A stretch of DNA of 64,000 nt from Lachnospiraceae bacterium (GTDB taxonomy: Bacteria > Bacillota > Clostridia > Lachnospirales > Lachnospiraceae), in the NCBI GenBank assembly GCA_017556805.1, contig JAFYMC010000028.1, positions 124,001 to 188,000 of the forward strand, given 5' to 3'. Positions 1-64,000 of this stretch are shown one piece after another. Position 1 is the stretch's first letter; each line of letters starts with the position of its first letter. Both the position numbers and the translations under genes were made by a program. The notes under the pieces were generated by a model. The model was not told the DNA's origin and ran no database searches. It saw nothing but the letters and a program-made list of their open reading frames with translations.

Positions 1-50
1 ACCCCCTACAAAACCTTCCATGCAATACAAATATTCTCTTTTGTAATCAA

Positions 51-78
51 ACAAAAAAGGGGAGGCGAACCTCCCCTT
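51..78 (-). terminator. Rho-independent terminator after the FMN-like lipoprotein gene
   Basis: Read on the minus strand, AAGGGGAGG and CCTCCCCTT form a 9-bp GC-rich stem around a 4-nt loop, followed by a run of six T. It lies 16 nt past the stop codon of the lipoprotein gene. Confidence 0.85.
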
Positions 79-93
79 GCATTCTTCCTATTC

Positions 94-1101
94 TTACTTC
101 AACTTGGAAGCAGCCTTTACGAAACCGTCAATTGCCATGGTGCAACCAGCAGTCTGTAAATCCGCATTGCCGTAACCGTCAGCATTTGCAAAACCACCGA
201 TTTCAGAAACGGTCTTGCCCACACATGCCGCATCAAATGCAGCTGCCTGCTCGTTCCACTCCTTTACAACACCGTCACCGTTTAAGTCAGTGCCGTATGC
301 GCTCATACCGTAAGCGGTACCCTGCTCCTTCTTAGAGGAAACAGCCTTGGTCAAATCATAAGTAGAAGCACCGGTTGCATCAAAGGTGAATCCCACCTGT
401 ACACAGTCACTGGATGCTGCAACAACCTTGCCATCTGCATCTACAGCAAGTGCAACAAAGGTAGTTGCTAACTGATTCTTACCATCCTTCTCTTCGGTAG
501 CATCCGAACAGGACTGCTCAGTATATGCACCAAGCTTTAAGGTGTGCTCTGCGGTTACATCGGAAGCAACCGCATTGTTATATGCCTTCTCGATTGCCTG
601 TACAAACTCGGTAACGGTAATGGTACACCCTGCATTGATCACATCCTCGGTACCCTTGCCTTCTCCTGCCACTAATGCCTTTACTTCATCAAGAGTCTTA
701 CCGCAAACAACGCCTTCGAATGCGTCTGCCTGCTCGTACCATTCCTTTACGGAACCGCCGTATGCAACCATATTGTAAGCATCGCCGAGCTCATACTTGG
801 TAGCAAAAGACTCGTTTGCTACTGCCTTACCGTCGCCGGTATATGCTACGGTAGCATCCGCAGTGTCAAGCTGACATGCCACAATCTTACCTTCTGCATC
901 TACGGTAACTACAGCTGCATTGGTGGTCGCCTTACCCTGACCGTTGGCATCAGCCTCTGCATTGCTTGCCTTGGAAACTTCGGTAACTACGCCCAAACCG
1001 AACTTCAAGGTCTCTGCCTTCTTTTCTTCCTTCTTACAGCCTACTAAGGAAATAACCATAAGAACACTAAGAGATAAACAAAGTAACTTTTTCATTTTCA
1101 C
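94..1101 (-). CDS. Lipoprotein with two FMN-binding-like repeats
   Basis: Predicted surface lipoprotein of 335 residues. A signal peptide runs from Met1 to the lipobox LVGC (lipidated Cys22). The mature part is two homologous units (about residues 32-175 and 187-335), each with a VDADGK-type strand, an EWYEQ/EWNEQ motif, a GKT segment and a final AGCT motif (157-160 and 318-321). AGCT sits where FMN_bind proteins carry the flavinylated S/T-G-A-T, so FMN attachment is possible but unproven. Each unit has three similarly placed Cys (76/133/159 and 233/293/320). Repeat 2 also has a DLNGDG loop like a calcium site. I chose the GTG at 1101 because AAGGAGGAG lies 6 nt upstream; the ATG at 1095 is too far from it. 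It follows the Rnf operon but has its own promoter, which suggests an extracytoplasmic redox role (inference). Confidence 0.75.
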   Translation of the reverse strand: MKMKKLLCLSLSVLMVISLVGCKKEEKKAETLKFGLGVVTEVSKASNAEADANGQGKATTNAAVVTVDAEGKIVACQLDTADATVAYTGDGKAVANESFATKYELGDAYNMVAYGGSVKEWYEQADAFEGVVCGKTLDEVKALVAGEGKGTEDVINAGCTITVTEFVQAIEKAYNNAVASDVTAEHTLKLGAYTEQSCSDATEEKDGKNQLATTFVALAVDADGKVVAASSDCVQVGFTFDATGASTYDLTKAVSSKKEQGTAYGMSAYGTDLNGDGVVKEWNEQAAAFDAACVGKTVSEIGGFANADGYGNADLQTAGCTMAIDGFVKAASKLK

Positions 1102-1146
1102 GGAAAACTCCTCCTTGTTTGTATTTGTTAATTTTTTGTCAACTTC

Positions 1147-1175
1147 ATTATGCGCCATAAAATGAACTTTGTCAA
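1147..1175 (-). promoter_or_regulatory. Sigma-A-type promoter of the lipoprotein gene
   Basis: On the minus strand TTGACA (1175-1170) and CATAAT (1152-1147) are separated by 17 nt, about 50 nt upstream of the GTG start. It allows expression of the lipoprotein independently of the Rnf operon. Confidence 0.7.
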
Positions 1176-1203
1176 TACGTAATTGTATTATTATCTTGGG
1201 TAT

Positions 1204-1707
1204 TTATATCATTTTTTTAGGAATTCTCTTCTCAACAATCGCACCGCACAATCCCACAAAGATACCGGATACCGTACCTGTCACCGTAAGAACAATCAAA
1301 TAATAGCCCAATTCCGCAGTGCCCAAAAGGAGCATGGCTGTTAAAATTTGCCCGACATTGTGGAATACACCGCCTGCCACACTGACACCTACCACCGACA
1401 AAAAATTCAGTTTCTTCAATATTACCATGACAAACATACTTAAGAAAGCTCCGGCCAAGCTGTATACCAGGGCCATCATATTTCCGAACATAAATGACAC
1501 CGCCAGCATACGAATCAAGGACACTGTTGCAGCTTCCTTTAGGCCGAACCGGTACAACACAAACACTATAATAATATTCGGAAGTCCGATTTTAATCCCC
1601 GGCACCGCATGAAACAACGGTGGAAGCATGGACTCCACATAAGCCAAAATCAATGCCACAGCGGTACACAGTCCCAAAACGGCTATTTTTTTCGTCGTAG
1701 GTCTCAT
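1204..1707 (-). CDS. Gx transporter family protein (heptaprenyl diphosphate synthase component I-like)
   Basis: A 167-residue polytopic membrane protein of the Gx transporter / Hpre_diP_synt_I family (PF07456). It has about five hydrophobic helices and the conserved region KIGLPNI at about residues 39-45. The ATG at 1707 has an AAAGGAG site. It lies 12 nt after the NusG-II gene and closes the Rnf transcription unit, a neighbourhood recurrent in Clostridia. The substrate is unknown. The older name, heptaprenyl diphosphate synthase component I, is probably misleading because no prenyltransferase motifs are present. Confidence 0.8.
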   Translation of the reverse strand: MRPTTKKIAVLGLCTAVALILAYVESMLPPLFHAVPGIKIGLPNIIIVFVLYRFGLKEAATVSLIRMLAVSFMFGNMMALVYSLAGAFLSMFVMVILKKLNFLSVVGVSVAGGVFHNVGQILTAMLLLGTAELGYYLIVLTVTGTVSGIFVGLCGAIVEKRIPKKMI

Positions 1708-1719
1708 AGTAACACTCCT

Positions 1720-2142
1720 TTACACAACAATATCCGGTGCATCTTCCTCTTCCGTAGCATAAACCGTAATCACAACCTTATGCGGCAGACAAACAATACT
1801 TTCGCCTTCTCTTGAAATCGGCTTATGGTCGGCGCAGATACCGTCCGGACAAGTTGCGGTTTCCATATAGGCCAGTCCGTCTCTTATCACCAGCACATTG
1901 ACTTCCTCGTTCTGTGCGCCGGTACGAATCTCCACTTTGACATCTTCTGCCAGAGAATAGGTACCGAACTCTTTTCCGTCTACCGTCACCACCACCTTAT
2001 CTCCTTCTCCCCGAAAGAAATAGAAGCAAAGCCCCAGTGCGGATACAACAAGTAACAGCGCCACAATAAAAATTACATCGTTACGAAACAGTCGCCCACC
2101 GTTTTTGACAGTGGGCGTAGTTTTTATTTCCTGATTCATCAT
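1720..2142 (-). CDS. NusG domain II-containing protein
   Basis: A 140-residue protein with one N-terminal membrane helix (about residues 24-45) and an extracytoplasmic NusG domain II-like fold (PF07009). Conserved traits are the segment TATCPDGICADHKPIS with paired Cys and a final PHKVVITV strand. Its ATG overlaps the rnfB stop by 4 bp (ATGA), so the two are translationally coupled. Such genes often accompany rnf operons in Clostridia. The Cys pair and surface location suggest a maturation or electron-transfer accessory role, but no function is established. Confidence 0.85.
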   Translation of the reverse strand: MMNQEIKTTPTVKNGGRLFRNDVIFIVALLLVVSALGLCFYFFRGEGDKVVVTVDGKEFGTYSLAEDVKVEIRTGAQNEEVNVLVIRDGLAYMETATCPDGICADHKPISREGESIVCLPHKVVITVYATEEEDAPDIVV

Positions 2143-2972
2143 TCTTCTACCTTGAAATCCTCGTACTCCTCGGACAAATCCGGGAAGAATACCTGCTTTA
2201 AGCTACCGGTCGGACAGCTTGCGGCACACACGCCGCATCCGACACACTTAGTATAATCGATTTTTGCCAAATTATTCGTTACGGTAATTGCCTCATGCGG
2301 ACAGGTCTTTACGCACTTCATGCAGCCGATGCAGGCATTTTTACAAGCCTTACGGGCATCCGCACCCTTGTCCTTGCTGTTACACATCACAACCACTGCC
2401 GTCTCCTGCGGCACCATGGAAATGACTTTCTTCGGACAAATGCTCTCACAAAGTCCGCAACCGAGACAACGACTGGTATCCACATGAGCGATACCGTCTT
2501 TCATGCAGATGGCATTTGCAGGACAAGCCGCAGCACAATCTCCGAGCCCCATACAACCGTAACTGCAGGTCTCCGGACCACCGTACAACATAGCCGCCGC
2601 CTTACAACTGGTTACGCCTACATACTCCGTCTTCGTTGCGGTTGCCTCACAGTTACCGTTACAGTGAACAAAGGCAACTACATCCTTCGGAGGCTCTACT
2701 TCGATACCGAGTAACGCACCTAATTCCTCTGCCGTAGACTCGGCACCCGGAACACAAAGATTCGGCTTTGCTTTTCCTTCCGCTACCGCTACCGCATAGT
2801 CATCACAGCCCTTATATCCGCAAGCACCGCAATTTACACCCGGCAGACAGGCACGTACCGCCTTTACGGTCTGGTCCTCTTCCACACCGAAGAACCGGGA
2901 CATTACCGCAATCAGAAAACCCGCCAGTAACCCAATGCCGCCAACCACTAAAAATGCAATCAAAATATTCAT
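2139..2972 (-). CDS. rnfB: Rnf complex subunit RnfB, ferredoxin-type iron-sulfur protein
   Basis: Electron-entry subunit of the ferredoxin:NAD+ oxidoreductase (Rnf), 277 residues. An N-terminal membrane anchor (about 3-25) is followed by a CGACGY-type [4Fe-4S] site (Cys48, 51, 56, 73) and further ferredoxin-like Cys clusters in the C-terminal half, including CLGCGLCESICP, CIGCMKCVKTCP and CVGCGVCAASCP. It carries electrons from reduced ferredoxin into the membrane complex on the cytoplasmic side. It is preceded by AAGGAGG and follows rnfA. Clostridial RnfB proteins typically have this enlarged cluster set. Confidence 0.95.
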   Translation of the reverse strand: MNILIAFLVVGGIGLLAGFLIAVMSRFFGVEEDQTVKAVRACLPGVNCGACGYKGCDDYAVAVAEGKAKPNLCVPGAESTAEELGALLGIEVEPPKDVVAFVHCNGNCEATATKTEYVGVTSCKAAAMLYGGPETCSYGCMGLGDCAAACPANAICMKDGIAHVDTSRCLGCGLCESICPKKVISMVPQETAVVVMCNSKDKGADARKACKNACIGCMKCVKTCPHEAITVTNNLAKIDYTKCVGCGVCAASCPTGSLKQVFFPDLSEEYEDFKVEE

Positions 2973-2990
2973 ACGCTTTCGTTACCTCCT

Positions 2991-3590
2991 TTACGCGAAC
3001 AGCGCATCCACAACACCCGCAAAGCCCATGAAAGCCAGCGAAATGAAGGAAGCAGCGATTAAAGTAACGGCAAGTCCGCGGAACGGTGCCGGAACACGAC
3101 TTTCGTCGATACGGGAACGAAGTCCGGAGAACAATACCATTGCCAGTAAAAATCCGAGGCCACAGCCCAAAGAGCTTACCATAGACTCCAAGAAATTGTA
3201 ACCGTCGTTAATGTTGTTAATTGCCACACCGAGTACGGCACAGTTCGTCGTAATAAGCGGAAGATATACACCGAGCCCCTTATGAAGTGCCGGAGAAAAT
3301 CTCTTTAACAAAAGCTCTAAAATCTGTACCAGAGATGCGATTACAAGGATAAAGATAATATTCTGCATATAACCGAGGCCTAACTTATCCAAAACAAGAT
3401 ACTGAATCGGCCAGGTTACGGCAGTGGCTAACAACATAACCGCAGTAACCGAAATCCCCATGCCCACCGCCTGATTAAGCTTCTTGGAAACCCCAAGGAA
3501 CGGACAAATACCGAGGAAGCGGCTGAGTACGTAGTTGTTTACCAATACCGAAGAAAGTAAAATAACGATTAATGTCTTAAAAACTTCCAT
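2991..3590 (-). CDS. rnfA: Rnf complex membrane subunit RnfA
   Basis: Integral membrane subunit of 199 residues with about six helices, homologous to RnfE/NqrE. The motif FLGICPFLG near residue 26 carries the Cys that, with its RnfE partner, coordinates an intramembrane iron-sulfur centre. I start it at the ATG at 3590, which overlaps the rnfE stop codon as TAATG and has GGAG upstream. The longer reading from 3617 lacks a ribosome site in the right place. It acts with RnfD, RnfE and RnfG in coupling electron flow to ion pumping. Confidence 0.95.
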   Translation of the reverse strand: MEVFKTLIVILLSSVLVNNYVLSRFLGICPFLGVSKKLNQAVGMGISVTAVMLLATAVTWPIQYLVLDKLGLGYMQNIIFILVIASLVQILELLLKRFSPALHKGLGVYLPLITTNCAVLGVAINNINDGYNFLESMVSSLGCGLGFLLAMVLFSGLRSRIDESRVPAPFRGLAVTLIAASFISLAFMGFAGVVDALFA

Positions 3591-4279
3591 TATTGCTCCT
3601 CTCCTTTCTTCATACATGCACCGGTATGGCAGCTACCGGCGGACGGACATCCCGCACAGGAGAAGTCGGTCTTTAACGGCGCTTTACCGGAGGTAATAAC
3701 ATACACAAGTGCAATCAGTAAACCGTACACCAACATACCGCCCGGTGCCTTTACAAGGATTGCAATCTTGTACGGCTCAAGGAACGGAATCGGGATTCCC
3801 GCAAAGCTTGCATTACCGAATACTTCACGAATAAATGCCATAGCACAAAGAGCGATGGTAAAACCAATCCCCATACCGATACCGTCAAGAGCGGATTTCA
3901 GTACGGTATTCTTACCCGCAAACATCTCCGCACGGCCGAGAATAATACAGTTTACGGTAATGAGTGCCAGGTACACACCAAGCATCTCGTAAAGTGCCGG
4001 AAAATACGCCTGCACAAACATCTGTACAATGGTAACAAAGCCCGAAATAATGACAATATAACAAGGAATACGAACGTTGTCCGGAATCACTTTACGAAGC
4101 AGGGAAATCAGCATATTGGAACAAATAAGCACCACCATTGCCGCGATTCCCATACCGAATGCTCCCACCAGATTTGTCGTCGTCGCAAGAGTCGGACAAG
4201 TACCGAGAATCAATACCAGTACCGGATTCTCCTTCAGAATACCTTTTGTTAAAACTGCTAAATTATTGTTATTCTTCAT
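3590..4279 (-). CDS. rnfE: Rnf complex membrane subunit RnfE
   Basis: Polytopic membrane subunit of 229 residues, paralogous to RnfA, with the motif LILGTCPTLA holding the conserved Cys of the intramembrane iron-sulfur site. The C-terminal tail is Cys-rich (CAGCPSAGSCHTGACMKKG), unusual for the core fold but seen in clostridial homologues. The ATG at 4279 is chosen over an upstream GTG because GGAGG lies 8 nt before it. The gene overlaps the end of rnfG by 11 nt, and its stop overlaps the rnfA start. Confidence 0.94.
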   Translation of the reverse strand: MKNNNNLAVLTKGILKENPVLVLILGTCPTLATTTNLVGAFGMGIAAMVVLICSNMLISLLRKVIPDNVRIPCYIVIISGFVTIVQMFVQAYFPALYEMLGVYLALITVNCIILGRAEMFAGKNTVLKSALDGIGMGIGFTIALCAMAFIREVFGNASFAGIPIPFLEPYKIAILVKAPGGMLVYGLLIALVYVITSGKAPLKTDFSCAGCPSAGSCHTGACMKKGEEQ

Positions 4280-5462
4280 TACCGGCACCTCCTTCCAAAA
4301 TCTTTACCGACTCAAACGCACGTAAAATCGCTTTCTTATAACCGTTTGTTGTAAGGGTTGCTCCGGAAATGCCGTCAACCGCTTCATAATCTGCCTCGGT
4401 CTTTCCGACGAACTGTCCGTAGAAGGATTCGTCCGCACACACGGAACCGAAGTTCGGAGTCTCTGCCTGGGAAACGGTGAGACAGTCGATAATCTTACCG
4501 TCCTTTGTCATGGACACCTTGATATAAATATACTCACCGGAAGCCGGATGATAATCGTCACCGCCGTTGATACCGTAGCCGGCACCCTTAACGTTGAGAA
4601 CGTAGTTACCGGTCGCCGTCTTCGTTGCGGAAACAAGTGCGGAAGGCAAATCGGTATATGCACTCAGATCAAGCTCCGTCTCTTCAGAAGCATTTAAAAT
4701 TGCTATCTGGGCGGAAACATTTGCTGCCATATCTCCTTCTGCACCGGATACCACCGCACCGGTCTCATCCACACCGATAAACTGCTCTCCGATGACGCAA
4801 ACAAAACCGTTACCGTTGTCTGCCGTATAGACCGCATCAATACCCTCGATGACTTCGGTCAGAAACAGTTTGGTAAACTTATCTTCCCCGGTCGGGAGTG
4901 CCGCCGCCAGATTGTCTGCAAGAATCTCTTCTTCACTTCGGATATCCACGGAACCGCCACCGAGAATCGTTGCCGCATTAATTGCATCCTTTACGGCGTT
5001 ACGGTATGCAACGGTCGTCTTGGTAGCACCGGAAATCGTATCCACCGTTACTACTTCATCCACATTCTTACCGGTAAAGTTTTCACCGAAGGTCTTCTCA
5101 TGACCTAATGTTTCGTTAGAAGACAAGCAAACCGCGCCACTAACCGTACCGTCAGCCTTTACACCACACATAATTACGAAACCGGAGCCGTAACCGGTGG
5201 TGGTAAGCTTCACCACATGACCGCCGCCGGCTTCTTTATAAGCCTCGGTCACGGTAGCCGGAAGTTCATAAGAGGATAAATCCATCTTTTCAAAATCCGT
5301 ACCGTCCGGCATTACTACCAGAAGGGCCTCGTTTGCGGCAGCCGCCTGGTTTTTTTCAATAATCGGGGCTGTAAGCGCATTGGTTGCGGCAAGCAAAAGA
5401 GAAATTACCGCACAAATCGCCGTCAGCACTACAATACTTTTTACATTGAAAGACTTCTTCAT
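4269..5462 (-). CDS. rnfG: RnfG with duplicated FMN-binding domain
   Basis: Extracytoplasmic flavin subunit of Rnf, anchored by an N-terminal helix (about 9-30). It has 397 residues, about twice the usual RnfG. Two complete FMN_bind units are visible: about residues 45-168 with DTISGAT (predicted flavinylated Thr147) and 260-388 with DGISGATLT (Thr369). Residues about 183-260 look like a third, truncated unit without the SGAT motif. Each full unit keeps the preceding GYG strand. It may therefore carry two covalent FMN groups where the canonical subunit carries one. Its start overlaps the rnfD stop as ATGA. FMN would be attached by an ApbE-type transferase, which is not in this window. Confidence 0.92.
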   Translation of the reverse strand: MKKSFNVKSIVVLTAICAVISLLLAATNALTAPIIEKNQAAAANEALLVVMPDGTDFEKMDLSSYELPATVTEAYKEAGGGHVVKLTTTGYGSGFVIMCGVKADGTVSGAVCLSSNETLGHEKTFGENFTGKNVDEVVTVDTISGATKTTVAYRNAVKDAINAATILGGGSVDIRSEEEILADNLAAALPTGEDKFTKLFLTEVIEGIDAVYTADNGNGFVCVIGEQFIGVDETGAVVSGAEGDMAANVSAQIAILNASEETELDLSAYTDLPSALVSATKTATGNYVLNVKGAGYGINGGDDYHPASGEYIYIKVSMTKDGKIIDCLTVSQAETPNFGSVCADESFYGQFVGKTEADYEAVDGISGATLTTNGYKKAILRAFESVKILEGGAGNEE

Positions 5463-6394
5463 GCTTTCTTACCTCCCACTCCAAAGACTTTGTGCCTTGT
5501 CCAGGAATCAATGTAAGGCGTCAAAATATTCATAAACAGAATCGCAAAGGACACACCCTCCGGATATACACCGAAATAGCGAATCACAAAGGTAATGAGA
5601 CCGGCACCCAAACCGAAAATCAGCTTACCTGCCGCAGTGGCCGGGGAGGTCACATAATCCGTTGCCATAAAAATCGCACCGATGAACAAACCACCGGAAA
5701 GAATCATTGCCAATGCACTTGTGAAATCCATACCTTCCATGAAGAAGGAGCATACAAACACGGTGCCGATATAAGCTACCGGAATATGCCAGGTAATAAC
5801 ACGACGTACTAGGAGATATACAAAGCCGAGCACAAGTGCCAATACACAGGTCTCACCGATGGCTCCACCGTTCAGACCTAAGAATAAGTCAAGTAAATCC
5901 GGCATTGCCGCACCTTCACCGAGGCTTAACGGAGTCGCGCTTGATACGGTATCCACTACCGTCGGGAACGCCTGTACCGTCATGGAACCGAAGGCAATAA
6001 GCATAAACACGCGGGCGGTAATGGCCGGATTCACCGGATTACATCCGATACCACCAAACAAACATTTCACAACCACAATTGCAAACAACGCACCAACCAC
6101 ACACTGCCACAACGGAATGTTCGCCGGAAGATTCAGTGCAAGAAGGAGACCTGTTACCGCCGCACTGAAATCACCGATGGTCTGGTCCTTCTTGATAATG
6201 AAATTGAACAATGCTTCAAATCCCACACAAGCGGCAACGCAAATCGCCACTACCAAAAGGGAACGCAATCCGAAAATCACCGTACCGGCAATCGTCGCCG
6301 GAAGCAGGGAAATAATCACATCGCGCATAATTCCCGCGGTAGACTGACCGCTGTGTATATGAGGGGAAACAGCGAGCTTTAACTTGTTATTCAT
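5459..6394 (-). CDS. rnfD: Rnf complex membrane subunit RnfD
   Basis: Integral membrane subunit (311 residues, about nine helices) of the NqrB/RnfD family. The motif SSATPL at 151-156 matches the known covalent FMN attachment site, with Thr154 as predicted acceptor. The GGIGCNPVNPA segment is the family signature. RnfD takes electrons from the iron-sulfur centre and passes them towards RnfG in ion translocation. It overlaps rnfC by 4 bp upstream and rnfG by 4 bp downstream, so the operon is tightly coupled. Confidence 0.95.
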   Translation of the reverse strand: MNNKLKLAVSPHIHSGQSTAGIMRDVIISLLPATIAGTVIFGLRSLLVVAICVAACVGFEALFNFIIKKDQTIGDFSAAVTGLLLALNLPANIPLWQCVVGALFAIVVVKCLFGGIGCNPVNPAITARVFMLIAFGSMTVQAFPTVVDTVSSATPLSLGEGAAMPDLLDLFLGLNGGAIGETCVLALVLGFVYLLVRRVITWHIPVAYIGTVFVCSFFMEGMDFTSALAMILSGGLFIGAIFMATDYVTSPATAAGKLIFGLGAGLITFVIRYFGVYPEGVSFAILFMNILTPYIDSWTRHKVFGVGGKKA

Positions 6395-7713
6395 GCTTTT
6401 GCTTCCTCCTTTGCCTTTTCTTCTCTTAAAAACGCCTTTGCCAGTTTATTGTTCTGAACAAGCGGACGATTTGCCGGGCAGACAAAACTACAGCAACCGC
6501 ACTCCATACATGCATTCACGGAAAGCTCTTCCAGCGCCTCCGCGTCCTTCTTTTCGAGGGCCTTGGAAATCGCAGCCGGAGCCAGACCAAACGGACAGGT
6601 ATTGGTACATGCACCGCAACGAATGCAGGCCGTGGTCTTCGGAAGACGCGCTTCTTTCTCCGTCAACGCCAGAATCGCATTGGTGTTCTTAATGACCGGT
6701 GCGGTATCATCCGGTACCGTAAGTCCCATCATCGGGCCGCCGTAAATGAGCTTTGCCGGTTCTACGGTCAAACCGCCGCAAAACGCAAACATCTCTGCCA
6801 TGGAAGTACCAATCGGTGCCAGTACATTCTGCGGATTCTTTACCGCACCGCCGTCTACGGTCACACACTTCTCCACAAGCGGCATACCGGTTTGCAAATA
6901 GGAACCGATGGTAGCAAGAGTGGTACAGTTCACCACAATACAGCCCACATCAATCGGAAGCTTTCCTACCGGCACCACCTTTCCCGTGGTATGATAAATG
7001 AGAACCTTCTCACCTCCCTGCGGATATACGGCCGGGAGTACCTTTACCTGCAATGTACAGGCATCCTTTACCTCCTCCGAAAGCTTCTGCATGGAAGCAA
7101 CGGCAGTTTTTTTATTGGACTCAATACCGATAATCACGTTCTTAATACCAAGGTACTTACTTAATACACGAAGGGCATAGGCCATATCCGCTCCACGCTC
7201 TACCATCGTCACGGTATCGCTGGTTACATACGGTTCACACTCTGCTCCGTTAATTACAAGGTACTCGATACGGGACGGGTCCACGTTAAACTTCACATGG
7301 GTCGGGAACCCTGCGCCACCGAGACCAACGATGCCGCTCTCCGTAAGAGCTGCCATCAGGCTTTCCTTGGAATCTACCACCGGCGCCTTGATTGTCTCAT
7401 CGCTTGCCATCTCTCCGTCGGATTCGATTACCACTGCCGGAGCCTTTGCTCCATTGGACAATAAGAAATCCTGAATCTTTACCACTTTACCGGACACACT
7501 GGAATGGATCGGAGCCGAAACCGCTCCGTCTGCCTCCGCAATTTTGGTGCCGACTTTTACAAAATCTCCGACCTTAACAATCAAACGTGCAGGCTTACCG
7601 ATATGCATTACCATCGGAATCACAACCGTATTCGGTGCATCCATACGGACTACCGGCTTATCCTGCGTGTGTTTTCTATGGGGAACATGAACCCCGTGAA
7701 GAGAAAAAGCCAT
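6391..7713 (-). CDS. rnfC: Rnf complex NADH-binding subunit RnfC
   Basis: Peripheral subunit of 440 residues that binds NAD(H) and FMN. The nucleotide-binding region includes GLGGAGFPTHVKF near residue 130, followed by an SLBB-type region. Two C-terminal [4Fe-4S] motifs follow: CIRCGACTNTCP (about 363) and CMECGCCSFVCP (about 402). As first gene of the operon it has a strong promoter and a roughly 100-nt leader upstream. With reduced ferredoxin as donor, RnfC is where NAD+ is reduced. Confidence 0.95.
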   Translation of the reverse strand: MAFSLHGVHVPHRKHTQDKPVVRMDAPNTVVIPMVMHIGKPARLIVKVGDFVKVGTKIAEADGAVSAPIHSSVSGKVVKIQDFLLSNGAKAPAVVIESDGEMASDETIKAPVVDSKESLMAALTESGIVGLGGAGFPTHVKFNVDPSRIEYLVINGAECEPYVTSDTVTMVERGADMAYALRVLSKYLGIKNVIIGIESNKKTAVASMQKLSEEVKDACTLQVKVLPAVYPQGGEKVLIYHTTGKVVPVGKLPIDVGCIVVNCTTLATIGSYLQTGMPLVEKCVTVDGGAVKNPQNVLAPIGTSMAEMFAFCGGLTVEPAKLIYGGPMMGLTVPDDTAPVIKNTNAILALTEKEARLPKTTACIRCGACTNTCPFGLAPAAISKALEKKDAEALEELSVNACMECGCCSFVCPANRPLVQNNKLAKAFLREEKAKEEAKA

Positions 7714-7758
7714 TATTCCACTACCTTTCTTTTATTAATTCTATTGCAACATACAACA

Positions 7759-7797
7759 AAACAGGACTTAACGATATCCTTCGTAAGCCTCTGTTTT
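7759..7797 (-). promoter_or_regulatory. Leader stem-loop of the rnf transcript
   Basis: The rnfC leader holds an imperfect hairpin. AAAACAG and CTGTTTT pair perfectly at the base, and the upper stem continues with two bulges and one mismatch around a short loop. There is no T-run after it, so it is not an obvious terminator. It may stabilise the transcript or serve as a regulatory structure. Confidence 0.4.
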
Positions 7798-7817
7798 ACA
7801 TCTAAATATTAAGATGT
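7798..7817. promoter_or_regulatory. Operator-like palindrome at the rnf transcription start
   Basis: A 20-bp near-perfect palindrome with half-sites ACATCT and AGATGT separated by 8 bp, starting 4 nt downstream of the -10 box. The position over +1 suggests a repressor site, or a 5'-end mRNA hairpin. The regulator is unknown. Confidence 0.4.
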
Positions 7818-7821
7818 TTTA

Positions 7822-7850
7822 ATTATATATTTTTTTTCTTCCTTTGTCAA
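7822..7850 (-). promoter_or_regulatory. Sigma-A promoter of the rnf operon
   Basis: Consensus TTGACA (7850-7845) and TATAAT (7827-7822) with a 17-nt A-rich spacer, about 110 nt upstream of rnfC. This is one of the strongest-looking promoters in the window. Confidence 0.88.
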
Positions 7851-7885
7851 CAAAATTGTAGGATATCCGCGGTCTCCATACAAAA

Positions 7886-7924
7886 ACAGAAAAACCGCCC
7901 GTCCTCCGCCAAAGAAGCGGTTTT
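7886..7924 (-). terminator. Terminator after the double-GNAT gene
   Basis: Read on the minus strand, AAAACCGC pairs with GCGGTTTT across an 18-nt loop, followed by TTCTGTTTTTG. It would end the 8-14.6 kb operon before the rnf promoter. Confidence 0.55.
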
Positions 7925-7944
7925 AGGACAAAGCGGTTAAAACT

Positions 7945-7962
7945 TTGTAAATATTTTAACAA
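7945..7962. promoter_or_regulatory. Rex-like operator upstream of rnf
   Basis: The 18-bp sequence TTGTAAATATTTTAACAA matches the redox repressor Rex consensus TTGTTAA-N4-TTAACAA at all but one defined position. It lies about 95 bp upstream of the rnf -35 box, on the far side of the preceding terminator, so its link to rnf is uncertain. Confidence 0.35.
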
Positions 7963-7996
7963 ATATTACATACTAAGATTTAGCAATAAAACAAGG

Positions 7997-8980
7997 TCAT
8001 AAAACAAGTTGATATGCCCTCCGGGGACTACCGTTTTCCAGATAAATAATCCCGCAGTACTCAAACCCGTACTTAGTCACCAGATGCTGCATGGTTTTAT
8101 TATCTTCGTGGGTATCAATTCGAAGGTTCACAATGCTTTTCTCTGCCATTTTTTCTTTACAAAACTCTAAAACATTTTTGAAAACACCACTCTTTGAACC
8201 GTCACTTGCAATCCGGTGAATGACACCGTACGGCTCCTCGTTGAGCCAGGCCCCTTCAATGCAATGATAGGTCGGGTCATCTTCCGGGGATAGCATAAAC
8301 ACTCCGCAAATTCTGTTATTATCCTCACATACATACAGCCGGGACCGTTCAATATCCTGCTGCAGATACACCTCCGGCGGATACCCCACCGCCCACTGGT
8401 TCGGATTACCGGAGTTGTTCATATAGGCTTTTGCCACGTTGTAAATCTTTCTGATTTCGAGTAAATCCCCGGTAGTTGCGTTTCTGATTTGCATAATTTC
8501 TTTTCGATAATATAACACCAGCTCGTCATCCTCTGTTTCCGACATCACAAATCGGTCATAGCCCCAGTGCAGATAAATACTTAAGTTTCTCGTTTCCTTT
8601 GCCTCTACTCCGATGGTAAGTGCCTTTACATTCTGCTTTCTTACCGCTTCTTCCACGCATCTCATCAGCTTTGAACTATGTCCTTGTCCTTCATATTCCT
8701 TTGCAATTCGAAGCGCATTGATATTGGCAACATTCTTACCGTCAGCAAGCGCCAAACGCCCTCTGACCGCATTACACTCCGGTGACAGAATGAGCGTACA
8801 CTCTCCCACCGGTTCCTCGTCACATACCACCACATAGGTCTGAGCCATACCTGTCCGGTTATAGCGGATATACTCTTCTTTCCAATGTACCCAACGCACA
8901 TCCTCCGGATTTTCTGCAATGTTTTTGTTCCAGATAAATTCTAAATCCTGCGGTGTCGCAAGGCGATATGTAACTGTCAT
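7997..8980 (-). CDS. Double-GNAT acetyltransferase
   Basis: A 327-residue protein made of two GNAT (Gcn5-related N-acetyltransferase) domains. The N-terminal domain (about 1-165) has the acetyl-CoA loop EGQGHSSKLM (the Q/RxxGxG/A class). The second domain (about 165-327) begins with the typical MQIRNATTGDLLEIRKIY and ends with a GFEYCGIIYL strand; its acetyl-CoA loop is SDGSKSGVF, which is less canonical. I chose the ATG at 8980, preceded by AAGGGA 8 nt away, because the longer reading runs into the upstream gene. Substrates are unknown. It is the last gene of a minus-strand cluster. Confidence 0.8.
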   Translation of the reverse strand: MTVTYRLATPQDLEFIWNKNIAENPEDVRWVHWKEEYIRYNRTGMAQTYVVVCDEEPVGECTLILSPECNAVRGRLALADGKNVANINALRIAKEYEGQGHSSKLMRCVEEAVRKQNVKALTIGVEAKETRNLSIYLHWGYDRFVMSETEDDELVLYYRKEIMQIRNATTGDLLEIRKIYNVAKAYMNNSGNPNQWAVGYPPEVYLQQDIERSRLYVCEDNNRICGVFMLSPEDDPTYHCIEGAWLNEEPYGVIHRIASDGSKSGVFKNVLEFCKEKMAEKSIVNLRIDTHEDNKTMQHLVTKYGFEYCGIIYLENGSPRRAYQLVL

Positions 8981-9000
8981 GGTGTCATTCCCTTCTGTCC

Positions 9001-10125
9001 TTACCGCTCTTTCCATGCTCTCATAAGACCTTCCAAAATCCACGTCTCCCGCTCCACCATCGCCTTGTCCCACTCGGTACAATGGCAATTCCGGTTGATA
9101 CGGATGGCCTCCTCCGGTGTCACAAACTCCAAAGTAAAGCCTTCCTCTGCCTCGTAATCGTCCAGCTGCTGCTCGGCCGACTCTTCCGAAACCTCACAGG
9201 TGTAATAAAAATTTTCCTGTTCGAAGATGGTATTTTCAAGATAATCGCTTTTCTGCAAACGAAGCACAAAACCGTATTCCTTAATACTTTCCGGCTTTAC
9301 GACAAGTCCTGTTTCTTCCTTTACTTCGCGAATCAGCGTCGCCGCATGCGCTTCGTCACCTTCGATGCCGCCTCCCGGAAACTTGTAATAATCATACTTT
9401 AAACTATGTACCATGGCAAGTTTATCGCCTTTGCGGATAATCCCTCGTACCGACGGCCTGGCGGAACGTAGCCAATCTTCCTCGTAATCCAACATATCCA
9501 CGCAAAACAAAGGACGCATGGTCGGATGCTTTTTTATCGTCGCATCCAACGTTTCCCTCACTACCTTCTTGTAATCACGGGCACCTTCTGCAATTCTTTG
9601 CTCCACATAAGCAAGTACTTCGTTACAGTATTGCTCCGTCCGTGCAACGTCCTTACAATACTCCTTCACAACGGCCTTACATTCCTTAAGTGCTCCTTTA
9701 TATTGCTTCTTTGACAGTTCCCCCGACTCATACGCCGCGTCCAGCTCGTCCCTGTCATCGATTCCCACATCTCCCTGGGGCGTAAAAATCACATCCAGGT
9801 ATTTATCCACATACACAGCAATGCCGTCTCTGTCATACTCCACCCCATCCAGCATATCCACATACCAAAGAGAAACCCGGCCGTTCGGCAGATATTTTAC
9901 CGTCACCATATGCTCCCTACCGTCCGGAATCATCTGAAGCCAGCGCATCCCTTCCCCGCATACCTGTACCTTTCCTGCCTTTGCACATTCCCAGTACTGA
10001 GGCTCTCCGGAGGTCATACAAATCAATGCCGCCAAGCCTTTAAAATGCTCTGTTTCCACACGCATCTGATAATACGGGAAGTACTGGAAGCCCCATGCAT
10101 CTCTGTCTAAACGTTTTCTTTTCAT
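9001..10125 (-). CDS. DUF402-Nudix fusion protein
   Basis: A 374-residue two-domain protein. The N-terminal part (about 55-200) matches DUF402 (PF04167, the FomD-like/SA1684 nucleotidase fold), with WYVDMLDG, a DKYLDVIF strand and the DDRDELDAAYESGELS helix. The C-terminal part is a Nudix hydrolase with the box GGGIEGDEAHAATLIREVKE at about 250-270, fitting GX5EX7REUXEEXGU. Both domains act on nucleoside phosphates in other proteins, so a nucleotide-cleaning role is plausible. The ATG at 10125 has AAGGAG upstream. It lies 16 nt after a second Nudix gene. Confidence 0.8.
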   Translation of the reverse strand: MKRKRLDRDAWGFQYFPYYQMRVETEHFKGLAALICMTSGEPQYWECAKAGKVQVCGEGMRWLQMIPDGREHMVTVKYLPNGRVSLWYVDMLDGVEYDRDGIAVYVDKYLDVIFTPQGDVGIDDRDELDAAYESGELSKKQYKGALKECKAVVKEYCKDVARTEQYCNEVLAYVEQRIAEGARDYKKVVRETLDATIKKHPTMRPLFCVDMLDYEEDWLRSARPSVRGIIRKGDKLAMVHSLKYDYYKFPGGGIEGDEAHAATLIREVKEETGLVVKPESIKEYGFVLRLQKSDYLENTIFEQENFYYTCEVSEESAEQQLDDYEAEEGFTLEFVTPEEAIRINRNCHCTEWDKAMVERETWILEGLMRAWKER

Positions 10126-10141
10126 GATCCTTCTCCTTGCC

Positions 10142-10618
10142 TTATACTATCTCCTCCGGTTCCTTCGGTATCTCTCCCCGCGACAGCCTCTCTATTATTT
10201 CTAAAATATCTTCGGAGAAAAACGTCTCCTCCGACAGCCTAATTTCTTCTACAGACCACCATTTTCCGGCAGTCATTCTCCTATTTTCACTTTCTGTCCA
10301 ACCGGTGTAAGAAAATTCTGCTTTGTCTAATCGAACCAAATAGAACCGTTCCTCACTTCGTACCTTTTCTCCGTTCTTTAACTCATACAACGGCGTTCTG
10401 TAAAAAACAAACGGTGCCGGTTCCGTAAGCTTCATTCCAAGCTCCTCAAACAACTCTCTTTTCAGTGCTTCTTCAAACGATTCTCCCTCATCCAATCCAC
10501 CGCCCGGCGTAATCCATATGGATTCCTTTTCCGCAAAAAAATCAAAGGTATAGCGGAATAAGAAAATTTGATTCTGCTTATTCAAAACGATTGCTCTGCT
10601 GGATTTTCTTATTTGCAT
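10142..10618 (-). CDS. Nudix hydrolase
   Basis: A 158-residue single-domain Nudix hydrolase. The catalytic box GGGLDEGESFEEALKRELFE (about 39-58, then ELG) fits the family pattern, so it should cleave a nucleoside diphosphate linked to another group. The substrate cannot be told from sequence. It sits between a cyclase-family gene and the DUF402-Nudix fusion, all reading the same way with short gaps, so they are probably one transcript. Confidence 0.85.
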   Translation of the reverse strand: MQIRKSSRAIVLNKQNQIFLFRYTFDFFAEKESIWITPGGGLDEGESFEEALKRELFEELGMKLTEPAPFVFYRTPLYELKNGEKVRSEERFYLVRLDKAEFSYTGWTESENRRMTAGKWWSVEEIRLSEETFFSEDILEIIERLSRGEIPKEPEEIV

Positions 10619-10637
10619 ATCTTTTCCCTGCCTTCTG

Positions 10638-11225
10638 TTACTTCTCCATCAAATACGCCCTACACGGGGCCCCGTCAAATCCAGCAAAATTAAGAGGTGC
10701 CGCACTAAGGAAATACTTGCCCTCGGAAACGTCGGAAAGCACCAAACCTTCCAAAAGCACAATCTCCTTTGCCAATAATACCAGATGTACCGCCATGGGT
10801 GCGTCTTCCGGTCCGACCGTCTGGCTTTCGTTTCCGATAAGCTTCACTCCCGCTTCCGCAAAAACTTTCGCCGCCTCGAGGGTCACTGTTGCCTTTCCCC
10901 CAATTAAAATCTTCTCATCTGCTCCGACATTCTTTGCCTTCTCCAAAATCTCACGGGCATTCTCCGCAGTTACATCTCCTTCATGACGTGCCACATAGCA
11001 ATCCCCTACAAAAGCTTCCAACGGCATCTTGTCCACCGTTTTCCCTTCGTTAATAAAGTGGAACGGCGCATCAATGTGGGTCCCGTTATGGGCACACATG
11101 GAAAGCATGGAGAGGTTATACAGTTCCCCGTCCTCCATACTTTTTACAAGCTCTGCTTTCGGGCTGTCATCCCCCGGAAATACCTTACAGGAGAGGACCT
11201 CCTGCGAAATGTCGATAATTCTCAT
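10638..11225 (-). CDS. Cyclase family protein (kynurenine formamidase-like)
   Basis: A 195-residue member of the cyclase family (PF04199), metal-dependent amidohydrolases that include kynurenine formamidase KynB. The family metal site HNGTHIDAPFHF is present at about 47-58. The start has AGGAG 8 nt upstream. No tryptophan-degradation genes are nearby, so the physiological substrate is open. It lies 23 nt after the HD-domain gene. Confidence 0.85.
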   Translation of the reverse strand: MRIIDISQEVLSCKVFPGDDSPKAELVKSMEDGELYNLSMLSMCAHNGTHIDAPFHFINEGKTVDKMPLEAFVGDCYVARHEGDVTAENAREILEKAKNVGADEKILIGGKATVTLEAAKVFAEAGVKLIGNESQTVGPEDAPMAVHLVLLAKEIVLLEGLVLSDVSEGKYFLSAAPLNFAGFDGAPCRAYLMEK

Positions 11226-11248
11226 ACCGCTATCTCCTTACCGTTATT

Positions 11249-13141
11249 TTATTGCACGCTTTTTTGTACGGTAACCAAACGCACAAATGTATTGTAATAT
11301 ACTTCTCTTCGTCCGTCCTTCAAAAGATATTCGATATCTTTCAAAGTATCCTCATCTTTCAAAAGATCTACAATATACGGTGTATATCTCGTTCCGCTCT
11401 GTTCTATCAATTCATCAAACACATCCGAAAACGACTTTCCGGTATTGTAACTACGACCGACCGTATCCGTTGCTGCATCAAGACAATCCGCACAAGCCAC
11501 CAAATCAATCAGCAGTTTTACATCCGATTCTTCCGTGTTATAGTTCGGATATCCTGCCTGATTGTTGTACCACTTGTGATGTCCCCTTGCAATATCCGCA
11601 TAAGGACGTGTCGAACTGTAATTGGACATAATCTGTGCCCCCACATCCGGATGGGTTTTAATGATATCAAATTCATCATCCGTCAGATTACGACCGTAAA
11701 TGAAAATCGTGTCCATAATCAAGAACTTACCGATATCATGACACAACGCCCCTCGAAAAATATACTCTTCCAGTTCAAAACGATGTGCTGATACTTCCTC
11801 TACATTTTTATGTCCAAACATCCCCACAAAGGCCTCCGGATGCAACAGAATCAAATGTCTGCAAAAGCACTTGGCAATTCGTCCGACCATAATTGTATGT
11901 ACATAAGTCGGCGGGTGCAAGGCCGCAATTCCGTTGAGACATGCATCCATAAACGTCATTTGTCCCGGCAGCTCTATAAAATTTCGCATAAATGCTACAA
12001 AGTATTCCAGCAAATAACTGAAAGAGCCTGTATTTTGCATGCAGAACACATAATTCGTAATGTCGTTATAGATTCCCGACAATAAATCGATATCCTTTTC
12101 CCCAATCTTTTCCACATCAATCTGTAAAAGATACTCCAACGGAACCAGAATATTTTGAAAAATATCCCCGATGCTGTATCCGTCCGAATCTCGTCTCTTA
12201 TACAGATGTATCAGTTCCTCTTTGTAGTCATCCAACGACAGCTCTCCGGCATAATATCCGCTTCGACAAATGCACAATAGAATCTCCGACTCCGAAATCC
12301 TCTTTCTGACTTTCTCCGATTCTTCCCAGTGTTTTTTTAACTCCTTGCAATGTTCCCATACTTCCCGACATTCTTCTTTGGTAAGCTTTTTCTCATTGGC
12401 AAACTCCGTCATGATTCCGAAATATTCCAACGTACGAACACGATGATATTCCCAGTCGTATTCCGAAACCTGCTCTCTGTAAAACGGGTCATCTTCCAAG
12501 CTCAATGCATTACGCAAAATAGTGAGCTCGCGTTCCTTCGTAGCTTCGTCATGCAAGCCTTCAAACAACGCACACATATATCTGGAATTTACCAATACGA
12601 TTTCCTTTGTTTCATCATCCGGCAACTGTGCAAAGCGTTCCTTATCCAAAAAGGTCAGCAACTCATTTGCCGCATCCATCGCTTTTTTGCGTGCTTTCTC
12701 ACAATTTTTCGCATAGGGCAACATACGTTTTTGCATATTTAACAGCGTATAATACGCCGACACCTGCGCATCCAGTTGTTCCACCATATATCGTATATCC
12801 TGCTTCTGCGCCGCATCCGCATACAAACGGTCGGTAATTTGTGTTACCACTGCCATATCCAGATTCTCCATATTGTATGCATCGATTAATGCATTTTGAA
12901 GTTCCAACAATTCCTCAATCGTTTCTTCTTCTAACAAATCCCCCGTATTCGAAAGATAAGGATTAATTTCCTCTTTCAATAAATGCCGGTTCGAAAGCGC
13001 AAGAGACCGTATTTCCGTAAAATTCTCCGTTAATATCTCATAATAATTTGATGCTTTCATTCGATTGTGCACACGCGGTGAAGAAAGTGTACGTATACGC
13101 GCTGTCTGCTCTACATATTTTTTCCAATTCATGTGCTGCAT
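11249..13141 (-). CDS. HD-GYP-like domain protein
   Basis: A 630-residue protein with a helical N-terminal half of unknown fold and a C-terminal HD-GYP-like domain. Visible elements are CHDIGKF (about 465), HPDVGAQIM, and HHKWYNNQAGYPN (about 521), which stands where HD-GYP phosphodiesterases have HHExxDGxGYP. The GYP is retained but the Glu and Asp-Gly of the signature are not, so cyclic-di-GMP hydrolysis is uncertain. No membrane segment is evident. The ATG at 13141 follows GAGGGG by 8 nt. The gene comes directly after rlmD. Confidence 0.8.
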   Translation of the reverse strand: MQHMNWKKYVEQTARIRTLSSPRVHNRMKASNYYEILTENFTEIRSLALSNRHLLKEEINPYLSNTGDLLEEETIEELLELQNALIDAYNMENLDMAVVTQITDRLYADAAQKQDIRYMVEQLDAQVSAYYTLLNMQKRMLPYAKNCEKARKKAMDAANELLTFLDKERFAQLPDDETKEIVLVNSRYMCALFEGLHDEATKERELTILRNALSLEDDPFYREQVSEYDWEYHRVRTLEYFGIMTEFANEKKLTKEECREVWEHCKELKKHWEESEKVRKRISESEILLCICRSGYYAGELSLDDYKEELIHLYKRRDSDGYSIGDIFQNILVPLEYLLQIDVEKIGEKDIDLLSGIYNDITNYVFCMQNTGSFSYLLEYFVAFMRNFIELPGQMTFMDACLNGIAALHPPTYVHTIMVGRIAKCFCRHLILLHPEAFVGMFGHKNVEEVSAHRFELEEYIFRGALCHDIGKFLIMDTIFIYGRNLTDDEFDIIKTHPDVGAQIMSNYSSTRPYADIARGHHKWYNNQAGYPNYNTEESDVKLLIDLVACADCLDAATDTVGRSYNTGKSFSDVFDELIEQSGTRYTPYIVDLLKDEDTLKDIEYLLKDGRREVYYNTFVRLVTVQKSVQ

Positions 13142-13169
13142 AATATTATCCCCTCATTCTGTTGTATGT

Positions 13170-14609
13170 TTATCCCCTCGTTAAGAGTACACAGGTCTCC
13201 GTATGCGCCGTCATCGGGAATTCATCCACCGGACACACCTTTACCACATGATAGCCTCTTTCCTGAAGCGTTACTAAGTCTCTCTGAAGACTGGTCGGCT
13301 TACAGGAAATATACACCAAATGTTCTACTCCATAGTTAATAATCTTATCCAATGCTTTCGGATTGATACCGTCCCGCGGTGGGTCCAGAATAATCATATC
13401 CGGACGTTCCTCGATGGTGTCTAACATCTTCAACACATCGCCGGCAATAAATTCACAGTTGCTAAGTCCGTTGCCCGCAGCATTTTCCTTTGCCGCCTCA
13501 ACCGCCTCTTCGATGATTTCCACACCAATGACCTTACGGGCTACGGAAGCTACCATCTGAGCGATGGTACCGGTCCCGCTGTACAAATCATACACCAGCT
13601 TGCCGTCCACTTCACCGATAAACTCACGGGCGGTACTGTACAGTACCTCTGCACCGAGAGAATTGGTCTGGAAGAAGGAAAACGGGGTGATGCGGAACTT
13701 GAGTCCCAAAAGTTCCTCGTAGAAGTGGTCTTTTCCGTATAAAACGGTGGTCTCTTCGCTGGTTACCACATCCGCAAGGCTGTTGTTTCTACAGTGAATA
13801 ATGCCGGCAAATTTTCCTTCTAACGGAAGAGCTAACAAGCGGTCACAAAGATTCTTTAAGAACGCCTCTTCGTCAAATGCAGGCTTGTCAGCTTGTTCTC
13901 CCCCGACATACGTTTCTGTATCGGAGCTTGTCACAAGGTTCACCAAAATCTCGCCGGTCTTTAGCCCACGACGCACCACCAAATGTCTGAAATAACCCTT
14001 ATGGGTAATCTTATGAAAATGGGCAAGTCCGGTCTCCTTTGCACAGGCCAGCACTTCCCGTAAAATCAAATTGTAATCCTCGTGTACAATCTGACAGGCA
14101 TCCGTCGTCAGCACATCATAAAAGCTACCCTTTTTATGCAGTCCCAAGGAAAGGGGACCGTCCTTATACTCGTTCCCGAAAGAAAACTCCATCTTGTTGC
14201 GGTAATGAAGCGGTTGCGGACTTCTGCGAATCGGCATAAACTCGTAAGGCTCGGTAATCACCGCGTCCATCAGGCGCCGAATCTGCTCCTCCTTTAAGGC
14301 AAGCTGCGCCTCGTAAGGAAGACTCTGATACGCACAGCCTCCGCAGCTACCGAACAGGCCACAAGGAGCCTCTACCTCCTGTGGTGCCGGAGTAATCACC
14401 TCTAAAAGACGTCCTTCTCCCTTCTGACTGCTTACATGAAGCTTCGTCAAACGGAACTTCACCTTCTGCCCTTCAATCACACCCTTTATGGTCACGCGAA
14501 TGTCTGCATCCGCGGCATTCTCCTCACAATCCGGAATCACACGCACAAAGCCCTTATTCGGAAAATCCACCCGCTCTACAATACCGATATAATCCATACC
14601 TTTTTTCAT
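13170..14609 (-). CDS. rlmD: 23S rRNA (uracil-C5)-methyltransferase, RlmD/TrmA family
   Basis: S-adenosylmethionine-dependent RNA methyltransferase of 479 residues. It has an N-terminal TRAM domain (MDYIGIVERVDFPNKGFVRV), a four-Cys iron-sulfur motif with CGLFGSCGGCAYQ, a methylase fold (YDLYSGTGTIAQM) and the catalytic SCKPTSLQRDL near the C terminus. I start it at 14609 because GAGGA lies 8 nt upstream and the promoter places the transcription start at about 14652, downstream of the more distal ATG at 14660. Whether it modifies U1939, U747 or tRNA cannot be decided here. Confidence 0.88.
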   Translation of the reverse strand: MKKGMDYIGIVERVDFPNKGFVRVIPDCEENAADADIRVTIKGVIEGQKVKFRLTKLHVSSQKGEGRLLEVITPAPQEVEAPCGLFGSCGGCAYQSLPYEAQLALKEEQIRRLMDAVITEPYEFMPIRRSPQPLHYRNKMEFSFGNEYKDGPLSLGLHKKGSFYDVLTTDACQIVHEDYNLILREVLACAKETGLAHFHKITHKGYFRHLVVRRGLKTGEILVNLVTSSDTETYVGGEQADKPAFDEEAFLKNLCDRLLALPLEGKFAGIIHCRNNSLADVVTSEETTVLYGKDHFYEELLGLKFRITPFSFFQTNSLGAEVLYSTAREFIGEVDGKLVYDLYSGTGTIAQMVASVARKVIGVEIIEEAVEAAKENAAGNGLSNCEFIAGDVLKMLDTIEERPDMIILDPPRDGINPKALDKIINYGVEHLVYISCKPTSLQRDLVTLQERGYHVVKVCPVDEFPMTAHTETCVLLTRG

Positions 14610-14658
14610 TTCATCTATCCTCACTGTTTCATTTTTATCGATTATTTCTCTATGTTTC

Positions 14659-14686
14659 ATTCTATCATATAGACAAAAATAGTCAA
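14659..14686 (-). promoter_or_regulatory. Promoter of rlmD
   Basis: TTGACT (14686-14681) and TAGAAT (14664-14659) with a 16-nt spacer on the minus strand. The -35 box is part of the upstream terminator stem. Its position decides the rlmD start codon. Confidence 0.6.
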
Positions 14687-14720
14687 GTTTGTAACGTGTA
14701 TTCTACAAACTTGACTATTT
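14677..14720 (-). terminator. Long perfect hairpin terminator after the GNAT gene
   Basis: Two perfect 17-bp arms (14677-14693 and 14704-14720) flank a 10-nt loop, followed on the minus strand by a TTTTTGT tract. It ends 37 nt past the stop of the GNAT gene. The arm also contains the -35 box of rlmD. Confidence 0.7.
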
Positions 14721-14757
14721 GATCTTACCATCCGCTTCTTATGGAAAACAGCCTTCT

Positions 14758-15282
14758 CTATTCAAACACTCTCCGAAATGTTTTCGATTGAAACTTAGCA
14801 CTTTTGTCAAACTTCTCAAAAGAAGAGTCTCTGTCGTATACCATCCCCAGCTTTTCCATCACACGCTGACTCTTATAATTCTCCACCGCGAACTGTGCTT
14901 CCAGCACCCGAATTTTACGAGTCTTTTGTATCTCATCCATAATGGCCTGCATTGCCTCTACCACGTATCCGTTTCCCCACATATCCTTTCGGATATTGTA
15001 GCCCATATTCCAAATATCGTCCTCCGGGTGATATACAAGCCCGCCGCTTCCGATGAGCTCTCCGGTTTCCTTTAACACAATACCAAGGTCATAATCATCC
15101 GGGTCATCGGCGTTCTCTTCTCTCTCCCGAAGCCACTCTACTCCGTCCTCTTCCGACCGGTACTGCGGATAAATCATATACCGGGCCACATCCGGGTCAC
15201 CGGCCCATGCAAACACTGCCTTTTCATCGCCCGGCCTGAGATTTCTTATGATCAATCTTTCGGTTTCTATTGTTACTCGCAT
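14758..15282 (-). CDS. GNAT acetyltransferase, RimJ/RimL type
   Basis: A 174-residue GNAT protein of the RimJ/RimL-like group. Features are the N-terminal MRVTIETERLIIRNLRPGD, the NMGYNIRKDMWGNGY loop for acetyl-CoA, and the C-terminal KSQRVMEKLGM typical of acetyltransferase_3 members. The ATG at 15282 is preceded by GGAGGT at 6 nt. It follows the ABC-exporter reading frames by 11 nt, so it could be read from the exporter promoter. The substrate (protein N terminus or small molecule) is unknown. Confidence 0.82.
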   Translation of the reverse strand: MRVTIETERLIIRNLRPGDEKAVFAWAGDPDVARYMIYPQYRSEEDGVEWLREREENADDPDDYDLGIVLKETGELIGSGGLVYHPEDDIWNMGYNIRKDMWGNGYVVEAMQAIMDEIQKTRKIRVLEAQFAVENYKSQRVMEKLGMVYDRDSSFEKFDKSAKFQSKTFRRVFE

Positions 15283-15293
15283 GATGGCACCTC

Positions 15294-16370
15294 CTACGCC
15301 GTGTACTTTCCCGCCTGGGCATACCACATCTCGGCATACTGCCCGTTCTTCGCTAACAGTTCCTCGTGGGTACCTTCTTCGATAATCCGTCCCTTCTCAA
15401 GCATCAGAATACGATCCGCATCTCTGGTGGTGGACAAACGGTGGGAAATATAAAATACGGTCTTGCCTTCCGCTGCATCGTGCATCGCCTTGTTTAAATT
15501 ATACTCCGCAATCGGGTCCAGCGCCGAAGACGGTTCATCCATAATCAGGATATCTGCCTGCCGGTAAAAGGCTCTGGCTATGGCCACCTTCTGGCTTTCA
15601 CCACCGGAAAGGTTCACGCCCTTCTCATCAAACTCCGTGGTAAGTCCCGTGGAAAGACCGTTCGGCAACGTCTCGATTCGATCTCCGAATCCACTCTTAT
15701 TCAATGCCTCTGTCACAGCCGCCTCTTCTGCTTTTCCGTCTCCTACATCCTCCAGCACCACATTTTCAAGCAATGTTGCACCGTACATCTTAAAGTCCTG
15801 GAATACGACGCCCACTCGGTTTCTGTAGCCGGACAATTCATATTCCTTAATGTCCTTTCCGTGATAGGACATCGTACCGGCACTCGGGTCATACAAACGC
15901 ATCAAAAGCTTGATTAACGTGGTCTTGCCGGCACCGTTATAGCCTACGATTGCCACGCGCTCACCGGGCTCTACCTTCAGACTGATGTCATGTAAAATCT
16001 CCTCGGACTCCTCCGTATAACGGAAGGATACGTTTTTCAGTTCCAATGCTCCCGTTCCAGCCGGCACCTCATCTCCCACACCCTGCTTCATTTCCGGTTC
16101 ATAAGCAAGGAAGGTTCTGATTTTTTCTATGTACAGGCTGTTTTCGTTGGCAGCCGGTGCGATTTCCGCAATACCGCGCATTCCCCGGCGCAAACGTCCG
16201 GTCTGATTAAACAATACCACCGCATTGCTGTAGTCGATGGTATGGAATACCGCAGCCTGGAAAATCAAATAGGCCACATACAAACCGTCCGTAATAAAGT
16301 CGCCTGCACAATAATACCGCGCAAAGGACAGGCCGATTCTCTTTTTCGCCACTGCTTTTTGCTCTGCCAC
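15294..16370 (-). CDS. ABC exporter half, C-terminal fragment with ATPase domain
   Basis: A 358-residue open frame holding the last membrane helices and the complete nucleotide-binding domain of a type I ABC exporter. Walker A is GYNGAGKTTLIKLL, the signature LSGGESQKVAIARA and Walker B ILIMDEPSSALDP. It begins at an internal GTG that has no ribosome-binding site, directly after the in-frame TAG that ends the preceding frame. It is therefore probably the untranslated 3' part of a broken gene rather than a separate protein. Its NBD is otherwise intact. Confidence 0.65.
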   Translation of the reverse strand: MAEQKAVAKKRIGLSFARYYCAGDFITDGLYVAYLIFQAAVFHTIDYSNAVVLFNQTGRLRRGMRGIAEIAPAANENSLYIEKIRTFLAYEPEMKQGVGDEVPAGTGALELKNVSFRYTEESEEILHDISLKVEPGERVAIVGYNGAGKTTLIKLLMRLYDPSAGTMSYHGKDIKEYELSGYRNRVGVVFQDFKMYGATLLENVVLEDVGDGKAEEAAVTEALNKSGFGDRIETLPNGLSTGLTTEFDEKGVNLSGGESQKVAIARAFYRQADILIMDEPSSALDPIAEYNLNKAMHDAAEGKTVFYISHRLSTTRDADRILMLEKGRIIEEGTHEELLAKNGQYAEMWYAQAGKYTA

Positions 16371-16400
16371 AATGGCATCGTTGGCTTCTTCAAACTCTTC

Positions 16401-17084
16401 CTACAAAATCTTAGCTACATCCTTATTGAGACGCAGCTCCTTGGCATAGTCGTTTAAGTAAAACACGCGACCGGCATAGTTTCTTTTACGTTCCAAAGGA
16501 TTTACCTTCATGCGCACATCGTAATTCAGCTTATTTAACTTCTTCGCCAGGAAGAAGGATGCCACAAAGGATACCGATACAAACAAAATTCCGATGGAAT
16601 CCGTCAAGATAAAAAACACACCGGTACTGATTAAAATGGTAATACTTTGTACCGTATTATTTAGGAACGTCAGGAAACGATCGATGGAAGCCTCCGACTC
16701 CGACACTGCCAGCACAAACTCGTTGTAATACTTCGGATTGTCGTAGCAGGACAAATCCAGTTCCGCTGCCTTTTCGTACATCTGCTCCTTTAACGCCTTA
16801 TAAAGCTTCGGCTTTGCCCGATACACCATAGCATGCTGATAATATCCGTCCGGAATCGTCACCAACATCATGAGCAGCAAAAATCCTCCCACAACTAAAA
16901 GTGCCTTCCAAAACGGTTCTCCGTACTCCGCACACTTTAATACGTACTGGATACAAAGGGTATGTTCGATAAAAATCATAATCTGCAACCGGAATCCGTC
17001 ATACAAATGGTACAACATAAAGCCCGGTGCCGTTTTAAAACAAAGTTTCCACATAAACCAGAGATTACTGCATACTTTTTTCAT
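16401..17084 (-). CDS. ABC exporter half, N-terminal membrane fragment
   Basis: A 227-residue frame with the start codon and the first four or so transmembrane helices of a type I ABC exporter, ending at a TAG inside the coupling-helix region. It has no ATPase domain. Its ATG at 17084 overlaps the stop codon of the intact partner by one base, which suggests translational coupling. If only this piece is made, it cannot function as a transporter half. Confidence 0.65.
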   Translation of the reverse strand: MKKVCSNLWFMWKLCFKTAPGFMLYHLYDGFRLQIMIFIEHTLCIQYVLKCAEYGEPFWKALLVVGGFLLLMMLVTIPDGYYQHAMVYRAKPKLYKALKEQMYEKAAELDLSCYDNPKYYNEFVLAVSESEASIDRFLTFLNNTVQSITILISTGVFFILTDSIGILFVSVSFVASFFLAKKLNKLNYDVRMKVNPLERKRNYAGRVFYLNDYAKELRLNKDVAKIL

Positions 17085-18940
17085 TAGCGAGCCACCTCCT
17101 TATCCGCTGCAAAGAAGCTTCCCGTAAGAGAAGTCCGGTCCGTTGCCAGATAGTTTACCGCCTGCTTTTCGTACATATCCGCATAAGCTCCGTGATTTGC
17201 CATCAGCTTCTTATGAGAACCCTGCTCGATAATGGTTCCGTTTTCCAACATAAATACCCAGTCCGCATTCTGCACGGATGACAACCGATGGGAAATAAAG
17301 AGCATCGTCTTATCCTGTCCGTCCTTTAGAATACTTTCAAATAACTTGTACTCCGCAATCGGGTCCAATGCCGACGACGGCTCGTCGAAAATCTTTACCG
17401 GACGCTTCTGGACAAAGGCCCGCGCCACCACGATTTTCTGATATTCTCCTCCGGACAGTACCGCACCATCCTCCGCAAATTCCTTAGTTAAAATGGTATG
17501 AATCCCGTTCGGCAGACTCTCTACTTTCTCATAAACTCCCGCAAGCTTAAGTGCCCGGACCGCTTCCGCCTCATCTCCTTCGGTTGCCTTTCGCATCAAT
17601 ACATTTTCCAGTACCGACAAGGAAAAAATCTGATAATCCTGAAAGGCTCCCGCAAAAAGCGCCCGATACTTCTGAAGTTCATACTCTTTAATATTCCTTC
17701 CGTTTAAGAAAATCTCACCGGAGGTCGGATCATAGAAACGCATCAAGAGCTTAATAATGGTGGACTTTCCTGCACCGTTATGCCCTACCAGTGCATAAGT
17801 CTTGCCTCCCCGCAATTCAAAGGACAAATCTGTAATAACCTCCTCGTCCTTATAAGAAAAGCATACATTCCGGAACTCAATGCTATGAATGGTATCTCCC
17901 GGATCATCTCCCTTATAATCCTCCGGAATCTTTTCTTCATACTCCAGGAAATTACGTAAATTATCTACAAACAAACCGTTCTTAAAGCCTGCCGCCAAGT
18001 AGTCCGTGAACCCGATTAAAATCCAGGTACAAGATACCATCATGCTGGTAAGTACCGCCAGCTTTGCAAGGCTCATACTGTCATTTATAAGCGTACGATA
18101 CGCACCGTAGATCAACACCCCTTCAAAAATAAAAGAGAAGGTAAACTGCACATAGAACCAGTGAAGTACCACTGCCTTTGCAGTATATTTCTTCGTTACA
18201 TCCACCACACCCTTGATGGCCTCTCTGTAATCTCTCCGCATCAGGGAAAATACATTGGTCAGACGCACTTCCTTTGCATACTCTGCCAGATACATGACAC
18301 GGTTTACATAAGCCGTTCTGCGGTTGTGAGGTGCCATATCCTTATTCCGGTTAAAATCAATCTGCCCCAACTTTCGGTTAAATACAAAATTACCGAGAAT
18401 CGGAAAGACAACAAACAGCACCGACCATTTGTCAATGTCGTACATCAGATAAAAGCCCAACACCGCTGCAATACTTCCGAAAAGTACGCCCCAAAGATTT
18501 GAAATGGTCTCAATCAGCTTATCCGCCGCACCCTCCGTTGCCAAGGTATACTTATTATAGAACTCAATATCCTCGAAACAGGAAAGCTCCACGTTGGTGG
18601 ACTTCTCAAATAAGCGCAGGTTCAGCTTCTTGTACACCTTTGCAGTAGCAATCGGCCATACCTTACCCTCCAAATATTGGTTATAAAGTGTCATGGATGC
18701 AAATACCGTCACCGTCACACCCAGAAAAACAAAAATCGACGTCACTTCCTGTTCCGTCTCCATGGCATTAATGACATACCGCATAAAAAACGCACTGTAA
18801 AACAGCCACTCAAAATACCCCAGAACCCGGGCCACCGCCATATGTATCACCAGCTCCGGCGCAATTTGCCAGCCCAGTTTCAATGCATACAGGTTATTTT
18901 TAAAAGCTCTGGTACGATTTCTCTCCTTCTTCTTTTTCAT
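17084..18940 (-). CDS. ABC exporter, membrane and ATP-binding subunit
   Basis: A full-length type I ABC exporter half of 618 residues: six predicted helices in about residues 20-310, then a nucleotide-binding domain with Walker A GHNGAGKSTIIKLL, signature LSGGEYQKIVVARA and Walker B VKIFDEPSSALDP. The conserved H-loop follows in LFISHRLSS. It is the first gene of a pair that would form a heterodimer, but the second subunit is interrupted. A two-component system is transcribed divergently, so peptide or antibiotic export under its control is a reasonable guess. Confidence 0.88.
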   Translation of the reverse strand: MKKKKERNRTRAFKNNLYALKLGWQIAPELVIHMAVARVLGYFEWLFYSAFFMRYVINAMETEQEVTSIFVFLGVTVTVFASMTLYNQYLEGKVWPIATAKVYKKLNLRLFEKSTNVELSCFEDIEFYNKYTLATEGAADKLIETISNLWGVLFGSIAAVLGFYLMYDIDKWSVLFVVFPILGNFVFNRKLGQIDFNRNKDMAPHNRRTAYVNRVMYLAEYAKEVRLTNVFSLMRRDYREAIKGVVDVTKKYTAKAVVLHWFYVQFTFSFIFEGVLIYGAYRTLINDSMSLAKLAVLTSMMVSCTWILIGFTDYLAAGFKNGLFVDNLRNFLEYEEKIPEDYKGDDPGDTIHSIEFRNVCFSYKDEEVITDLSFELRGGKTYALVGHNGAGKSTIIKLLMRFYDPTSGEIFLNGRNIKEYELQKYRALFAGAFQDYQIFSLSVLENVLMRKATEGDEAEAVRALKLAGVYEKVESLPNGIHTILTKEFAEDGAVLSGGEYQKIVVARAFVQKRPVKIFDEPSSALDPIAEYKLFESILKDGQDKTMLFISHRLSSVQNADWVFMLENGTIIEQGSHKKLMANHGAYADMYEKQAVNYLATDRTSLTGSFFAADKEVAR

Positions 18941-19025
18941 CTGCTACTCCTCTCACTACAAAACAACGGGTACACCCTCTCCCTAATATACTACTTTCCC
19001 CGAACATAAGCTTGACTTTTTGACT

Positions 19026-19041
19026 ACATCTAAAAAGATGT
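19026..19041. promoter_or_regulatory. Perfect palindrome downstream of the ABC exporter -10 box
   Basis: ACATCT-AAAA-AGATGT, a perfect 16-bp palindrome that begins 9 nt downstream of the -10 box and so overlaps the likely transcription start. The half-sites equal those of the rnf palindrome, but the spacing is 4 rather than 8 bp. Confidence 0.4.
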
Positions 19042-19050
19042 ATTTCGTCT

Positions 19051-19079
19051 ACTATAGCACCACAAAATTCACCTGTCAA
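19051..19079 (-). promoter_or_regulatory. Sigma-A promoter of the ABC exporter genes
   Basis: TTGACA (19079-19074) and TATAGT (19056-19051) with a 17-nt spacer, about 110 nt upstream of the exporter start codon. Confidence 0.82.
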
Positions 19080-19255
19080 CCACAAAAATGAGAAATTCTT
19101 CCTGTAAATACGAAAAAATCACAATTTCCCTCTGTCGTTTCCCGACGAAATACGTGGAATCCTAAGGAATTATTAAGAAATCAAGTACTGATTTTTTCAT
19201 TTATCTGTGGTAATATAGTCGTAGTATCTAAAATTACGTTCGGTGGAGGTTTTTG

Positions 19256-19957
19256 ATGTACCAGATATTAGTATGTGATGACGATAAAGAAATTGTTGAA
19301 GCAATCCGCATTTACTTATCCGGCGAAGGCTATCAGGTAATTGCGGCATACAACGGAAGAGAGGCCTTAGAAGCGGTTCATAACGAGACGCCGCATCTTG
19401 CAATTCTCGACATTATGATGCCGGAGATGGATGGACTTCGTCTGACCGGAAAGCTTCGTGAGGAAGGATATGCCTTCCCGATTCTTTTCTTAAGTGCAAA
19501 AACCGAAGACACCGACAAAATTCTCGGTCTTAACATCGGTGCGGACGACTACATTACAAAACCGTTCCGTCCGTTAGAGCTGATCGCCAGAGTGAAGTCC
19601 GCGCTTCGCCGCTACACCACCTTCGGCAGTCTTCCGACAGAAGATACCGCCCAGTGTTATACCATCGGCGGGTTGGTCATTAACGATGAAACGAAAGAAG
19701 TTACTGTAGACGGAGATCCGGTTCGTCTGACACCAACGGAGTATTCCATGCTTCTTCTTCTGGTACAAAACAGAGGAAAAGTATTCTCCACTGAGCAGAT
19801 ATTCTCCGCGGTATGGAATGAGCCTTCCTACGGTGCGGACAATATTGTAGCGGTACATATTCGTCACATCCGGGAAAAAATCGAGATTAATCCGAGAGAA
19901 CCTCGTTACTTAAAGGTCGTTTGGGGACTGGGTTACAAAATTGACTGGCAAGGTTAA
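19256..19957 (+). CDS. OmpR-family response regulator
   Basis: A 233-residue DNA-binding regulator. The receiver domain (about 1-115) has the acidic pocket CDDD at 7-10, phosphoacceptor Asp52 in ILDIMMPEMDG and the conserved Lys in ITKPF. The winged-helix effector domain (about 140-230) has LTPTEYSMLLLL and the recognition region VAVHIRHIREKI. The ATG at 19256 has GGAGG 6 nt upstream; the preceding TTG is too close. It precedes the sensor kinase gene by 15 nt. The divergent ABC exporter is its most obvious target. Confidence 0.92.
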   Translation: MYQILVCDDDKEIVEAIRIYLSGEGYQVIAAYNGREALEAVHNETPHLAILDIMMPEMDGLRLTGKLREEGYAFPILFLSAKTEDTDKILGLNIGADDYITKPFRPLELIARVKSALRRYTTFGSLPTEDTAQCYTIGGLVINDETKEVTVDGDPVRLTPTEYSMLLLLVQNRGKVFSTEQIFSAVWNEPSYGADNIVAVHIRHIREKIEINPREPRYLKVVWGLGYKIDWQG

Positions 19958-19972
19958 CAGAAAGGAGCTCTT

Positions 19973-22333
19973 ATGAAACGCATCATATATTCAGGGGTTA
20001 CCAAAACCGTCCTGGCTTTCACACTTATCTTCTGCTGTTGTGTAGCGATGCATTACGGCTTTCTGACCTTACGGGCACCTGTTCTTTACGGCAGCACCGA
20101 CTCCGTCTATGAAACCAAACAATACTCCGAGCTTTTTTCCAAATACGTGGAACGTACCGCTGTTTATGTACGCTACCGCGAAGATGGTTATGAGCTCAGT
20201 ACCTTGGATGTTGATTCGGAGCTGGCACTTCTTTTGAACGGTGAAGTTACCGATGATGATTTGGAAACCGCTCTCTTTAACGTATATGAGCCGAACGAAA
20301 CCGCATTTTACTATTATCATGCAAAGCTTAACGAGGAACCGACCAACTACCAGTATTACGTAGAGAACACACAGACGGGAGCGGTCTACGCTTCTGCGGA
20401 TTTTGAACAGTACGCAGTTGAAAAAAGCGGCAGTTTGGAAGCCTTTCTCACTTCCGGAATCATCAATGAAAATATTTACCTGATTTTAAACACCGAAAAT
20501 AACCGTACCATGACCGGCGGTGGTAACAACAATGTCCTGAATCGTTCCACGCTCCTCTGGTCCATGGACTTTTTGCGTCGTCCTCTTGACGAAATGGCAG
20601 AGGACCTTCATTACGACTACAATTATCATATTTCGGACGATTCCTCACATACCAGCGATAAAGACCATCTGGAATCCGTTTCCAATATAGAGCCTACGCC
20701 TACGCCTGCGGCAAGCCCGCGACTTAATAGCGAAATAACAATAGAAGAAGGGGAAATGCGGGTTGAACTTGTATCTTCGGAACAGCCAAACGGTACTTAT
20801 CTTTTGTATGCTTTTGTTGCGGACAACCTTGTAAAAGATGATTTTACCGTTCTTTCCGAAAACATCTCTTCGGCAAAGAGCGATTTTAACAACGGCCTTC
20901 AAACCGCCATCTACTACGGCCTGTTTTCTCTTTTTTTGTTTGTAATAAGTAATTTACTTTCCGGCAAAAAAAGTACCGAAGAAGGAATACATCTGCATTT
21001 TTACGACCGCATCTTTGCGGAATTCATCATTGCGGCCTTGTTGGTTTGGTTTTCGTTACCGTACCTTCTCTGGCATATAGTATCCAACCGTTACTGGGAA
21101 ACTTCCGTGACCCAGTTTTTGACCGATTATCCGAACTACAGCCAATGGATTCCGTTTTTCCACGGATGCCTGATTTTGTTCCTATTTGTGTCCGGCATCT
21201 TATATTTCAGCCTAATCCGGAGACTGAAAGCAAAGACATTTTTACACAGCTCCCTGCTGGGACGTTTTATTATTTTACCGTTAGGGAAGTTGTTTCGTTA
21301 TATCGGTAAAAATTTGAAAGAATTGTACCACTTCCTCCCTTCTTTTGGAAAAACATTGCTGTATTTGGGCGGCGGACTCTTGTGGTTTGCAGCAGCCATC
21401 GCCCTTTTCCTTTTTAACCTGACGATACCGGCACTTGTTCTATTGATATTAGGAATTGTGATTTGTGCCATTCTGTGCTTAAGAAACATGCTGGACCGCG
21501 CCCGCATTTCCGAAAGCACCGCCCAGATGTCCGTAGGAAATCTTTCCATCCGGATTCCGACGAAGTCCATGCTTCCGTCCAACAAAAACTTATCCGAGAA
21601 CATTAATCAGATTTGCGACGGACTGAATTCCGCTGTGGAAGAGCAAACAAAGAGTGAGCGTATGAAAACGGAACTCATTACCAACGTGTCCCACGATATC
21701 AAAACACCGCTCACTTCTATCATCAACTATATTGAATTAATCAAAAACGAACTGCCGCAGGAGGGCGCAGTTGCCGGATATGCCGAGGTTCTTTCCCAAA
21801 AATCCTGGCGATTAAAAGCCCTGATCGACGACCTGGTAGAGGCCTCCAAGGCAGCCTCCGGCACCATGAGTCTGGACCTGATTCGCTTCAATGCCGTAGA
21901 ACTGTTACGACAGGCTGTGGGCGATTTCGAGGAACGCCTGACCGAGCAGAACCTGACCCTTTGTATGGAAGTACCGGAAACACCGGTTAACGTGCTGGCA
22001 GACGGCGCCTGCACCCACCGTATCATCGAAAATATGCTGTCCAACGTATGCAAATATGCACTTTCCGGCACCAGAGTATTTATTTCCCTTGATTTACCGG
22101 AAAACACGGGACTCGCTCTGCTTACCGTAAAAAACACCTCCGCATCGGTTCTTACCAAAACACCGGAGGAGCTTCTGACCCGTTTCTCCCGCGGAAACGA
22201 CGACCGTTCCGGCGAAGGCAGTGGCCTCGGCCTCTCCATTGCAGAGAGCCTGGCAGAACTGCAAGGTGGCAGCTTCTACATAGAAACCGACGGAGATCTG
22301 TTCAAAGCCAAACTGACGATACCGTTGGCTTAA
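19973..22333 (+). CDS. Multi-pass membrane sensor histidine kinase
   Basis: A 786-residue sensor kinase. One helix near residues 11-30 is followed by an extracytoplasmic region of about 270 residues, then about five further helices between 310 and 502. The dimerisation domain has NVSHDIKTPLTSI with phosphoacceptor His574, and the ATPase domain has an N-box NMLSNVCKYA and G-box GEGSGLGLSIA. This large multi-helix layout differs from the two-helix intramembrane kinases usually paired with BceAB-type exporters. The extracytoplasmic domain is not a family I recognise, so the signal is unknown. It should phosphorylate the upstream OmpR-type regulator. Confidence 0.92.
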   Translation: MKRIIYSGVTKTVLAFTLIFCCCVAMHYGFLTLRAPVLYGSTDSVYETKQYSELFSKYVERTAVYVRYREDGYELSTLDVDSELALLLNGEVTDDDLETALFNVYEPNETAFYYYHAKLNEEPTNYQYYVENTQTGAVYASADFEQYAVEKSGSLEAFLTSGIINENIYLILNTENNRTMTGGGNNNVLNRSTLLWSMDFLRRPLDEMAEDLHYDYNYHISDDSSHTSDKDHLESVSNIEPTPTPAASPRLNSEITIEEGEMRVELVSSEQPNGTYLLYAFVADNLVKDDFTVLSENISSAKSDFNNGLQTAIYYGLFSLFLFVISNLLSGKKSTEEGIHLHFYDRIFAEFIIAALLVWFSLPYLLWHIVSNRYWETSVTQFLTDYPNYSQWIPFFHGCLILFLFVSGILYFSLIRRLKAKTFLHSSLLGRFIILPLGKLFRYIGKNLKELYHFLPSFGKTLLYLGGGLLWFAAAIALFLFNLTIPALVLLILGIVICAILCLRNMLDRARISESTAQMSVGNLSIRIPTKSMLPSNKNLSENINQICDGLNSAVEEQTKSERMKTELITNVSHDIKTPLTSIINYIELIKNELPQEGAVAGYAEVLSQKSWRLKALIDDLVEASKAASGTMSLDLIRFNAVELLRQAVGDFEERLTEQNLTLCMEVPETPVNVLADGACTHRIIENMLSNVCKYALSGTRVFISLDLPENTGLALLTVKNTSASVLTKTPEELLTRFSRGNDDRSGEGSGLGLSIAESLAELQGGSFYIETDGDLFKAKLTIPLA

Positions 22334-22341
22334 ACCTCTCA

Positions 22342-22580
22342 CTTTCCGGCGATTGATACAATACTTATGCCCCAAGCACCGATATAATATATTTTTATGC
22401 CAAGCGCAACGCTCCGTCAAACTTCCTCTAAGGGATGATAAGACGCTCGGGAGCGACCTCGCGCCTAACCATCCCTAAAAGGTGATTTCGACTACGCTAA
22501 AAGCGCGCCCCTTCGGGAATGCAAAAAATATATTATATCGGTGCTTGGGGCAATTTTATAGTCTACTTATCGCCGGAAAG
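22342..22580. repeat. Nested inverted-repeat element between convergent genes
   Basis: An element of about 240 bp. The outer arms CTTTCCGGCGAT/ATCGCCGGAAAG are 12 bp (22342-22353, 22569-22580). The inner arms are 29 bp and perfect (22368-22396 and 22524-22552, starting TGCCCCAAGC). The core holds smaller hairpins: CGCTC/GAGCG (22444-22455) and AGGGATG/CATCCCT (22431-22437, 22470-22476). It has no open frame of note and fills the gap between the kinase gene and the convergent kinase-GNAT gene. It may be a MITE-like insertion, a large bidirectional terminator or a structured RNA. No target-site duplication is evident. Confidence 0.75.
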
Positions 22581-22632
22581 AGTTTGACTCCACACCTATA
22601 ACTCTCTACGGTAATTTCTAGCTTTTCTTATA

Positions 22633-24159
22633 CTACATTTCATACTGATATTCTCTGCTGAATTCTTCCGATGCCCTGTTTTTCCTGCCGCCCTGTACGC
22701 AGACGCGTTTCATACCAAGTTTTTCCATAACACGGTAGGAGCCCACGTTTTCGGTATCGCAGACTGCGGTGAATTTGTGTATGTTCAGTTCCTTCTTGCA
22801 GAAATCCAGTAAGAGGGTTGCCGCTTCGTAAGCATAACCTTTCCGCCAGTATCTTTTGTTAATAATCCAACCTATTTCCGCTTCCGTCCGTTCTTCATTG
22901 AGGTAGGCGCAGACCGCACCGATATGTGCATCTCCGAGCAGTACTGCAAATTCATAGCTTTCCGGTATCTCCTTTTGCCATTCTGCCTCTTTTCTCTCAA
23001 GGAACGCTCTGGTTTCCTCTATCGTTTCATTCGGCAGATGTACCATGTACTTTGTATTCTCCAAGTCTGAGGCATATTCGTGCACGGTTTTCAGATGTTT
23101 TAATCCCAAGGGTTCTAAGGCAATCTTATTCCTAGTTATCCGGTTCACACAGTCAAGTATACTGTCCTTTGCCTTATGATAGTAAATCACATGAGCTATG
23201 GTTTCTTTCACTTGTCCGATTCCAAGTTCGATTTCTTCTTCGGAGCATTCGATTCCGAGAGCACGCTTTAGGTTGTACTCCAACCACTCCAGACGACCGT
23301 TGTTGCTGTAGTACACCGTCTCCCAATCCGTGGTCAGCGTACCTCCGGCCTTTTCATATGCTCGTATAAAGCTTTGGAACAGATTAAAGTCAATATTACA
23401 AACTTCATATCCGGACCAACACAAGGCCAGTTCGTACAATTCCATAATCGGGCTACTGTAGGAAAGGCACTCCAAATCGATGATACGACACCCTTCTCCC
23501 TTCCAAAGCACGTTTTTACTGTCCATGTCGTTATGGCAGATTGCAACCGTAGCCGGTAACTTCTTGATTGCCTCGTTTCCTTTCTCCTGACTTTCATAAA
23601 GAAGTGCTCGGTTTTCCCGTAACAGTTCGGAAAGTTCCCGATTCTTTTCCGCCAGTTTTTCGATATAACCGTCCCAATCAATGTGAAGCTCGTTTCGCTC
23701 GTACTTTTCTTCTCGCAGTTCCGCCACAGCTTCCTGTTCTACTCCGGCTGTCTGAGGAAGCTTCAATCCATGAATTTTTGCCAGTATCCCGCCGACTTTC
23801 TCACAATGAAACTCTGTGATTTCCTCACTCTTTAATGCCTTGCCGTCGTACCACTCATACAAATAAAAATACTGTCCTTCCATACACTGCATCTTCTTCC
23901 CGCGGGCAGTCAAAGCCGGAAGAATCGGAATGTCTGTTTGCTCCAGCATCGTTTCAAAGGCCTCCGCAGCGCGATAATTATCCATAGCATCTTCCCGTTG
24001 CATAATGAACGGGTTTAGAAGCTTCACGGCATATTTCCCCTGTGTAGTAAACAAGGAGTACATCTTATGCATAAATCCGCCGACCAAGCGGGTTGGAGAC
24101 TGTATCAGTTCACCCAGATTATATTCACAACATAGTTTCTCTAATAATTTTTGTTCCAT
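22633..24159 (-). CDS. APH-like kinase fused to a GNAT acetyltransferase
   Basis: A 508-residue fusion. Residues about 1-330 form an aminoglycoside phosphotransferase/choline kinase-like domain with catalytic CHNDMDSKN (about 204-212, the HxDxxxxN type) and metal-binding RIIDLE. Residues about 345-508 form a RimJ/RimL-type GNAT with EIGWIINKRYWRKGYAYEA as the acetyl-CoA loop and VGSYRVMEKLGM near the end. The domain order is the reverse of the resistance enzyme AAC(6')-APH(2''). Resistance should not be assumed, since CotS-like and antibiotic-inactive kinases share this fold. Start ATG at 24159 has GAGGA upstream. Confidence 0.85.
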   Translation of the reverse strand: MEQKLLEKLCCEYNLGELIQSPTRLVGGFMHKMYSLFTTQGKYAVKLLNPFIMQREDAMDNYRAAEAFETMLEQTDIPILPALTARGKKMQCMEGQYFYLYEWYDGKALKSEEITEFHCEKVGGILAKIHGLKLPQTAGVEQEAVAELREEKYERNELHIDWDGYIEKLAEKNRELSELLRENRALLYESQEKGNEAIKKLPATVAICHNDMDSKNVLWKGEGCRIIDLECLSYSSPIMELYELALCWSGYEVCNIDFNLFQSFIRAYEKAGGTLTTDWETVYYSNNGRLEWLEYNLKRALGIECSEEEIELGIGQVKETIAHVIYYHKAKDSILDCVNRITRNKIALEPLGLKHLKTVHEYASDLENTKYMVHLPNETIEETRAFLERKEAEWQKEIPESYEFAVLLGDAHIGAVCAYLNEERTEAEIGWIINKRYWRKGYAYEAATLLLDFCKKELNIHKFTAVCDTENVGSYRVMEKLGMKRVCVQGGRKNRASEEFSREYQYEM

Positions 24160-24236
24160 AAAACAATCCTCTGCTTTCTTTACTCAAATCAACCGAAATA
24201 TCTACCAAATAACATATATAATCTATCCATATTCAT

Positions 24237-24265
24237 TTGAACATTTGTTCGTTTTGTGTTATAAT
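24237..24265 (+). promoter_or_regulatory. Promoter of the holin-like toxin gene
   Basis: TTGAAC (24237-24242), a 17-nt spacer and TATAAT (24260-24265), placing the transcription start near 24272 and leaving a leader of about 60 nt before the toxin ATG. Confidence 0.75.
24239..24250. promoter_or_regulatory. LexA/SOS box overlapping the toxin promoter
   Basis: GAACATTTGTTC followed by G matches the Gram-positive LexA core GAAC-N4-GTTC. It overlaps the -35 box, the usual place for repression. It also lies in the upstream region of the divergent kinase-GNAT gene. Confidence 0.6.
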
Positions 24266-24300
24266 AGGCATATGGAACAATCGTGTTACAGGGTGGGTTG

Positions 24301-24325
24301 ACCTTCATTCTTACGGAATGAAGGT
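24301..24325 (+). promoter_or_regulatory. Leader hairpin masking the toxin ribosome site
   Basis: ACCTTCATTC and GAATGAAGGT form a perfect 10-bp stem with a 5-nt loop in the toxin mRNA. The 3' arm overlaps the Shine-Dalgarno AAGGTGGAG, so translation should be restrained unless the stem opens. Confidence 0.65.
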
Positions 24326-24332
24326 GGAGCTT

Positions 24333-24428
24333 ATGAAGAACCAGAACAAATTTGACTTCAACGATTTGTTGTCTTTCGGACTCTTTCTATTGGCTTTGCT
24401 TACATTCGTTTTTACGTTTTGTAAGTAA
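24333..24428 (+). CDS. Holin-like toxin of a type I toxin-antitoxin locus
   Basis: A 31-residue hydrophobic peptide: a polar start MKNQNKFDFNDLL, one membrane helix SFGLFLLALLTFVFTF and a short CK tail. Length and pattern fit the putative holin-like toxin family (Hol_Tox, related to TxpA/BsrG peptides), in which the peptide inserts in the membrane. The ATG at 24333 has AAGGTGGAG upstream; longer in-frame readings from 24237 begin before the transcription start. The locus has the expected extras: a masked ribosome site, a convergent promoter and a shared terminator. The LexA-like box would induce it on DNA damage (inference). Confidence 0.75.
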   Translation: MKNQNKFDFNDLLSFGLFLLALLTFVFTFCK

Positions 24429-24439
24429 TTAAACATAGA

Positions 24440-24482
24440 AAAACCGCCCTCATAACTTTGGCTGAAGTGATTGGGCGGTTTT
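24440..24482. terminator. Shared bidirectional terminator of toxin and antisense RNA
   Basis: AAAACCGCCC (24440-24449) pairs with GGGCGGTTTT (24473-24482), giving T-rich ends on both strands. It lies 11 nt past the toxin stop and between the two convergent promoters. Confidence 0.8.
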
Positions 24483-24534
24483 CTACTCTCAACATTCAGG
24501 TCAACCCACCTTGTGGGCGGTTGTTCCTTTTCTG
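24440..24534 (-). ncRNA. Candidate antisense RNA antitoxin
   Basis: A minus-strand transcript of about 95 nt is predicted from the promoter at 24540-24568 to the shared terminator. It would be complementary to the 3' end of the toxin mRNA over the terminator stem, as in the txpA/RatA arrangement. It also contains GGTGGGTTGACCT, the same 13-nt word found in the toxin leader. Confidence 0.55.
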
Positions 24535-24539
24535 GTTAC

Positions 24540-24568
24540 AGTTTAACACAATTCTTCTGTTTTCGCAA
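24540..24568 (-). promoter_or_regulatory. Promoter of the candidate antitoxin RNA
   Basis: TTGCGA (24568-24563), a 17-nt spacer and TAAACT (24545-24540) on the minus strand, facing the toxin gene. Confidence 0.55.
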
Positions 24569-24605
24569 TCCTTTTTTCTCTACCCGCGCTACTTTTGTTG
24601 CCACA

Positions 24606-25754
24606 CTACGGTCGAAATCGCTCCTTTTCTACTACATCATAAATATTTCTTCCGGTTTTCTTTTCAAAATAAGACTTCAACCCCATATTGGCATCCCATT
24701 TGCTCTGAGGATAGACGCCATATCTTGCCTTTACATCATTCATGCGCTCTTCTATATCCAGAACCCCTTCACTTCCTGCCATGGCATCGCATAATTGAAT
24801 CAACCTATCGTAATCATCTGTTATAACTTGCATCAATGCATTCTCGATAAGCTTTCGCTCCTCTTCGGTGGTATCAAACTTGCCAATATATTCCTCTGTT
24901 GATTGGTTATGAAAAGAATGGGTAAGGCAAATTCTTGCAGCCTCTTTATACCCCAGTGTTTTCATGTAAGTGTATCCATCGGATACATGTCCCAGATGTC
25001 GTACTCCGAATCGTCTTCCGATATCATGTAATAATCCTAAGACATATGCTTTTTCGGAATCCATCTTTCCTGATGCAAGTGCTATTTTCTCCGCACAATG
25101 TGCAACTGTCCTTGAATGATTCCCCCATGGTCCGGGATTCATTTCTTCGGCATTCCTCAATAATTCTTCCGCCATCCTCCTGTTCGGGTATCCTCTCCGA
25201 ATATGCTCTATTATTTCTATCACATCATCCCATTGATTCACACGAGTATATTCTGTATTCAGCTGCATATTCGCTTGACTGGTGAACAATACCGGTGTGA
25301 TTCCTACGCTCGAAACAGCATCACAATTTGAAATCAAATCATCAATCATCACATCGATGTGTTCATCCAAACATGCCTGATTCTTATTCAACGTACAAAT
25401 CAGTTTATCGTAAACAATGTTCCCGTTTCTCAGTTCTTCCTCTGTTGTGGCATAGGGATCTGTGTAAAACTCCTTCGTTCTTCCAGTGATAATAACCATT
25501 CTGTGCCCCATTTGATGAAGCAGGCTCACATACCTTGCAGCATCTTTCTTAAACGGAGTCTGCACAACAACCTTATCATAATAATGCTTTTCAAAGTCTA
25601 ACTCATACTTTCTCCATTCTACAGGGATATTACTGTATGATATCTTTTTTCTTTGCAGTTCCTCTAAATCCTTCTCATAGAACTCAGCCACAAAGGGCAT
25701 AAGATACTCGAATGTATTTGTTAATGTATCATCTATGTCAATTGCTATATTCAT
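24606..25754 (-). CDS. HAD-type nucleotidase fused to an HD domain
   Basis: A 382-residue fusion. The N-terminal part (about 1-190) is a HAD phosphatase of the 5'(3')-deoxyribonucleotidase type with the nucleophile motif IDIDDT (Asp6, Asp8), IITGR and the acidic VMIDDL. The C-terminal part (about 205-375) is an HD phosphohydrolase domain with HSRTVAHC, LLHDIGRR (about 239-246), and later THSFH and an Asp within CDAMAG. Both halves could act on nucleotides, so a coupled nucleotide-dephosphorylation role is possible, but no substrate is known. GGAGG precedes the ATG. Confidence 0.85.
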   Translation of the reverse strand: MNIAIDIDDTLTNTFEYLMPFVAEFYEKDLEELQRKKISYSNIPVEWRKYELDFEKHYYDKVVVQTPFKKDAARYVSLLHQMGHRMVIITGRTKEFYTDPYATTEEELRNGNIVYDKLICTLNKNQACLDEHIDVMIDDLISNCDAVSSVGITPVLFTSQANMQLNTEYTRVNQWDDVIEIIEHIRRGYPNRRMAEELLRNAEEMNPGPWGNHSRTVAHCAEKIALASGKMDSEKAYVLGLLHDIGRRFGVRHLGHVSDGYTYMKTLGYKEAARICLTHSFHNQSTEEYIGKFDTTEEERKLIENALMQVITDDYDRLIQLCDAMAGSEGVLDIEERMNDVKARYGVYPQSKWDANMGLKSYFEKKTGRNIYDVVEKERFRP

Positions 25755-25784
25755 GTTCTCACCTCCATCGATTCCTATAATGTA

Positions 25785-26387
25785 CTACATCCACTGTTCC
25801 AGTTCCTCTCTACTACATCTCCCCACAATCACTTCCACGTCCTTGAAGCACTCCGGAGCAAGGGCGTACGCTGTCATCCGCTGGTGTCCCTCTACAATGA
25901 CAAAGTTCTCGTAATCAGCCGTTAAAAAGAACAATTTCGGAAATGTACCGCCTCCTCGTATATACTCTGCGACACGCAAAAATCCCTCATTGCTTACGCC
26001 GAATATCTCAGTTCCGTTCCCTATGGTTTCTGCCGCAAACAGAGGCTTTTTTGTCCCTGCGGATAATTCATTCCAATAACTGTAATCAATGTACCGGATA
26101 CGTTCCAAATCGGTCCCGGAAAACCTGCACAAATTCCACTCCGAAACCTTCGGAAAACGTTCAAACATCTCCCGATTCTCTCCGTAGCCCCGGAACTCTC
26201 CCAGCAATTTCTTTCTCTGCGCATTTTCCTTTTCATCACTCAAATCCGCTTCGGTAAGAAGCATCTCCCTCATCCCCAGCTTTTTCATAGACTCCGCCAG
26301 TTGCTCCGAAAAACGCTCCGATCTCGATTCCGCCTTTAAAAACTCCAGTATCATTTCATCTTCCGAACTCTTGCATAAAATTTTCAT
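25785..26387 (-). CDS. Protein of unknown function with a GHQRMTAYA motif
   Basis: A 200-residue soluble protein that I do not assign to a family. Near the C terminus it has FVIVEGHQRMTAYALAPE, which resembles the GHHR core of ParB/sulfiredoxin-like nucleotide-binding domains; an earlier stretch FRGYGENREMFERFP is also distinctive. The ATG at 26387 is preceded by AGGGAG, better than the GTG at 26405. It stands 30 nt upstream of the HAD-HD gene on the same strand, so the two may be co-transcribed. Confidence 0.6.
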   Translation of the reverse strand: MKILCKSSEDEMILEFLKAESRSERFSEQLAESMKKLGMREMLLTEADLSDEKENAQRKKLLGEFRGYGENREMFERFPKVSEWNLCRFSGTDLERIRYIDYSYWNELSAGTKKPLFAAETIGNGTEIFGVSNEGFLRVAEYIRGGGTFPKLFFLTADYENFVIVEGHQRMTAYALAPECFKDVEVIVGRCSREELEQWM

Positions 26388-26465
26388 GTTCCCTCTCCCT
26401 TTCAAACACAGTCCCTGCTTTTACAATCCGAATAATTCCCAATACTTCTCCCACAAAATAAAGTC

Positions 26466-26499
26466 TAAGGCTACACGGCAGATACACCATGTAGCCTTA
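26466..26499 (-). terminator. Terminator of the potABCD operon
   Basis: TAAGGCTACA (26466-26475) and TGTAGCCTTA (26490-26499) form a 10-bp stem 15 nt past the potD stop, followed on the minus strand by a loose T-rich tract. Confidence 0.65.
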
Positions 26500-26513
26500 A
26501 TTTCCCAAACTAT

Positions 26514-27569
26514 TTAATTCTGTGTTGCCTTCATCTCATTCCACTTCTCAAGGTAAACCTCTTCGGTCTCGCCAAGGTACTTAAAGGTTTCACAACGCTC
26601 TAAGGTTACCGCATCCGGGAACGCGATGGTGCTGTTCTTAATATCAGCATCTTCGATTAATTCACGTGCTGCCGCATTCGGCGTGGAGTAGGTAATCTCC
26701 TCAAAGTTCATAAGTGCGATATCTTCACGACACATGAAGTTAATCCACTTCTCTGCGTTCTCCTTATTCTTTGCGTTCTTCGGAATTACCCAACCGTCAA
26801 TCCATACATTGGAGCCTTCCTCCGGCACTACGTACTCAAGGTCGGCGTTTTCTCTCTGGGTGTAGATTGCTTCACCGGAGTAGATAACACCCAGGGCTGC
26901 TTCCTCACCGATCATCTTATTACGTACCTCATCTACAAAGTACCCCTGTACAAACGGACGCTGTGCGATTAAAAGTTCCTTTGCTTCTTCAAGCTGACTC
27001 TCTTCCGCAGTGTTCATGGAATAACCGAGATACTTTAATGCAATACCCATACCGTCACGCACACTGTCAATCATAAGAATCTCGCCCGTATACTTCTCAT
27101 CAAAAATCGCAGACCAGCTGGTAATCGGCTCATCTACCATGGTCTTGTTGTAAAGAATACCAACGGTACCCCAGCAATACGGAACCGCGTACTTATTACC
27201 CGGATCGAATTCTTCCGCACTCTTTAAGTAAGTCGGATCGATGTTCTTGATATTCGGGATATTGTCATAATTCAACTCCGCCAATAATCCCTCATTAATC
27301 ATACGGTTAATCATGTAATCGGACGGACATACTACGTCATAATTCACTTCGCCGATGTTGATAATCGGATACATATCTTCATTCTCGGTAAACTCATCAT
27401 AGATTACTTCGATGTCATACTCTTCCTCAAACATTTCGATTACATCTTCGTTGATATACTCACCCCAGTTGTATACCACCACTTCACCGTTGGCATACTC
27501 TTTACCGCAGCCTCCGAACATCATTGCTGCACCGAGCGCCAAAACACCTACTAAAAGTCCCTTTTTCAT
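26514..27569 (-). CDS. potD: Spermidine/putrescine-binding lipoprotein PotD
   Basis: Substrate-binding lipoprotein of a polyamine ABC importer, 351 residues. The signal peptide ends in the lipobox FGGC with lipidated Cys21. The mature protein opens with the family pattern VVVYNWGEYINEDVIEMFE, and YDVVCPSDYMINRM and WGTVGILYNKT are further PotD/PotF hallmarks. It delivers polyamine to the PotBC permease outside the membrane. AGGAGG precedes the ATG. It is the last gene of the operon, separated from potC by 82 nt. Confidence 0.93.
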   Translation of the reverse strand: MKKGLLVGVLALGAAMMFGGCGKEYANGEVVVYNWGEYINEDVIEMFEEEYDIEVIYDEFTENEDMYPIINIGEVNYDVVCPSDYMINRMINEGLLAELNYDNIPNIKNIDPTYLKSAEEFDPGNKYAVPYCWGTVGILYNKTMVDEPITSWSAIFDEKYTGEILMIDSVRDGMGIALKYLGYSMNTAEESQLEEAKELLIAQRPFVQGYFVDEVRNKMIGEEAALGVIYSGEAIYTQRENADLEYVVPEEGSNVWIDGWVIPKNAKNKENAEKWINFMCREDIALMNFEEITYSTPNAAARELIEDADIKNSTIAFPDAVTLERCETFKYLGETEEVYLEKWNEMKATQN

Positions 27570-27651
27570 TTTTCGTTTCCTCCTTCATCTATATCCGCAA
27601 GAGTGCCGTTACAGAACATCCTATCTGCTATCGGTTCCTGCCTAAGACCCT

Positions 27652-28446
27652 TTATTTCTGCTGTTCTGCCAGCTTCTTTGCCGCGCTTGCTTTCATACGG
27701 TTCATAACAATTAAAAGAACCAGTACCACAGTAAACATAATCGTGGAAAGCGCATATATTTCCGGTTCGATACCGCGTCTGGTCTCTGCATAAATCACCG
27801 TAGACAGGGTACTTACCTTTGCATCCTTGGTAAAGTGGGTAATTACAAAATCATCCAGCGCCAAAGTAAATGCTAACATAAATCCGGACAACACACCCGG
27901 AAAAATGTCCGGAAGCACAATCTTAAAAAACGCAAACACCGGCGATGCTCCCAAATCCAATGCCGCTTCGTATGTACTTCTGCTGGTCTGTCGAAGCTTT
28001 GGCAGTACATTTAAAATCACGTACGGCATATGAGCCGCTGTCAGTGCCAGAAGCACACTGGTAAATCCCAGAGAAAAACTGATTGCAAAATACAGCAGCA
28101 TCATGGAAATACCGATTACGATTTCCGAGTTCAAAATCGGAATATTCGTAATACTCATCATAATCGCCTTCGGAAGCTTCTTCATGCGGTTCATTGCTAC
28201 CGCAGCAAGCGTTCCCAGCATCGTCGCCAAAAGCGCCGATAACAGCGCCAGCAAAAGTGTGGTCCAAAGCGCATTTAAAATCTTTTCGTTCTCCAAAAGT
28301 TCATGATACCACTTAAAGGTGAAACCGCCCCATTTGGAACGATACTTAGACCCGTTAAAGGACAACACCATCAACACCAAAATCGGTGCATACAAAAACA
28401 CAATGACAAGGCCGATGTACCCTTTTTGAATCAAACGTTTTACCAT
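27652..28446 (-). CDS. potC: Polyamine ABC transporter permease PotC
   Basis: A 264-residue binding-protein-dependent permease with about six helices. The EAA loop that contacts the ATPase is present (EAALDLGASPVFAFFKIVLP). It pairs with PotB to form the membrane channel for spermidine/putrescine uptake. Its ATG overlaps the potB stop by 7 nt, which indicates coupled translation. Confidence 0.92.
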   Translation of the reverse strand: MVKRLIQKGYIGLVIVFLYAPILVLMVLSFNGSKYRSKWGGFTFKWYHELLENEKILNALWTTLLLALLSALLATMLGTLAAVAMNRMKKLPKAIMMSITNIPILNSEIVIGISMMLLYFAISFSLGFTSVLLALTAAHMPYVILNVLPKLRQTSRSTYEAALDLGASPVFAFFKIVLPDIFPGVLSGFMLAFTLALDDFVITHFTKDAKVSTLSTVIYAETRRGIEPEIYALSTIMFTVVLVLLIVMNRMKASAAKKLAEQQK

Positions 28447-29297
28447 ACGCTCGTTCCCTCCGAATCCTTGTCATATTTCTGTACGATGGCCATACAGATG
28501 AAAATAAATACCATAAGTACCAGCGACAGTCCGCAACCTGCGTTCCAGTCGTTTGCCATCTTAAACTTCTGCTCGATTACTTTACCGATTAAGAGAATGT
28601 TTCCACCGCCCAAAATATCGGAAATAACAAAGGTCGTCAAAGACGGTACGAATACCATGGTCAGACCGCTGACGATACCCGGTTTTGAAAGTGGCAAAAT
28701 AACACGCCATAAAATCTGAAAATAATTAGCGCCAAGGTCCGCTGCCGCTTGAATTACATCGTCTCCGATTTTGGAAAGTACGTTGTAAATCGGAATAATC
28801 ATAAACGGCAGGAAATCATATACCATACCCAATACAATGGCCGTCGGCGTATTAATAATATTTAACTTCGGAAGGCCTACGGCGCTAAGAAGCATATTAA
28901 TTACGCCGTTCTTTTCCAAAATATTCTGCCATGCAATGGTACGAAGCAAAAAGTTCATCCACATCGGCAGCATAAACAACAAAATCACAAAACCGTTGCT
29001 TTTTAACCGCAAAGACCGAAGCGCAAGTGCCAACGGATATGCAATCAACAAGCAAAGAATCGTACTGATAACCGAAAGCTGCACGGATAAAATAAGTGTC
29101 GCCCGATGGGTCGGCTCCCAGATCAATTTTAAATTCTCCAGGGTAAACCCTCCACCGTCCCGGCTTGTCAGTCCGTAATACACAACCATAACCAACGGCA
29201 AAATGATAAAACCGATGCTCCACAATACATACGGTGAAGACAACAGTAATTGCCGCAGTTTATTTTGCTTTGCAAGACGTCCTTCCCGTTTATTCAT
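28440..29297 (-). CDS. potB: Polyamine ABC transporter permease PotB
   Basis: A 285-residue permease with about six helices and the EAA-type loop [20 protein letters not shown]. The ATG at 29297 lies inside the last codons of potA with GGGA just upstream; the longer reading from 29318 would start within the ribosome site. It partners PotC in the importer. Confidence 0.9.
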
Positions 29298-30369
29298 TGA
29301 TTCCCACTGCCTCCTCATCCTCCGATTCCGGCTTATTCATAATCTGAATATCAAACGGGTCTACCTTAATGCCAACCTGTTTTCCTACCGGTGAGAGGTC
29401 CGTGCTATGTACAAGCCACGTGAATCCGTTAGCTTCTACTTCCATCTCATAATGAACACCCTTGAAAATAAGGGAAGTTACCACACCCTGAATGGTGCCC
29501 TGTTCCGGCTCAACCAAATCCACATCTTCCGGACGAATCACGACATCTACCGGCTGATTGGTGCCGAAGCCTTCATCCACGCAGGCAAACTTGGCACCTA
29601 AAATCTCTACCAGACGGTCCTGAATCATAGTTGCACCGATGATGTTACTTTCCCCGATAAAGTCTGCCACAAACGCATTCTTCGGCTCATTATAAATCAT
29701 CTCCGGAGAACCGATCTGCTGGATATATCCCTGGTTCATAACCATAATGGTATCGGACATGGTCAGTGCCTCTTCCTGGTCATGGGTAACATATACAAAG
29801 GTAATACCAAGCTCATTCTTTAAACGAATCAACTCGTACTGCATGTCCTGACGAAGCTTTAAATCGAGTGCCCCCAGCGGCTCATCGAGAAGCAATACCT
29901 TCGGCTCGTTTACAATCGCTCTTGCTATCGCAATACGCTGCTGCTGACCACCGGATAAGGAATCCGGCATACGCTTTCCGAAACCGTCCAGATTCACCAG
30001 CTTCAGTGCATAATCGATTTTATCCTGGATGTACTGCTTACTCTTTTTCTTAATCTTTAAACCGAAGGCAATGTTTTCCGCAATGGTCATATGCGTAAAA
30101 AGTGCATATTTCTGGAATACCGTATTTAACTGACGCTTGTTTGGCGGCAGGTTCGTAATATCCTGTCCGTCAAAAATCACGCGTCCCGTATCCGGCGTTT
30201 CAAATCCGCCGATAATACGAAGGGTGGTGGTCTTACCGCAACCGGACGGACCGAGAAGCGTCAAAAACTCATTTTCTCTGATATATAAATTCAAATCATC
30301 CAGTACAACCTGTCCGCCGTACTTTTTCGTAATATTCTCAAGAGTAATTAATTTATTTTCCTGTGCCAT
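29290..30369 (-). CDS. potA: Polyamine ABC transporter ATP-binding protein PotA
   Basis: Cytoplasmic ATPase of 359 residues. Walker A is [13 protein letters not shown], the signature [14 protein letters not shown] and Walker [15 protein letters not shown]-terminal TOBE-type regulatory domain (about 240-345) contains [10 protein letters not shown], as in PotA and MalK. It energises PotBC. Gene order and sequence make polyamine the likely substrate. It lies 54 nt after the regulator gene. Confidence 0.93.
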
Positions 30370-30423
30370 ACTACTCCTTTCTTCTGCCGTACCTGACTTG
30401 CGCAGTTTAAACTGTATTCTACT

Positions 30424-30963
30424 TTAAAAACTCGGCGGTGTCGATACCCAGAGTAGCGTTGCACCTTGTTTTCCGGTAGCCTTTAAATAATGGGTCTTAT
30501 TCGGTATAAAGTAAAAGGATTCCCCTTTCTTTGCCTTATACTTTTTGCTCCCGATAAAAAGCTCCACACTCCCGCTTAATACATAACCGAACTCTTCTCC
30601 CTCATGAGGATTATCCGGATATGTGGAACCGTCAACCTCCAAAGTCAACAGAATAGGTTCCATCATATTCTTTTGGGCATTCGGAATAATCCATTCGATA
30701 CGATTGTGAAGCTCTGCATCTTCCTTTTCAAAGTAGTCGCCCTTCTTAAAGACAACCTGCTCCGCAGCCGTTCCCGTAAAAAACTCTTCCAAATCCGTTC
30801 CGAGGCACTGCAAAATATCCATCAGCGTTGCTATGGACGGAGACGTCAGATCTCTTTCCAGCTGTGAAATAAAACCTTTGGAAAGCTCCGCTCTGTCCGC
30901 CAGTTCCTCCTGCGTCAGACTTTTCTGTATCCGCAGTTCTTTGATTTTTGCACCGATTTGCAT
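30424..30963 (-). CDS. XRE-cupin regulator of the polyamine operon
   Basis: A 179-residue transcription factor: an N-terminal helix-turn-helix (LTQEELADRAELSKGFISQL) and a C-terminal cupin barrel (about 105-178) with HEGEEFGYVLSG and GESFYFIPNKTHY. This layout is that of PuuR-like regulators, in which the cupin senses a small molecule. As first gene before potABCD it probably senses polyamine and controls its own operon. I start it at 30963, where GGGGG lies 9 nt upstream; the ATG at 30972 abuts that site. Confidence 0.88.
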   Translation of the reverse strand: MQIGAKIKELRIQKSLTQEELADRAELSKGFISQLERDLTSPSIATLMDILQCLGTDLEEFFTGTAAEQVVFKKGDYFEKEDAELHNRIEWIIPNAQKNMMEPILLTLEVDGSTYPDNPHEGEEFGYVLSGSVELFIGSKKYKAKKGESFYFIPNKTHYLKATGKQGATLLWVSTPPSF

Positions 30964-31010
30964 ACTCCGCATCCCCCTTTCCTCAGAGTAAGATAAAATT
31001 AAACTTAAAA

Positions 31011-31025
31011 TTTAGTATTTCTAAA
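31011..31025. promoter_or_regulatory. Operator-like dyad near the pot transcription start
   Basis: TTTAG-TATTT-CTAAA, a 15-bp dyad located 7-21 nt downstream of the pot -10 box. It is a candidate autoregulatory site for the XRE-cupin protein. Confidence 0.4.
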
Positions 31026-31032
31026 CAATTCT

Positions 31033-31060
31033 ATTATACACACATCACTTAATGTGTCAA
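31033..31060 (-). promoter_or_regulatory. Promoter of the pot operon with internal dyad
   Basis: TTGACA (31060-31055) and TATAAT (31038-31033) are 16 nt apart. The spacer carries the inverted repeat ACACAT-N6-ATGTGT (31040-31057), a second candidate operator. Confidence 0.75.
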
Positions 31061-31145
31061 TAGGAAATTGAAATTCTTCCCCACTTTTTCTCATCTTTTT
31101 TTCTTTTATGTCGAAGAATTTCTTCCATAAAATAAGTTTGGCTTA

Positions 31146-31174
31146 TTGACAAGAAAAACTCCCGATGGTAAGAT
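31146..31174 (+). promoter_or_regulatory. Promoter of tRNA-Gly
   Basis: TTGACA (31146-31151), 17-nt spacer, TAAGAT (31169-31174), 11 nt before the first base of the tRNA. Confidence 0.82.
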
Positions 31175-31185
31175 AGATGTGTCAG

Positions 31186-31256
31186 GCAGATATAGTTCAT
31201 CGGTAGAATATCAGCTTCCCAAGCTGAGGAGGCGGGTTCGATTCCCGTTATCTGCT
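31186..31256 (+). tRNA. tRNA-Gly (CCC anticodon)
   Basis: A 71-nt cloverleaf. The acceptor arms are GCAGATA and TATCTGC with discriminator T, the anticodon stem TCAGC/GCTGA encloses loop TTCCCAA (anticodon CCC), and the T-loop is TTCGATT. CCA is not encoded. It reads GGG glycine codons and has its own promoter and terminator. Confidence 0.95.
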
Positions 31257-31258
31257 CT

Positions 31259-31292
31259 AAAAGGATGTATCGTAACAGGTACATCCTTTTTT
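31259..31292 (+). terminator. Terminator of tRNA-Gly
   Basis: AAAAGGATGTA and TACATCCTTTT form an 11-bp stem, followed by a T-tract, starting 2 nt after the tRNA. Confidence 0.88.
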
Positions 31293-31319
31293 CTTTGCAC
31301 CGAACAAGCCTCATACCCC

Positions 31320-31348
31320 TTGCGATTTTCCCCACAATATGATATGAT
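31320..31348 (+). promoter_or_regulatory. Promoter of trpS
   Basis: TTGCGA (31320-31325), a 17-nt spacer and TATGAT (31343-31348). The leader has a small hairpin, GCGGAT/ATCCGC, but no T-box consensus. Confidence 0.6.
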
Positions 31349-31408
31349 AATTTGCGGATAAAACATCCGCCCGACGGCGGACCCGTTACAGGCGGAGAAG
31401 GAGTAATT

Positions 31409-32413
31409 ATGGCAGACGAAAAGAAAATTTTATTCAGCGGAATGCAGGCAACAGGCAACTTAACTCTCGGAAATTATCTCGGTGCTTTAAAGAACTGGGT
31501 ATCCCTGAACGAGGATTACGAGTGCTACTATTGTGTAGTAGATGAACACTCCATCACCGTTCGTCAGAATCCGGCAGAGCTTCGCCAGCGTGCCCGCGCC
31601 CTTTTGACCCTTTATATTGCGGCAGGCCTTGACCCGGAAAAGAACTGTATCTACTATCAGTCCCACGTTTCCGGACATGCCGAGCTGGCTTGGATTTTAA
31701 ATTGTTATACTTACATGGGCGAATTACAGCGTATGACCCAGTTTAAGGATAAGTCCGCAAAGCATGCGGACAATATCAACGCAGGTCTCTTCACGTACCC
31801 GGTACTCATGGCCGCAGACATCTTACTGTTCCAGGCAGACGTGGTTCCGGTGGGCATCGACCAGATGCAGCACTTAGAGTTGACCCGTGACATCGCACAG
31901 CGTTTCAACGGCATCTACGGTGATGTATTTAAGATTCCGGAGGCATATCTCGGCAAGGTAGGTGCAAAGATTATGAGCCTGCAGGACCCGACCAAGAAGA
32001 TGTCCAAGTCCGACGAGAACTTAAACGCAAGCATTTACCTGATGGATGATCCGGATACCATTATCCGCAAGTTTAAGCGCGCAGTGACCGATTCCGACAA
32101 CGAAATCCGTTATGCTGCGGAAAAGCCGGGCATCAGCAACTTAATCGACATCTACCGTGCAACCACCGGCAAGTCCATCGAAGAAGTAGAAAAGGAATTC
32201 GCCGGCAAGGGCTACGGTGATTTCAAGTTAGCCGTAGGCGAATCCGTTGTAGATGTGTTAAAGCCGCTTCAGGACCGCGTCGCAGAGCTTTCCAAGGATA
32301 AGGCATACATCGACAGTATCATCAAGAATAACGGCGAACGTGCCAACTACGTAGCAAACAAGACCCTTCGTAAGGTTCAGAAAAAGATTGGTTTCCCGGA
32401 AAGAATCCGGTAA
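31409..32413 (+). CDS. trpS: Tryptophanyl-tRNA synthetase
   Basis: Class I aminoacyl-tRNA synthetase of 334 residues. The HIGH-equivalent lies in TGNLTLGNYLG and the KMSKS loop in KKMSKSDEN. Tryptophan pocket residues fall in GVDQM-like VGIDQMQHLEL. The ATG at 31409 is preceded by AAGGAG; the longer reading overlaps the promoter leader. Unlike many Firmicutes trpS genes, it has no visible T-box leader. Confidence 0.95.
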   Translation: MADEKKILFSGMQATGNLTLGNYLGALKNWVSLNEDYECYYCVVDEHSITVRQNPAELRQRARALLTLYIAAGLDPEKNCIYYQSHVSGHAELAWILNCYTYMGELQRMTQFKDKSAKHADNINAGLFTYPVLMAADILLFQADVVPVGIDQMQHLELTRDIAQRFNGIYGDVFKIPEAYLGKVGAKIMSLQDPTKKMSKSDENLNASIYLMDDPDTIIRKFKRAVTDSDNEIRYAAEKPGISNLIDIYRATTGKSIEEVEKEFAGKGYGDFKLAVGESVVDVLKPLQDRVAELSKDKAYIDSIIKNNGERANYVANKTLRKVQKKIGFPERIR

Positions 32414-32416
32414 TAG

Positions 32417-32453
32417 CAAAGCCCCGCTCTTGCGAGTGGGGCTTTTAATTTTT
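32417..32453 (+). terminator. Terminator of trpS
   Basis: AAAGCCCC and GGGGCTTT enclose a small GCTC/GAGT-type stem and are followed by TAATTTTT, directly after the trpS stop. The convergent small gene ends at 32459. Confidence 0.85.
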
Positions 32454-32458
32454 CGATA

Positions 32459-32695
32459 CTACTCTTCAAACTCTACCGTCACATAGAATCCTTTACTGTT
32501 CTCTTCTACATCTTTCACCACACCGGATAATTTTGTCAAACGTTCACGGAACGGTATATTACCTGACATAGCCACTGCCGGTTCGATGACATAATAGAAA
32601 ATCGCATTCGGAAGGGTAGATTCGCGGATCTCTACCTCCTGCCCCACCTCCACCAGGCCGGGACGCTCCATTTTGAATTGCATGGTTCTTGACAT
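32459..32695 (-). CDS. Small conserved protein downstream of recO
   Basis: A 78-residue acidic protein that I do not recognise as a named family. It starts [12 protein letters not shown], has a beta-rich pattern ([19 protein letters not shown], then [10 protein letters not shown]) and no membrane segment. AAGGAGG precedes the ATG at a good distance, and the gene lies 12 nt after recO, so it is likely real and co-transcribed. Function unknown. Confidence 0.7.
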
Positions 32696-32707
32696 TCTAC
32701 TTCCTCC

Positions 32708-33493
32708 TTACAGTAACTCCAACATTTCCAAACTCTTAAATTTCCGTCCGATATGTAGGTCCAGAAACTCTTGCAATATCTTTTTTAACTGCCTGAGCAC
32801 ATCCTCCGATACCGTAAACGTATACAGGCTCTCAATCGGTGTAGCCAGGACGTATTGCATCGTATACAGGGTGGAACCTGCCATCGGAAGATAACGCTCC
32901 CCCATCATGAGTTTCTGATCTTCTGCCTGCATCTCTTTTTCCCACAGCTTATCCGCACAAGCTTTACAGATACATCCGCCGCTTTTTGCGGAAAACCAAT
33001 GCAAGTCCTCTTTTTTTCTGCACTTGACGCACTCGTACACTTGCGGAGAAATACCGCCTACGGATAACATCTTCAACTCGAAGATGGCTCGTACCAGCTC
33101 TGCTCCGATGGACTTCTTAAGAAGCGCTCCCAAAGAGCGGTACAGTACCTTTAGCTCTTCCTTTGCCGGCAGTCCTTCTCGGGTCACAGCTTCCGCAAAC
33201 TCACAAAAGTAAACGCCGTAATAAACCGCCTCCAAATCATTCCGCAGCTCCGCAAAATAGTTCTCCGCCTCTACCGCCTGTAAGGTATAGGAGTTTCTTC
33301 CCTCGTACAGGGTAAACCGTCCGAACACAAAGGGTTGACTGCAGCCGGCGAGCATCGCCGTAGGGCGACGCACACCTTTTGCAAATGCGGAAATTTTACC
33401 TTTTTCTTTTGTCAAAAGCACAATCCGGCGGTCATATTCCCCGATAGGTTGTGCCGACAGTATGATCCCTGTCACCGTAATGCTTTCCGTCAT
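32708..33493 (-). CDS. recO: DNA repair protein RecO
   Basis: A 261-residue recombination mediator that helps RecR load RecA on SSB-coated DNA. The N-terminal OB fold has GIILSAQPIGEYDRRIVLLT, and the C-terminal part has a zinc finger (CVKCRKKEDLHWFSAKSGG, then CICKAC). The start fits the family N terminus, although it lies 62 nt inside the preceding small gene. Order era, yqzL-like, recO matches that in Bacillus. Confidence 0.94.
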   Translation of the reverse strand: MTESITVTGIILSAQPIGEYDRRIVLLTKEKGKISAFAKGVRRPTAMLAGCSQPFVFGRFTLYEGRNSYTLQAVEAENYFAELRNDLEAVYYGVYFCEFAEAVTREGLPAKEELKVLYRSLGALLKKSIGAELVRAIFELKMLSVGGISPQVYECVKCRKKEDLHWFSAKSGGCICKACADKLWEKEMQAEDQKLMMGERYLPMAGSTLYTMQYVLATPIESLYTFTVSEDVLRQLKKILQEFLDLHIGRKFKSLEMLELL

Positions 33494-33611
33494 AGGCGTC
33501 TCCCTGTACCTTCTGTTGCTCCTTGTTGTCCTGTTCCACAGCTCCGCGATAGGTTAAGTAATCCGCTACGCTTCCCGTGGTTTTAAAACGTTCCCAATAC
33601 TCGTCTTCCAT
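33432..33611 (-). CDS. YqzL-like small protein overlapping recO
   Basis: A 59-residue protein. Its N-terminal half, EYWERFKTTGSVADYLTYRG, fits the YqzL pattern of W..F..TG....YL.Y, and its place between era and recO is that of yqzL in Bacillus subtilis. The C-terminal 30 residues are polar and overlap recO out of frame by 62 nt, which is longer than usual. ATG at 33611 with a GGGGG ribosome-like site. Function unknown. Confidence 0.65.
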   Translation of the reverse strand: MEDEYWERFKTTGSVADYLTYRGAVEQDNKEQQKVQGDAYDGKHYGDRDHTVGTTYRGI

Positions 33612-33774
33612 TACCGTACCCCCGTATTTCATACTGTTGACTGTTACAAAATCAGTATCTCCGAACCGTCAAAAAATACTCTGATACGATAATCCTAGGT
33701 ACTGGAAGTAATTGGGGGCTTGACACGTGCCCGGCTCCTCTGCTCTCCTCCGCTCGCGCATCTTACTGCAGTAT

Positions 33775-34725
33775 CTATTCCTCCTCTGCACGCTCCACAT
33801 AACCGTAGTTTTTCAAAAGGAAATCACTGTCACGCCAATCCTTTTTTACCTTCACCCAAAGCTTTAAATTCACTTTATACTCAAATAAAAGCTCGATTTC
33901 TTTTCTTGCTTCGGTACCGATGCGCTTTAACATGGCACCCTGCTTTCCGATAATGATACCCTTGTGGGAATCCCTCTCACAAATAATCGTGGCGTCGATA
34001 TCCACCAGACGTCCGTCCGGTCGCTCCTTCATCCGGTCAATGGCCACCGCAATACCGTGAGGAATCTCGTCATCCAGAAGACGAAGTGCCTTTTCCCGCA
34101 CAATTTCCGCCGCAATCTGACGCTCCGGCTGGTCCGTTACCGTATCCTCATCGTAATACATCGGCCCCTCCGGAAGCAAGGAAAACAGCAGGGACTGCAG
34201 CTTATCCACATTCCGGCTGCGCAAGGCACTGGTCATAATGATTCCCGCAAACGGATACACATCCTTATAGGTCTCCTCCGCTTTGAGAAGCGTCTCCTTA
34301 TCCACCGTATCCATCTTGTTAATGACCAACACTACCGGTGTCTTGGTCCGGGCCAACACCTCCAAAATGTGCTGTTCTCCCGCACCGATATAGTCCGTCG
34401 GCTCCACCAGCCATAAAATCACATCCACCTCGGCAAGTGTTCCCTCCGCCACATTCACCATATATTCGCCCAGCTTATTCTTCGCCTTGTGAATACCCGG
34501 AGTATCTAAGAAAATAATCTGTCCTCTTTCATCGGTGTACACCGTCTGAATCCGGGTACGGGTAGTCTGAGGCTTATTGGAGGTAATTGCAATCTTCTGC
34601 TTAATCAGATGATTCATAAGCGTAGATTTCCCTACGTTCGGTCTGCCGATTAATGCTACAAACCCGGAACGAAAGCCTCTTGCTCCGTTTCCCGCTTTCT
34701 TATTCTTCTCACTTTTTTGTGCCAT
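33775..34725 (-). CDS. era: GTPase Era
   Basis: Ribosome-assembly GTPase of 316 residues that binds 16S rRNA near its 3' end. G motifs are visible: GRPNVGKST (G1), DTPGIHK (G3) and NKMD (G4). The C-terminal KH domain includes the GKQGAMLKRIG loop. The N-terminal 20 residues are lysine-rich. ATG at 34725 preceded by AGGGAG. It follows the M16C peptidase gene. Confidence 0.95.
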   Translation of the reverse strand: MAQKSEKNKKAGNGARGFRSGFVALIGRPNVGKSTLMNHLIKQKIAITSNKPQTTRTRIQTVYTDERGQIIFLDTPGIHKAKNKLGEYMVNVAEGTLAEVDVILWLVEPTDYIGAGEQHILEVLARTKTPVVLVINKMDTVDKETLLKAEETYKDVYPFAGIIMTSALRSRNVDKLQSLLFSLLPEGPMYYDEDTVTDQPERQIAAEIVREKALRLLDDEIPHGIAVAIDRMKERPDGRLVDIDATIICERDSHKGIIIGKQGAMLKRIGTEARKEIELLFEYKVNLKLWVKVKKDWRDSDFLLKNYGYVERAEEE

Positions 34726-34773
34726 AGTTCTCTCCCTGTATCCGCTCTTGCAGCAGATACTTATTCTCAAAAT

Positions 34774-37716
34774 TTATCTCAGTAAATCGCGTACTGTCAT
34801 AAAGTGGTTCGCATCCTCACGTACCTTCTTCTCGGAACCGACCGTACAGCAACAATTCTGGGAAAGCATTGCTTTCACACCCTCTGCCAATGCACGCACA
34901 TCCTCTCCCGTGATGGTTAAAATCTCATCTCGATGCTTTTGTACGGAATCAAAGGTACGTCCGGTCAAATATGCGGTCATACCGCGTTCCCCTTCCATTC
35001 GCGGATTCCGCGGCATATCCACGTTACTCATAGTACCGATGACATACTTGGTCATCTCTGCCTCATCCGCTTCAAAGTTTGCAATATAGTCCACTGCATC
35101 CTCGTACACCTTCATGGTTCTGGTAAGATGCGGATCTCTCCAGGAATAGAAGGCCATCCGTCCGTTTTCCAGCGCCATCAGTGCCGCACCGTAAGCGCCA
35201 CCCAGTACTCTGACCTGATTCCAAAGATAGCCGTAGCTCATAGCCGTACGAAGCACCTCATAAGCACCGGTATAGTCAAAGCCGGCATCCCGGAAATTGC
35301 CTGCACAACATACATACTGCACCTGTCCCGGGGTAATGAAGCCTTCATTCTTCTTCTCCGGTACAAGCGTAAGTCCGCTTCCCTTTGCCTCCGACGCAAA
35401 TGCATCAAACAGTCCCGTCACCTGCTCTTTTACAAGTCCGTAGCCTTCCTCGTCCGCGGTAACACTGAGCATCATCACATCCTTTGCAAAGATACACTCA
35501 TATACCTCCGTGAGCTTCTGTACCACTTCTTCCTTACGCGCCTCAAAATCCGCAAGCAACTCGGAAATAAACTCATAATACATGATACCGTCCAGTCTCT
35601 CCATGGCAGCCCCCACCTCGGAGAAGTAAGAGGAGGCACGCTTTACCGCCGCTCCCTGGGCCATATCGGTATACCGGCTTTCCAGACTGCTCTTACGCTC
35701 CAGTAAAATTTCTCTGATACGGGCCGGACTGTCATATACGGTCTCGGTCAACAGCTCCCTCATATAGGAAATCAACTCCGGAACCTTACTGTACAGCGTC
35801 TTGCCCTCCGCCAAGAAGAATACACGATAGTCGTGCAAATCATCGTACTTGGAGGAAATCATGGTACTAACGGAAATACCGCCGGTGTTAATGCTGATTT
35901 CGTTGTTTAAATCCAGATAACTGTGATTCTTTGTATCCATTCGACCGAACAAATCCGTTAAAATTCCCGCATAGGAAAGTAACTCTGCCGGCACCTTCTT
36001 CATATCAAACAAAAGCTTTACATAGGCGATTCCTGCGGTAAACAACTCCTGATGAAGTGTGGTAATTCCCGCAATTTCTTTTGCCTCGTTTACAAACGGG
36101 TCCGCTTCCTTCTTAATATCCTCACGGGTCAACTGCGGAATCTTTGCCAAATCCTCTGGTCTTGACGGCTCGCTCTGATACTGCTTTAATGCCTTCGTCT
36201 GGGCAACCAATGCCTCTACCTCCGCATCGGTCAAAGATGCCTTGTAGGAAGCCAGCTCTTTTCCGAGGGCTTTTTCCTTCTCTGCCAAAAGCCCAACCTT
36301 CGGTAACAGCTGTAAAAATGCCCCATGGGTATTATCAAGCAAATACGTGCGGATTAAATTTTCGAAATAGTCCGTCTCAATCAGTGCACGAAGCTGATCA
36401 AATATCGGAGTCCAGTACAGATTATCAAATACTTTCTTATCATCATACAGCCAGGTTCCCAACATCATCTGACCGTAACGCAGACCCTTCGGATAATTTC
36501 CGGAATCTCCCTCTCTCAAAGAAAACTCCATGCTGTTCAAGGCAGCATACAATGACTTTTTCGATACGCCTTCCGTCGCACACTTCTCCAAAGTCTCCGT
36601 TACGACACGTAAAAAGTCTTCACCTCTATCCTCTGCCGCATTCTTTGCAACAATAGCCAAAAACGGCTGTACCGCCACATCCATAAAGTCAGCGGAACAA
36701 TCTTCTCCGATGCCTGCCTCCGTAAGCGCCAGCTTAAGCGGAGTTCCCGGCTTATTAATCAAGGCAGAACACAGCATGGACACCGCTGTTTCCAGCACTA
36801 CATCCTTCTCCCCGGAAAATGTCACACCGTATGCAAAATAAGCGGCATCCTTTGCCTCCTCCTCGTTGTTGACGGAATAATACTTCACTAACGTCTTCTT
36901 CTCACGGAAAGGCTTCTGAATCTTTAAGGAAGAATCCAATGAAATCTCTTCAAACCGGCTCAAATACTCCCGGTCCATCCACGCTAAGCGCTCTGCCACA
37001 TCCATATCACCGTACAGATAAATATAGCTGTTCACCGGATGATAGTAACGCTTGTGGAACTCCAAAAACTGCTCGTAGGTAAGCTCCGGAATATGGTCCG
37101 GATCACCGCCGGATTCCACACCGTATGCGGTATCCGGATATAATGCCTGTTGAATTTCGGAAAACAATACTTCATCCGGGCTGGAAAAAGCACCCTTCAT
37201 CTCGCTGTATACCACGCCGTTATAGGAAAGCTCCGCCTCCGCGCTCTCCAACTCGTAATGCCAGCCCTCCTGCAAAAAAATGTTCTTCTCGTGATGGATG
37301 TTCGGAAAAAACACCGCATCCATGTACACTTCCATCAAATTCGCAAAATCCTTATCATTACAGCTTGCCACCGGATAAATCGTCTTATCCGGATAAGTCA
37401 TAGCATTTAAAAACGTGTTTAAGGAACCCTTTGCCAGTTCTACAAACGGGTCCTTCACCGGAAAACGCTCCGAACCGCACAGTACGGAATGCTCCAAAAT
37501 GTGAGCTACACCGGTGGAATCCTCCGGCGGCGTACGAAATCCCACAGAAAATACTTTATTGTTGTCATCACAGGAAACGGCCGCGATTCTCGCCCCGGAT
37601 TTCTTATGACGAAGTACGATACCATAGCCCGAAATATCCGGCAGATTCTCTTCGGATATAATCTCATAGGCCGACAATTTTTTCAAGGTTTCTGTATTTT
37701 TAATCACATGACTCAT
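34774..37716 (-). CDS. M16C-family insulinase-type metallopeptidase
   Basis: A 980-residue zinc peptidase of the presequence protease (PreP/CYM1) type. The inverted zinc motif HILEH is near residue 72, with the downstream Glu in FVELAKGSLNTFLNAMT. The length and the M16C-associated middle domain match the family, which degrades unfolded peptides inside a closed chamber. It sits just upstream of era. The start at 37716 has AAGGAG about 11 nt away. Confidence 0.9.
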   Translation of the reverse strand: MSHVIKNTETLKKLSAYEIISEENLPDISGYGIVLRHKKSGARIAAVSCDDNNKVFSVGFRTPPEDSTGVAHILEHSVLCGSERFPVKDPFVELAKGSLNTFLNAMTYPDKTIYPVASCNDKDFANLMEVYMDAVFFPNIHHEKNIFLQEGWHYELESAEAELSYNGVVYSEMKGAFSSPDEVLFSEIQQALYPDTAYGVESGGDPDHIPELTYEQFLEFHKRYYHPVNSYIYLYGDMDVAERLAWMDREYLSRFEEISLDSSLKIQKPFREKKTLVKYYSVNNEEEAKDAAYFAYGVTFSGEKDVVLETAVSMLCSALINKPGTPLKLALTEAGIGEDCSADFMDVAVQPFLAIVAKNAAEDRGEDFLRVVTETLEKCATEGVSKKSLYAALNSMEFSLREGDSGNYPKGLRYGQMMLGTWLYDDKKVFDNLYWTPIFDQLRALIETDYFENLIRTYLLDNTHGAFLQLLPKVGLLAEKEKALGKELASYKASLTDAEVEALVAQTKALKQYQSEPSRPEDLAKIPQLTREDIKKEADPFVNEAKEIAGITTLHQELFTAGIAYVKLLFDMKKVPAELLSYAGILTDLFGRMDTKNHSYLDLNNEISINTGGISVSTMISSKYDDLHDYRVFFLAEGKTLYSKVPELISYMRELLTETVYDSPARIREILLERKSSLESRYTDMAQGAAVKRASSYFSEVGAAMERLDGIMYYEFISELLADFEARKEEVVQKLTEVYECIFAKDVMMLSVTADEEGYGLVKEQVTGLFDAFASEAKGSGLTLVPEKKNEGFITPGQVQYVCCAGNFRDAGFDYTGAYEVLRTAMSYGYLWNQVRVLGGAYGAALMALENGRMAFYSWRDPHLTRTMKVYEDAVDYIANFEADEAEMTKYVIGTMSNVDMPRNPRMEGERGMTAYLTGRTFDSVQKHRDEILTITGEDVRALAEGVKAMLSQNCCCTVGSEKKVREDANHFMTVRDLLR

Positions 37717-37794
37717 TTTATATAAATCTCCTTATTCCTTTTTGATTATCTTACCACATTGCCCACAAAAAATCCATAAAAATCCTCGTCGTCA

Positions 37795-37823
37795 TTGACA
37801 ATTTTATTAATTTATGCTATCTT
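37795..37823 (+). promoter_or_regulatory. Promoter of the cold-shock gene
   Basis: TTGACA (37795-37800), 17-nt spacer, TATCTT (37818-37823), leaving a leader of about 50 nt before the ATG. Confidence 0.75.
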
Positions 37824-37879
37824 AGATTTAGGCTGTTTGATACGGCTCATTTATTATTTTAGTTTCGGAGGAACATAGG

Positions 37880-38077
37880 ATGAACGGCACAGTAAAGTGG
37901 TTCAACGCAAAAAAGGGGTTTGGCTTTATTTCCGATGAGAACGGAACCGATGTATTCGTACATTATTCCGCATTGAACATGGACGGATTTAAGGTCCTTG
38001 ACGAAGGCGACAAGGTAGAGTTTGAAGTAGTGACCGGTGAGAAGGGTCCGCAGGCTGCAAACGTTACGAAGTTATAA
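37880..38077 (+). CDS. Cold-shock protein, CspA family
   Basis: A 65-residue single-domain cold-shock protein that binds single-stranded nucleic acid. RNP1 is KGFGFI and RNP2 is VFVHYSA. A GGAGG site precedes the ATG. It is a monocistronic unit with its own promoter and a strong terminator. Confidence 0.95.
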
Positions 38078-38096
38078 TTCATAATCCTGAAACAAC

Positions 38097-38128
38097 AAGA
38101 AGCAGGTCGGCTGACCTGCTTCTTATCT
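38097..38128 (+). terminator. Terminator of the cold-shock gene
   Basis: A perfect 12-bp stem (38097-38108 with 38113-38124), tetraloop GGCT, then TATCTTTT. It also faces the end of the convergent PilZ gene. Confidence 0.88.
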
Positions 38129-38142
38129 TTTCCGGATATTTC

Positions 38143-38493
38143 TTATCCGTTTAACTTCTCTTCATACTCATCAAAGATATACCCCAGCACCGGAGCCAAT
38201 CCGACAAATTCGCAACCATACACAATACGTCCGTCTTCTCCTTCCGCGCTGCGGATAATTTTCACTACCGTATACAACATGGAATCCTTGGAGCCAAGTT
38301 CCAATTTCGCATTGAAATAATACCCGATCGGCAAGACACTCTCGCTTTCAAAGCCGATTCCCCCTTTGGAGATATCCCTAACCAGAATCGGAGCGTCTTT
38401 TACATCAACCTTAACATTATCCTGTTTAAACAAAGAAGAAACACTCAATTCCAACGATATCTTTAAACGCTTGTTTTTTCTCTTTTCTTCCAT
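38143..38493 (-). CDS. PilZ domain protein
   Basis: A 116-residue single PilZ domain, a cyclic-di-GMP receptor fold. The two ligand-binding signatures are present: RxxxR in KRKNKR (Arg5, Arg9) and DISKGGIGF (D/NxSxxG). The ATG at 38493 has AGGAGG 5 nt upstream and shortens the longer open frame. Its output is unknown. It is read next to an S66 peptidase gene. Confidence 0.85.
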   Translation of the reverse strand: MEEKRKNKRLKISLELSVSSLFKQDNVKVDVKDAPILVRDISKGGIGFESESVLPIGYYFNAKLELGSKDSMLYTVVKIIRSAEGEDGRIVYGCEFVGLAPVLGYIFDEYEEKLNG

Positions 38494-38596
38494 GACAACC
38501 TCCTCTTTATCGCCTGCGCTACACATATCTATACTTTCATTCACTTACAGTATAGCGTTTTCCGTCCGAAATGACAAGTTATTTTTCGTCAAACAC

Positions 38597-39601
38597 TTAT
38601 TTTGTCATTGTCATGGAACCTTTGCCGTCTTCCACAACAATCGTTGCCTTTGCGCCGTTTATCATAGTCATCCGGGGAGCTTTATGCCCCACATCCGCCT
38701 CGTACACAATCGGCAATCCCAGGTCCCCTAAAGACGCCTCTACCGCCTCTTTATAAGGAATCCCGTAATCGGAGGAAAAAAAGGTCGGCCGACCGAATAC
38801 AAAGCCCTTGGCATACTTAAACCACCCTGCTTCCTTTAAGTGCCAGAGCCCGCAGGTCAGACGCTCGGAGCTTAAGGCAAAGCTTTCCAGATACCACAAA
38901 ATTCCATCCTCTTTATAGCGCTCACACCACTCCGCGGTTTTATCAAAACGTGTTCCCACCAAATCCAATAACACATCCAGACAGCCGCCCAATAACCGGC
39001 CGGAAATCTCCACCTTATCTTCCGCGCATTCCCAACGCACCGGCGTATCCTCCTCATAATCCTCCTCTCCCGTAATCCGCTCCGCAAACCCGTTCTTATA
39101 AAGAGGGAAGCTCCTTTGCACCAATTCCTTCCCTTCCAATAGTGCCACATTCTCCTCCAAACACAAATGCCAGTTCTTCATGCCGAAGTCCCCGTAATTT
39201 CCCGCGTATACCGTCGCCATATCACAATTGGTCGTAATCGTAAACAACAGACCGGTAGGGTCGGAATATCCCTGATACCACTTCGGATTTGCCTTAATTG
39301 CCTCAAAATCCGTATAGGAAAGCATCTCCGCAAGATAATCTCCGCCGCAGGCCTGAATCACCCAGGAAACCTTCGGGTCATTTACCAGGGCATGCAGCTC
39401 TTCTGCCCGTATCTTTGCAGGCGCACTTCTACCCTTCTCTTCCGTTCGCACATCCGGCGTCTCAACCACATCATATCCGCGACGTTGAAACTGTTTTGCC
39501 GCATTGTCCAAACGAATCAGGTCTACCGCCGAAGTCTTTCCTCCGGAGCAGGCCGTCACGCCGATACTGTCTCCTTTATCAATCCATTTCGGAAAAATCA
39601 T
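38597..39601 (-). CDS. S66 family peptidase (LD-carboxypeptidase/MccF-like)
   Basis: A 334-residue serine peptidase of family S66. The nucleophile lies in GYSDPT (about residue 114-119), and the catalytic Glu and His are expected in GRLLGGCLD and VGHKAPR. Members remove the terminal D-amino acid from muropeptides or cleave acyl-sulfamoyl adenylates such as microcin C. Without context genes, cell-wall recycling is the plainer guess. It sits between two PilZ genes. Confidence 0.88.
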   Translation of the reverse strand: MIFPKWIDKGDSIGVTACSGGKTSAVDLIRLDNAAKQFQRRGYDVVETPDVRTEEKGRSAPAKIRAEELHALVNDPKVSWVIQACGGDYLAEMLSYTDFEAIKANPKWYQGYSDPTGLLFTITTNCDMATVYAGNYGDFGMKNWHLCLEENVALLEGKELVQRSFPLYKNGFAERITGEEDYEEDTPVRWECAEDKVEISGRLLGGCLDVLLDLVGTRFDKTAEWCERYKEDGILWYLESFALSSERLTCGLWHLKEAGWFKYAKGFVFGRPTFFSSDYGIPYKEAVEASLGDLGLPIVYEADVGHKAPRMTMINGAKATIVVEDGKGSMTMTK

Positions 39602-39682
39602 ATTATTTCACACTCCTTTTAAAAAAGTATAGCACAATCTTCTCTTTTGTACAACAAAATTCGTTTTCTTTCTTTTTTGTAC

Positions 39683-39711
39683 TTGCAACAGGAACTTCTA
39701 TGTAGTATAAT
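39683..39711 (+). promoter_or_regulatory. Promoter of the PilZ-HEKEH gene pair
   Basis: TTGCAA (39683-39688), 17-nt spacer, TATAAT (39706-39711), about 50 nt before the ATG. Confidence 0.75.
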
Positions 39712-39764
39712 TATTATGACAGATACTAACATTTTGCTATATTTTGTTATAAGGGGCTTTGCAT

Positions 39765-40424
39765 ATGACGATTCAGGATTTAGAAGAAGAACGCTCGGTT
39801 ACTCTTGTCGTAACCGTCGGCCTCAAATCAAAAGATTTGTCTACAACCATTGCGGAAGTACATTCCGATTATGTTTTATTGCACCCGATTTTATTGGAAG
39901 GACGTACAATCGGGTTTAATGACTCCTGCTCCATAGACTTACTCTATTTGCAGGATCAGGCAGTTTTTGCATGGCACGGAGTTGCGCTTCCGCTCGTAAA
40001 AAACAAAAAGGGAACCTACTATAAGGTCGAACTGGAGGGCGAGGCCAAACCGTACAACCGTCGTGGTTCTTTCCGTGTATATGTAGGCGAAACCATGTCC
40101 ATTACCGTGTTCCAAAGCAAAGGGCCTCAGGCCTATAACGTACTGGTACGCGATATCAGTGAATCCGGCTTCGGTTTTGTCAGCAAGGAGGAGTACGATG
40201 CGGGTCGTACCATTCGTCTGACCATTCCGCTCACCGAACGTAAAACTCTTGTCCTTTCGGCCAATATTGTACGAAGAGAGTTTTTCGAGGACAAAGGCAC
40301 CTATAGTTACGGTTGCAAATTCGTAGAACCGAATGCTTACTTATCCAGTTACCTTATGGCCAAGCAAAGAGAACGCCAACAGGGAAAGACCAGCGCCTAT
40401 TCCGCATCGAAAAAACACCGTTAG
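39765..40424 (+). CDS. PilZ protein with YcgR-like N-terminal domain
   Basis: A 219-residue protein. The N-terminal domain (about 1-100) resembles the YcgR/PilZN beta fold, and the C-terminal PilZ domain (about 100-205) has RRGSFR (RxxxR) and DISESGFGF (DxSxxG). In flagellated bacteria such proteins brake the motor under high cyclic-di-GMP. The ATG at 39765 is preceded by AAGGGG; the TTG two codons earlier is less likely. The following gene starts 32 nt later. Confidence 0.88.
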   Translation: MTIQDLEEERSVTLVVTVGLKSKDLSTTIAEVHSDYVLLHPILLEGRTIGFNDSCSIDLLYLQDQAVFAWHGVALPLVKNKKGTYYKVELEGEAKPYNRRGSFRVYVGETMSITVFQSKGPQAYNVLVRDISESGFGFVSKEEYDAGRTIRLTIPLTERKTLVLSANIVRREFFEDKGTYSYGCKFVEPNAYLSSYLMAKQRERQQGKTSAYSASKKHR

Positions 40425-40456
40425 TCTCCCGATACTTTTAGAAAGGAGGACTCGCT

Positions 40457-40978
40457 ATGTTTCTATCTATCCAGCCTGCCGATACAGCAACAACTCCGGG
40501 TATGGGCGCCGTAGCCTCCTCTTTTTCCGGAGTTTCTAAACCGTCGGTTTCCAACGCACCGTCTGTGTCGCCTCTCTCCGCAGAGAAGACAAACGAACAG
40601 AGCCGTACCGGCAAAGCCGAAAAAAAGGGCGAATGTCAGACCTGTAAAGAACGTAAATATGTAGATGGTTCCGACGAAGGAAATGTTTCCTTTAAAGCAC
40701 CGGGCCATATTGCTCCGGAGGCTTCCGCAGGTGTTGTCATGTCCCACGAGAAAGAACATGTCGCCAATGCAAAACGGGAAGGCAACAAGCCCGGCAATGA
40801 GCTCATCTCCGCCACCGTTTCGTTAAAGACTGCCATCTGTCCGGAATGCGGACGCTCCTACGTAGCCGGCGGCACCACCCGTACTCTCATTAAGTACGGT
40901 GACTCCGAGTACGATAAAAATAAAAAGGCGGCAGATTTGGATGCCGTTCTGGGAGCCAATGTGGATCTGGCAGTATAA
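40457..40978 (+). CDS. Small protein with HEKEH motif and paired Cys
   Basis: A 173-residue protein. After a low-complexity Ser/Pro-rich start it has CQTC and CPEC pairs flanking SHEKEHVANAKREG, in which HEKEH fits the HExxH zinc-protease core. Resemblance to the SprA-related/CJM1_0395 putative metalloprotease family is likely from the motif and size but not certain. GGAGG precedes the ATG. It follows the YcgR-like gene and may share its transcript, which points to a surface or motility context. Confidence 0.65.
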   Translation: MFLSIQPADTATTPGMGAVASSFSGVSKPSVSNAPSVSPLSAEKTNEQSRTGKAEKKGECQTCKERKYVDGSDEGNVSFKAPGHIAPEASAGVVMSHEKEHVANAKREGNKPGNELISATVSLKTAICPECGRSYVAGGTTRTLIKYGDSEYDKNKKAADLDAVLGANVDLAV

Positions 40979-41025
40979 CGTTACATTTTGATTTATTTGC
41001 TACGACAGACAATTTTTACAAAATT

Positions 41026-41056
41026 AAAGGTCAGCGTCTCAAACACGCTGACCTTT
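41026..41056. terminator. Bidirectional terminator between the HEKEH gene and pfkA
   Basis: AAAGGTCAGCGT and ACGCTGACCTTT form a 12-bp stem with a 7-nt loop, with T-rich ends on both strands, lying between convergent genes. Confidence 0.85.
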
Positions 41057-41076
41057 CTTATAATATCTCTGTTCTG

Positions 41077-42102
41077 TTACTTTCTGGATAACTTCTGGGA
41101 CATGATTACCATATCCTCATCCAAATCCTTCTTCATTGCAAGTGCCTCTTCGATATCGTAATCGATAAGACCGCCATTCTTATAAGCAACGACACGGTTG
41201 TTCTTGCCCTGGCAAAGAAGCTCTACCGCCTTTGCACCCATCATAGACGCATATACACGGTCTCTACAGGTCGGGCTACCGCCACGCTGGATATGTCCGA
41301 CAATCGTTGCTCTGGTCTCCATATCGGTAGCACGCTCAATACGCTTTGCCATCTCGTAAGAATCACCTACGCCCTCTGCGTTGATGATGATATGATGCTT
41401 CTTGCCGAGCATCTTCTTCTCCTTGATATTTTCGATAATCTTCTTTTCGTAATCCTCTTCGTAACGCTCCGGAAGAATAATATCCTCCGCACCGTTTGCG
41501 ATACCGCACCATAAAGCGATATAGCCGGCATGACGGCCCATTACCTCGATAATACTGCATCTCTCGTGAGAGGTAGAGGTATCACGTACCTTATCGATTG
41601 CTTCCATGGCAGTATTGATTGCGGTATCAAAGCCGATGGTGTAATCGGTACATGCGATATCCAGGTCAATGGTACCCGGAACGCCGATGGTATTGATTCC
41701 GCGAGCCGCAAGCTTTCTGGCACCCTGGAAGGAACCGTCGCCACCGATAACAACCACTGCATCAATGCCATGCTTCTTACAAATAGCAGCTCCCTTATCC
41801 TGACCTTCCGGTGTCGTAAACTCCGCACACCGTGCCGTGTACAAAATCGTACCGCCGCGCTGGATAATATCCGCTACGCTCTTTGCATCCATATCAATAA
41901 TATCCTCATCCAAAAGTCCGGCATATCCTCTGCGGATACCCTTCACCTTCTTGCCGTTTGCAAGCGCGGTTCTAACAACAGAACGGATAACAGCGTTCAT
42001 ACCCGGCGCATCACCGCCACTGGTCAACACTGCAATCGTCTTAATATCATCACCGGTTTTCTTTCCCACCGTTTTATTGCTCTCAGTCTTTTTCGTTGCC
42101 AT
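41077..42102 (-). CDS. pfkA: ATP-dependent 6-phosphofructokinase
   Basis: Glycolytic enzyme of 341 residues converting fructose 6-phosphate to fructose 1,6-bisphosphate. The N-terminal SGGDAPGMNAVIR, the GGDGSFQGA nucleotide loop and MGRHAGYIAL are family hallmarks. The catalytic loop reads GTIDLDIACTD, with Leu where most PFKs have Asn (TIDND), keeping both catalytic Asp. A Lys-rich N-terminal extension of about 20 residues precedes the core. The ATG at 42102 has GGAGGAG upstream. It follows dnaE on the same strand. Confidence 0.94.
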   Translation of the reverse strand: MATKKTESNKTVGKKTGDDIKTIAVLTSGGDAPGMNAVIRSVVRTALANGKKVKGIRRGYAGLLDEDIIDMDAKSVADIIQRGGTILYTARCAEFTTPEGQDKGAAICKKHGIDAVVVIGGDGSFQGARKLAARGINTIGVPGTIDLDIACTDYTIGFDTAINTAMEAIDKVRDTSTSHERCSIIEVMGRHAGYIALWCGIANGAEDIILPERYEEDYEKKIIENIKEKKMLGKKHHIIINAEGVGDSYEMAKRIERATDMETRATIVGHIQRGGSPTCRDRVYASMMGAKAVELLCQGKNNRVVAYKNGGLIDYDIEEALAMKKDLDEDMVIMSQKLSRK

Positions 42103-42150
42103 TTTGTACTCCTCCGTGCTTAATAACATGCATCTACTATTGTACAGCGT

Positions 42151-45100
42151 TTATCCCCTTTTTTCAAGAGGTTTTTCCACAACTTTTACAGAATCTTTTC
42201 CAAAAGTCGTCTCCAAACGGGAAATCAATGCCTCACATACCTGTGTCGCATGGTTTTTCGGCAAACGCTTAATTGCTTTTTCCGCTACACAATATACCAC
42301 AGCCGTGTCTTTTCCGTCAAAAGAATCCAACACCTCGTATAAGGAATGCTCCATTTGCAAAAAGTTCTCCTTGTCCGGGAACTTTACCCAAATCTCCCGC
42401 GGCATATCGGTAAACGGAACTATCTCGCTGCAAATAAGTCGCGCCGCCCGTTCTTCTTCCACTGCCACACGTCCTCTGATTAATACTTTATTATCCTCAA
42501 AGAGCTCTTGTTTATACTTTTCATAGTCTCGCGGGAACACAATTACCTCAACCGTTCCCAAAACATCCTCTATCGTAACAAAGGCCATCATGGAATTGCT
42601 TCTCGTCGTCTTTCTGGTGATTGCCGTAATAATTCCGCCGATAATCTCCGTATCACCGTCCTGTACCTTTGGTTCGGCATCTTCCTCCTCTTCCTCGGCC
42701 ACAAAATCCGACGACACTTTAGTTACATTTTTGCTTAACATCTCCTGATATTCATCCAACGGATGACCGCTCAGATAAATACCCAAGGTTTCCTTTTCAA
42801 AGGCTAAAAGCTCGCTTTTTTCAAACTCCGGCACATCCGGAAGGCGCACTTCAAACTCTTCCTTCTCCTCCGGAGCCGCAAAATCAAACAAACTCATCTG
42901 TCCGGAAAGATTTTTCTTTTTCTCTGATGCGATACTATCTACAATAGCCGCATAGCTTAACGTAAACTGACGACGGTTTCCCTTTAAGCAGTCAAAGGCA
43001 CCCGCCTTGATAAAACTTTCCAAAGCCCGTTTATTCACACCGGTACCGGATAAACGGTCAATGAAATCCTTTAAGGTGGTAAACGGTCCGTTTGCTTCCC
43101 GTTCCGCCACAATGTCACGGATGACCGGCTTACCGATTCCCTTGATGGCAGCCAACGCAAAACGAATGGCATTCCCTTCTGTGGTAAACCGTTCCTCCCC
43201 GTTGTTTACATCCGGCGGCAAAATAGCAATGCCCATCTGGCGGCAGGTCAAAATATACTGAGACACCTTCGCCGTCTGGTCCATAATGGAAGTCATAAGC
43301 GCCGCCATAAACTCTACCGGATGATAATATTTCAAATAGGCGGTACGGTAAGATACCACCGCATAGCAAGCTGCATGAGCTTTATTAAAGGCATACTTTG
43401 CAAAGTCCGTCATCTCGTCAAAGATTTTATTTCCCACCTCTTCGGAGATTCCGTTGGCAACACAGCCCTTTACCCCTTCGGCTTCGTTTCCGTAAACGAA
43501 GTTCTTCCGTTCCTTCGCCATCACATCCGCTTTTTTCTTTGCCATGGCACGGCGAACCAAGTCGCTTCGGCCGTAACTGTAGCCTGCAAGTTCACGCACA
43601 ATCTGCATAACCTGCTCCTGATATACGATACAGCCGTGAGTCGTCTTCAAAATCGGAACAAGCTCCGGGCAATCATATACAATACTGTCCGGATTCTGCT
43701 TTCCTTTAATATACTTCGGAATGAAATCCATCGGACCCGGACGATATAAGGAAATACCTGCGATAACATCCTCCAGATTTTCCGGCTTTAACTCCTTCAT
43801 GAAGTTCTTCATACCGGTACTTTCCAGCTGGAATACGCCCTCCGATTTCCCGTTTCCGATCATTTCATATACATTCGCGTCATCGTAATCGATGGTATTC
43901 ATATCCAACCACTCTTCTCTCGGCCGGTTTTTATTCACCAGCTTTTCCGCATCCTGAATTACCGTCAGGGTACGAAGGCCCAAAAAGTCCATCTTAAGGA
44001 GTCCCAGTTCTTCCAATGTCGTCATGGTAAACTGGGTAGTAATGGCTTCATCGGAACCTCTGGATAGCGGCACATAATCATCCGCCGGCGCATTGGAGAT
44101 AACCACACCTGCCGCATGCATGGAGGTATGGCGCGGTAATCCTTCCAGACGCTTGGACATCTCAATCAGATAGCGAATCTGCTCATCGGTTTCACAAAGA
44201 GTACGCAGCTCCGAATTGGTCTGCAGCGCCTTCTCAATGGTAATTCCAAGCTCCATCGGTATCATCTTCGCCACCTGGTCACAAAGAGCATACGGATAAT
44301 CAAGTGCACGTCCCACATCGCGGATAACGCCCCTGGCTGCCATGGTACCGAAGGTAACAATCTGTACCACCTTTTCTTTTCCGTATTTTTCCACCACATA
44401 GTCGATGACTTCCTGTCTCCGTTCGAAACAGAAGTCGATATCAAAATCCGGCATGGATACACGTTCCGGATTTAAGAAACGCTCGAACAGAAGCTGATAG
44501 CGAATCGGATCGATATCCGTAATTCCAAGTGCATAGGCCGCAATACTTGCCGCACCGCTGCCTCGTCCCGGCCCCACCATAATATCGTGGTCCTTGGCAT
44601 ATTTAATGAAATCCCACACAATGAGATAATAATCGTCAAATCCCATCTTATGAATGACGCCTAATTCATAATCCAAACGGTCCTGCAACTCCTTTGTTAC
44701 CACAGGATAACGCTTCTTCATTCCCTCCGCACAAAGGGCCTGCAAATAGGTCCAGGCATCATACCCTTCCGGCACCTCGTAATGCGGCAGCTTGTACTCA
44801 CCGAATACAATCTCTACCTCACAACGGTCCGCAATGGCCTTTGTCCGTTGCAAGGCTTCCTTCGCGTACGGAAATAAGGCCTCCATCTCTTCCGGAGACT
44901 TTAAGTAATATTGTCCGCCGTCATAACGCATACGGTCTTCGTCGGATACCTTCTTCTGGGTTTGGATACATAATAAAATATCGTGAGCCTTTTCATCCTC
45001 CGCAAAGGTGTAATGTACATCATTGGTAGCCACAAGCGGAATCCTCGTCTCCGCACTCATGCGAAGAAGGGACTGGTTCACCGTCCGCTGTTCCGGAATC

Positions 45101-45636
45101 CCGTGGTCCTGTAATTCCAAAAAGAAATACCCTTCCCCGAAAATATCCAGAAGGCGCAACGCCGCCGCTTTTCCTTCTTCGTAGAAGCCCTTCTTTAAAT
45201 TGGTCGCCACTTCTCCCGCAAGACAAGCGGAAAGGGCAATAATTCCCTCGTGATACTCCCGTAGCACGTCCAAATCCACACGAGGTTTATAGTAATATCC
45301 TTCGGTAAAACCCTTGGATACAATCTTCATCAAATTGGCATAACCGGTATTATTTTCCGCAAGAAGCACCAGATGGTAATATCTCTCGTCGGAGTCTCCC
45401 CCCTCCTTCTGAAAGCGTGAGCCAGGTGCCACATAAATCTCACAGCCCAGTACGGGACGAATCCCTGCTGCCTTGCAGGCACGGTAAAAATCAATCACAC
45501 CGTACATAACGCCGTGATCGGTAATCGCAAGGCTATCCATTCCCAGTTCCTTGGCTCTTGCCACAATCTCTTTAATTTTCGAAGAACCGTCCAAAAGACT
45601 GTACTCCGTATGTACATGAAGATGTGTGAATTCCAT
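42151..45636 (-). CDS. dnaE: DNA polymerase III subunit alpha, DnaE type
   Basis: Replicative polymerase subunit of 1161 residues. The PHP domain opens with HLHVHTEYSLLDG, the polymerase core carries GPGRGSGAAS and the catalytic MPDFDIDF, and a C-terminal OB fold (about 965-1070) includes FVTIEDVLGTVEVIVFP. There is no exonuclease insert, so it is DnaE and not PolC. AAAGGAG precedes the ATG. It is followed by pfkA with a 48-nt gap. Confidence 0.96.
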   Translation of the reverse strand: MEFTHLHVHTEYSLLDGSSKIKEIVARAKELGMDSLAITDHGVMYGVIDFYRACKAAGIRPVLGCEIYVAPGSRFQKEGGDSDERYYHLVLLAENNTGYANLMKIVSKGFTEGYYYKPRVDLDVLREYHEGIIALSACLAGEVATNLKKGFYEEGKAAALRLLDIFGEGYFFLELQDHGIPEQRTVNQSLLRMSAETRIPLVATNDVHYTFAEDEKAHDILLCIQTQKKVSDEDRMRYDGGQYYLKSPEEMEALFPYAKEALQRTKAIADRCEVEIVFGEYKLPHYEVPEGYDAWTYLQALCAEGMKKRYPVVTKELQDRLDYELGVIHKMGFDDYYLIVWDFIKYAKDHDIMVGPGRGSGAASIAAYALGITDIDPIRYQLLFERFLNPERVSMPDFDIDFCFERRQEVIDYVVEKYGKEKVVQIVTFGTMAARGVIRDVGRALDYPYALCDQVAKMIPMELGITIEKALQTNSELRTLCETDEQIRYLIEMSKRLEGLPRHTSMHAAGVVISNAPADDYVPLSRGSDEAITTQFTMTTLEELGLLKMDFLGLRTLTVIQDAEKLVNKNRPREEWLDMNTIDYDDANVYEMIGNGKSEGVFQLESTGMKNFMKELKPENLEDVIAGISLYRPGPMDFIPKYIKGKQNPDSIVYDCPELVPILKTTHGCIVYQEQVMQIVRELAGYSYGRSDLVRRAMAKKKADVMAKERKNFVYGNEAEGVKGCVANGISEEVGNKIFDEMTDFAKYAFNKAHAACYAVVSYRTAYLKYYHPVEFMAALMTSIMDQTAKVSQYILTCRQMGIAILPPDVNNGEERFTTEGNAIRFALAAIKGIGKPVIRDIVAEREANGPFTTLKDFIDRLSGTGVNKRALESFIKAGAFDCLKGNRRQFTLSYAAIVDSIASEKKKNLSGQMSLFDFAAPEEKEEFEVRLPDVPEFEKSELLAFEKETLGIYLSGHPLDEYQEMLSKNVTKVSSDFVAEEEEEDAEPKVQDGDTEIIGGIITAITRKTTRSNSMMAFVTIEDVLGTVEVIVFPRDYEKYKQELFEDNKVLIRGRVAVEEERAARLICSEIVPFTDMPREIWVKFPDKENFLQMEHSLYEVLDSFDGKDTAVVYCVAEKAIKRLPKNHATQVCEALISRLETTFGKDSVKVVEKPLEKRG

Positions 45637-45651
45637 ACCTGCTCCTTTCTT

Positions 45652-45688
45652 GGCTTTTCCTTTTACTTTTCAAGTAAAAGGAAAAGCC
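45652..45688. repeat. Perfect 17-bp inverted repeat in the dnaE leader
   Basis: Perfect 17-bp arms (45652-45668 and 45672-45688) with a 3-nt loop, just upstream of the dnaE ribosome site. It would form a very stable hairpin. Confidence 0.75.
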
Positions 45689-45717
45689 GCAAAGATACAC
45701 CTATGCATCTTTACGGC
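45686..45717 (-). terminator. Terminator of the crh-like gene
   Basis: On the minus strand GCCGTAAAGAT pairs with ATCTTTGCGGC and is followed by TTTTCC. It begins 8 nt after the crh-like stop and abuts the long inverted repeat. Confidence 0.6.
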
Positions 45718-45724
45718 ATTCTTC

Positions 45725-45982
45725 TTAGTTCTCTGCGTTCAGATACTTTTCGATTTCGGCAATTGCTGCTGCTTCGTCCGAACCGTCAGCATTCACAGTC
45801 ACATTCTCACCTGCTGCAAGCCCTAACGTCATCATACCCATGATGCTCTTCGCATTGACGGTCTTATCACCGCTCTCAATGGTAATCTTACTTTCGAAAC
45901 GACTTGCCACCTGCACCAAAAGTGCAATCGGTCTGGCCTCAAGTCCAGACGGAATACTAATTGTGATACTCTTTGAAATCAT
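45725..45982 (-). CDS. Crh-like HPr protein with Glu15
   Basis: An 85-residue HPr-fold protein. The HprK target Ser46 is present in AKSIMGMMTLG, but the PTS phosphorylation site is GLEARP, with Glu15 instead of His15. B. subtilis Crh likewise lacks His15 (it has Gln) and lies beside whiA. This gene follows whiA in an operon headed by hprK, so a Crh-type role as a Ser-phosphorylated cofactor of CcpA, without sugar phosphotransfer, is inferred. AGGAGG precedes the ATG. Confidence 0.85.
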   Translation of the reverse strand: MISKSITISIPSGLEARPIALLVQVASRFESKITIESGDKTVNAKSIMGMMTLGLAAGENVTVNADGSDEAAAIAEIEKYLNAEN

Positions 45983-45997
45983 TCCATATCCTCCTTC

Positions 45998-46933
45998 TTA
46001 ACCTCGTAAACTATCCGCGTATTCACTGATTTTTTTTAAACGATGGTTCACTCCCGATTTCCCCAGTTTCGGACTCAGCATTTCTCCCAATTCAATCAAG
46101 GATGCCTCCGGATACTCCAGACGCAACCGGGCAATCTCTTCCAACGCCTCCGACAGGGTATGTAATCCGGCTCTATCACGAATCAATACAATATCCTCGT
46201 ATTGTTTGCGCGCCGCATTCACGGTCTTGCTTAAATTTGCCGTTTCGCAATTTACCTGACGGTTGACGGAATTGCGCACATCTTTTACAATGCGCACATT
46301 TTCAAATTCCATAAGCGCACGATGCGCTTCCATAATATTTAACAGCTCCGCTACCTGCTCGCCTTCCTTTACGTATACCACATGATAGCTTTTACGTAAC
46401 ACCGATTTCGCATCCACATCAAAAGAATGAATCAAAGCAATCAATTGCTCTGCGCGCTCTTCCACTGTTTCACTGATTTCGAAATGATACGACTTCTGCG
46501 GATTGCTGACGGAACCGGACGCCAAAAAAGTTCCCCGTAAAAAAGCACGCTTACAACAGGTATGTACATATACCATACCGTCCGCACGAAGTGCACCTTC
46601 CTTACCGGACACCTTTAGCTTTAACAGCTCCGCCACCTTCTTCACAGCATCGTCTCCGCATATCTCCAGTAAATACTGGGCATGGGACTGCTTTCCCTTT
46701 GCCGCACGCACCGATACCGTAACCGGCACCTGACACAGCTTTCGGAAAAGAAGATTGCATTTTCGAGCCACATATCCGCTTTCCGTTTGTAATTTTATAT
46801 GAAGATGTCCACTTTTGTCAACATCTATTTTCCCGCACTGAACCACCAGGGCAGAAAGCTCCGCAATTTTGCAGTGTCTTGCGGCAACATTTACCCCGAA
46901 AAGTTCCTCCTTTATCTCCATTGAAAATGACAT
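45998..46933 (-). CDS. whiA: DNA-binding protein WhiA
   Basis: A 311-residue WhiA/YvcL protein: an N-terminal LAGLIDADG-like fold (about 1-220) and a C-terminal helix-turn-helix with GEMLSPKLGKSGVNHRLKK. WhiA affects chromosome segregation and cell division in Firmicutes and sporulation in actinobacteria. GGAGG lies 5 nt before the ATG. It is between murB and the crh-like gene; the usual partners rapZ and yvcK are not here. Confidence 0.94.
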   Translation of the reverse strand: MSFSMEIKEELFGVNVAARHCKIAELSALVVQCGKIDVDKSGHLHIKLQTESGYVARKCNLLFRKLCQVPVTVSVRAAKGKQSHAQYLLEICGDDAVKKVAELLKLKVSGKEGALRADGMVYVHTCCKRAFLRGTFLASGSVSNPQKSYHFEISETVEERAEQLIALIHSFDVDAKSVLRKSYHVVYVKEGEQVAELLNIMEAHRALMEFENVRIVKDVRNSVNRQVNCETANLSKTVNAARKQYEDIVLIRDRAGLHTLSEALEEIARLRLEYPEASLIELGEMLSPKLGKSGVNHRLKKISEYADSLRG

Positions 46934-46949
46934 AACCGCCTCCGATGTC

Positions 46950-47885
46950 CTATGAGGAAAAATCGCCCAGTAGTTTTACCTCCGGCTCCAACCGGATTCC
47001 GCTGGTTTCTTCCACCTTTTGAATGACAAATTGCATCAGAGTATAAATATCCGTCGCGGTTGCGTCTCCTTTATTGATAACAAAACCGCAATGTTTCTCG
47101 GAAACCGCCGCTCCACCGATTTGTTTTCCGGCAAGTCCCGCCTCCATAATCAGCTTTCCGGCAAAGTTTCCCTCCGGACGTTTAAAGGTCGAACCTGCAC
47201 TCGGATACTCCAACGGTTGCTTTTCCTTACGTTTTCTGTTTAACATCTCGATATTGGAAAGGATATAAAGCTTGGAACCGATTGGAAAAGAAAACCATGC
47301 CTTTGTGACAACGCCTTTCGTCTCCGTTAAAATACTATGCCGGTAGGATAAATCCAATTCATCCGCAGTAAAAATCCGACACTCGCCGTCTTCCGTCACA
47401 ATCTCTGCACGGATAATACAATCCTTTATCTCTCCGCCGTAAGCTCCGGCATTCATCATCACCGCACCGCCGACACTCCCCGGAATCCCGGCCGCAAACT
47501 CAAAGCCGGAAAAACCCTTCTTTGCCAGTTGCATGGCAAACGCAGAAAGAAGCATTCCTCCGCCTGCCACCGCATCCGCACTTCCGTCATGCACATTTTC
47601 TTTAATCTCACACTGGGTAAACTCCCCGGCAAGACGTAATACCACGCCCTTAACTCCCGCATCGGACACAAGCAGATTACTGCCGTTTCCCAATACAAAC
47701 CACGGTACATTGCTACGATTACAAAACCGGATTACCGCCTGTAACTGTTCCGTTGTTCCTACCGTCACAAAGTATTCCGCCGGACCTCCTACACGAAATG
47801 TTGTATGATTCTTCATAGGCTCCTCGCGCAGAACACTTCCCTCTTCCGTTACAATCTTACAGAGTTCTTCGTAAAAAGCTTCCAA
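46950..47885 (-). CDS. murB: UDP-N-acetylenolpyruvoylglucosamine reductase MurB
   Basis: FAD-dependent peptidoglycan-precursor enzyme of 311 residues that reduces UDP-GlcNAc-enolpyruvate to UDP-MurNAc. The FAD fold has NHTTFRVGGPAEYF and GNGSNLL, and the catalytic Ser region is SAGSTFKRPEGNFAGKLI, of type II MurB. The start is TTG at 47885, with AAGGGGG 7 nt upstream and no in-frame ATG nearby. It is in the hprK operon. Confidence 0.93.
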   Translation of the reverse strand: MEAFYEELCKIVTEEGSVLREEPMKNHTTFRVGGPAEYFVTVGTTEQLQAVIRFCNRSNVPWFVLGNGSNLLVSDAGVKGVVLRLAGEFTQCEIKENVHDGSADAVAGGGMLLSAFAMQLAKKGFSGFEFAAGIPGSVGGAVMMNAGAYGGEIKDCIIRAEIVTEDGECRIFTADELDLSYRHSILTETKGVVTKAWFSFPIGSKLYILSNIEMLNRKRKEKQPLEYPSAGSTFKRPEGNFAGKLIMEAGLAGKQIGGAAVSEKHCGFVINKGDATATDIYTLMQFVIQKVEETSGIRLEPEVKLLGDFSS

Positions 47886-47898
47886 ATCATTTCCCCCT

Positions 47899-48849
47899 TT
47901 ATTTTTCCAAACGATCTAAAATCAATTTTACGCAACCGTAAATGCCGGCATCGTTTCCTAACGTAGCAAGGCGGAATTCTTTCCCCTGCAACGCCTTCAT
48001 AATACCCTTGTTATAATGACGCTCTACGGTCTTTGTTAAAATCTCACCTGCCCGGGAAACACCCCCGCCGATGACAAAGGCCTCCGGATCGGTTACCGCT
48101 GCCACATGTGACAAAGCTCTTCCCAATACCTCGCCCAAGCCTTCTACCAGTTCCATCGCCACAGCATCCTTTGCCTTTGCCGCATCAAAAACATCCTTTG
48201 CGGTAAGCGGCTCGATACTGCGAAGTACGGATGCATCCGCCCTCTCGGAAAGGAGCTTCTTTGCCATACGCACAATACCGGTAGCGGACGCATACTGCTC
48301 CAGATGTCCGTAACCGCCGCAACCGCACTGCACGGTTTCCTGCGGATTCATCACCATATGGCCCAGCTCACCGCCGGCACCGAAGGCACCCGCAACAATC
48401 TTACCTTCCACGATAATACCGCCGCCGACACCGGTACCCAACGTCACAAGTACCATGTTTTTTACGCCGGCGCCGCCGCCCTTCCACATTTCGCCGAGGG
48501 CTGCTACGTTGGCATCGTTTGCTGCCACAGCCGGTACCCCGAGAAGGCCCGTCATCACTTCATTTACATTAATATCACGCCATGCCAGATTCGGGCAATG
48601 GTCCACATAGCCGTTTTCTTTTACCGGTCCCGGAACGCCGAGGCCGACACCGGCCACCTGCTCCTTTGTAATACCGAGTTCCGCACACTTCGCATTGATT
48701 GCATTTGCAATATCCTGCGGTACATTCTTACCGCCGTCGGTGCGGTCCGTCGGGATTTCCCATTTTTCCTTTACCGTACCGTCTGCCGTAAACAAACCGC
48801 ATTTTACGGAAGTACCGCCGATATCGATTCCGAATACAAACTGTTCCAT
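47899..48849 (-). CDS. glcK: ROK-family glucokinase
   Basis: A 316-residue ROK kinase, phosphorylating glucose with ATP. ATP motif GIDIGGTSVKCGLF is at 7-20 and the catalytic region is GVGGGIIVEG. The ROK zinc motif reads CGCGGYGHLE, with His in place of the third Cys of CxCGxxGCxE. GGAG precedes the ATG. It follows hprK by 16 nt, which links free glucose entry with the HPr-Ser kinase. Confidence 0.92.
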   Translation of the reverse strand: MEQFVFGIDIGGTSVKCGLFTADGTVKEKWEIPTDRTDGGKNVPQDIANAINAKCAELGITKEQVAGVGLGVPGPVKENGYVDHCPNLAWRDINVNEVMTGLLGVPAVAANDANVAALGEMWKGGGAGVKNMVLVTLGTGVGGGIIVEGKIVAGAFGAGGELGHMVMNPQETVQCGCGGYGHLEQYASATGIVRMAKKLLSERADASVLRSIEPLTAKDVFDAAKAKDAVAMELVEGLGEVLGRALSHVAAVTDPEAFVIGGGVSRAGEILTKTVERHYNKGIMKALQGKEFRLATLGNDAGIYGCVKLILDRLEK

Positions 48850-48865
48850 ATCTAGTCTCCTATTT

Positions 48866-49795
48866 CTAGTCGTTCTTCTTCATTAAGTTGCTGGTTACAC
48901 GATTATAAAGCTCCTGTGCCGCGTTATAGCCCATCTTCTTCTGACGGTAATTAACCGCTGCAGCCTCACAGATAATCGCCAGGTTACGCCCCGGACGAAT
49001 CGGAATGGAATGACATACTACCTTATTTCCGAGATACTCCGTATATTCCTCCTCCAGACCGAATCGATCATACTCTTTATCACGGTTCCACTCCTCAAGC
49101 TTAATGACAAGATCGATGGACTGGGTATTCTTTACACTTTCTACACCGAACAGGGTCTTTACATCAATAATACCGATACCGCGCAGCTCGATAAAATGTC
49201 TTGTAATATCCGGCGCCGTACCGATTAAGGTCTCATCGCTGACCTTCTTAATCTCTACTACGTCATCGGAAACCAGACGATGACCGCGCTTAATAAGCTC
49301 CAGCGCCGCCTCGCTCTTACCGATACCGCTTTCACCGGTAATCAGGATACCTTCGCCGTATACGTCTACCAATACACCGTGGATGGAAATGCGCGGTGCC
49401 AACTCTACCTTCAACCAACGGATGAGCTCCGCACAGAAGGAAGACGTGGACGCCGGGGAACGGAACAACGGAACTCCTGCCTCGATTGCGATTTTACGCA
49501 TCTCCTCCGGCACCTCGATATTACGACAAAATACAATACACGGCACCTTAAAGCTCATGAGCTTTTCCATAATGCTGATACCGTGATCCTTTTCCATCTT
49601 TTCCATATAAGCATGCTCTACGTTTCCGATAATCTGGACACGCTCTGCATCAAAATAATCAAAAAATCCTGCCAACTGTAATGCCGGGCGGTTTACATCC
49701 GGATGCTTAATTAAAATATGACTGATATCAATCTCCGGTGTACAATTTTCAAGTTGCATCTTCTGCACCATTTTCTTTAATTCAACCGAATACAT
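48866..49795 (-). CDS. hprK: HPr(Ser) kinase/phosphorylase
   Basis: A 309-residue bifunctional sensor enzyme that phosphorylates HPr and Crh at Ser46 when glycolytic intermediates are high. The Walker A motif GESGIGKS is at 154-161, with downstream LVSDDVVEI and the HprK signature ELRGIGIIDVKTLFG. First gene of the catabolite operon hprK-glcK-murB-whiA-crh-like. AGAGGGAG lies before the ATG. Confidence 0.95.
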   Translation of the reverse strand: MYSVELKKMVQKMQLENCTPEIDISHILIKHPDVNRPALQLAGFFDYFDAERVQIIGNVEHAYMEKMEKDHGISIMEKLMSFKVPCIVFCRNIEVPEEMRKIAIEAGVPLFRSPASTSSFCAELIRWLKVELAPRISIHGVLVDVYGEGILITGESGIGKSEAALELIKRGHRLVSDDVVEIKKVSDETLIGTAPDITRHFIELRGIGIIDVKTLFGVESVKNTQSIDLVIKLEEWNRDKEYDRFGLEEEYTEYLGNKVVCHSIPIRPGRNLAIICEAAAVNYRQKKMGYNAAQELYNRVTSNLMKKND

Positions 49796-49877
49796 GCTCC
49801 CTCTTTCCGCACGGAATCCGTCCGGTCATAACATCTGTCATGCCCGGAACGCTCGTGCCTGTTTTTTATATATTTTT

Positions 49878-49906
49878 ATGATAGCATAAAATCAAAAAAT
49901 ACACAA
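49878..49906 (-). promoter_or_regulatory. Promoter of the hprK operon
   Basis: TTGTGT (49906-49901), 17-nt spacer, TATCAT (49883-49878), leaving a leader of about 75 nt. The -35 box is 2 nt from the end of the preceding gene. Confidence 0.55.
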
Positions 49907-49908
49907 CG

Positions 49909-50847
49909 CTAAATCTCTGACGTCTTCTGTTGTTTTTTCTCCGGCAACTGGGTTAACAAAATTCCCGCGAACATAAGAGCACAGCCGCCGAACTCCCTTG
50001 CCGTCAGGAACTGTCCCAAAATCAACCACTCTCCGAATACCGCAAACTCCGACTCCAAACTCATAAGGAGTGAAGCAACAGCCGGCTCCGTATCTTTCTG
50101 GGCCACAATCTGCAGTGTATACGCAATTCCTCCGGAGAACACACCGGAAAATATAAGCGGAAGCCAGGCTTCCAGTACATGGGATATTTCCACGGTTTCC
50201 GTCAAAAACATACCGGTCATGCCTAACGCACCGCACAACAAAAATTGGATACAGGACATGGCCACACCGTCGGTTTTCGGGGAAAACCAGTCAATGACCA
50301 ATATGTGTACGGTAAACACAAATGCACAGCCCAGCAAATACAAATCTCCGGTTGCAATTTGAAATCCTGTCTTAATACAAAGCAAGTACATCCCGCATAC
50401 ACCGAGAGCTACCGCAATCCATATCTTCAATCCGATTTTCTTACGAAAAAAGATTCCCGCAAGGGGTACCAAAATCAAATACAGCGCCGTAATAAATCCG
50501 GCTTTTCCGGGTTCGTTGGTATGTAAAATACCGATTTGCTGCAGCATCGTTGCGGCAAACAATACAATACCGCAAAGTATCCCTCCGAACAGCAACGCTT
50601 TTTTTCGTTCTTTCTTCTGTTCCGGAGTATATTCCTCTGTTATCTTCCCCTTCTTTGTCCGGGCACGCGTCACAACAGTCCGAAGTCCGAGAAAGATTGC
50701 CAACGACACTCCCGCCAACATGGACCGGATGCCGATAAAGGCAAAGGGTCCGATATATTTCATTCCTTCGCTTTGTGCCACAAAGGAAAGGCCCCAAATA
50801 AACGCCGCTAATAATAACAGGGCATTTCCTCTCATTCTCTTTGTCAT
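49909..50847 (-). CDS. EamA-family (DMT) transporter
   Basis: A 312-residue integral membrane protein with about ten helices in two EamA (DUF6) repeats: the first begins at ALLLLAAFIWGLSFVAQ, the second at about residue 160. Drug/metabolite transporters of this type export amino acids and other metabolites. The ATG at 50847 lies 1 nt after the metH stop with AGGAGG at 8 nt. It is the last gene of the birA-bioY-metF-metH run, so a methionine- or biotin-related solute is possible but not shown. Confidence 0.88.
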   Translation of the reverse strand: MTKRMRGNALLLLAAFIWGLSFVAQSEGMKYIGPFAFIGIRSMLAGVSLAIFLGLRTVVTRARTKKGKITEEYTPEQKKERKKALLFGGILCGIVLFAATMLQQIGILHTNEPGKAGFITALYLILVPLAGIFFRKKIGLKIWIAVALGVCGMYLLCIKTGFQIATGDLYLLGCAFVFTVHILVIDWFSPKTDGVAMSCIQFLLCGALGMTGMFLTETVEISHVLEAWLPLIFSGVFSGGIAYTLQIVAQKDTEPAVASLLMSLESEFAVFGEWLILGQFLTAREFGGCALMFAGILLTQLPEKKQQKTSEI

Positions 50848-50848
50848 C

Positions 50849-53371
50849 TTACCGTCCTCCTGCCAGACGCTTTGCCAGAACCACAGCCCCCTGGGCATCC
50901 ATCGCATAACCGTCCGCTCCGATTTCCTTTGCATATTCCTCGGTGGTCACTGCTCCGCCGATCATCACCTTTGCACGTACTCCTTCCTTTTTACAAAGTG
51001 CAATCACATCCGCCATAGAGCGCATGGTAGTGGTCATCAATGCCGAAAGTGCAATCACATCCGCATTAAGACGCTTTGCTTCCGCTACAATCGTTTCGGC
51101 CGCAACATCCTTCCCTAAATCCACCACCGCGAATCCGTGATTCTTTAACATCAGGGATACGAGATTTTTCCCGATATCATGAATATCCCCTTCCACCGTG
51201 GCAATAAGCACCGTACCGGCAGAGGTGGTATCTCCGCCCTTTTGCAGCTGCGGTTCCAACACCTCCACCGCCGCCTTCATAGCCTCCGCTGCTCCGATTA
51301 ACTGCGGCAGGAAAAATTTCTTTTGTTCAAACCGGTTCCCAGCCTCCGTTATGGCCGGAATCAGTTCCTCCTCCAAAATTACCGACGCTTCTTTTCCTTC
51401 TGCCAAAGCATGTTCGGTTAAGGAAATAATGGCTTTTTTCTCTCCGTGCAATACCGCCTGCATCAACGGAGTTTCCTTCTTTCCGGACACAGCCGGCTCC
51501 GTTTTTTCGGAACCCTCCGGACTCTTCTCCGTTACTCCTATCTGTGCCGCTCCGGTTGCTGCCGATAAAGCAACCTTTGCTGTCTCTTCTTCTCTCTTTT
51601 TCCCAATCCACTCCGCACGCTCGATATATCTCTTCGCGGAATCCTCCTTTGCCCGGAGCACATCCGCCGCATATACCAGATTCATGAGTAAGTCCTGATT
51701 CGGATTTACAATCGCCATGGTAAGACCGTTTGTAACCGCCATCATTAAAAATGCCGTATTAATATATCCTCTTTCCGGTAAACCGTAAGAAATATTGGAT
51801 AAGCCGCAGGTGGTAGCCACCCCAAGCTCCTCCTTACAGTACTTTATGGTATCCAACGCATCCAGCGCCGCCTGTGGCTCCGCCCCTACCGTCATAACCA
51901 AACCGTCCGCTACGATAGACTCCTTCGGAATCCCATATTCCGCAGCCTTTTGTACCAAAGTCCGCAAATTCTCCCGACGTTCTGCAGCATCCTTCGGCAA
52001 TCCGTTACTGCCAAGCGGCAATACTACCACCATGGCACCGTACTTTTTCACAAGCGGGAACAGGCGCTCAGCCCTTCCCTCCTCTAAAGACACGGAATTT
52101 ACAAGAGCACGGCCCGGATAAAGCCGAAGGGCAGCTTCCATCACATCCGCATCACTGGTATCGATGGAAAGCGGCAGATTCGTCGCCTGACAAACCTCCT
52201 CCACAATCCGGCACATCATATCCTTCTCGTCAATACCGCCCATTCCCACATTCACATCTAAAACGGCAGCTCCGTTTTCTTCCTGTTCTCTGGCAAACTC
52301 CACCGCCATGGAAGTATCCCCTGCACGCAGAGCTTCCTGAAATTTCTTCTTTCCGGTGGGATTAATTCGCTCTCCTACCGCTAAAAAGGAACCGTCCAAA
52401 TCTACGTATACCGTACGACGTTCGTTGGTTAACGCACGTACCGGCTCCTTTAAAATATGCGGTGGATATGTTTTCCCTAATAATTCACATACATAGGCAA
52501 TATGGTCCGGTGTAGTCCCGCAACAACCGCCCAAAATGCCGGCTCCCGCCTCTACAAGTGCCTTCATCTCATTTGCAAACACCTCCGGCGTCTGGTCATA
52601 CACGGTCTCCCCGGCTACCAGCTTCGGCATACCTGCATTCGGCTTTGCAATCACCGGAACATTCGCCACCGCTTTCATACGCTGTACGATTTCCAGACAC
52701 TTTTCCGGTCCGGCACCGCAGTTTACACCCACTGCATCCGCCCCCAGGCCTTGCAACACCAGCATGGCGGTCTCCGGCTCCGTACCGTAAAGAGTATGGG
52801 CCGTCTCATCAAAGGTCATGGTCACCATCACCGGCAACTCGCATACTTCTCCCGCCGCAATCAAGGCCGCACGGGTTTCCTGCAGACTCATCATGGTCTC
52901 GATTACAAACAAATCCACACCGGCATCTGCCAAATACCGCATCTGCTCTTTATATACCTCTACCGCCTCCTCAAAGGATAACGGTCCCAACGGCTGTAAA
53001 AGCTTTCCGGTCATGGTAACGTCACCGGCTATGAACGGAATAAACTCTGCACTACGCTTTTCCACCATATACTCTCCTACCGCACGTTTACTTAATCCCA
53101 CCAGTTCCCGGTTCATCTCTTCCAACCGGTCCTCCAGGCCGTATTCCGCCAGCTTAATCCGGTTTGCGGAAAAGGTCGGCGCATAAAGAATGTCCGTTCC
53201 CCGATGCAAATAGCTTTTCTGTAACTGCACCAAGCTGTCCGGATTGTCCAAAATCCATTGTTCCGGGCAGACTCCCGTCGGCATACCGGCCTTTTGTAAA
53301 TTACTTCCTGTCGCACCGTCTAAAAACACCAGCCGGCGTTCCGCCAGCTCTCTGAACTCTTTCTTCGTCAT
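50849..53371 (-). CDS. metH: Cobalamin-dependent methionine synthase
   Basis: An 840-residue MetH lacking the C-terminal reactivation domain, as in many Clostridia. Domains in order: homocysteine methyltransferase (about 1-290, zinc Cys in GVNCGAG and GGCCGTTPDH), pterin-binding (about 320-590, VGERINPTGKKKF), cobalamin cap (about 630-710) and the B12 domain with GDIHDIGKNL (DxHxxG). Reactivation would need a separate protein. ATG at 53371; ribosome site weak. It lies 12 nt after metF, its methyl-THF supplier. Confidence 0.95.
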   Translation of the reverse strand: MTKKEFRELAERRLVFLDGATGSNLQKAGMPTGVCPEQWILDNPDSLVQLQKSYLHRGTDILYAPTFSANRIKLAEYGLEDRLEEMNRELVGLSKRAVGEYMVEKRSAEFIPFIAGDVTMTGKLLQPLGPLSFEEAVEVYKEQMRYLADAGVDLFVIETMMSLQETRAALIAAGEVCELPVMVTMTFDETAHTLYGTEPETAMLVLQGLGADAVGVNCGAGPEKCLEIVQRMKAVANVPVIAKPNAGMPKLVAGETVYDQTPEVFANEMKALVEAGAGILGGCCGTTPDHIAYVCELLGKTYPPHILKEPVRALTNERRTVYVDLDGSFLAVGERINPTGKKKFQEALRAGDTSMAVEFAREQEENGAAVLDVNVGMGGIDEKDMMCRIVEEVCQATNLPLSIDTSDADVMEAALRLYPGRALVNSVSLEEGRAERLFPLVKKYGAMVVVLPLGSNGLPKDAAERRENLRTLVQKAAEYGIPKESIVADGLVMTVGAEPQAALDALDTIKYCKEELGVATTCGLSNISYGLPERGYINTAFLMMAVTNGLTMAIVNPNQDLLMNLVYAADVLRAKEDSAKRYIERAEWIGKKREEETAKVALSAATGAAQIGVTEKSPEGSEKTEPAVSGKKETPLMQAVLHGEKKAIISLTEHALAEGKEASVILEEELIPAITEAGNRFEQKKFFLPQLIGAAEAMKAAVEVLEPQLQKGGDTTSAGTVLIATVEGDIHDIGKNLVSLMLKNHGFAVVDLGKDVAAETIVAEAKRLNADVIALSALMTTTMRSMADVIALCKKEGVRAKVMIGGAVTTEEYAKEIGADGYAMDAQGAVVLAKRLAGGR

Positions 53372-53383
53372 CACACACACCGC

Positions 53384-54247
53384 CTAAATCAAATTCTTGA
53401 TACTGTCACAAATACGCTTTGCCACCACCGGATTATTCATGGTATAGACATGAATTCCTTCCGCATCATGGGCCACCAAATCCACAATCTGGTTTACCGC
53501 ATAAATCATACCCGCATCAAATAACGCATCCTTATCGAACTCGTACTTCTGCAAAATACGTTTAAATTTCTCCGGCAGCGACGCTCCGCAAAGGGTCACC
53601 ATCCGTTCAATCTGTGCCCGGTTAATGACCGGCATGATTCCTGCAGATACCGGTGCCTTAATATCCGCAATCCGCATATTTTCCCGGAATTTATAAAACA
53701 ACTCGTTGTCAAAGAACAACTGGGAAATCAAAAACTCCGCTCCCGCCTCTGTCTTTTTCTTTAGATTATGTAAATCCGTCACCTTATCAAGGGCTTCCGT
53801 ATGCCCCTCCGGATAACATGCGCCTGCCACACAAAGATTATCGCGCTTTTCCCTTAAAAAGGATACCAGCTCCGATGCATAGAAAAATTCCTCCTTCGGC
53901 GGAATATCCGGATTCTTATCGCCACGAAGCGCCAGCACATTTTCAATCTCCGCTTCTGCCAGTTCATCCGCAAAGGCCAGAATCTCATCTTTTGTATAGT
54001 TAATACAGGTCAAATGTACCACCGGTTCAATCCCGTACTCTTTTTTTATCTTCCTTGCAAGCCCTACCGTCAAACTGTTGGTGGCGGAACCTCCCGCACC
54101 GAAGGTCACACTGATATAATCCGGCCTAAGGCCGCAAAGCACCTCTAACGTCTCATCGATACTCGTCAGGGTTGTATCCCGCTTCGGCGGAAAAATTTCA
54201 AAGGAAAGCACTGTTTTTTTCTTCTGATACACTTCACTGAGTCTCAT
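53384..54247 (-). CDS. metF: Methylenetetrahydrofolate reductase
   Basis: A 287-residue flavoenzyme reducing 5,10-methylene-THF to 5-methyl-THF, the methyl donor for MetH. The N-terminal LSFEIFPPKRD, the SVTFGAGGS loop and ALRGDKN are family hallmarks, and SQLFFDNELFYKF is in the C-terminal part. CGGAG precedes the ATG. In Clostridia this enzyme may also serve one-carbon metabolism, but metH next to it favours methionine synthesis. Confidence 0.95.
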   Translation of the reverse strand: MRLSEVYQKKKTVLSFEIFPPKRDTTLTSIDETLEVLCGLRPDYISVTFGAGGSATNSLTVGLARKIKKEYGIEPVVHLTCINYTKDEILAFADELAEAEIENVLALRGDKNPDIPPKEEFFYASELVSFLREKRDNLCVAGACYPEGHTEALDKVTDLHNLKKKTEAGAEFLISQLFFDNELFYKFRENMRIADIKAPVSAGIMPVINRAQIERMVTLCGASLPEKFKRILQKYEFDKDALFDAGMIYAVNQIVDLVAHDAEGIHVYTMNNPVVAKRICDSIKNLI

Positions 54248-54267
54248 ATTTTTTCTCCGTTCTGTTA

Positions 54268-54897
54268 TTATTTCTGAAATGTTCTGTATTTTAGCGGCAA
54301 CAGCGGCTGATATAACACGGCCGCCAGCACCAGTTTTACTGCGTCAAATGGAAGAAACGGCACCACACAAGCCGCAAGCGCTTCTCCGAAGGACGCTCCC
54401 TTTGTATAAACGCACATAAACCAAACCGTTCCTGCTAAATACAACAGAACCGTCCCGGCAACGACAGCGACCAGAAACCGTATCACACCTTTTCTCCCTC
54501 CGGCAGCACCCTGCACCAGTCCTCCGATTACCGCTACACAAGGCAGATAACCGAGTAAAAAACCACCCGTCGGTCCGAATAACACTCCCGCGCCTGCCGT
54601 ATATCCGGAAAAGACCGGCAATCCCAGAAGGCCCATGCACAAATACAACAATACGCTGATAAAACCGAATCGCGGTCCCAGCAAAAGCCCCGTCAAATAC
54701 AGTAAAAAACTGCCCAAGGTAATTCCCACCGGACTGAAGGGCAAATATAACGTATGAGGAGCCAAAATGCAAAATACTGCGGTAAGTAATGCCGCCTTTG
54801 TAAATTCTACAAGGGTATCCCCTTTATTTTTCTTCATTCTTTTCGTTTGGCCGCTTGCACTTTTTTCAATTTCTAACTCATCCCGTGACTTTTCCAA
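54268..54897 (-). CDS. bioY: Biotin transporter BioY
   Basis: A 209-residue S-component of the energy-coupling-factor biotin importer. BioY motifs are LPFSPVGITLGSFLLYLTGLL and GPTGGFLLGY, with about six helices. A charged N-terminal tail of about 30 residues precedes the first helix. The start is TTG at 54897, supported by GAGGAG 7 nt upstream; the internal ATG at residue 21 has no such site. It follows birA by 19 nt. Confidence 0.92.
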   Translation of the reverse strand: MEKSRDELEIEKSASGQTKRMKKNKGDTLVEFTKAALLTAVFCILAPHTLYLPFSPVGITLGSFLLYLTGLLLGPRFGFISVLLYLCMGLLGLPVFSGYTAGAGVLFGPTGGFLLGYLPCVAVIGGLVQGAAGGRKGVIRFLVAVVAGTVLLYLAGTVWFMCVYTKGASFGEALAACVVPFLPFDAVKLVLAAVLYQPLLPLKYRTFQK

Positions 54898-54916
54898 ACC
54901 AATTCTCCTCTATTTC

Positions 54917-55711
54917 CTACAAACGGACACTGACCTCTCCGCTGGAAAGACTTTCTACCCGTCCATCCCGTTCAATCATCAGATGTCCATCCTTATCGAT
55001 ATCCGTTACAACCGCCCGATACTCGCCTTCCGCCGCCAAAACCGTCACTTCCCGGCCCATAAGAATCGAGCGTTCTTTATATTCTTTCATATAGACTGCT
55101 GTAGAAAGATTTCGGTACAAATCCGCAAACTCCTCCCAAACAGCAGCAATTAATTCCTCATTTAATATAGGTCTCTGTGCCGTATTCTCCAGACATCCCA
55201 CTATCGCCTTCAGCTCCTCCGGTACGGATTGTTTTTTTACATTAATCCCAATCCCCAACACTACATAATCCGGATACTCCGAAGCTCCCGACAAACCGGA
55301 CTCCGCCAGAATACCGCAAACCTTTCTTCCGTTTACAAAAATATCATTGACCCACTTAATCCCGGTGGTACACCCGCTCACCTTTTCTATGGCTCTGGCT
55401 ACCGCCACCGCCCCGCAGGTGGTAATCAACAGTGCCCGCTCCGCAACAATCTGCGGACGCAGCACCATACTCATGTAAATGCCGCCCTCCGGTGAAAAAA
55501 AACTCCTTCCGAGACGCCCCTTCCCTTTACTCTGACGCTTTGCCACCACCAACGTGCCCTCCGGTGCTCCGCATACCGCCATTTCTTTTGCTACCCGGTT
55601 GGTGGAATCGGTTTCCGAAAGTTCCTTAACCTCTTGAACGAATCTGTTTGTTTGCAAATATTTCCACAAATCTGTTGTACTTTGCGGTTGCTTATTACAC
55701 GCCGTTTTCAA
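54917..55711 (-). CDS. birA: Biotin-protein ligase without HTH domain
   Basis: A 264-residue class I biotin ligase that attaches biotin to carboxylase carrier proteins. The biotin-AMP loop is SKGKGRLGRSF, and KWVNDI and the ILAES strand follow, with an SH3-like C-terminal domain. The N-terminal helix-turn-helix of bifunctional BirA is absent, so it cannot act as the biotin repressor. I start it at TTG 55711, with AAAGGAGGT 6 nt upstream; the longer ATG reading from 55765 lies before that site. First gene of the biotin-methionine operon. Confidence 0.9.
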   Translation of the reverse strand: MKTACNKQPQSTTDLWKYLQTNRFVQEVKELSETDSTNRVAKEMAVCGAPEGTLVVAKRQSKGKGRLGRSFFSPEGGIYMSMVLRPQIVAERALLITTCGAVAVARAIEKVSGCTTGIKWVNDIFVNGRKVCGILAESGLSGASEYPDYVVLGIGINVKKQSVPEELKAIVGCLENTAQRPILNEELIAAVWEEFADLYRNLSTAVYMKEYKERSILMGREVTVLAAEGEYRAVVTDIDKDGHLMIERDGRVESLSSGEVSVRL

Positions 55712-55763
55712 AGCGGTACCTCCTTTCACGGATGCCGGTTCCCGAATCAGTTCATACGCAAAC

Positions 55764-55793
55764 ATCGTACCATGTAACGCACCGGATTGTCAA
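55764..55793 (-). promoter_or_regulatory. Promoter of the birA operon
   Basis: TTGACA (55793-55788), 18-nt spacer, TACGAT (55769-55764). No BirA or SAM-riboswitch signature is visible beside it. Confidence 0.6.
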
Positions 55794-55816
55794 CCGAAGC
55801 GGCTATCAGAATTTTC

Positions 55817-55845
55817 TTGCCATTCTCATAAAAAAAAGCTATACT
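55817..55845 (+). promoter_or_regulatory. Promoter of the FliK-like gene
   Basis: TTGCCA (55817-55822), 17-nt spacer, TATACT (55840-55845), about 50 nt before the ATG. Confidence 0.7.
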
Positions 55846-55894
55846 TAAAGCAAATACACTTCGATTAAATCAGATTGGAAAGGAAGCGTTTACC

Positions 55895-57646
55895 ATGGGA
55901 TTATTTCAGAATATTTTCGGACTTCCGCAGTCCGTCGGACAGACAGGCGCTTCCGGCACCAAACGTACCTCTTTTTCGTCCGGAAAGGATACCGTTACTT
56001 TAACCAAAGGGGAAGTGGTAAAGGGCGAAGTCACCGACCTTCGCAGCAACGAAGTTACCATCCGTCTGGAGGACGGAAAGACTCTACATGCAAAGCTCAG
56101 CACCGCCATGGAACTTTCCATCGGACAGGAGGCAGAGTTTTTCGTACAGGAAACCAACGATGTCCTGATTACCTTAAAACTTCTTTCCGACGGCGATACC
56201 TCCTTTACGGAATCCGCCATTGACAAGGCCTTAGAGGCCTCTGGTCTTCCGAAATCCCAGCACGGAGCGGAGATTGTCCGTTCTCTTTTGAATGCGGGAC
56301 TTCCGGCAAACAAAGAAATAATTCAGAAAATGATGCAGTATTCCGCCGCCAATAAAGATGTGGAGCTTTCCACCCTGACCGCCCTGATGAAAAACAATCT
56401 GCCGGTCACCAAGGAAACGGCCACCCAGCTTCAGGCCTATCGTAACTTTGAGCATCGTCTGGTAGGCCAGGCTGCCACCTTAACCTCGGCATTAACCGAT
56501 GCCTTTTCCTACGGAGAAGTCTCGGCCTCCTTTACCGAGGGGATTCTTACGCAATTTTTCGGTTCGGAAGCAGCTCCGGTTACCGCGAACACTCCATCTC
56601 TCCCGGCACAGCTTCCGGCAGAAACGGTAGAAACCGCAGCAAGCCCCTCTTCCGACCGGACTGCTACCAATGCAACGACACTTCCGGGAGACGCCATTAC
56701 AGTCACCGAATCTGCTCCTGTTTTTCGGGGAGACGCCGAGATTGTTGGCCAGGACACTGTCACCCCGGATTCAACCAATATTGCCGGTTCCGGCACATCT
56801 GCCCGCTCTGAGGAGTTTTTCCCGTTAAAGCAGCTTCTGTCCGATTCTTCTTATGAAGCAATCGGAAAAGCTCTGGATTCTCTTCCGGCGGATGTTCCTG
56901 AGCTTCCGCCGGTAAAGGAAAGCTTTGCAAACGGTACTCTGACCGCAAATCAACTGTTTTCCGCACTTTCTTCCGCCGCAACAAACGGTGCCTCGGAATG
57001 TGTTGTCTCCCTACTCAAAGAAGAGCCGGTCCTTTCGGATCTATTGGGTAAAACGATACTGAATCGCTTTGTCATGACGCCGGAAGATTTGACAGAAGAC
57101 CATGCTGTAGCAGACTTTTATGCCCGTACCGCAAAACACCTGGCTTCTTTATCCGAACTGACTTCTTCGGAAACCGCCTCCGCCGCTATGAAAACAGTCG
57201 CGGACACTACCTCCAACATGCAGGATAATCTTCAGTTTATGAACACGTTAAACCAGATTTTTCCGTACGTTCAGTTGCCGTTAAAACTGACGGAACAGCT
57301 GACTCACGGAGAGCTTTATGTATATACAAAGAAAAAAGACCTCTCTGCAAAAAACAAAGAGGTCAGTATTCTGCTTCATTTGGATATGGATGCTCTCGGT
57401 CCGACAGACATCCATCTTTCCATGCTGCAACAAAACGTTACCGCAAAGTTCTATTTAACTGAAACCGACGCCGAAAACCTGGTATCCGAACAGCTTCCGT
57501 CTCTTACCGAGACACTTCAGAAAAAAGGCTATTCCTTAAACGCCTCTGTGATGCATCGTGAAAAGGAGCCTGATATCGTCACCGATTTCTTGCAGGATGA
57601 AGCTACCCTGTCCATGAAACGGTTCCGTTTCGACATCCGGGCTTAA
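55895..57646 (+). CDS. FliK-like protein (Flg_hook C-terminal domain)
   Basis: A 583-residue protein. The long central part (about 230-310) is low-complexity Thr/Ser/Pro/Ala-rich. The C-terminal about 95 residues contain a beta-rich stretch (VSILLHLDMDALGPTDIHLS, then FYLTETDAENL and a following LQKKGYSL) that resembles the hook-length-control domain of FliK (PF02120). There are no other flagellar genes in the window, so this is either a solitary flagellar protein or a surface protein that reuses the domain. The N terminus MGLFQNIFGLPQ lacks a signal peptide. AAAGGAAG precedes the ATG. Confidence 0.7.
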   Translation: MGLFQNIFGLPQSVGQTGASGTKRTSFSSGKDTVTLTKGEVVKGEVTDLRSNEVTIRLEDGKTLHAKLSTAMELSIGQEAEFFVQETNDVLITLKLLSDGDTSFTESAIDKALEASGLPKSQHGAEIVRSLLNAGLPANKEIIQKMMQYSAANKDVELSTLTALMKNNLPVTKETATQLQAYRNFEHRLVGQAATLTSALTDAFSYGEVSASFTEGILTQFFGSEAAPVTANTPSLPAQLPAETVETAASPSSDRTATNATTLPGDAITVTESAPVFRGDAEIVGQDTVTPDSTNIAGSGTSARSEEFFPLKQLLSDSSYEAIGKALDSLPADVPELPPVKESFANGTLTANQLFSALSSAATNGASECVVSLLKEEPVLSDLLGKTILNRFVMTPEDLTEDHAVADFYARTAKHLASLSELTSSETASAAMKTVADTTSNMQDNLQFMNTLNQIFPYVQLPLKLTEQLTHGELYVYTKKKDLSAKNKEVSILLHLDMDALGPTDIHLSMLQQNVTAKFYLTETDAENLVSEQLPSLTETLQKKGYSLNASVMHREKEPDIVTDFLQDEATLSMKRFRFDIRA

Positions 57647-57669
57647 TCCCGCATCCCCCTACGCGCAGC

Positions 57670-58827
57670 CTATCGGCATAACTCCTCTGCCAGCTTCTTT
57701 ATCTGCTCCAGATTTTCTGCCTTTACCGCAGACTTTACGGTAACCACCGTCTCCGCAAAGGTAATCTCCTTGCTGTTTGCAAACTTTTCTTTCATCTGCT
57801 TTGCGGTCACCGGTGCCCATGTACCGTTTTCCATAAAGCCGATGGTACGCTTACAATATCCGCGCTCTGTAAGCTTATCGATAAACTCACGCATCACCGG
57901 ATAAATTCCTCCGTTGTAGGTCGGCGCAGCCAGTACCAGCTTTCCGTAACGGAATGCATCTTCTACGTTCTCCGCCCAATCGGAACGTGCCAGATCCGTA
58001 AGTACCACTCTCGGGCAATTCAGCTTCTTTAACTCCTCTGCCAATGCTTCCGCCGCCTTTTTCGTGTTTCCGTAAATGGATGCATAGGCAATCACAACAC
58101 CCTCGGACTCCACACCATAGGAAGACCAGGTATCGTACAGTCCCAGATAATATCCCAGATTCTCCGTCAAAACAGGTCCGTGAAGCGGCAAAATCTTCTC
58201 GATTTCAAGTCCCGCTGCCTTCTTTAACAGCGTCTGCACCTGAGCACCGTATTTTCCTACGATACCAAAGTAATAACGGCGTGCCTCACAGGCCCAATCT
58301 TCCTCCGCATCCAGCGCTCCGAATTTTCCGAAGCCGTCCGCGGAAAACAACAGCTTGTCCTTGCTGTCATAGGTTACCATAACCTCCGGCCAGTGCACCA
58401 TCGGTGCAAATACAAAGGTAAAGGTATGCTCACCGGTACATAGCATATCCATGTCCGCAACTACCACCTGGTTCTTTGTAAAATCCGTATCAAAAAACTG
58501 ATGCAACATCACAAAAGTCTTTGCATTTCCTACTACCTTTGCCTCCGGATACTTCTGTACAAACTTCTCGATACTTGCGGAATGATCCGGCTCCATATGT
58601 TGTACGATGAGATAATCCGGCTGTCTGTCACCCAATACCTCCGCTACATTGGCAAGCCACTCCTCCGTATAAGCCGCATCTACCGTATCAAATACAGAAA
58701 TCTCTTTATCCGTTACCACATAGGAATTATATGCCACACCGTTCGGCACCTCATACATTCCCTCGAACAAATCTATCGTATGGTCATTCACGCCCACATA
58801 ATATACACTATCCGTTATTTTCTTCAT
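57670..58827 (-). CDS. Flavodiiron protein, FprA family
   Basis: A 385-residue A-type flavoprotein. The N-terminal metallo-beta-lactamase-like domain carries the diiron ligands HxExDH (His77, Glu79, Asp81, His82), and the C-terminal flavodoxin domain (about 245-385) begins VVIAYASIYGNTKKAAEAL. Such proteins reduce oxygen or nitric oxide to protect anaerobes. AAGGAGG precedes the ATG. It is a single-gene unit with its own promoter. Confidence 0.93.
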   Translation of the reverse strand: MKKITDSVYYVGVNDHTIDLFEGMYEVPNGVAYNSYVVTDKEISVFDTVDAAYTEEWLANVAEVLGDRQPDYLIVQHMEPDHSASIEKFVQKYPEAKVVGNAKTFVMLHQFFDTDFTKNQVVVADMDMLCTGEHTFTFVFAPMVHWPEVMVTYDSKDKLLFSADGFGKFGALDAEEDWACEARRYYFGIVGKYGAQVQTLLKKAAGLEIEKILPLHGPVLTENLGYYLGLYDTWSSYGVESEGVVIAYASIYGNTKKAAEALAEELKKLNCPRVVLTDLARSDWAENVEDAFRYGKLVLAAPTYNGGIYPVMREFIDKLTERGYCKRTIGFMENGTWAPVTAKQMKEKFANSKEITFAETVVTVKSAVKAENLEQIKKLAEELCR

Positions 58828-58869
58828 GTTATATCCTCCTTCTTATCGATTGTACTTTGGTACTTATCT

Positions 58870-58898
58870 ATTCTACCATAGGATACCCCCGGACGCAA
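58870..58898 (-). promoter_or_regulatory. Promoter of the flavodiiron gene
   Basis: TTGCGT (58898-58893), 17-nt spacer, TAGAAT (58875-58870), about 40 nt before the ATG. Confidence 0.65.
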
Positions 58899-58960
58899 TC
58901 CCTTTCCCACTTGAAATCAACCCTTTATTCCCGCGAAAAACAACCCAACCGGACGCTTCA

Positions 58961-60097
58961 TCATTCGGACCCTCCTGACAGTACGGTGGCAATCGTCTCC
59001 GCAAACGGAATCATGGCTGCCTTTGCCTCCGCCACCGTATTCTTATGGGTTCCCAATTCTACCAGAATATACCGTTCCTTTAAATGCATGTTATACCGGT
59101 AGCTTTTCAAATAAATCCTATGCATAAGCCCGGGATATAACTCGTTTCCGGTAATTTGCAAATGTAAACCAAAGCCGAGATTTCCTTGCAGATTCGGATT
59201 GGAATAATAGGAAATCGGACCGTCCTTTGTTCTGCACAAGCCGTTAAACAGCATCACCTTTGCGGTACTTACTCCGTTAATCACCGACGTTCTGGCATCG
59301 CCGCTGTCCCTATGTAAATCAATCACCACCTCAATACTCGGATTCTCCTCCAAAATTTTAGTAATCACCGGCAAGGCGTTATTGTACGCATTATTTCTGT
59401 CATCGGAACCGTCTGCTTTCCGGTCAAATACCGTAGTCTCATGAATTACATTGTATCCGTAGGTTTCCCTCAACTCCTTTGCCAGCACCTCCCCTGCTCC
59501 CATAACCGTATCCGATGTTACCCCCGCTTTGCTGTCTGCGTAGCCCTCCGACCCATGGGTATGAAAAATCAGAATCTGAGGTTCTCCTGTTTTCGTTATC
59601 GTTGGATTATAAGCAGCCAGCGACGCCGGATGCAAAACCTCGGCTGTCGCCTTTGTAGACACATCTTCTATATAATAGTTGAAAAGGAAACTCTGAAACT
59701 CTACCTGATCCAAACTTCCGAACCGTTCCTCCAAAATTTCTGTTACGGACACCGAAAGCGTCTCTTTTATCGACGGAACATACTCCGGTATGACACCTTT
59801 AGCATGATGTATCGATAAAAATGTTCCTGACGCTTCCGCATAGTGCACAGGAAGTGTCCTCTCATCAGTCGTTTCTCTTCCATGCTTCGCCACTCGCATC
59901 AATATACCATACCCCGCCTCCGGCATGCGAAATAACGGAAGTTCTTTCCCATACAGCACAAAAAGGCCTACCGCCAGACAAAAAAGGCCGCTATATAACT
60001 TCGTCTTTCTTTCCTCTCCGTATCTTTTTTGTCTTCCCGCACACTTTGCCGCCCGATGCTTTGCAAAGCGACGACAAAGCCATTGTTTCCCCCGCAT
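58961..60097 (-). CDS. spoIIP: Stage II sporulation protein P
   Basis: A 378-residue membrane-anchored peptidoglycan hydrolase needed for septal thinning and engulfment. A basic N terminus is followed by one helix (about 34-50), and the amidase/endopeptidase domain has ILIFHTHGSEGY, then DLHRDSGDA and HLKERYILVELGTHKNT, the family zinc-site segments. It shows the organism is an endospore former. AAAGGGG precedes the ATG; it lies 26 nt after gpr. Confidence 0.93.
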   Translation of the reverse strand: MRGKQWLCRRFAKHRAAKCAGRQKRYGEERKTKLYSGLFCLAVGLFVLYGKELPLFRMPEAGYGILMRVAKHGRETTDERTLPVHYAEASGTFLSIHHAKGVIPEYVPSIKETLSVSVTEILEERFGSLDQVEFQSFLFNYYIEDVSTKATAEVLHPASLAAYNPTITKTGEPQILIFHTHGSEGYADSKAGVTSDTVMGAGEVLAKELRETYGYNVIHETTVFDRKADGSDDRNNAYNNALPVITKILEENPSIEVVIDLHRDSGDARTSVINGVSTAKVMLFNGLCRTKDGPISYYSNPNLQGNLGFGLHLQITGNELYPGLMHRIYLKSYRYNMHLKERYILVELGTHKNTVAEAKAAMIPFAETIATVLSGGSE

Positions 60098-60123
60098 ACT
60101 ATATCCCCTTTCCGGCTGTTTCT

Positions 60124-61047
60124 CTATAATAATTCCTTACAAAAACAAAGATTGATTGCCTCCGCCACTGTTTCTCCCGCCCGGTGCACCAACTCGTCGA
60201 TTCCCTTCGGTGTGACAAACAGAACCTGTCCGTCGTTTTGCTCCGCTTCCGTCAAAATCTCCTCACATTCTTCCTCGGATACCCCCTTGTTCTTTAGATA
60301 CTTTCCCATGCGTTCCCGTAAAATCGTTGCCGCATCCACCACCGTCGGTACCCCCACCGCAATCACCGGTACTCCTAAAGTTTCTTTATTTAAGGCCTGC
60401 CGGTTATTTCCGATGCCGGCCCCCGGATAAATTCCGCTATCCGTAATTTGCACCGTGGTTCCCAGACGCTCCGTACTTCGGGATGCCAATGCATCAATGG
60501 CAATGACAATATCCGGATGCAGTTCTTCCACCACACTTTTAATGATTTCTCCGCTCTCCATTCCGGTCTGGGCAAGTACTCCCGCCGCCAATGCGCAAAA
60601 ACTGGTCAGATGATACTTCTTTCTGAATTCTTCTCCCAACTGCAAAATCAAATGTCGCGTCACCACCAGTTCATCTACCGTCACCGGCCCTAAGGCATCC
60701 GGAGTGGCCTCACGATTTCCCAGGCCCACAACCAGCACCTCTTTGGCCTCTCCTTTTATCTCCTTTATCAATTGAATCAATTGTTCCGACAAAGTTTCCG
60801 CCACAAACCGGCGCAGTCGTTCTTCTCCCTCTGCCAGTCCTTTTGCTTCCACTGTAATATAAGTACCGACCGGTCTTCCCATGGCTGCCGCTCCGGAGGC
60901 ATCCGCAATCCGAACCGTGGAAACATGCACCTTCCGGTGCTTGTAATAGGCATCTGTCACCGTCACTCCTTTGATTCTTTCGTCATCCTCGGAAAAGTCC
61001 TCCCGTAACTCCACCGCCAAATCGGTGCGTCCGCCTATCTGCTTCAT
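60124..61047 (-). CDS. gpr: Germination protease GPR
   Basis: A 307-residue aspartic-type endopeptidase that degrades small acid-soluble spore proteins during germination. The N-terminal RTDLAVELRED holds the propeptide region removed on activation, and GLGNREATPDALGP and IAIDALASRS are family signatures. AAAGGAGG precedes the ATG. Upstream is divergent rpsT. It forms a transcription unit with spoIIP. Confidence 0.94.
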   Translation of the reverse strand: MKQIGGRTDLAVELREDFSEDDERIKGVTVTDAYYKHRKVHVSTVRIADASGAAAMGRPVGTYITVEAKGLAEGEERLRRFVAETLSEQLIQLIKEIKGEAKEVLVVGLGNREATPDALGPVTVDELVVTRHLILQLGEEFRKKYHLTSFCALAAGVLAQTGMESGEIIKSVVEELHPDIVIAIDALASRSTERLGTTVQITDSGIYPGAGIGNNRQALNKETLGVPVIAVGVPTVVDAATILRERMGKYLKNKGVSEEECEEILTEAEQNDGQVLFVTPKGIDELVHRAGETVAEAINLCFCKELL

Positions 61048-61059
61048 AGTACCTCCTTT

Positions 61060-61089
61060 TATTGTATGAATTCTCTCGTTCCTCTATAC
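61060..61089 (-). promoter_or_regulatory. Candidate forespore (sigma-G/F) promoter of gpr
   Basis: On the minus strand GTATA (61089-61085) and CATACAATA (61068-61060) are 16 nt apart. This resembles the sigma-G pattern G-[C/T]-ATA and CATxxTA with one mismatch, as expected for gpr. Confidence 0.4.
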
Positions 61090-61125
61090 CCATTATAGTT
61101 TCCGTAATTTTTTTAAAATTATGTA

Positions 61126-61154
61126 TTGACAGATTCCACCGAATATACTAATAT
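61126..61154 (+). promoter_or_regulatory. Promoter of rpsT
   Basis: TTGACA (61126-61131), 17-nt spacer, TAATAT (61149-61154). The leader of about 110 nt is GC-rich and may fold. Confidence 0.8.
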
Positions 61155-61270
61155 ATAGGGGTATGCTTCCGTCGAAACGTCCGTGTCCGGCTTCGCGGCA
61201 GCAAGATCATGCGAATCGGAGTCCACATGCAGGACGTCCATCGAATCCAAAACATAGGAGGTGTTTTCAC

Positions 61271-61534
61271 ATGGCAAACATTAAGTCCGCAAAGAAGAGA
61301 ATTTTAGTTATCGAGACCAAGACTCTCAGAAACAAGATGATTAAGTCTAAGATTAAGACTTTGGTAAAGAAGGTAGACGCTGCTGTTGCTGCAAGCGACA
61401 AGGCTGCTGCTGCTACTGCTCTTAAGGAAGCTGTTGTCGCTATCGACAAGGCTGCTGCTAAGGGTGTATACCATAAGAATACGGCTGCAAGAAAGGTTTC
61501 CCGTATCACGAAGGCCGTAAATTCTATTGCTTAA
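61271..61534 (+). CDS. rpsT: 30S ribosomal protein S20
   Basis: An 87-residue ribosomal protein of the helical S20 family, beginning [20 protein letters not shown] and ending with [16 protein letters not shown]. The ATG at 61271 follows AGGAGG. The divergent neighbour gpr is a common arrangement in Firmicutes. Confidence 0.97.
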
Positions 61535-61553
61535 TTTTATGCAACAATAAAGC

Positions 61554-61585
61554 AAGGGCCGCGCGTGGTGCGCGGTCCTTTTCTT
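61554..61585 (+). terminator. Terminator of rpsT
   Basis: AAGGGCCGCGC pairs with GCGCGGTCCTT (one G.U) around a 5-nt loop, then TTCTTT, 20 nt after the stop. Confidence 0.88.
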
Positions 61586-61617
61586 TATGGTACGGATATT
61601 CCGTACCATAAAGAAAA
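61579..61617. repeat. Perfect 18-bp inverted repeat after rpsT
   Basis: Perfect 18-bp arms (61579-61596 and 61600-61617) with loop TAT, overlapping the T-tract of the rpsT terminator. The centre resembles the dnaE-leader repeat in having a 3-nt loop. Confidence 0.75.
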
Positions 61618-61773
61618 CTCCGTAAGATGTGCACTCGCACGATTTGTACTTTGTCGCAAGCGACCGTGCTCGGCACACAAAGCGGAGTAAGTCCCTATAA
61701 CTTATAGATGGAGTAATCGGCAGTGGACTTCTCCGCTTTGATTTCACTCCTCTCCCCACGAAAGGAGAATTTT

Positions 61774-63012
61774 ATGAAAATCACATCCGTAAAAGGAACC
61801 AACGACTATTTACCGAAGGAAACAAGACTTCGCGACTATTTGCAGGGCAAGATTTTGGAAACCTACCGTTCCTGCGGCTTCGAACGTATTACCACTCCGA
61901 TGTTGGAGGATATCGAAAACTTGGATAAAAGTGAAGGCGGTGAAAACCTCAACCTTCTGTTCAAGGTATTAAAGCGTGGCGACAAGTTAGAAAAGGCGCT
62001 GGAAACCGGAAATCCGAAGGAGCTTTCGGACCTTGGTCTTCGTTACGATTTGACCTTGCCACTGTCCCGTTACTATGCCTGCCACAGAGCAGACCTTCCG
62101 GCACCGTTTAAGTGCATCCAGATTGACCAGGTGTTCCGTGCGGAGCGTCCGCAGAAAGGCCGCCTGCGCCAGTTTGTTCAGTGTGATATCGACATCTTGG
62201 GCTCCGATTCCGTAAACTGTGAAATCGAGCTCATCAGCACTACCGCAAAGGCACTTTTAAATGTAGGCATCAAAAACTTCAAGGTGAAAATTAACGACCG
62301 TCGTGTTTTAAAGAGTCTCATCTATGCCGCAGGCTTTACCCCGGCAGATGCAGACAGCGTATGTATCGTATTCGATAAAATGGACAAAATCGGCGCAGAA
62401 GGTGTTGCCGCTGAGTTGATTGAAAAAGGCTTTGCCCCGGATACCGTAAAGAAGTTTACCGACCTCATGAGTATTTCTCCGTTTACCTTAGACGAAGCAG
62501 TAAAATACTGTGAGGACAAGGCTCCGGTAGAGAGCTTACGCTATATCATCGACACCGTTACCACGCTTGCGGGAGATTCCTTCTCCATCGTTTACGATAA
62601 GTCTCTGGTACGTGGTCAGGGCTACTACACCGGCACAATTTTCGAAATCGAGTCTCTGGACTTCGGTAGCTCCATTGCAGGCGGCGGCCGTTACGACAAC
62701 TTAATCGGCAAGTTCTTAAACGAGTCCGTTCCGGCTGTGGGCTTCTCCATCGGTTTTGAGCGTATTGCCAGCATCTTAACCGCTGCAAACTATCAGATTC
62801 CGGATGATAAGAAGCGTATCGCCGTTATTTACGATACCGCTGATATTCTCCCGGCATTAGCAAAGGCCGATGAATTCCGTAGTACCTACGAAGTCGTTCT
62901 TTACGAACGTCCGAAGAAGTTGGGTAAACTGTTCGGAAAGTTGGAGGAGCAGGGCTTCTACGGCTGCTATATTTTAAACGAGTCCGAAGACATCAAAGTA
63001 TTCGGCGCATAA
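61774..63012 (+). CDS. hisS: Histidyl-tRNA synthetase
   Basis: Class II aminoacyl-tRNA synthetase of 412 residues. Motif 2 is FRAERPQKGRLRQFVQCD, the histidine-binding loop is LVRGQGYYTGTIFEI and motif 3 has GGGRYDNLIG and VGFSIGFERI. ATG 61774 follows AAAGGAG. The intergenic leader has hairpins but no T-box consensus. Confidence 0.95.
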   Translation: MKITSVKGTNDYLPKETRLRDYLQGKILETYRSCGFERITTPMLEDIENLDKSEGGENLNLLFKVLKRGDKLEKALETGNPKELSDLGLRYDLTLPLSRYYACHRADLPAPFKCIQIDQVFRAERPQKGRLRQFVQCDIDILGSDSVNCEIELISTTAKALLNVGIKNFKVKINDRRVLKSLIYAAGFTPADADSVCIVFDKMDKIGAEGVAAELIEKGFAPDTVKKFTDLMSISPFTLDEAVKYCEDKAPVESLRYIIDTVTTLAGDSFSIVYDKSLVRGQGYYTGTIFEIESLDFGSSIAGGGRYDNLIGKFLNESVPAVGFSIGFERIASILTAANYQIPDDKKRIAVIYDTADILPALAKADEFRSTYEVVLYERPKKLGKLFGKLEEQGFYGCYILNESEDIKVFGA

Positions 63013-63029
63013 TTCCGTTTTTAACAACC

Positions 63030-63061
63030 AAGGGCTGTCACAACATGTGACAGCCCTTTTT
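63030..63061 (+). terminator. Terminator of hisS
   Basis: AAGGGCTGTCAC and GTGACAGCCCTT form a 12-bp stem with a 5-nt loop, then TTT. Confidence 0.9.
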
Positions 63062-63159
63062 CGGATGCAGGGCAGACTTGCATTTTATCCGGTTCCATAG
63101 TATACTTTTTACGTAACAAACTGTTGGCGGTCACATTCTGCCGGAAAGGACGGTGCCTT

Positions 63160-63825
63160 TTGCTTAACGTAGAACACATTTCGTTTTCTTATCGTAAAAA
63201 AGAAGTTCTCCGGGATATTTCCTTTACCGCAAAGGAAGGAGATTTTATCGGTATCATCGGGAAAAACGGATGCGGCAAATCCACTCTCCTTTCAGTTCTC
63301 GCGGGAGTCAGACTACCGGCAGGCGGCACCGTATCCTTTGACGGTGTACCTCTGTTTTCCAAAAAAGGAGCATCGGCCGGCATCATTGGCTATGTTCCCC
63401 AGTTAAACCCTTTGCTTCCGGAGCTTTCCGTCCGGGACAATGTAAGACTTTGGAAACAAAAAAGCACCGCACCGGATACCTCTTCCGACGAACTGTTCCT
63501 CCGACTGGAACTGACCGACGTTATGCACACTCCGGTGGCAAAGCTGTCGGAGGGCCTAAAAAAGCGGGTCAGCATTGCTTCCGTTTTACAGAACCATCCG
63601 AAGATACTGATTTTGGACGAACCGTCCGCAGCCCTGGACTTACCTTGTAAGGAAGTTATACACAAACAACTGCTTACGTTTTCCGAACAGGGCGGAATTG
63701 TCCTGTTTACCTCCCATGAGGAGGCGGAGCTTTCACTCTGTTCTACTCTTTATATATTAAAAGAGGGCTGCCTGTTGCAGGTTCCGAACACATTAGATAA
63801 ACATACGCTGATACAACAGTTTTAA
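63160..63825 (+). CDS. ABC transporter ATP-binding protein
   Basis: An ABC ATPase of about 221 residues: Walker A GKNGCGKSTLL, a signature reading LSEGLKKRVSIA (not the canonical LSGGQ), Walker B ILILDEPSAALD and switch His in FTSHEEAE. It is of the single-domain type that pairs with a separate permease. The start is uncertain: a TTG at 63160 fits the family N terminus (LNVEHISFSY), while a TTG at 63124 gives 12 extra residues; neither has a well-placed ribosome site. A lipoprotein gene follows at 19 nt. Confidence 0.82.
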   Translation: MLNVEHISFSYRKKEVLRDISFTAKEGDFIGIIGKNGCGKSTLLSVLAGVRLPAGGTVSFDGVPLFSKKGASAGIIGYVPQLNPLLPELSVRDNVRLWKQKSTAPDTSSDELFLRLELTDVMHTPVAKLSEGLKKRVSIASVLQNHPKILILDEPSAALDLPCKEVIHKQLLTFSEQGGIVLFTSHEEAELSLCSTLYILKEGCLLQVPNTLDKHTLIQQF

Positions 63826-63844
63826 CCTTAGGAGGATTGGGATT

Positions 63845-64000
63845 ATGAAAACAACAAACGCACACGCGAATACACGCATCTTGCGCTCTTTCATCACTGT
63901 CATTGTACTTTGTACCATGCTGTTTTCCCTTTCGGGCTGTTCAAAAAAAGACCCTCGGGAAGACCTTGATGCCGCTTACCAAAAGACCTTTGTAGACGAT
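63845..64000 (+). CDS. Lipoprotein, N-terminal part, cut by the window end
   Basis: The first 52 codons of a gene that continues beyond the window. A signal peptide with hydrophobic ITVIVLCTMLFSL ends in the lipobox LSGC, followed by SKKDPRED, a typical lipoprotein start. AGGAGG precedes the ATG. It is downstream of the ABC ATPase gene and probably co-transcribed. The mature part is too short to classify. Confidence 0.8.
   Translation, partial: MKTTNAHANTRILRSFITVIVLCTMLFSLSGCSKKDPREDLDAAYQKTFVDD

What the first reader, a model, noticed from the sequence alone, without database searches (positions are those of the whole stretch)
24233..24570. SOS-linked type I toxin-antitoxin locus with a holin-like toxin
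Seen: a 31-residue single-helix peptide gene, a TTGAAC-17-TATAAT promoter whose -35 is overlapped by GAACATTTGTTC, a leader hairpin that covers the Shine-Dalgarno, a convergent promoter TTGCGA-17-TAAACT and a shared bidirectional terminator. Known: Hol_Tox/TxpA-type loci use a small membrane peptide and a 3'-overlapping antisense RNA, and LexA binds GAAC-N4-GTTC in Gram-positives. Inferred: the toxin is induced by DNA damage, analogous in logic to enterobacterial TisB but of a different family.
Basis: partly seen in the sequence, partly recalled or inferred. Interest (0 to 1): 0.8.

Follow-up and report, generated by a model that had tools for sequence, protein, structure and literature searches.

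The report
DNA-damage-linked membrane-peptide toxin cassette
This bacterium carries several small genes for peptides that look like membrane toxins, each apparently held off both by the DNA-damage repressor and by an RNA made from the opposite strand, so DNA damage may switch on a whole set of self-inhibiting peptides.

Summary
The locus is one of at least eight related cassettes in this genome: four of this peptide type and four Hol_Tox. A LexA-type box overlaps the toxin promoter. In the genus, perfect boxes precede 22 of 24 copies of this type and 11 of 13 Hol_Tox-type loci. The exact 12-mer occurs 26 times in ten genus genomes: 9 at recA, 17 at small toxin-like genes. No box lies near the antitoxin promoter (0 of 114).

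The 5' leader pairs, in a covarying 29-pair helix, with a segment beyond the supposed terminator. That helix competes for the anti-Shine-Dalgarno strand. The antisense RNA starts at its 3' arm, so binding should let the leader close over the ribosome site, as published for bsrG/SR4.

This peptide scores below the Hol_Tox cut-off (18.3 against 23.3 bits). Best reading: a bsrG/bsrE-like type I toxin-antitoxin under SOS control, with TisB's logic but unrelated. The passages I read correctly name such control only in E. coli. Transcripts, LexA binding and toxicity are untested.

The parts
24237..24265 (+). toxin promoter: -35 TTGAAC, 17-nt spacer, -10 TATAAT
   Evidence: plus promoters mean 8.9 of 12 matches against 7.7 in shuffles, 114 loci
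24239..24250 (.). LexA-type (SOS) box GAACATTTGTTC overlapping the -35
   Evidence: 22 of 24 genus copies; same 12-mer at recA in 9 of 10 genus genomes, GAACATTCGTTC in the tenth; 26 exact sites in 10 genomes against 8 for the reversed control pattern
24274..24304 (+). 5' arm of the long-range helix (predicted 5' end of the toxin mRNA)
   Evidence: 29-pair helix with 24498-24527; covariation
24301..24325 (+). leader hairpin: anti-SD strand 24301-24311, SD strand 24315-24325; SD GAAGGT 24320-24325
24333..24428 (+). toxin-like ORF, 31 aa, MKNQNKFDFNDLLSFGLFLLALLTFVFTFCK
   Evidence: Hol_Tox 18.3 bits, E 0.0022, below cut-off; relatives in 28 of 195 genomes and 100 of 397
24436..24485 (.). conserved hairpin with loop motif ACTTTGRCCG-like; likely terminator of the antisense RNA and loop-loop contact site (inference)
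   Evidence: minus-strand T-tract of 5 or more in 8 in 102 of 109 loci, plus-strand in 57 of 109
24498..24527 (+). 3' arm of the long-range helix; also the template of the antisense RNA's 5' part
24528..24533 (+). T-tract after the 3' arm (possible toxin mRNA 3' end)
   Evidence: 4 or more T in 8 in 110 of 115 loci
24436..24533 (-). predicted antisense antitoxin RNA, about 98 nt (ends inferred)
   Evidence: promoter position and hairpin; no transcript data
24540..24568 (-). antitoxin promoter TTGCGA-17-TAAACT, no LexA box
   Evidence: 114 loci: mean 9.3 of 12 against 7.9 in shuffles, -10 mostly 11-15 nt from the arm, box in 0 of 114

Best explanation
A type I toxin-antitoxin cassette of the bsrG/bsrE (Hol_Tox-like) kind, with the toxin promoter under LexA. 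In undamaged cells LexA sits on the -35 of the toxin promoter while the antisense RNA is made from its own LexA-free promoter. DNA damage removes LexA and the toxin mRNA rises. In that mRNA the 5' leader pairs with the 3' end in a helix of about 29 pairs. This helix takes the anti-SD strand (ACCU) away from the SD and leaves only a short SD hairpin, so the mRNA is translatable. The antisense RNA, which begins with the complement of the 3' arm and so copies the 5' arm, pairs with the 3' arm. It thereby breaks the helix, lets the anti-SD strand close over the SD, and offers a duplex to RNase III. Shown by sequence and comparison: box, promoters, helix, covariation, competition in computed folds. 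Inferred: LexA binding, both transcripts, translation control, RNase III, toxicity.
For: Box: 22 of 24 copies, in each of 7 flank contexts, five of them shared by two or more species (23 of the 24 copies compared); 11 of 13 Hol_Tox-type genus loci. Same box class at recA and lexA in 10 of 10 genus genomes. Two registers of box to -10: GAACATTTGTTC starting 1 nt into the best -35 match and GAACTTGTGTTC starting 4 nt before it (12 and 24 loci), which suggests at least two acquisitions. Box near the antitoxin promoter in 0 of 114. Long-range helix: 11 of its 29 pairs have changes on both sides; columns 4/487 AU 35, GC 20, GU 5 and 5/486 GC 32, AU 22, GU 4; the whole structure beats all 500 shuffles on all five measures. 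The pairing is stronger read as plus-strand than as minus-strand RNA in 114 of 115 loci, so selection acts on the toxin RNA. SD opening is easier with the 3' arm in 110 of 111, median 6.4 against 10.5 kcal/mol; the SD is paired to the anti-SD 0.44 of the time with the arm, 0.87 without. Published bsrG/SR4: SR4 binding extends the SD-sequestering region from 4 to 8 bp (PMC6562991, passages).
Against: No expression, binding or toxicity data. In the full-length fold the SD is still mostly paired (median unpaired 0.17), and in 27 of 111 loci its mean unpaired probability is not higher with the arm. The 115 loci were chosen by leader and downstream motifs, so presence of both arms is partly by selection. 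For the alternative (closed) structure, pairs changed on both sides do not exceed shuffles (12 against 11.5, 257 of 500). The structure counted was taken from one of the 61 sequences. 79 of 115 loci in the family have no perfect box, so LexA control is lineage-specific. GAACN4GTTC is not enriched genome-wide (24 sites against 50 for the control).
Confidence: 0.78

Rival explanations
1. Hok/AapA-like lock: the full-length mRNA with its 5'-3' helix is the silent, stable form, and 3' trimming activates it; the antisense RNA acts on the trimmed form. The LexA layer is the same.
For: A 5'-3' long-distance interaction is the hallmark of hok and aapA mRNAs (PMC6733600, passages). The SD is still mostly paired in the full-length fold.
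Against: Removing the 3' arm makes the SD harder to open in 110 of 111 loci, the opposite of activation by trimming. The antisense RNA covers the 3' arm, which a trimmed form would lack.
Confidence: 0.15
2. LexA box fortuitous: the GAAC half is just the -35 region and the locus is not SOS-controlled.
For: The -35 itself supplies part of the box; 79 of 115 family loci do without a perfect box.
Against: The GTTC half is not needed for the promoter, yet is kept in 22 of 24 genus copies. The same 12-mer is at recA. A second register occurs in another subfamily.
Confidence: 0.04
3. The inverted repeats are ends of a small mobile element rather than an RNA helix.
For: Multiple dispersed copies per genome; in L032 an insertion sits between the promoter and the start of the 5' arm.
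Against: Both promoters and the box lie outside the repeats and are kept with them. G-U pairs favour the plus strand in 114 of 115. Sites are syntenic across species.
Confidence: 0.03

Closest known systems
bsrG/SR4 and bsrE/SR5 of Bacillus subtilis
   Same: Small hydrophobic peptide, convergent antisense RNA over the mRNA 3' end; bsrG RNA has a main helix P1 whose 3' part SR4 binds, and SR4 binding extends the SD-covering stem from 4 to 8 bp (PMC6562991, passages). The computed fold here has the same logic.
   Different: Toxin promoter carries a LexA box; peptide of another subfamily; many chromosomal copies. Equating bsrG P1 with the 5'-3' helix here is my inference; Jahn and Brantl 2013 is not held.
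Hol_Tox (PF16935) loci
   Same: Relatives in the genus over the cut-off have the same leader, arms and box. 17 of 18 aligned family members match Hol_Tox at E up to 1, best 1.6e-5. 19 of 27 Hol_Tox loci from a phylum sample have long-range pairing at z below -3, one more at -3.0.
   Different: This peptide scores 18.3 bits, below 23.3. The phylum sample has no perfect LexA box (0 of 27).
tisB/istR-1 of E. coli
   Same: Small membrane peptide gene repressed by LexA, antitoxin RNA not under LexA (PMC8309996, PMC4147584, passages).
   Different: Antitoxin convergent and cis-overlapping here, divergent there; no ribosome standby site tested; no homology claimed.
hok/Sok and aapA/IsoA
   Same: 5'-3' long-distance pairing in the toxin mRNA (PMC6733600, passages).
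   Different: There the interaction hides the SD; here the computed effect is to loosen the SD hairpin.
fst/RNA II (par of pAD1)
   Same: Convergent RNAs overlapping at a terminator-like hairpin (PMC4147584, passages).
   Different: par uses direct repeats DRa/DRb; here the repeats are inverted.

Membership tests
Hol_Tox (PF16935) | Score over the curated cut-off | tested here: not met
   18.3 against 23.3 bits for the window peptide; four other loci of the same genome are over it without a stop
bsrG/bsrE-type type I toxin-antitoxin | Short peptide with one hydrophobic stretch | tested here: met
   31 aa, residues about 12-29 hydrophobic, read directly from the sequence
bsrG/bsrE-type type I toxin-antitoxin | Convergent antisense RNA overlapping the mRNA 3' end | tested here: inconclusive
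   conserved minus-strand promoter at a fixed place; no transcript data
bsrG/bsrE-type type I toxin-antitoxin | Main helix bound by the antitoxin at its 3' part, with change of the SD stem | tested here: inconclusive
   helix and competition supported by covariation and folds; antitoxin binding not tested
bsrG/bsrE-type type I toxin-antitoxin | Peptide toxic, antitoxin RNA neutralises | not testable with these tools
   needs expression
LexA (SOS) regulon | Box of the host's own LexA type overlapping the promoter, conserved | tested here: met
LexA (SOS) regulon | LexA binding and induction by DNA damage | not testable with these tools
   needs gel shift and mitomycin C RNA-seq
tisB/istR-1 | Divergent antitoxin pairing upstream of tisB | tested here: not met
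   the antitoxin promoter is convergent and downstream
hok / aapA | Long-distance interaction that itself hides the SD | tested here: not met
   SD opening easier with the 3' arm in 110 of 111, harder in none
fst (par) | Direct repeats shared by the two convergent RNAs | tested here: not met
   the repeats are inverted
Rfam families | Match over a gathering score | tested here: not met
   only a tRNA in the 64-kb window; only a chance mir-205 match, E 0.55, at relaxed threshold

The most novel reading that the evidence does not exclude
In this lineage the main output of the SOS response is a battery of up to eight membrane-peptide toxins: of 24 perfect boxes in this genome 15 lie inside genes, and of the 9 in promoter position 7 are toxin loci, one recA, one a polymerase-like gene. 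LexA control was acquired at least twice. DNA damage, for instance by phage or quinolones, would drive coordinated arrest or death rather than repair alone.
Probability: 0.35. Interest if true: 0.8.

Novelty: new variant of a known kind. Interest (0 to 1): 0.62.

Why it matters
In the passages read, three reviews or papers name LexA control of type I toxins only for E. coli tisB, symE and dinQ (PMC6562991, PMC5848175, PMC6563280). If true, the same logic arose separately in Gram-positive gut bacteria, on an unrelated peptide family and in many copies. That makes it testable what DNA damage gains from firing membrane toxins. The conserved 5'-3' helix also offers a general RNA design for Hol_Tox-type loci across the phylum.

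Tried and rejected
Rejected: shared terminator as the toxin mRNA's 3' end. The plus-strand T-tract after the hairpin is poor in about half of the loci (57 of 109 with 5 or more T in 8, against 102 of 109 on the minus strand), while a T-tract follows the 3' arm in 110 of 115.

Rejected: direct-repeat pairing as in fst, since the repeats are inverted. Rejected: phage or plasmid origin from public records; tblastn with this peptide found no match in phages or plasmids, though the leader pattern matched 3 IMG/VR contigs. PHROGs gave only weak hits (best E 0.0067 for the window peptide, phrog_13077, unknown function). Rfam gave nothing useful.

A first duplex test placed the 3' arm wrongly in some loci (it took the hairpin); it gave 112 of 114 and was replaced. 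A first SD test took a wrong SD in loci with an upstream start; replaced, which left out 4 of 115 loci without an SD match. In one search I listed only ORFs of 60 aa or more and so missed the Hol_Tox genes behind three boxes; one search found them. L268 was misread and re-read as L318. L290 and L309 could not be parsed, nor L242.

The 115 loci come from fetched loci L001-L056 and L104-L238, kept only if a leader motif, a peptide pattern and a downstream motif were present and rows were unique; the rest were dropped. 61 of the 115 (under 88% identity) went into alignment A2. L056 was left out of the flank comparison. Only 29 of the phylum Hol_Tox loci were fetched anew, 27 scored.

Literature: passages only were read in PMC6563280, PMC9045289, PMC6733600, PMC4234289, PMC4147584, PMC8309996, PMC5848175, PMC8167048, PMC6562991 and PMC11264685; other titles were seen as listings. 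Absence from print rests on searches. One review passage (PMC8167048) assigns TisB/IstR to B. subtilis; the other passages place it in E. coli.

Full report
WHAT IS THERE. Between two minus-strand genes (22633-24159, kinase-like plus GNAT; 24606-25754, HAD/NT5C plus HD) lies a plus-strand promoter, a leader, a 31-aa ORF, a hairpin, and a minus-strand promoter facing it. GAACATTTGTTC at 24239-24250 overlaps the -35. Pattern scans alone are at chance level, so everything rests on comparison.

COPIES. The genome (G000, 2.90 Mb, 37 contigs) holds four copies of this peptide type and four Hol_Tox loci over the Pfam cut-off. Of 195 relatives 28 have this peptide type (E up to 0.01); with an 18-row alignment, 100 of 397 genomes of the family do. 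The leader pattern gave 105 stretches in named genomes, mostly Lachnospiraceae. In ten genus genomes there are 24 copies; 23 compared fall into 7 flank groups, five of them shared by two or more species. So these are old chromosomal residents.

LEXA BOX. 22 of the 24 genus copies have a perfect GAAC-N4-GTTC within 160 nt of the start. L032 keeps it behind an insertion; L056 is a degenerate copy without it. Of 13 Hol_Tox-type loci in the genus 11 have a perfect box, one GAACATATGTTT, one none. recA has GAACATTTGTTC in 9 and GAACATTCGTTC in 1 of 10 genus genomes, and lexA has GAACATCTGTTT and further boxes in 10 of 10. The exact 12-mer occurs 26 times in the ten genomes, against 8 for the reversed control: 9 at recA, 11 at copies of this type, 1 at L032, and 5 at other small toxin-like genes, four of them Hol_Tox-type and one MDTMEILTL.... 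In this genome GAACN4GTTC is not enriched overall (24 against 50 control sites): 15 lie inside genes, 7 at toxin loci, 1 at recA, 1 before a gene that looks like a Y-family polymerase (name from recall). In the wider set 36 of 115 unique loci have a perfect box and 2 more one mismatch. The boxes fall in two registers relative to the -10 (12 and 24 loci), which suggests at least two acquisitions. In other genera recA has a perfect box in 9 of 11 genomes scored, one GTTT variant, one none, so LexA specificity is shared and the toxin box is what varies. No perfect box stands near the antitoxin promoter (0 of 114). C. difficile LexA sites are likewise GAAC-N4-GTTT/C (PMC4234289, passages).

LONG-RANGE HELIX. 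The predicted toxin RNA 24272-24536 folds at -100.9 kcal/mol with its ends paired, 24274-24304 with 24498-24527, 29 pairs. In 115 loci the median duplex energy is -44.0; it beats the best of ten shuffles in 114, and is lower read as plus-strand than as minus-strand RNA in 114. In 61 distinct sequences 11 of the 29 pairs changed on both sides, and the whole structure beats all 500 shuffles on every measure. Limits: the loci were picked by motifs, the structure came from one of the sequences, and the inner part of the downstream hairpin is poorly kept (44% paired). An independent set, Hol_Tox loci from a phylum sample, shows long-range pairing at z below -3 in 19 of 27, one more at -3.0.

SWITCH. 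The ACCU of the 5' arm is also the lower part of the anti-SD strand. Without the 3' arm the SD is paired to the anti-SD 0.87 of the time, with it 0.44 (61 sequences). SD opening costs a median 10.5 without and 6.4 kcal/mol with the arm, easier in 110 of 111. The full-length RNA is still largely closed (median unpaired 0.17), so this is a loosening, not full opening. The antisense RNA, starting near 24533, begins with the complement of the 3' arm and should compete with the 5' arm. For bsrG/SR4 it is published that antitoxin binding extends the SD-covering region from 4 to 8 bp and that SR4 contacts the 3' part of helix P1 (PMC6562991, passages); that P1 corresponds to the 5'-3' helix here is inference.

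WHERE IT BELONGS. It works like bsrG/SR4 with TisB-like transcriptional control. It is not a formal Hol_Tox member (18.3 against 23.3 bits), though 17 of 18 aligned relatives touch that profile at E up to 1. In the searches made I saw no report of a LexA-controlled type I toxin in a Gram-positive bacterium; the library holds open-licence papers only, and one review passage (PMC8167048) places TisB in B. subtilis against the other passages.

Noticed in passing
L032 (G004:C38), between 1280 and 1501: A toxin copy with about 127 bp inserted between its promoter and the start of the 5' arm.
   Followed up: partly
L255 (G006:C25): A third kind of small peptide gene (MDTMEILTLVLAIFAILSFL...) behind the same GAACATTTGTTC box; not scanned against any library.
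   Followed up: partly
L077 and the lexA loci L072-L081: Several (4 to 6) GAAC-N4-GTTT/C-like boxes in the roughly 190 nt before lexA.
   Followed up: partly
G004:C38, G007:C47, G006:C16: Pairs of toxin copies about 5-6 kb apart on one contig in three species.
   Followed up: no
L004, L016, L040-L044, L047, L234: Extra stem-loop-like sequence inserted in the 5' arm after AATCGTG; L144 and L196 have inserts in the 3' arm.
   Followed up: no
L276 (G004:C33): A Hol_Tox-type copy that has lost leader and promoter but keeps the downstream half.
   Followed up: no
L209-L211 (IMG/VR contigs): The leader pattern occurs in three viral contigs.
   Followed up: no
window 22633-24159 and 24606-25754: Neighbours are two-domain proteins: phosphotransferase plus acetyltransferase, and HAD/NT5C plus HD.
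   Followed up: no
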